From Desulfobacteraceae bacterium (lineage in GTDB: Bacteria; Desulfobacterota; DSM-4660; Desulfatiglandales; Desulfatiglandaceae): a DNA stretch of 12,306 nucleotides. Below are positions 1-12,306 of this stretch, piece after piece (position 1 is the stretch's first letter; each line of letters starts with the position of its first letter). Both the position numbers and the translations under genes were made by a program. Location of the stretch: positions 1 through 12,306 of the forward strand of contig JAUUWD010000017.1 in NCBI GenBank assembly GCA_030589225.1, read 5' to 3'. A model generated the notes under the pieces. The model was given only the letters and a program-made list of their open reading frames with translations. It did no database searches and was not told the origin of the DNA.

Positions 1-791
1 TAGGTCACCACATCGTGAGATTCTTCAAAATTGATGGAACCACCTTCAATTTTATCTTTCAAAAAATCAATGATATATAACGGCTCAAAATCCAGTTCCC
101 CGAAATACTTGGGGTAGGTATTCTTAAATGTGTAATAACCCTCGGGGCAACTGAAAACAACCTGTTTAGCGCCTGAAACACGAATCAAATCGAGGTTCAG
201 TTGGGCCAACCGTCTGAACTTCTCCTCATTACCGTTCCAGAGTGCGTCCTGTCCGCAACACCTCTCATCATTGCTGACCACCGGCTCTACCCCACAGGCA
301 TTCAGGATCTTCAATACATTCTGGGCCCCTTTAATTGAACCGGCATCAATATACCTGAAAACGACATCAAAATAAGGCCTGCACCCCACAAAATAGAAGA
401 CTTCGCCCCTATCCGTTGTTTTCCCGTCCTCAATCCAGAAGGTACGGTTTTGTTTGACATCACTAGTCTGGATTGCCGTAATTGTCTGAAGCATACCATT
501 ATGTGAAGGGACGCCATCAAAGCCCTGTGCATGAGCCTCATCACGCAAAAGACGCACGAATTCAGGGAAATCAATGTTGGCAGGGCACCGGACACTGCAT
601 TGTGCACACGTTAGACAGCTCCATATAGTGCTGTCAGAAGGCTCCTCCAGTTCATAGAGAGAGCGCTCAATAATCTGCCTGGGCGAAAAATCAGGGAACA
701 CCCTTGCAACAGGGCAACTCCCGGTGCATACGCCGCAGTCAAGGCAGTAATAGGTCTGTGTGATATCAATCAATTCAGCTATAGCAGTCAT
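1..791 (-). CDS. HdrD-type (HdrC-HdrB fused) iron-sulfur protein, 3' end beyond the window
   Basis: The frame is open from ATG 791 to the left edge, giving 263 codons with no stop, so the C-terminus is missing. An SD-like GAGG lies about 7 nt upstream of the ATG. The N-terminal part is a two-cluster ferredoxin domain as in HdrC: C16-x2-C19-x2-C22-x3-C26-Pro and C59-x2-C62-x2-C65-x3-C69-Pro. The following part looks like an HdrB-type CCG domain, with a Val-Gly-Cys motif and a Cys-Cys-Gly followed by Gln-Asp, then a Ser-Cys-Pro-Glu motif. Proteins of this design (HdrD, GlpC, BamD and others) pass electrons through cubane clusters to a CCG-domain iron-sulfur site that handles disulfides or other acceptors. 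It is last of the three genes visible in the minus-strand operon, 82 nt after mvhD, so it is probably the electron-accepting partner of HdrA/MvhD. The natural acceptor cannot be told from the sequence. No in-frame TGA is present in the visible part. Confidence 0.88.
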   Translation of the reverse strand, partial: MTAIAELIDITQTYYCLDCGVCTGSCPVARVFPDFSPRQIIERSLYELEEPSDSTIWSCLTCAQCSVRCPANIDFPEFVRLLRDEAHAQGFDGVPSHNGMLQTITAIQTSDVKQNRTFWIEDGKTTDRGEVFYFVGCRPYFDVVFRYIDAGSIKGAQNVLKILNACGVEPVVSNDERCCGQDALWNGNEEKFRRLAQLNLDLIRVSGAKQVVFSCPEGYYTFKNTYPKYFGELDFEPLYIIDFLKDKIEGGSINFEESHDVVT

Positions 792-873
792 GCCAACGCC
801 TCATATAATTTATCCTGTTAAAAAGTTCTTTCGACAATTGTTCTCTTCCGAATCTCTTATCTGCGACCGCCAT

Positions 874-1293
874 TCAGGCCGCTTGTTTCAAGGCAGATGG
901 CCCGAGGGACTTAATCTGCTCAGTAAATTCTCTTGCAATCTCAGCAAACAGTGTGCCTTCTGCCGAGGAGACCCATTCAAGACGAAGTCGCGTAAGGTCA
1001 ATGCCAAGTATCTTGATCAGTTCCTGGGTCAATTTAAACATCCTTTCGGCCTTTACATTACCATCCAGGTAATGGCAGTCGCCTATGTGTCACCCGGCCA
1101 CCAACACACCGTCAGCACCCATTTGAAATGCTTTGAGAATGAAATTGGAGTTAACCCGACCAGAACACATCACCCGGATAATACGCATATTCGGCGGATA
1201 TTGAAAACGGCTAACGCCTGCAAGATCAGCAGCAGAATACGCGCACCAGTTACAGGCAAAAACCACTATCTTTGGACTAAATTTATCATTCAT
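874..1293 (-). CDS. mvhD: MvhD/FlpD-type electron-transfer subunit, selenoprotein (Sec at residue 68)
   Basis: This is a 139-residue protein if the in-frame TGA at 1090-1092 is read as selenocysteine; otherwise it stops after 67 residues. It starts at ATG 1293, with AGGAG about 8 nt upstream. The first half has the MvhD motifs: C14-Asn-Trp-C17, a Ser-Arg-Phe-Gln-Tyr-Pro-Pro stretch and Val-Met-C43-Ser-Gly-Arg. The TGA falls in Val-Ala-Gly-U68-His-Ile-Gly-Asp-C73-His-Tyr-Leu, where homologues have Cys. The second half continues without a break through Gly-Asn-Val-Lys-Ala and Leu-Glu-Trp-Val-Ser-Ser-Ala-Glu-Gly to a terminal TGA at 874-876. The total length is normal for the family. MvhD carries a [2Fe-2S] cluster and shuttles electrons to HdrA. 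Selenocysteine versions (VhuD) are known in Methanococcales, and Sec forms are reported from deltaproteobacteria. A hairpin correctly placed for SECIS supports recoding. Two independent accidents, a nonsense mutation exactly at the conserved Cys and an intact downstream frame, are a poor alternative. Confidence 0.9.
1056..1074 (-). promoter_or_regulatory. SECIS-like hairpin of mvhD
   Basis: On the coding strand the TGA (1092-1090) is followed by 15 nt and then a perfect 7-bp stem, CATTACC pairing with GGTAATG, closed by the 5-nt loop TGGAT. The loop begins 23 nt after the TGA and has G at its second and third positions. Bacterial SECIS elements are small stem-loops inside the coding region just after the UGA, with a G near the start of the apical loop that SelB recognises. 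The geometry fits. SelB binding itself is inferred. Confidence 0.75.
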
Positions 1294-1646
1294 TGAGCAA
1301 ACTCCTGTTACGATTCAATCATCACTCGTTAGTAAACACGCTAGCTTTAAAGTAGCTACCAAATTGGCAATATTACGAGAACTTGAATAAACCTAAATCC
1401 GAAATCCCAATATCGAAACTCGAAACAATTTCAAAATCATAATACCAAATGACCAAAACTTTCCTGGCATTCTTGCCATATCTGTATAAAACTTTTAAAG
1501 ATTTCCTTTGTTTAGAATTTTTTATAATTTGGGTTATTCGTATTTGTTTCGGATTTCGTACTTCGAGTTTCTTATTTGTTAATACTAACAAAGCGAATAA
1601 ACTTGGTAGTTCAATCAGTTACCTTTTTAAATGGTGTGATCCTGTG
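1294..1646. repeat. Spacer between hdrA and mvhD filled by an AT-rich dispersed-repeat-like element
   Basis: This 353-bp gap holds no believable gene. Roughly 1380-1590 consists of imperfect inverted units built on short words: GAAACTCGAA at 1415-1424 recurs inverted at 1562-1571, and ATCCGAAA near 1397-1404 recurs inverted near 1548-1555. The interior is AT-rich, with low-complexity runs such as TTTTTTATAATTT. Related 'CGAAATCCGAAATnC' repeats are scattered in several deltaproteobacterial genomes, as I recall. Only the ends near mvhD hold functional sites, namely the mvhD ribosome binding site at about 1301-1306. No clear terminator is seen, so co-transcription of hdrA and mvhD remains plausible. 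Confidence 0.55.
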
Positions 1647-4600
1647 TCAGCTTAATGCCGCTGCCACTATGCTCAACACCTCTTGGTCGTCGTAATGGAA
1701 AATGGATGCCGCTCCCGTCGGGCAGGCCACAGCGCAGGACCCACATCCCTTACAGAGGGCTGCTTGAACATTGGCCACTGTCTTGTTATCCTCACGTTCC
1801 ACAAGAGCAATGGCGCCGTATGGGCAGGCCTCTTCGCATATGCCGCAGCCCCGGCACATAATTTCATTTACATGGGAAACAACACCCTCAACCATGAGGT
1901 TTTCCTTGGAGAGCACAACGGATGCCCTGGAAGCCGCTGCTTTTGCCTGCGCGATGCTTTCTTCAATTGGCTTTGGAAAATGGGCCATACCGGCAAGGAA
2001 GGTTCCTTCTGTGGCGAATTCAACAGGTCTGAGTTTCGCATGGGCCTCCATGAAAAAACCATCTTCATTCAAGGGCAGCTTATACACCTGTGCCAGGGGT
2101 TCATTGTTACGCGGCACAATTGCGGACGCCAATACCACGATATCAGGTTTAATAGCGATATCCCTGCCCAGAATATTATCCTTGACTATAACTGCAATTC
2201 CTTCGTCACTTTTATCAACCTGCGGTTTTTGTTCAAGGTCATACCTGATAAAAATAACGCCCTGTCTTCTAGCTTCAGCGTAAAGCGCTTCTCGTTGGCC
2301 ATAAGTACGAATATCCCTATAAAGGATATATATAGCCATTTCCGGGTTCATTTCTTTAAGCTTTAAGGCCGATTTGACCGAATGAGTGCAACAGACCTTT
2401 GAGCAATATGGCCTTTCCGGTTCTCTTGACCCAACGCCCTGGATAAAGACAGCGGACTTTGCCCCAGAGACTATCTCGTCTCCGTTCCTGACGGCGGTAT
2501 CCAGTTCCAGGTGAGTCATTACCCTGTCATCTTCACCATACAGGTATTCCGTGGGCCTATGCTCTTCAGCGCCAACGGCTATCACCACCGCGCCGTGTTT
2601 CACGGATACATCGGTGCCGTTTTGTGAAATAGTAGTTTCAAAATTACCCACGAATCCCTCGGCCTCTTTGACGGTGGATTCAGTATAGATATCGATCATG
2701 GCATGGTCTTTCACCTTTTTAATCATCTCTTTTATATGGCTGGAAATTTCATCTCCCCTCCAGGTGTCAAGCAGATTCAAGGCATTGCCGCCCAGTTCAT
2801 AGGATTGCTCCACCAGATAGGTGTGAAAACCCTGATCTGCAAGGCCGAGGGCCGCTGTCATCCCGGTGATACCGCCTCCGATCACAAGGGCTTTATCGTT
2901 CACTGATATGGTTGGTTGGGGTAACGGCCTTATGAGTTGAGCCCTGGCAACCGCCATGCGCACCAGGTCCTGCGCTTTTTGTGTTGCCTCCTCTTTTTCT
3001 TTGCTATGGACCCAGGAACACTGATTTCGAATGTTAGCCATTTCAAATAAGTATTTATTCAGACCCGCATCTCTTAGTGTCTCCTGAAACAATGCCTCAT
3101 GCGTTCTGGGAGTGCAGGCCGCGACAACGACCCGATTCAAATTCTCCCGTTCAATTGCCTCTTTCATCTTATCCTGGGTATCTTGGGAACAGGTAAAGAG
3201 ATTCTCCTCTACATAGATAACACCAGGGAGTGTGCGTGCGTATTCACCAACTTTCGGAACGTCCACTATCCCTCCGATATTAGTGCCGCAGTTACAAACA
3301 AAAACGCCGATTCGAGGTTCTTCAGAAGAGACGTCCTTTTCTTGCGGGTAGGTCTTTTCCTTGACAAGTGAGCCCCGAACGTCAGAAAGGTCTGCCATTG
3401 CTTCGCAGGCGGCCGCACTGGCCTCCATGACCGAATAGGGGATATCTTTCGGTTCCTGAAAGCCTCCACACACATAGATGCCATTGCGGGAGGTTTCGAC
3501 AGGGTTAAAGACCCCGGTTTGAACAAAGTTGTCCTCATCTAATTTGATTTCCAGTTGATCGGCAGTATTAATTAGGGCTTCAGGCGTTTCCATGCCTACT
3601 GACAACACGACCATGTTAAATGTTTCTACTTGAATGTCCCCATTTTCACTAACATATTTAAGCACCAGATCATGGGCTTTTGGGTCCTCTTCAATGGAAT
3701 GAATCCTGGTGCGGACAAACCTGACCCCTTGTTCATCCCTGGCCCGCTCATAATATTTCTCGAAATCCTTGCCATAGGTCCTCATATCCATAAAGAATAT
3801 GGCTGCGTCCAGGTTATGTCCTGCATGCTCTTTTGCGATCACGGCCTCCTTAACTGCATACATGCAACAGACAGAGGAGCAATAGGAGTGGTCACACTGG
3901 TTGATATCCCTGGAGCCAACGCACTGGATGAAGGCAATCTTTTGCGGTTCTTTTCTATCTGAAGGCCTCAATAAATGGCCCTGAAATGGTCCTGTGGCGC
4001 TAAGGATGCGCTCGAACTCTATGCTAGTCACCACATTCGGGTATGCAGAATATTGATATGTGTCATATCGGCTGGGATCAAAGGGCTTAAAACCGGGAGC
4101 CAGTATCACAGAACCCACGTCAATTGATAAAGTTTTTTCCTGCTCAGCGTGGGTCTCAATCGTAACGGCATGGGCCTGACAGGCTTTCACGCACTCGTAG
4201 CATTCACAACATCCCCCGCAGTTGAGGCAACGGCCTGCTTCTTTCTTGGCCAACTCCTCATCAACAGGGAGAGCAATCTCTTCAAACCCTGAATGCCTTT
4301 TCTCAACAGGCAGGATTGGAACCTCCAGTCTCTTCTTTACAGGAGCATCTTCCGGAATTTCTACCCAGTTTGTCCCTACTGGTGGCTCCTCTTGCCATTC
4401 GGTGGGCAGTTCTTCACCTCGCAAGTATTTGGCCATGTATTTGGCTGCCTTTTTGCCAGCCTCAACCGCCTCAATAACAGTTGCTGAACCCGTAATCACA
4501 TCACCGCCAGCGAATATTCCCGGCTTATTGGTCTGTAATGTCTCGGGATTGACCACAAGTAAGTTCCACTTGGAAACTTCCAGACCTGAAAAATCTTCCC

Positions 4601-6107
4601 CTAAGAAATCAAGATCCGGTTCCTGTCCTACGGAAGAGATAACATGATCTGCTTCAATGAAAAACTCTGAACCTTCAATAGGAATAAATTTTCGCCTGCC
4701 TGTGGTATCGGGTTCGGTCAGGCGCGTGCGGGAACACTCGACGCCAACCACCTTGCCGTTTTCAATGACAATTCTTTGGGGGGCTACGTGAAAATGGATC
4801 TTTGCTCCTTCGCTTTCAACTTCCTTTTTTTCTTCAGAATCAGCCGGCATTTCTGCCAGAGAAAAAGGATCTATCATATTGACGCTTTCAGCGCCCAATC
4901 GAAAAGCCACCCGGGTGGTATCCATACCGGAATGGCCTACTCCGAAAACAACAACCTTACCTTCAAGTTTCTTCCGGCGCCCCAGTTGAACTTCTCTCAT
5001 AAAAGTAACTACATGGGAGAAGCCTTCGGTGTGCTCTTCGCCTGGTATTCCAAGCTTCAGGCCCTTCCAGGCCCCGGCGGCCAAGAAAATCGCCTTGGCG
5101 CCATGTTTCTGGAGCTCTTCAATTGTGAGATCCTTGCCAATGGCCGTATTTGTATGAATTTCTATGCCGTAGCGTTTGAGGTTTTCTATCTCTTCGTCCA
5201 GGACAGACCCCGGAAGGCGGTGCTCAGGGATGCCATATCGCATCATACCGCCGGTCTCGGGCATAGCCTCATAAACACTCACCTGATACCCTTCAAGAGC
5301 AAGAAAATAGGCAGCAGTGAGACCAGCAGGGCCTGATCCTATGATGGCCACCATTTCATCCATGGACGTTATTTCGGGGACAGGGATTTCACTAAGTTTT
5401 ACATGGTCAGCAGCGACCTTTTTAAGCTCCCGGATCGAAATCGCCTCATCTACTTCGAGACGGCGGCAGCTTTTTTCGCAGGGACGGGGACAGACACGAC
5501 CGAGTACGCCAGGAAAGGGGAGATCCCGCATGATGATTTCGATAGCTTCCCTGTACTTGCTTTCCTTTACCATCTGCACATAACCCTGCACATTCAGATT
5601 AGCCGGGCAGGCCATAGTGCATGGTGCTGTGTCGAGTTTCCCTATGGCGAAGCTGCCTGGAATAGCCTGGGCGTAAGGTTTGTAAGCGGCCTTCCTATCA
5701 TTCAAGCCCTGATCGTATTCACTCGGCAATGCGACTGGGCATACCTCCACACAATCGCCACAGGCTGTGCATATATCAGGATCTATATATCTTGGGGTCT
5801 TGTTGAACGTGACCCGGAAATTTCCTTGCTCACCCTCGATTTTTTCAACAACTGAACATGTATGGAGTTCGATATTGATGTGCCGGCCGACCTCGACCAG
5901 TTTGGGCGAGACAATTCACATGGCACAGTCATTGGTTGGAAAAGTCTTGTCCAGTTGGGACATGACACCACCAATGGCCGGAGATTTTTCCACGAGATGA
6001 ACATAAAAGCCGGAATCTGCCAAATCCAAGGCCGCCTGCATGCCTGCGATGCCACCGCCTACAACCATCACAGCACCCTGGACGTTTTGAGCTGCATCAA
6101 CTTTCAT
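1647..6107 (-). CDS. hdrA: Double HdrA-type flavoprotein with inserted NfnB/GltD-like domain, selenoprotein (Sec at residue 64)
   Basis: This is a 1486-residue protein, reading the in-frame TGA at 5916-5918 as Sec. It starts at ATG 6107 with AGGGG about 7 nt upstream. Residues 12-64 are an FAD-binding segment (G17-G-G-I-A-G22) ending in Asp-C61-Ala-Met-U64. The HdrA signature [12 protein letters not shown] follows, then a four-Cys cluster at 113, 116, 119 and 123. Residues about 160-565 resemble the GltD/NfnB NAD(P)H-FAD oxidoreductase, with GSGPAG at 257-262 and a second nucleotide fold at about 389-394. A seven-Cys cluster region spans 627-643, and the HdrA Cys-Cys site includes C743, C747 and C748. 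A second HdrA unit starts near 931, with FAD motif 1077-1082, C1235, C1239 and C1240, and two ferredoxin clusters at 1418-1428 and 1452-1462. HdrA uses FAD to bifurcate or confurcate electrons; the insert suggests NAD(P)H as a partner. The protein is cytoplasmic, with no signal peptide. A caller ignoring Sec would begin it wrongly at GTG 5750, inside the first cluster motif. Confidence 0.9.
5883..5900 (-). promoter_or_regulatory. Candidate SECIS hairpin of hdrA
   Basis: Starting 16 nt after the TGA (5918-5916), CTGGTC can pair with GGCCGG (four Watson-Crick and two G-U pairs) around the 6-nt loop GAGGTC, which starts with G 22 nt after the TGA. The spacing nearly equals that of the mvhD hairpin. 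A competing fold exists: CTCGCCC at +6 to +12 can pair with GGTCGAG at +18 to +24 with one mismatch and loop AAACT, but it lacks a loop G. The element is therefore less certain than the one in mvhD. Confidence 0.5.
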
Positions 6108-6199
6108 TATTGACCCCTTATCAATGAAACCTAATCGTTTCCACTCTTCTTTAATGAGAAAAAGTAAGTTCTCAACAAATTCGGGTAGAACAACTATAT

Positions 6200-6262
6200 T
6201 CCCTCCTTCACGGGAATGACAGCCATGCTGGGTTTACCGTCATGCCCGCGTAAGTGGGCATC
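6200..6262. repeat. Paired 'GTCAT-CCCG' inverted repeats
   Basis: CGGGAATGAC at 6211-6220 and GTCATGCCCG at 6239-6248 are inverted copies matching at 9 of 10 positions. The second copy continues into its own hairpin, ATGCCC (6242-6247) with GGGCAT (6256-6261) and an 8-nt loop. This is the familiar short intergenic palindrome 'CGTCATTCCCGCG...GCGGGAATCC' seen across proteobacterial genomes, here slightly degraded. It lies about 95-150 bp upstream of the hdrA start, within its probable leader or promoter region. Confidence 0.6.
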
Positions 6263-6538
6263 CGGCAAACCGACGAATAAACAAAATATCCGGAACTATT
6301 GAGATGATACTAAAAAAAGTAGTGTATAAAAGAACTGGTCAAACTTATACAGAGGAAGATGGTTTTTTGTCAAGAACGATTTCCAACCATCTCTAATCCT
6401 CAGGGTAACGTCGAGGAAAGGCAGAGTGGTGGGTGGATTATCCATTAGAATGGCATTTATAAAATATACAATATAGTTGGTTGTTTTGTCTGAAAATACT
6501 ATAGTACTCGTCATTGTCACAATTTAAGCATAATATCA
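6263..6538. other. Intergenic stretch with no recognised feature
   Basis: This is the part of the divergent hdrA/kinase spacer between the palindromic repeats and the MITE-like element. It contains a 74-codon minus-strand open frame (6296-6520) whose translation resembles nothing I recognise and which lacks a convincing ribosome binding site. I see no promoter strong enough to call on either strand, no RNA gene and no terminator. Confidence 0.5.
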
Positions 6539-6675
6539 TTGACGGTCTCGTAAAAAGTCAAAATTTACAGGATTCTCCAATTCAATATTCTGATAACAAG
6601 CTTAAATAATTCGTAATTCCTGAATCCCTAAATTCCTAAATCCATGTAAAAAGGACTTTTTACATGGGCATCATC
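6538..6675. mobile_element. MITE-like element with imperfect terminal inverted repeats
   Basis: The left end TGACGGTCTCGTAAAAAGTC (6540-6559) and the inverted right end, read from the minus strand as TGATGCCCATGTAAAAAGTC, match at about 15 of 20 positions, including an identical GTAAAAAGTC. Just inside the right end is a near-perfect palindrome: CATGTAAAAAG at 6643-6653 pairs with CTTTTTACATG at 6656-6666 across only two bases. The element is about 135 bp, non-coding and AT-rich, so it would depend on a transposase elsewhere. No clear target-site duplication was seen, hence the moderate confidence. Confidence 0.5.
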
Positions 6676-6732
6676 ATTAATCTTATAATATTTGAACTGA
6701 TTGTGCGGCGGTTATGGGCAATTTTAAGATAC

Positions 6733-6761
6733 TTGATCGCTAATTTTTTTTGTGATGTAAT
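6733..6761 (+). promoter_or_regulatory. Possible sigma-70 promoter for the kinase gene
   Basis: TTGATC (6733-6738), a 17-nt spacer and TGTAAT (6756-6761, five of six to TATAAT) form a reasonable -35/-10 pair about 170 bp upstream of the kinase. The long leader would carry the 6799-6870 repeats. The surroundings are AT-rich, so a chance match is possible. Confidence 0.3.
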
Positions 6762-6769
6762 AGAATTAT

Positions 6770-6872
6770 CTAACGAAGCTCCGCCTCCCCGGCCCGTATC
6801 CCGCTAAAGCGGGAGATGTGCAAACTGACGAGTCTTCGCGATACTGGATTCTGGATCCTCGATACTGGATAA
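6770..6872. repeat. Compact intergenic repeat cluster (hairpin plus ATACTGGAT direct repeats)
   Basis: A perfect hairpin, TCCCGC (6799-6804) with GCGGGA (6809-6814) and loop TAAA, follows a GC-rich CTCCGCCTCCCCGG stretch. Further on, CGATACTGGAT occurs at 6860-6870 and as GCGATACTGGAT ending at 6849, a 21-nt period, with a shorter CTGGAT at 6851-6856. The composition differs sharply from the AT-rich flanks. It looks like a dispersed repeat rather than an operator, although its place 60-160 bp upstream of the kinase puts it in the 5' leader. Confidence 0.5.
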
Positions 6873-6930
6873 AAGTGTAAAACTTATTCCTTTTTTAGTC
6901 CAGCATCACGTAAGTTCGGGTAAATCAAAG

Positions 6931-9021
6931 ATGAAGAGAGGGCATAAGGTTATGAAAAGAAAAAACCTCAGTGAAGAACAGAAAGAATATCAAGCTCTCC
7001 TCCAGAGTGTTACCGATTATGTGATCGCCGTCAACAGAAACTATCAGATCATTATGGCCAACGACCTTTTCATCAATAAACTGGGCGCACGTTCTGAGGG
7101 CTTTTGCTACAAGGCCTGGAAAAACAGAGATGATAAATGTGATGATTGTTTGGTGGAAAAATCTTTTCGAGATGGCCGGGTTCACCAGAATGAAGAGGCA
7201 ATTGTGCTGAAGGATGGCAGAATTGCACAAATGCTCATTAAATCAACGCCGGTAAAAGATGATCAAGGGAAGATTGTCTATGTCCTGGAAGCGGCCACTG
7301 ACATCACAGAAAAGAAACGTCTTCAACAAGAACTAAAAAGCGTAAAAGGAAATCTGGAGAAAATAATAGATGCGCGTCTAAACCATCTGCAAAAATCCGA
7401 AGAGAAATATCGAACTATATTTGAGCGTTCCCGGGACGCGCTTATACTTACTGATTCCAATGGCAAAATCATGGAGATCAACCGGGCAGGGGTTGAGATA
7501 TTGGGATATAGAAACAAAGAGGATCTATTGGATCTGACATCGGTAAAGGAACTCTTTAAAGATCCTGAAGAGTTCTACCAATTTCAGAAGCAGGCTTTTG
7601 GAGAGGGCGTAGTCACAGAGTTTGAAGTACGCCTTGTGGGGGGGAAAAGCAGGTCATTTGATGCACTGATCACATCGAATGTGATTTTGGATTTAATCGG
7701 ACGGATTATCGGCTATGTGATCATCATAAGGGACATCACAAAAAGAAAGAAGGCACAGCAGCAGATAGAGATGCGAAACACCAGGCTTGCCATCCTGAAT
7801 GCCATCTCCATGACCATAAGTAACAGTCTGGATCTAAATGAAGTGCTTAACAGCACCATTGATAAGATCCGAGAACTCCTCGAGTCAGACAGCGTCAGAA
7901 TCTATCTTCTTGACGGGAAGCGAAATGTTCTCAATCTGGCAGCCCATAAGGGGCTTTCATCTGAATTCATTTCAAAGAGCCATATAAGACACCGTGAAGT
8001 GGGGGCAGGATTCCTGGGCCAGGCCGTTCTTGCGTGTGAAACCAGGGTTGTTGACAATATAGAGGCATTCGAAGATTCTTACGCGGTTTTAATGGTAATG
8101 GAATGTGTTGACTCGACTGCTTTCATACGAGTTGTCTCGAATGGGCAGCCGCTATGGGTAATGGTGGTGTCCAGCTATTCAGGTTTCAAGTTTTCAGCCA
8201 ATTATGTGGATTTTTTGACGGCTATCGGCAATCAGATAGGAGTTGCTGTAGATAATGCAAATCTGTATGAGAATCTTAAGAGAGCCTACCAGAAACTCAA
8301 GGAGGCCCAAGAGCAGGTCATTCGGACTGAAAAGCTGGCTTCACTGGGCAAATTGGCCGCTACTGTTGCCCATGAGATCAATAATCCGCTTGCTGCGGTT
8401 CTCACCTATACCAGGTTAATGATGAAACTCATGAGCCGGGGTCGGTTCACGCAGGAAAGACTTGAAGACATTGCTCGATATTTAACAATCATGGAATCAG
8501 AGACAGCCAGGTGCGGAGAAATCGTAAAAAACCTTCTGGCTTTTTCTCGTCAGCCTAAAATCACCATGGAAACCAGCAGCATCGAAGAACTTATTGAAAA
8601 GACACTGGTCCTTATTTCTCATGACCTGGAAATGAAAAATATCCAACTGGTAAAGGAAATTGAACCGGATTTGCCCAAAATCAAATGTAGTTCCAGGCAC
8701 ATTCAGCAGGCCTTACTGAACCTCCTGAGCAACGCCTCAGAGGCCATGACAGAAGGAGGCACCCTGACTGTGACAGCCAAACGTTCCAAAAGCGATGGTT
8801 TTGTGGAGGCTGTTATTTCCGATACTGGCTGCGGCATTTCCGAAGAAGACTTGAAGAATATTTTTGAGCCTTTTTTCACCACCAAGGAAGAGGGCAGGGG
8901 AGTTGGTCTCGGCCTTTCAGTAGTTCACGGAATTATCACCAGGCACAATGGTTCCATAGAAATTGAAAGTAAACCAGATGAGGGAAGCACTTTTAAGGTT
9001 CGGCTGCCCACGGTTCGATAA
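6931..9021 (+). CDS. Soluble PAS-PAS-GAF sensor histidine kinase
   Basis: The protein has 696 residues and no membrane segment, so it senses a cytoplasmic signal. PAS 1 covers about 20-115 and contains an unusual C59-x10-C70-x2-C73 trio that could hold a metal, a cluster or a redox switch. A helical linker follows at about 115-155, then PAS 2 at about 160-275, a GAF domain at about 285-440, and a short coiled linker. The HisKA domain has the phospho-acceptor H481 in Val-Ala-His-Glu-Ile-Asn-Asn-Pro-Leu. The HATPase domain has its N box at N601, G1 Asp-Thr-Gly-Cys-Gly at 631-635, the F box Phe-Glu-Pro-Phe-Phe and G2 Gly-Val-Gly-Leu-Gly-Leu. The NtrB-like kinase core matches the sigma-54 regulator encoded 83 nt downstream, its presumed phosphotransfer partner. 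ATG 6952 is an equally good or better start, with GAGAGGG about 9 nt upstream; ATG 6931 has no clear site. Confidence 0.93.
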
Positions 9022-9104
9022 AGGGTGATCTTTAAATAGAACCCCCAAATGTTTCTCTGTACGTGTTTACAAGTGAACCTATATTATAAGTCACGGAGGG
9101 ATGG

Positions 9105-10457
9105 ATGATGACAAAAATGCCTCGTATTCTTGTCGTTGATGACGAAGCGGCCATGAGACAATCTCTTAAGGACTGGTTGATGGAGGATGACTATGAGGTT
9201 GACCTGGCAGCAAGCGGGGAAGATGCCATTTCCATGGCCCGGGATAGAAGCTGGGATATAATTCTACTGGATCTCAAAATGCCGGGAATGGATGGTCTGG
9301 AAACCATGAGCAGGCTTAAGAAAATGATTCCGGAGACTGAGATACTCATGATGACGGCCTATGGTTCCATAGATACAGCAGTTCAGGCCATGAAAGAAGG
9401 GGCTTTTGATTACCTGGTCAAGCCTTTTGACCCAGACGAAATAGATATGCTGATCAAAAAAATTGTAGCACACAAGGAACTGGTTCTTGAGAATATCCTG
9501 CTGCGTAAGAAACTGGCGGAGAGACGCCAGTATGATGAGATTATCGGGAAAGGCGATGCTATGCAGGAGGTTTTTGATTTGATTTCCCGTGTGGCCCGGG
9601 CCGATTCTACGGTCCTTATTACCGGTGAAAGCGGCACAGGGAAAGAACTGATCGCCCAGGCCATCCACGGAAACAGCAACCGCTGTTATATGCCATTTAT
9701 TGCAGTAAGTTGCGGGGCATTACCTGATTCCCTGTTGGAAAGCGAACTTTTCGGTTATGTAAAAGGGGCCTTTACCGGTGCAGAAAATTCAAAGAAGGGC
9801 CGTTTTGAGATGGCCAACAAAGGCACCCTTTTCCTTGATGAAATCGGAGACATCAGCCTGAAAACGCAGGTTGATCTTTTGAGGGTCTTACAGCAAAGGG
9901 AACTCATGCGTCTGGGGAGTGAAGAGGTCATTAAGGTTGATGTTCGCATACTGGCAGCCACTAATCGTGACTTACAAAAGGCTATTAAAGAAAACCGATT
10001 TCGTGAGGATCTATACTATCGCCTGAATGTGATCTCTATCCACATCCCCCCTTTAAGAGAGCGAAAGGAGGATATCCCTCTACTTGTAAAGGCATTTATC
10101 GAGAAGTATTGTCTGGAGATGAATAAAGAAGTTGTGAAGATAGCCCCTTCCGCCCTTAAGCTACTAACAGGTTATGACTGGCCAGGAAATGTGAGGGAAT
10201 TGGAAAACGTCATTGAAAGGGCGCTTGTGATCGGCTCTGGTAAGAAAATCGTATCAGAGGATCTTCCCTTTTCCCGAAAAGAGATTGAACCTTATGAGTT
10301 TCCCAAGTCATTAAAAATGATGGAAAAAATGCATATTGAAAGAATTTTGGACAAAAGTGATTGGAATATCAGTCGGGCAGCTCGCGAACTGGATATCGAT
10401 CGACAGACCCTCTACAATAAAATAGAAAAATATCAGATCAGAAGGGGGCAGGCTTAA
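9105..10457 (+). CDS. Sigma-54-dependent NtrC-family response regulator
   Basis: The protein has 450 residues in the usual three parts. The receiver domain (about 6-120) has acidic D12-D13, phospho-acceptor D56 (Leu-Leu-Asp-Leu-Lys-Met-Pro-Gly), T84 and K106 in Val-Lys-Pro-Phe. The AAA+ domain (about 143-375) has Walker A GESGTGKE at 174-181, the sigma-54-contacting GAFTGA loop at 221-226, and Walker B Gly-Thr-Leu-Phe-Leu-Asp-Glu from 240. A Fis-type helix-turn-helix lies at about 418-442. All key residues are present, so it should activate sigma-54 promoters after phosphorylation by the upstream kinase. GGAGGG at 9095-9100 favours the second Met (ATG 9108) slightly over ATG 9105; ATG 9101 is out of frame. 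A sigma-54 promoter at 11239 is the obvious local target. Confidence 0.96.
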   Translation: MMTKMPRILVVDDEAAMRQSLKDWLMEDDYEVDLAASGEDAISMARDRSWDIILLDLKMPGMDGLETMSRLKKMIPETEILMMTAYGSIDTAVQAMKEGAFDYLVKPFDPDEIDMLIKKIVAHKELVLENILLRKKLAERRQYDEIIGKGDAMQEVFDLISRVARADSTVLITGESGTGKELIAQAIHGNSNRCYMPFIAVSCGALPDSLLESELFGYVKGAFTGAENSKKGRFEMANKGTLFLDEIGDISLKTQVDLLRVLQQRELMRLGSEEVIKVDVRILAATNRDLQKAIKENRFREDLYYRLNVISIHIPPLRERKEDIPLLVKAFIEKYCLEMNKEVVKIAPSALKLLTGYDWPGNVRELENVIERALVIGSGKKIVSEDLPFSRKEIEPYEFPKSLKMMEKMHIERILDKSDWNISRAARELDIDRQTLYNKIEKYQIRRGQA

Positions 10458-10463
10458 ATCGAT

Positions 10464-11024
10464 TTGTCAAATTGCATCACTATTTGCCCCATCGGGGTTG
10501 TTGAGGAAAATTTTCTTGCCCGTATCACAAAGTGTATTGAAAAACACCACGATCTCGTGTGCAAGATTTCCCCAGGAATGGAAAAGCCCAACTACGCTTA
10601 CGATGAACGGCGGGGCCAGTACAATTCAAAACTGATCCTAAAACATCTGATAAAATGTTGCCCTCAAGATACCCTAAGATTCATGGCGGTTACACATGTG
10701 GACCTGTATGTGCCAATCCTTAAATTTGTATTTGGATTGGCTCAGATGGAAGGTCAATGCGCTGTCATCTCAATACACCGGCTTTGTCCGCAATTCTACA
10801 ATCTGCCGCCAGATCCCGATCTTTTAATGGCGCGCGTGGAAAAAACCGTGTTGCACGAACTGGGGCACAGCCTTGGTCTAACCCACTGCCGAGATCGACG
10901 TTGTGTTATGTACTCTTCCACTCGGATTGAAGATACGGATTTTAAGCGATCAGACTATTGTCCCACCTGTTTTGAACTTTTCAGGTGGCGCCTTGATAAA
11001 TGCCTCACTAATGCTCATACTTGA
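10464..11024 (+). CDS. amzA: Archaemetzincin-like zinc metalloprotease (peptidase family M54)
   Basis: The protein has 186 residues. The active-site motif is complete: H131-Glu-Leu-Gly-H135-x2-Gly-x2-H141 with catalytic E132. It is followed by C142-x4-C147-Val-Met149 and, 16 residues on, C166-x2-C169, the extra cysteines that set archaemetzincins apart and bind a second structural zinc. The N-terminus (Ile-Thr-Ile-Cys-Pro-Ile-Gly) matches the first family strand. There is no signal peptide, so it is cytoplasmic; substrates of bacterial members are unknown to me. The start is TTG 10464, in the same frame as and six bases after the regulator's TAA. No in-frame ATG precedes the conserved N-terminal strand, and GGGGG at 10444-10448 is the only nearby SD, unusually far at about 15 nt. 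Translation is therefore probably coupled to the regulator gene. Its link to the two-component system is inferred from position only. Confidence 0.88.
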   Translation: MSNCITICPIGVVEENFLARITKCIEKHHDLVCKISPGMEKPNYAYDERRGQYNSKLILKHLIKCCPQDTLRFMAVTHVDLYVPILKFVFGLAQMEGQCAVISIHRLCPQFYNLPPDPDLLMARVEKTVLHELGHSLGLTHCRDRRCVMYSSTRIEDTDFKRSDYCPTCFELFRWRLDKCLTNAHT

Positions 11025-11315
11025 ATGCCTATTTTTTCGGCACTTGTCGTTTATTTTGACAATAGTAAAATTGATAGAATAATCAGCAGATTACAATTGT
11101 ATTTATCTGTCCCCCGCCCCATTTGCCGAAATTCTCGGCAGATAGTGTAGTTATCTAAAATGCTTCCCAAACCCGCCTTGACATTTAATGCCATGTAAAT
11201 TCAATAAGTTGAAGGGCTTTTCAGGACATCGGGAGCCATTGGCACGGTCTTTGCTGATTACAAATTTCAAAACTGAAATAATAATTTTTTTCAAATATCA
11301 GAGGAGGGGCTAAAA
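11025..11315 (+). other. Intergenic region ahead of the GcvH-like gene
   Basis: The 291-bp gap has a possible sigma-70 site (TTGACA at 11056-11061, 16-nt spacer, AATAAT at 11078-11083) and a 6-bp hairpin, TGCCGA (11124-11129) with TCGGCA (11135-11140), that has no T-run. A strong sigma-54 promoter is listed separately. The ribosome binding site GAGGAGGGG (11301-11309) ends 6 nt before the ATG. I found no gene in it. Confidence 0.6.
11239..11255 (+). promoter_or_regulatory. Sigma-54 (-24/-12) promoter
   Basis: TTGGCACGGTCTTTGCT matches the RpoN consensus TGGCACG-N4-TTGCW throughout, with GG (11241-11242) and GC (11253-11254) separated by exactly 10 nt. Transcription should begin near 11266, giving a leader of about 50 nt that contains the ribosome binding site. 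The sigma-54 activator encoded at 9105-10457 is the likely regulator. I could not identify its upstream enhancer sites. Confidence 0.85.
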
Positions 11316-12254
11316 ATGGAAGGCAGTATTATGAGAGAATCTATGAGGATTGTTCCGCCCGGGAAGAAGAAATGTGTATGGATGGAGGCCGGAGTCGTTT
11401 CCTACAAACTTTGTGATAACAACTATGACTGCTCCACCTGCGTATATGACCACGGGATGCAATTAAAAGTTTCCCGTCAGAAAGAAGCAGCCGCGAGTAT
11501 TTCCGCGGTTGAAATGGCGCCAGATAAATTTAAATTCACTGCAACATGGGTGGACAAAATGATGCAATTGCCCGCTTTTCAGCGCAAATGTCGTTATATG
11601 ATTACAGGTGAGGTGGGCCGTAAGATATGCCCCAATGCCTATGTGTGCGGCAGTTGTTCCTTTGACCAGATGATGCAAATGCGCTTGCAGAGCGAGGTGC
11701 TTCCTGTGCAAGCCCTGAATCAGGTAGCAGGTTTTGAGATGGCTGAAGACATCTATTACCACGAGGGCCACACATGGGTCAGGCCTGAGTATGGCGGCCG
11801 TATCAGGGTGGGGTTGGATGATTTTGCGCAAAAGCTTTTGGGAAAGCTCAGCAGGATTGAAACTCCTACTATTGGCCATGAAGTGAAGCAGGGTGAGGTG
11901 GGGTTTCGAGTCAGACGTAATGGTGAAGTGGCGCAGGTCCTCTCCCCAATTGATGGCATCATAACCCATATTAATGATCAACTCTTGGACCACCCCGAAC
12001 TGGTCAATGAATCCCCCTATGAAAAAGCATGGCTATTCATTGTTGAGCCAACAAAACTGCGCAAGAATCTAAAAGTATTATATTATGGCGAAGAGGCACA
12101 CAAATATATTAGTGAAGAAAGGGAAAAGCTCTTTTCCATGGCCAATGATGATTTGAGGATCGCCGCAGATGGTGGTGATTCAGTGGAAGATATCTTTGAT
12201 GAGCTTGAAGGGAAAAACTGGAACAAATTTGTGGAAACCTTTTTCAGGACTTAA
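11316..12254 (+). CDS. GcvH-like protein with duplicated four-cysteine motifs and no lipoyl lysine
   Basis: The protein has 312 residues. The N-terminal half carries two copies of the same motif, C20-x12-C33-x5-C39-x2-C42 and C92-x12-C105-x5-C111-x2-C114, each followed within a few residues by a Met-Gln (Asp-His-Gly-Met-Gln, Asp-Gln-Met-Met-Gln), which suggests an internal duplication of a metal- or cluster-binding unit. From about 140 it resembles glycine cleavage H protein: His-Glu-Gly-His-Thr-Trp-Val, Ile-Arg-Val-Gly-Leu-Asp-Asp-Phe-Ala, Leu-Ser-Pro-Ile-Asp-Gly. Where GcvH has its lipoylated Lys (the Glu-Ser-Val-Lys motif), this protein has Arg-Arg-Asn-Gly-Glu, so it should not be lipoylated in the usual way. 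No gcvT or gcvP is nearby, and a role in glycine cleavage is unlikely. A consensus sigma-54 promoter and a strong SD drive it, and a terminator follows at once, so it is probably a single-gene transcript controlled by the adjacent two-component system. Its function is unknown. Confidence 0.9.
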   Translation: MEGSIMRESMRIVPPGKKKCVWMEAGVVSYKLCDNNYDCSTCVYDHGMQLKVSRQKEAAASISAVEMAPDKFKFTATWVDKMMQLPAFQRKCRYMITGEVGRKICPNAYVCGSCSFDQMMQMRLQSEVLPVQALNQVAGFEMAEDIYYHEGHTWVRPEYGGRIRVGLDDFAQKLLGKLSRIETPTIGHEVKQGEVGFRVRRNGEVAQVLSPIDGIITHINDQLLDHPELVNESPYEKAWLFIVEPTKLRKNLKVLYYGEEAHKYISEEREKLFSMANDDLRIAADGGDSVEDIFDELEGKNWNKFVETFFRT

Positions 12255-12267
12255 TCGTACAATCTCC

Positions 12268-12306
12268 AAAACCTCCCGTTCTGTAAAGTAACGAACGGGA
12301 GGTTTT
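12268..12306 (+). terminator. Rho-independent terminator
   Basis: AAAACCTCCCGTTC (12268-12281) and GAACGGGAGGTTTT (12293-12306) form a perfect 14-bp stem with an 11-nt loop, 13 nt after the stop of the GcvH-like gene. The stem ends in a T-run at the window edge and begins with an A-run, so it may act in both directions. Confidence 0.88.

Follow-up and report, generated by a model that had tools for sequence, protein, structure and literature searches.

A probable selenocysteine codon in an HdrL-type hdrA gene of a Desulfobacteraceae bacterium and its relation to the neighbouring mvhD gene

Genes and domains at the hdrL locus

The window, i.e., the whole analysed stretch of 12,306 nucleotides (contig JAUUWD010000017.1 of the Desulfobacteraceae assembly GCA_030589225.1), carries on its minus strand an hdrL-type hdrA gene, an adjoining mvhD gene and, next downstream, a gene for an HdrD-like Fe-S protein (Table 1). 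In the frame opened by ATG 6107 (minus strand), codon 64 was a TGA (5918-5916) directly following Asp-Cys-Ala-Met, after which the frame stayed open for 1422 codons and ended at the TGA at 1649-1647. The 63 codons preceding the internal TGA and the 1422 open codons following it had been claimed in the first-pass annotation, and both matched when the sequence was reread. The ORF list did start at GTG 5750, as stated there, and the resulting loss was 119 residues (1-119) rather than the 120 given. With GTG 5750 as the start, the first residue would be V120, which lies within the ferredoxin motif C113-x2-C116-x2-C119-x3-C123, so that this motif would be broken; mechanical ORF calling thus shortens hdrL by 119 residues, and the gene model is corrected here. 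The codons upstream of the TGA (-56 to -1) looked purified, with a dN of 0.024 and a dS of 0.39 in comparison to the homologue L032, and a dN range of 0.024-0.10 in comparison to six relatives (dS was saturated in three of them).

Table 1. Coordinates of the features discussed in the text.
Feature	Coordinates	Strand	Basis and remarks
hdrL-type hdrA gene (HdrA N part + GltD + HdrA C part + second HdrA module)	1647..6107	-	1486 residues, predicted Sec at 64
HdrA N-terminal part, GxGxxG FAD-binding segment + ferredoxin motif C113-C123	5643..6107	-	domain searches, structure alignment
Predicted Sec codon 64 of hdrL, TGA, context C-A-M-U	5916..5918	-	homologue codons; aligned with residue 197 of 5odc_A
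Predicted bacterial SECIS hairpin CUGGUCG-AGGU-CGGCCGG	5883..5900	-	7 bp, apical loop 22 nt after UGA
GltD-like NAD(P)H-oxidoreductase insert (Fer4_20 + Pyr_redox_2)	4413..5630	-	domain searches
First module, HdrA C-terminal part	3357..4232	-	NF041778 match, residues 626-917
Second HdrA-like module, C-terminal ferredoxin motifs	1650..3314	-	domain searches
mvhD (FlpD family), second predicted selenoprotein gene of the window	874..1293	-	139 residues; FlpD match, TGA
Predicted Sec codon 68 of mvhD, TGA, in G-U-H-I-G-D-C	1090..1092	-	frame reading
SECIS-like hairpin of mvhD, CAUUACC-UGGAU-GGUAAUG	1056..1074	-	loop 22 nt after UGA, -7.3 kcal/mol
HdrD-like Fe-S protein (Fer4 + CCG), next gene after mvhD, truncated at the contig end	3..791	-	profile search

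The domain searches placed Fer4_20 at residues 160-237 of the product, Pyr_redox_2 at 253-551, HdrA2 at 932-1162 and 4Fe-4S motifs at approximately 1412-1466. The HdrA profiles NF040770 (956 bits, cut-off 1100) and NF041778 (677 bits, cut-off 1400) scored under their curated whole-protein cut-offs, which places the product outside those strict equivalogs; our guess is that the fusion and bacterial divergence lower the scores. Glutamate-synthase small-subunit models matched the GltD insert, all under their own cut-offs. The first 142 residues matched archaeal HdrA structures, without gaps in the case of 8rvv_A and 5odc_A. In the alignment to HdrA that the first-pass annotation had proposed as a check, residues 12-142 corresponded to residues 145-275 of 5odc_A (gap-free, E 6e-47), and residue 64 fell on Cys 197. 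For the Cys at 197, no role was found in the accessible parts of the papers on HdrA structures, and the interpretation therefore says nothing about the ligation of a cluster or flavin. By eye, the second HdrA module had no C-x2-C/U motif at the corresponding place. The closest named records, among the matches listed, were metagenome-assembled genomes assigned to Desulfobacteraceae or to other Desulfobacterales (85% for the best), which makes the host most probably a member of this group. The earlier identification of the gene as hdrA was correct as to the HdrA family and too narrow as a plain hdrA, since the product is an HdrA–GltD–HdrA fusion. This type is called HdrL in Desulfobacterium autotrophicum, and both the type and its use of selenium are already known.

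The mvhD gene adjoins hdrL and gave a full-length FlpD match (901-1269) containing one TGA. It was absent from the ORF list made at 80 aa.

The in-frame TGA, its hairpin and the selenium machinery

Homologous codons were collected by a translated search of 140 loci (L001-L140), which returned 131 matches and, with one row per identical context, 121 distinct contexts; matches were kept when they started by residue 58 and ended at or after residue 70. The candidates for these loci came from six peptide patterns, and the best 80 of 568 relatives were kept. The codon corresponding to codon 64 was TGA in 74 contexts, TGC in 34 and TGT in 13, a 74:47 division that is not a frequency in nature, since one of the patterns (TNDCAMCI) demands Cys at this codon. 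Homologues with neither Cys nor Sec at residue 64, named in the first-pass annotation as evidence against its claim, did not occur (0/121). The own genome held five hdrA-type genes with exactly one TGA each, alongside others free of stops, and the TGA stood at the same place in those copies whose sequences were read. Many HdrL-type genes of these bacteria would thus carry Sec.

A bacterial SECIS search had been suggested along with the Sec assignment. The rule applied, as given in the accessible part of its source, allows a loop of 3-9 nt with a G among its first two nucleotides, a stem of 4-16 bp, a distance of 16-37 nt after the UGA and a minimum free energy of -7.5 kcal/mol or lower. The hairpin of the window fits this rule (7 bp, AGGU loop, 22 nt, -9.1 kcal/mol). 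A model hairpin at -7.5 kcal/mol or better was found in 70 of the 74 TGA contexts, the other four missing the threshold, in contrast to 9 of the 47 Cys contexts. Among 2000 synonymous re-codings of the window sequence, 0.95% reached -9.1 kcal/mol and 4% passed the threshold. When the 59-nt segment was simply folded as a whole, its stability did not exceed that of dinucleotide-shuffled sequences (z -0.03), and the case for the hairpin therefore depends on comparison. Rfam models at gathering scores gave no match in the window.

The stronger evidence for a SECIS element is synonymous codon choice and not fold energy. In the rows with the LVE motif (65/74 Sec and 39/47 Cys), the probability of two copies having the same codon at positions +5 to +11 was 0.935 for Sec (n=65) and 0.547 for Cys (n=39), in comparison to 0.468 and 0.512, respectively, over 63 other codons. 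Codons +5 to +11 were the top of 73 seven-codon windows in the Sec rows and lay outside the top four in the Cys rows. The Val at +7 was encoded by GTC in 64/65 Sec rows versus 4/39 Cys rows. The freezing of the hairpin codons at synonymous sites suggests that readthrough is under selection. Two registers of the hairpin were distinguished. With G-U pairs allowed, all seven pairs of the 22-nt form were present in 62 of the 74 TGA contexts (six pairs in a further three), and all seven pairs of the 27-nt form (GGAUGUC-GGUC-GACAUCC type) were present in nine; the corresponding numbers for the Cys contexts were 1/47 and 0/47. The own genome holds both registers by eye (L007, L008 and L010 versus L009 and L011). 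In one TGA copy (L103:9827), the best hairpin took a third form, with a 5-nt GGUCG loop located 27 nt after the UGA. The residue at +9 was Val (GTC) in 63/65 Sec rows and Cys in 26/39 Cys rows, a difference that may reflect a constraint of the hairpin on the protein.

The TGA of mvhD was less clear by the energy rule. At its predicted Sec position, the loci L001-L140 gave 28 TGA, 24 TGC and 12 TGT codons (two partial matches excluded), and in the own genome a TGA was present in three of nine FlpD matches. None of the 28 TGA copies had a hairpin reaching -7.5 kcal/mol and 15 reached -7.0 kcal/mol, while one of the 36 Cys copies reached both values. The strict threshold thus failed for mvhD, the hairpin of the window falling narrowly short of it at -7.3 kcal/mol. 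The stem AUUACC/GGUAAU recurs after the mvhD TGA. As a separate observation, two in-frame TGA codons were found in 4 of 103 mvhD matches of eight relatives (L156, L157, L158 and L159), at the sites CTW-TGA-AYAAADLAG (CNWC in the mvhD of the window) and GG-TGA-HLG; these genes possibly encode a double-Sec MvhD.

The own genome contained a tRNA-Sec (74.7 bits, anticodon TCA, above the cut-off and so named by ARAGORN), SelA (623.5 bits) and SelD (373 bits, with its own in-frame TGA), the latter two above the curated cut-offs. Weak matches were widespread in 14 control genomes, of which five were above the cut-off for tRNA-Sec, one for SelA and two for SelD. No SelB was above the cut-off in the own assembly (65.67% complete) or in two genomes of the same genus (87% and 63%); in total, SelB exceeded the cut-off in 32 of the 41 genomes searched, the own genome being among the 41. 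The SelB domain PF09107 was absent from 7 of 10 genomes picked mostly for lacking SelB, including the own genome and both of the same genus. A SelB lead at the end of contig C133 was rejected, its reading frame being what we take to be the start of EF-Tu. A second tRNA-Sec match above the cut-off (C133:420-496) was a tRNA-Trp according to ARAGORN.

Predicted Sec and Cys states in hdrA and mvhD

An hdrA protein tree was built from 108 of the 121 rows (those extending 350 residues or more beyond the codon) with the Sec and SECIS columns removed; it was made by a quick method and has some long branches. It required at least nine changes between Sec and Cys, seven of them forced by starred branches. 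Five Cys genes (L096, L117, L125, L129 and L140) nested among Sec genes, and did so in a careful 17-row tree as well, for which holding all seven Cys rows together was rejected (p-AU 7e-8). The nested Cys clade kept three to five of six hairpin codons (mean 4.2), in comparison to a mean of 2.1 for 30 other LVE[V/C]GR Cys copies; the five other LVEVGR Cys copies, which are the fairer reference, kept 1, 2, 2, 2 and 4. The clade looks like a return from Sec to Cys in which the SECIS element is decaying; from the tree alone, the direction of the change does not follow. A table in the accessible part of an earlier survey lists zero Sec-to-Cys and two Cys-to-Sec events for HdrA (PMC1794560).

In the collected loci, the hdrA gene and the next downstream mvhD had the same state in 50 of the 53 pairs (Sec/Sec in 21 and Cys/Cys in 29), an agreement of which part could come from genomes without Sec. 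The count was repeated in eight TGA-carrying relatives, where "Sec" denotes a TGA inside the match and "Cys" no stop inside the match. It covered 88/88 hdrA rows and 72/103 mvhD rows; the other 31 were checked by eye, and none was a nearer downstream neighbour on the same strand. Where mvhD was a separate gene, 47 of 50 pairs agreed (37 TGA/TGA, 10 without TGA and three discordant). Where mvhD lay in a frame longer than 500 aa, the 12 pairs comprised one Sec/Sec, six Cys/Cys and five with a TGA in hdrA and none in mvhD. The remaining hdrA rows (26/88) had no mvhD within 5.5 kb. SelB was above the cut-off in all five of these eight relatives that were searched. Fisher's p for the eight-relative pairs ignores kinship and is not taken as proof. 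A phylogeny-aware test, underpowered with its four independent pairs, found mvhD changing the same way in 2.5 of them on average and the opposite way in none (median p 0.25, not significant).

That HdrA and MvhD gain or lose Sec as a unit is suggested by these comparisons, a tentative proposal to which we give slightly less than an even chance. No description of joint hdrA/mvhD switching between Sec and Cys was found in the literature, which was covered in part. If the proposal were true, Sec at both ends of the electron step from MvhD to HdrA would tune one shared step; alternatively, whole gene sets would represent selenium-replete and selenium-free versions.

One genome (G005) held seven TGA/TGA pairs along with six pairs without TGA. 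A run of approximately 32 kb in this genome (L160:7387 to L161:19888) contained seven hdrA matches and six mvhD matches, all of them TGA-free, and could be a selenium-free set. Beside it lies a second SelB-like gene (L160:3412-5376; 303.8 bits, above the selB cut-off), adjoining a SufS-type desulfurase and an XdhC-type protein, both of which scored below their cut-offs. A higher-scoring selB is located elsewhere in the same genome.

Interpretation and relation to known systems

The pairing of Cys and TGA codons, the frozen SECIS hairpin, the presence of selA, selC and selD and the low dN upstream of the TGA all support the assignment of the hdrA TGA to Sec made in the first-pass annotation, and the TGA at 5918-5916 is very probably a selenocysteine codon. 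A true stop, caused by a nonsense mutation or a sequencing error and leaving a shorter protein from GTG 5750, would agree with the mechanical ORF list, which yields exactly that ORF. It is nevertheless very improbable, as a TGA occupies the same codon in 74/121 contexts and in five genes of the own genome, dN is low upstream of it, and GTG 5750 sits within the ferredoxin cysteine motif. Decoding of the UGA as another amino acid, via a reassigned code or a suppressor tRNA, would also suit an in-frame TGA amid an otherwise open frame; we give it even less credence. Five ORFs checked in the window had no further in-frame TGA, and hdrL itself, mvhD and the ORF at 10464-11024 all end in TGA, so that UGA still terminates genes here and a reassigned code is unlikely. 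Moreover, the partner codon encoded Cys in 47/47 non-TGA contexts, and the genome has tRNA-Sec, SelA and SelD.

A further explanation accepts the Sec and regards it as neutral, i.e., inherited without functional gain over Cys, which we consider rather unlikely. In its favour, the minimum of nine Sec/Cys changes on the tree indicates that Cys can replace Sec, and one Cys clade is nested among the Sec copies. Against it stand the synonymously frozen hairpin codons, which point to selection on readthrough rather than to a gain over Cys, and the frequently shared state of neighbouring hdrA and mvhD, which likewise shows no gain over Cys itself. The best explanation, and judging from the sequence comparisons a highly probable one, is that the gene encodes a Sec-containing HdrL in which HdrA is fused to a GltD-like domain for NAD(P)H binding and to a further HdrA module.

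For such a protein, SelB acting on the hairpin at 5900-5883 would bring Sec-tRNA-Sec to the UGA at 5918-5916, and the ribosome would continue to 1647. Sec64 would stand for the Cys of the C-x2-C motif (197 in 5odc). HdrL, the adjacent putative selenoprotein MvhD and the HdrD-like protein may form a cytoplasmic flavin-based electron-transfer complex, bifurcating or confurcating, in which electrons would pass from MvhD to the HdrA flavin and the GltD part would oxidise or form NAD(P)H.

Several known systems resemble the locus, as described in the accessible parts of the papers cited here. D. autotrophicum HRM2 has selenocysteine-containing HdrL1 and HdrL3, and four of its mvhD genes encode selenoproteins (PMC2702500). 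At the level of the described domains and gene order, the window protein is like HdrL1 and HdrL3 in the HdrA/glutamate-synthase fusion, the NADH-binding site, the Sec and the adjoining mvhD; in D. autotrophicum, dsrABC comes after HdrL1 and mvhD, and in the window it is the HdrD-like gene that follows. HdrL was thought to be unique to the D. autotrophicum genome, whereas TGA frames of similar length were frequent in relatives among the matches listed here. Sec and non-Sec Hdr paralogues of D. autotrophicum have been suggested to swap under selenium limitation (PMC2702500), and selenium-free backup copies are thus not a new idea. A Sec-containing HdrA encoded in an operon with the selenoprotein FrhD was published for Deltaproteobacteria as early as 2006 (PMC1794560). 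The locus shares with Syntrophobacter, Syntrophus and Sec-decoding archaea (PMC1794560) the Sec HdrA, several copies per genome, FrhD (MvhD) in the operon and hdrA fusions; unlike in those systems, no FrhA or FrhG was seen in the window. In Desulfococcus multivorans, an hdrA UGA with a SECIS element has been described (PMC5109826), and the HdrA Sec motif is given in the literature as CxxU. According to a 2026 review, co-located selenoprotein genes, e.g., frhA-frhD-hdrA, frequently function jointly (PMC13188914). A GltD domain is likewise inserted in the type III HdrA of methane-metabolising archaea, with an NAD(P)H reaction proposed (PMC12054007), and the window protein differs from this HdrA in the fused second HdrA module and the predicted Sec in place of Cys. 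In contrast to the window HdrL, the 5odc_A protein (HdrA of Methanothermococcus thermolithotrophicus, the organism being taken as for 5ODH) is a Cys enzyme of 654 residues, too short for the GltD insert and the second module.

The interest of the locus is in the comparative details rather than in the presence of Sec here. With a hairpin that is frozen and occurs in two registers, and with hdrA and mvhD in agreement, one can ask why two neighbouring electron carriers use selenium jointly. Divergent from hdrL, the plus strand carries at 6931-10457 a PAS/GAF histidine kinase and a sigma-54 response regulator, a pair that may have a regulatory role.
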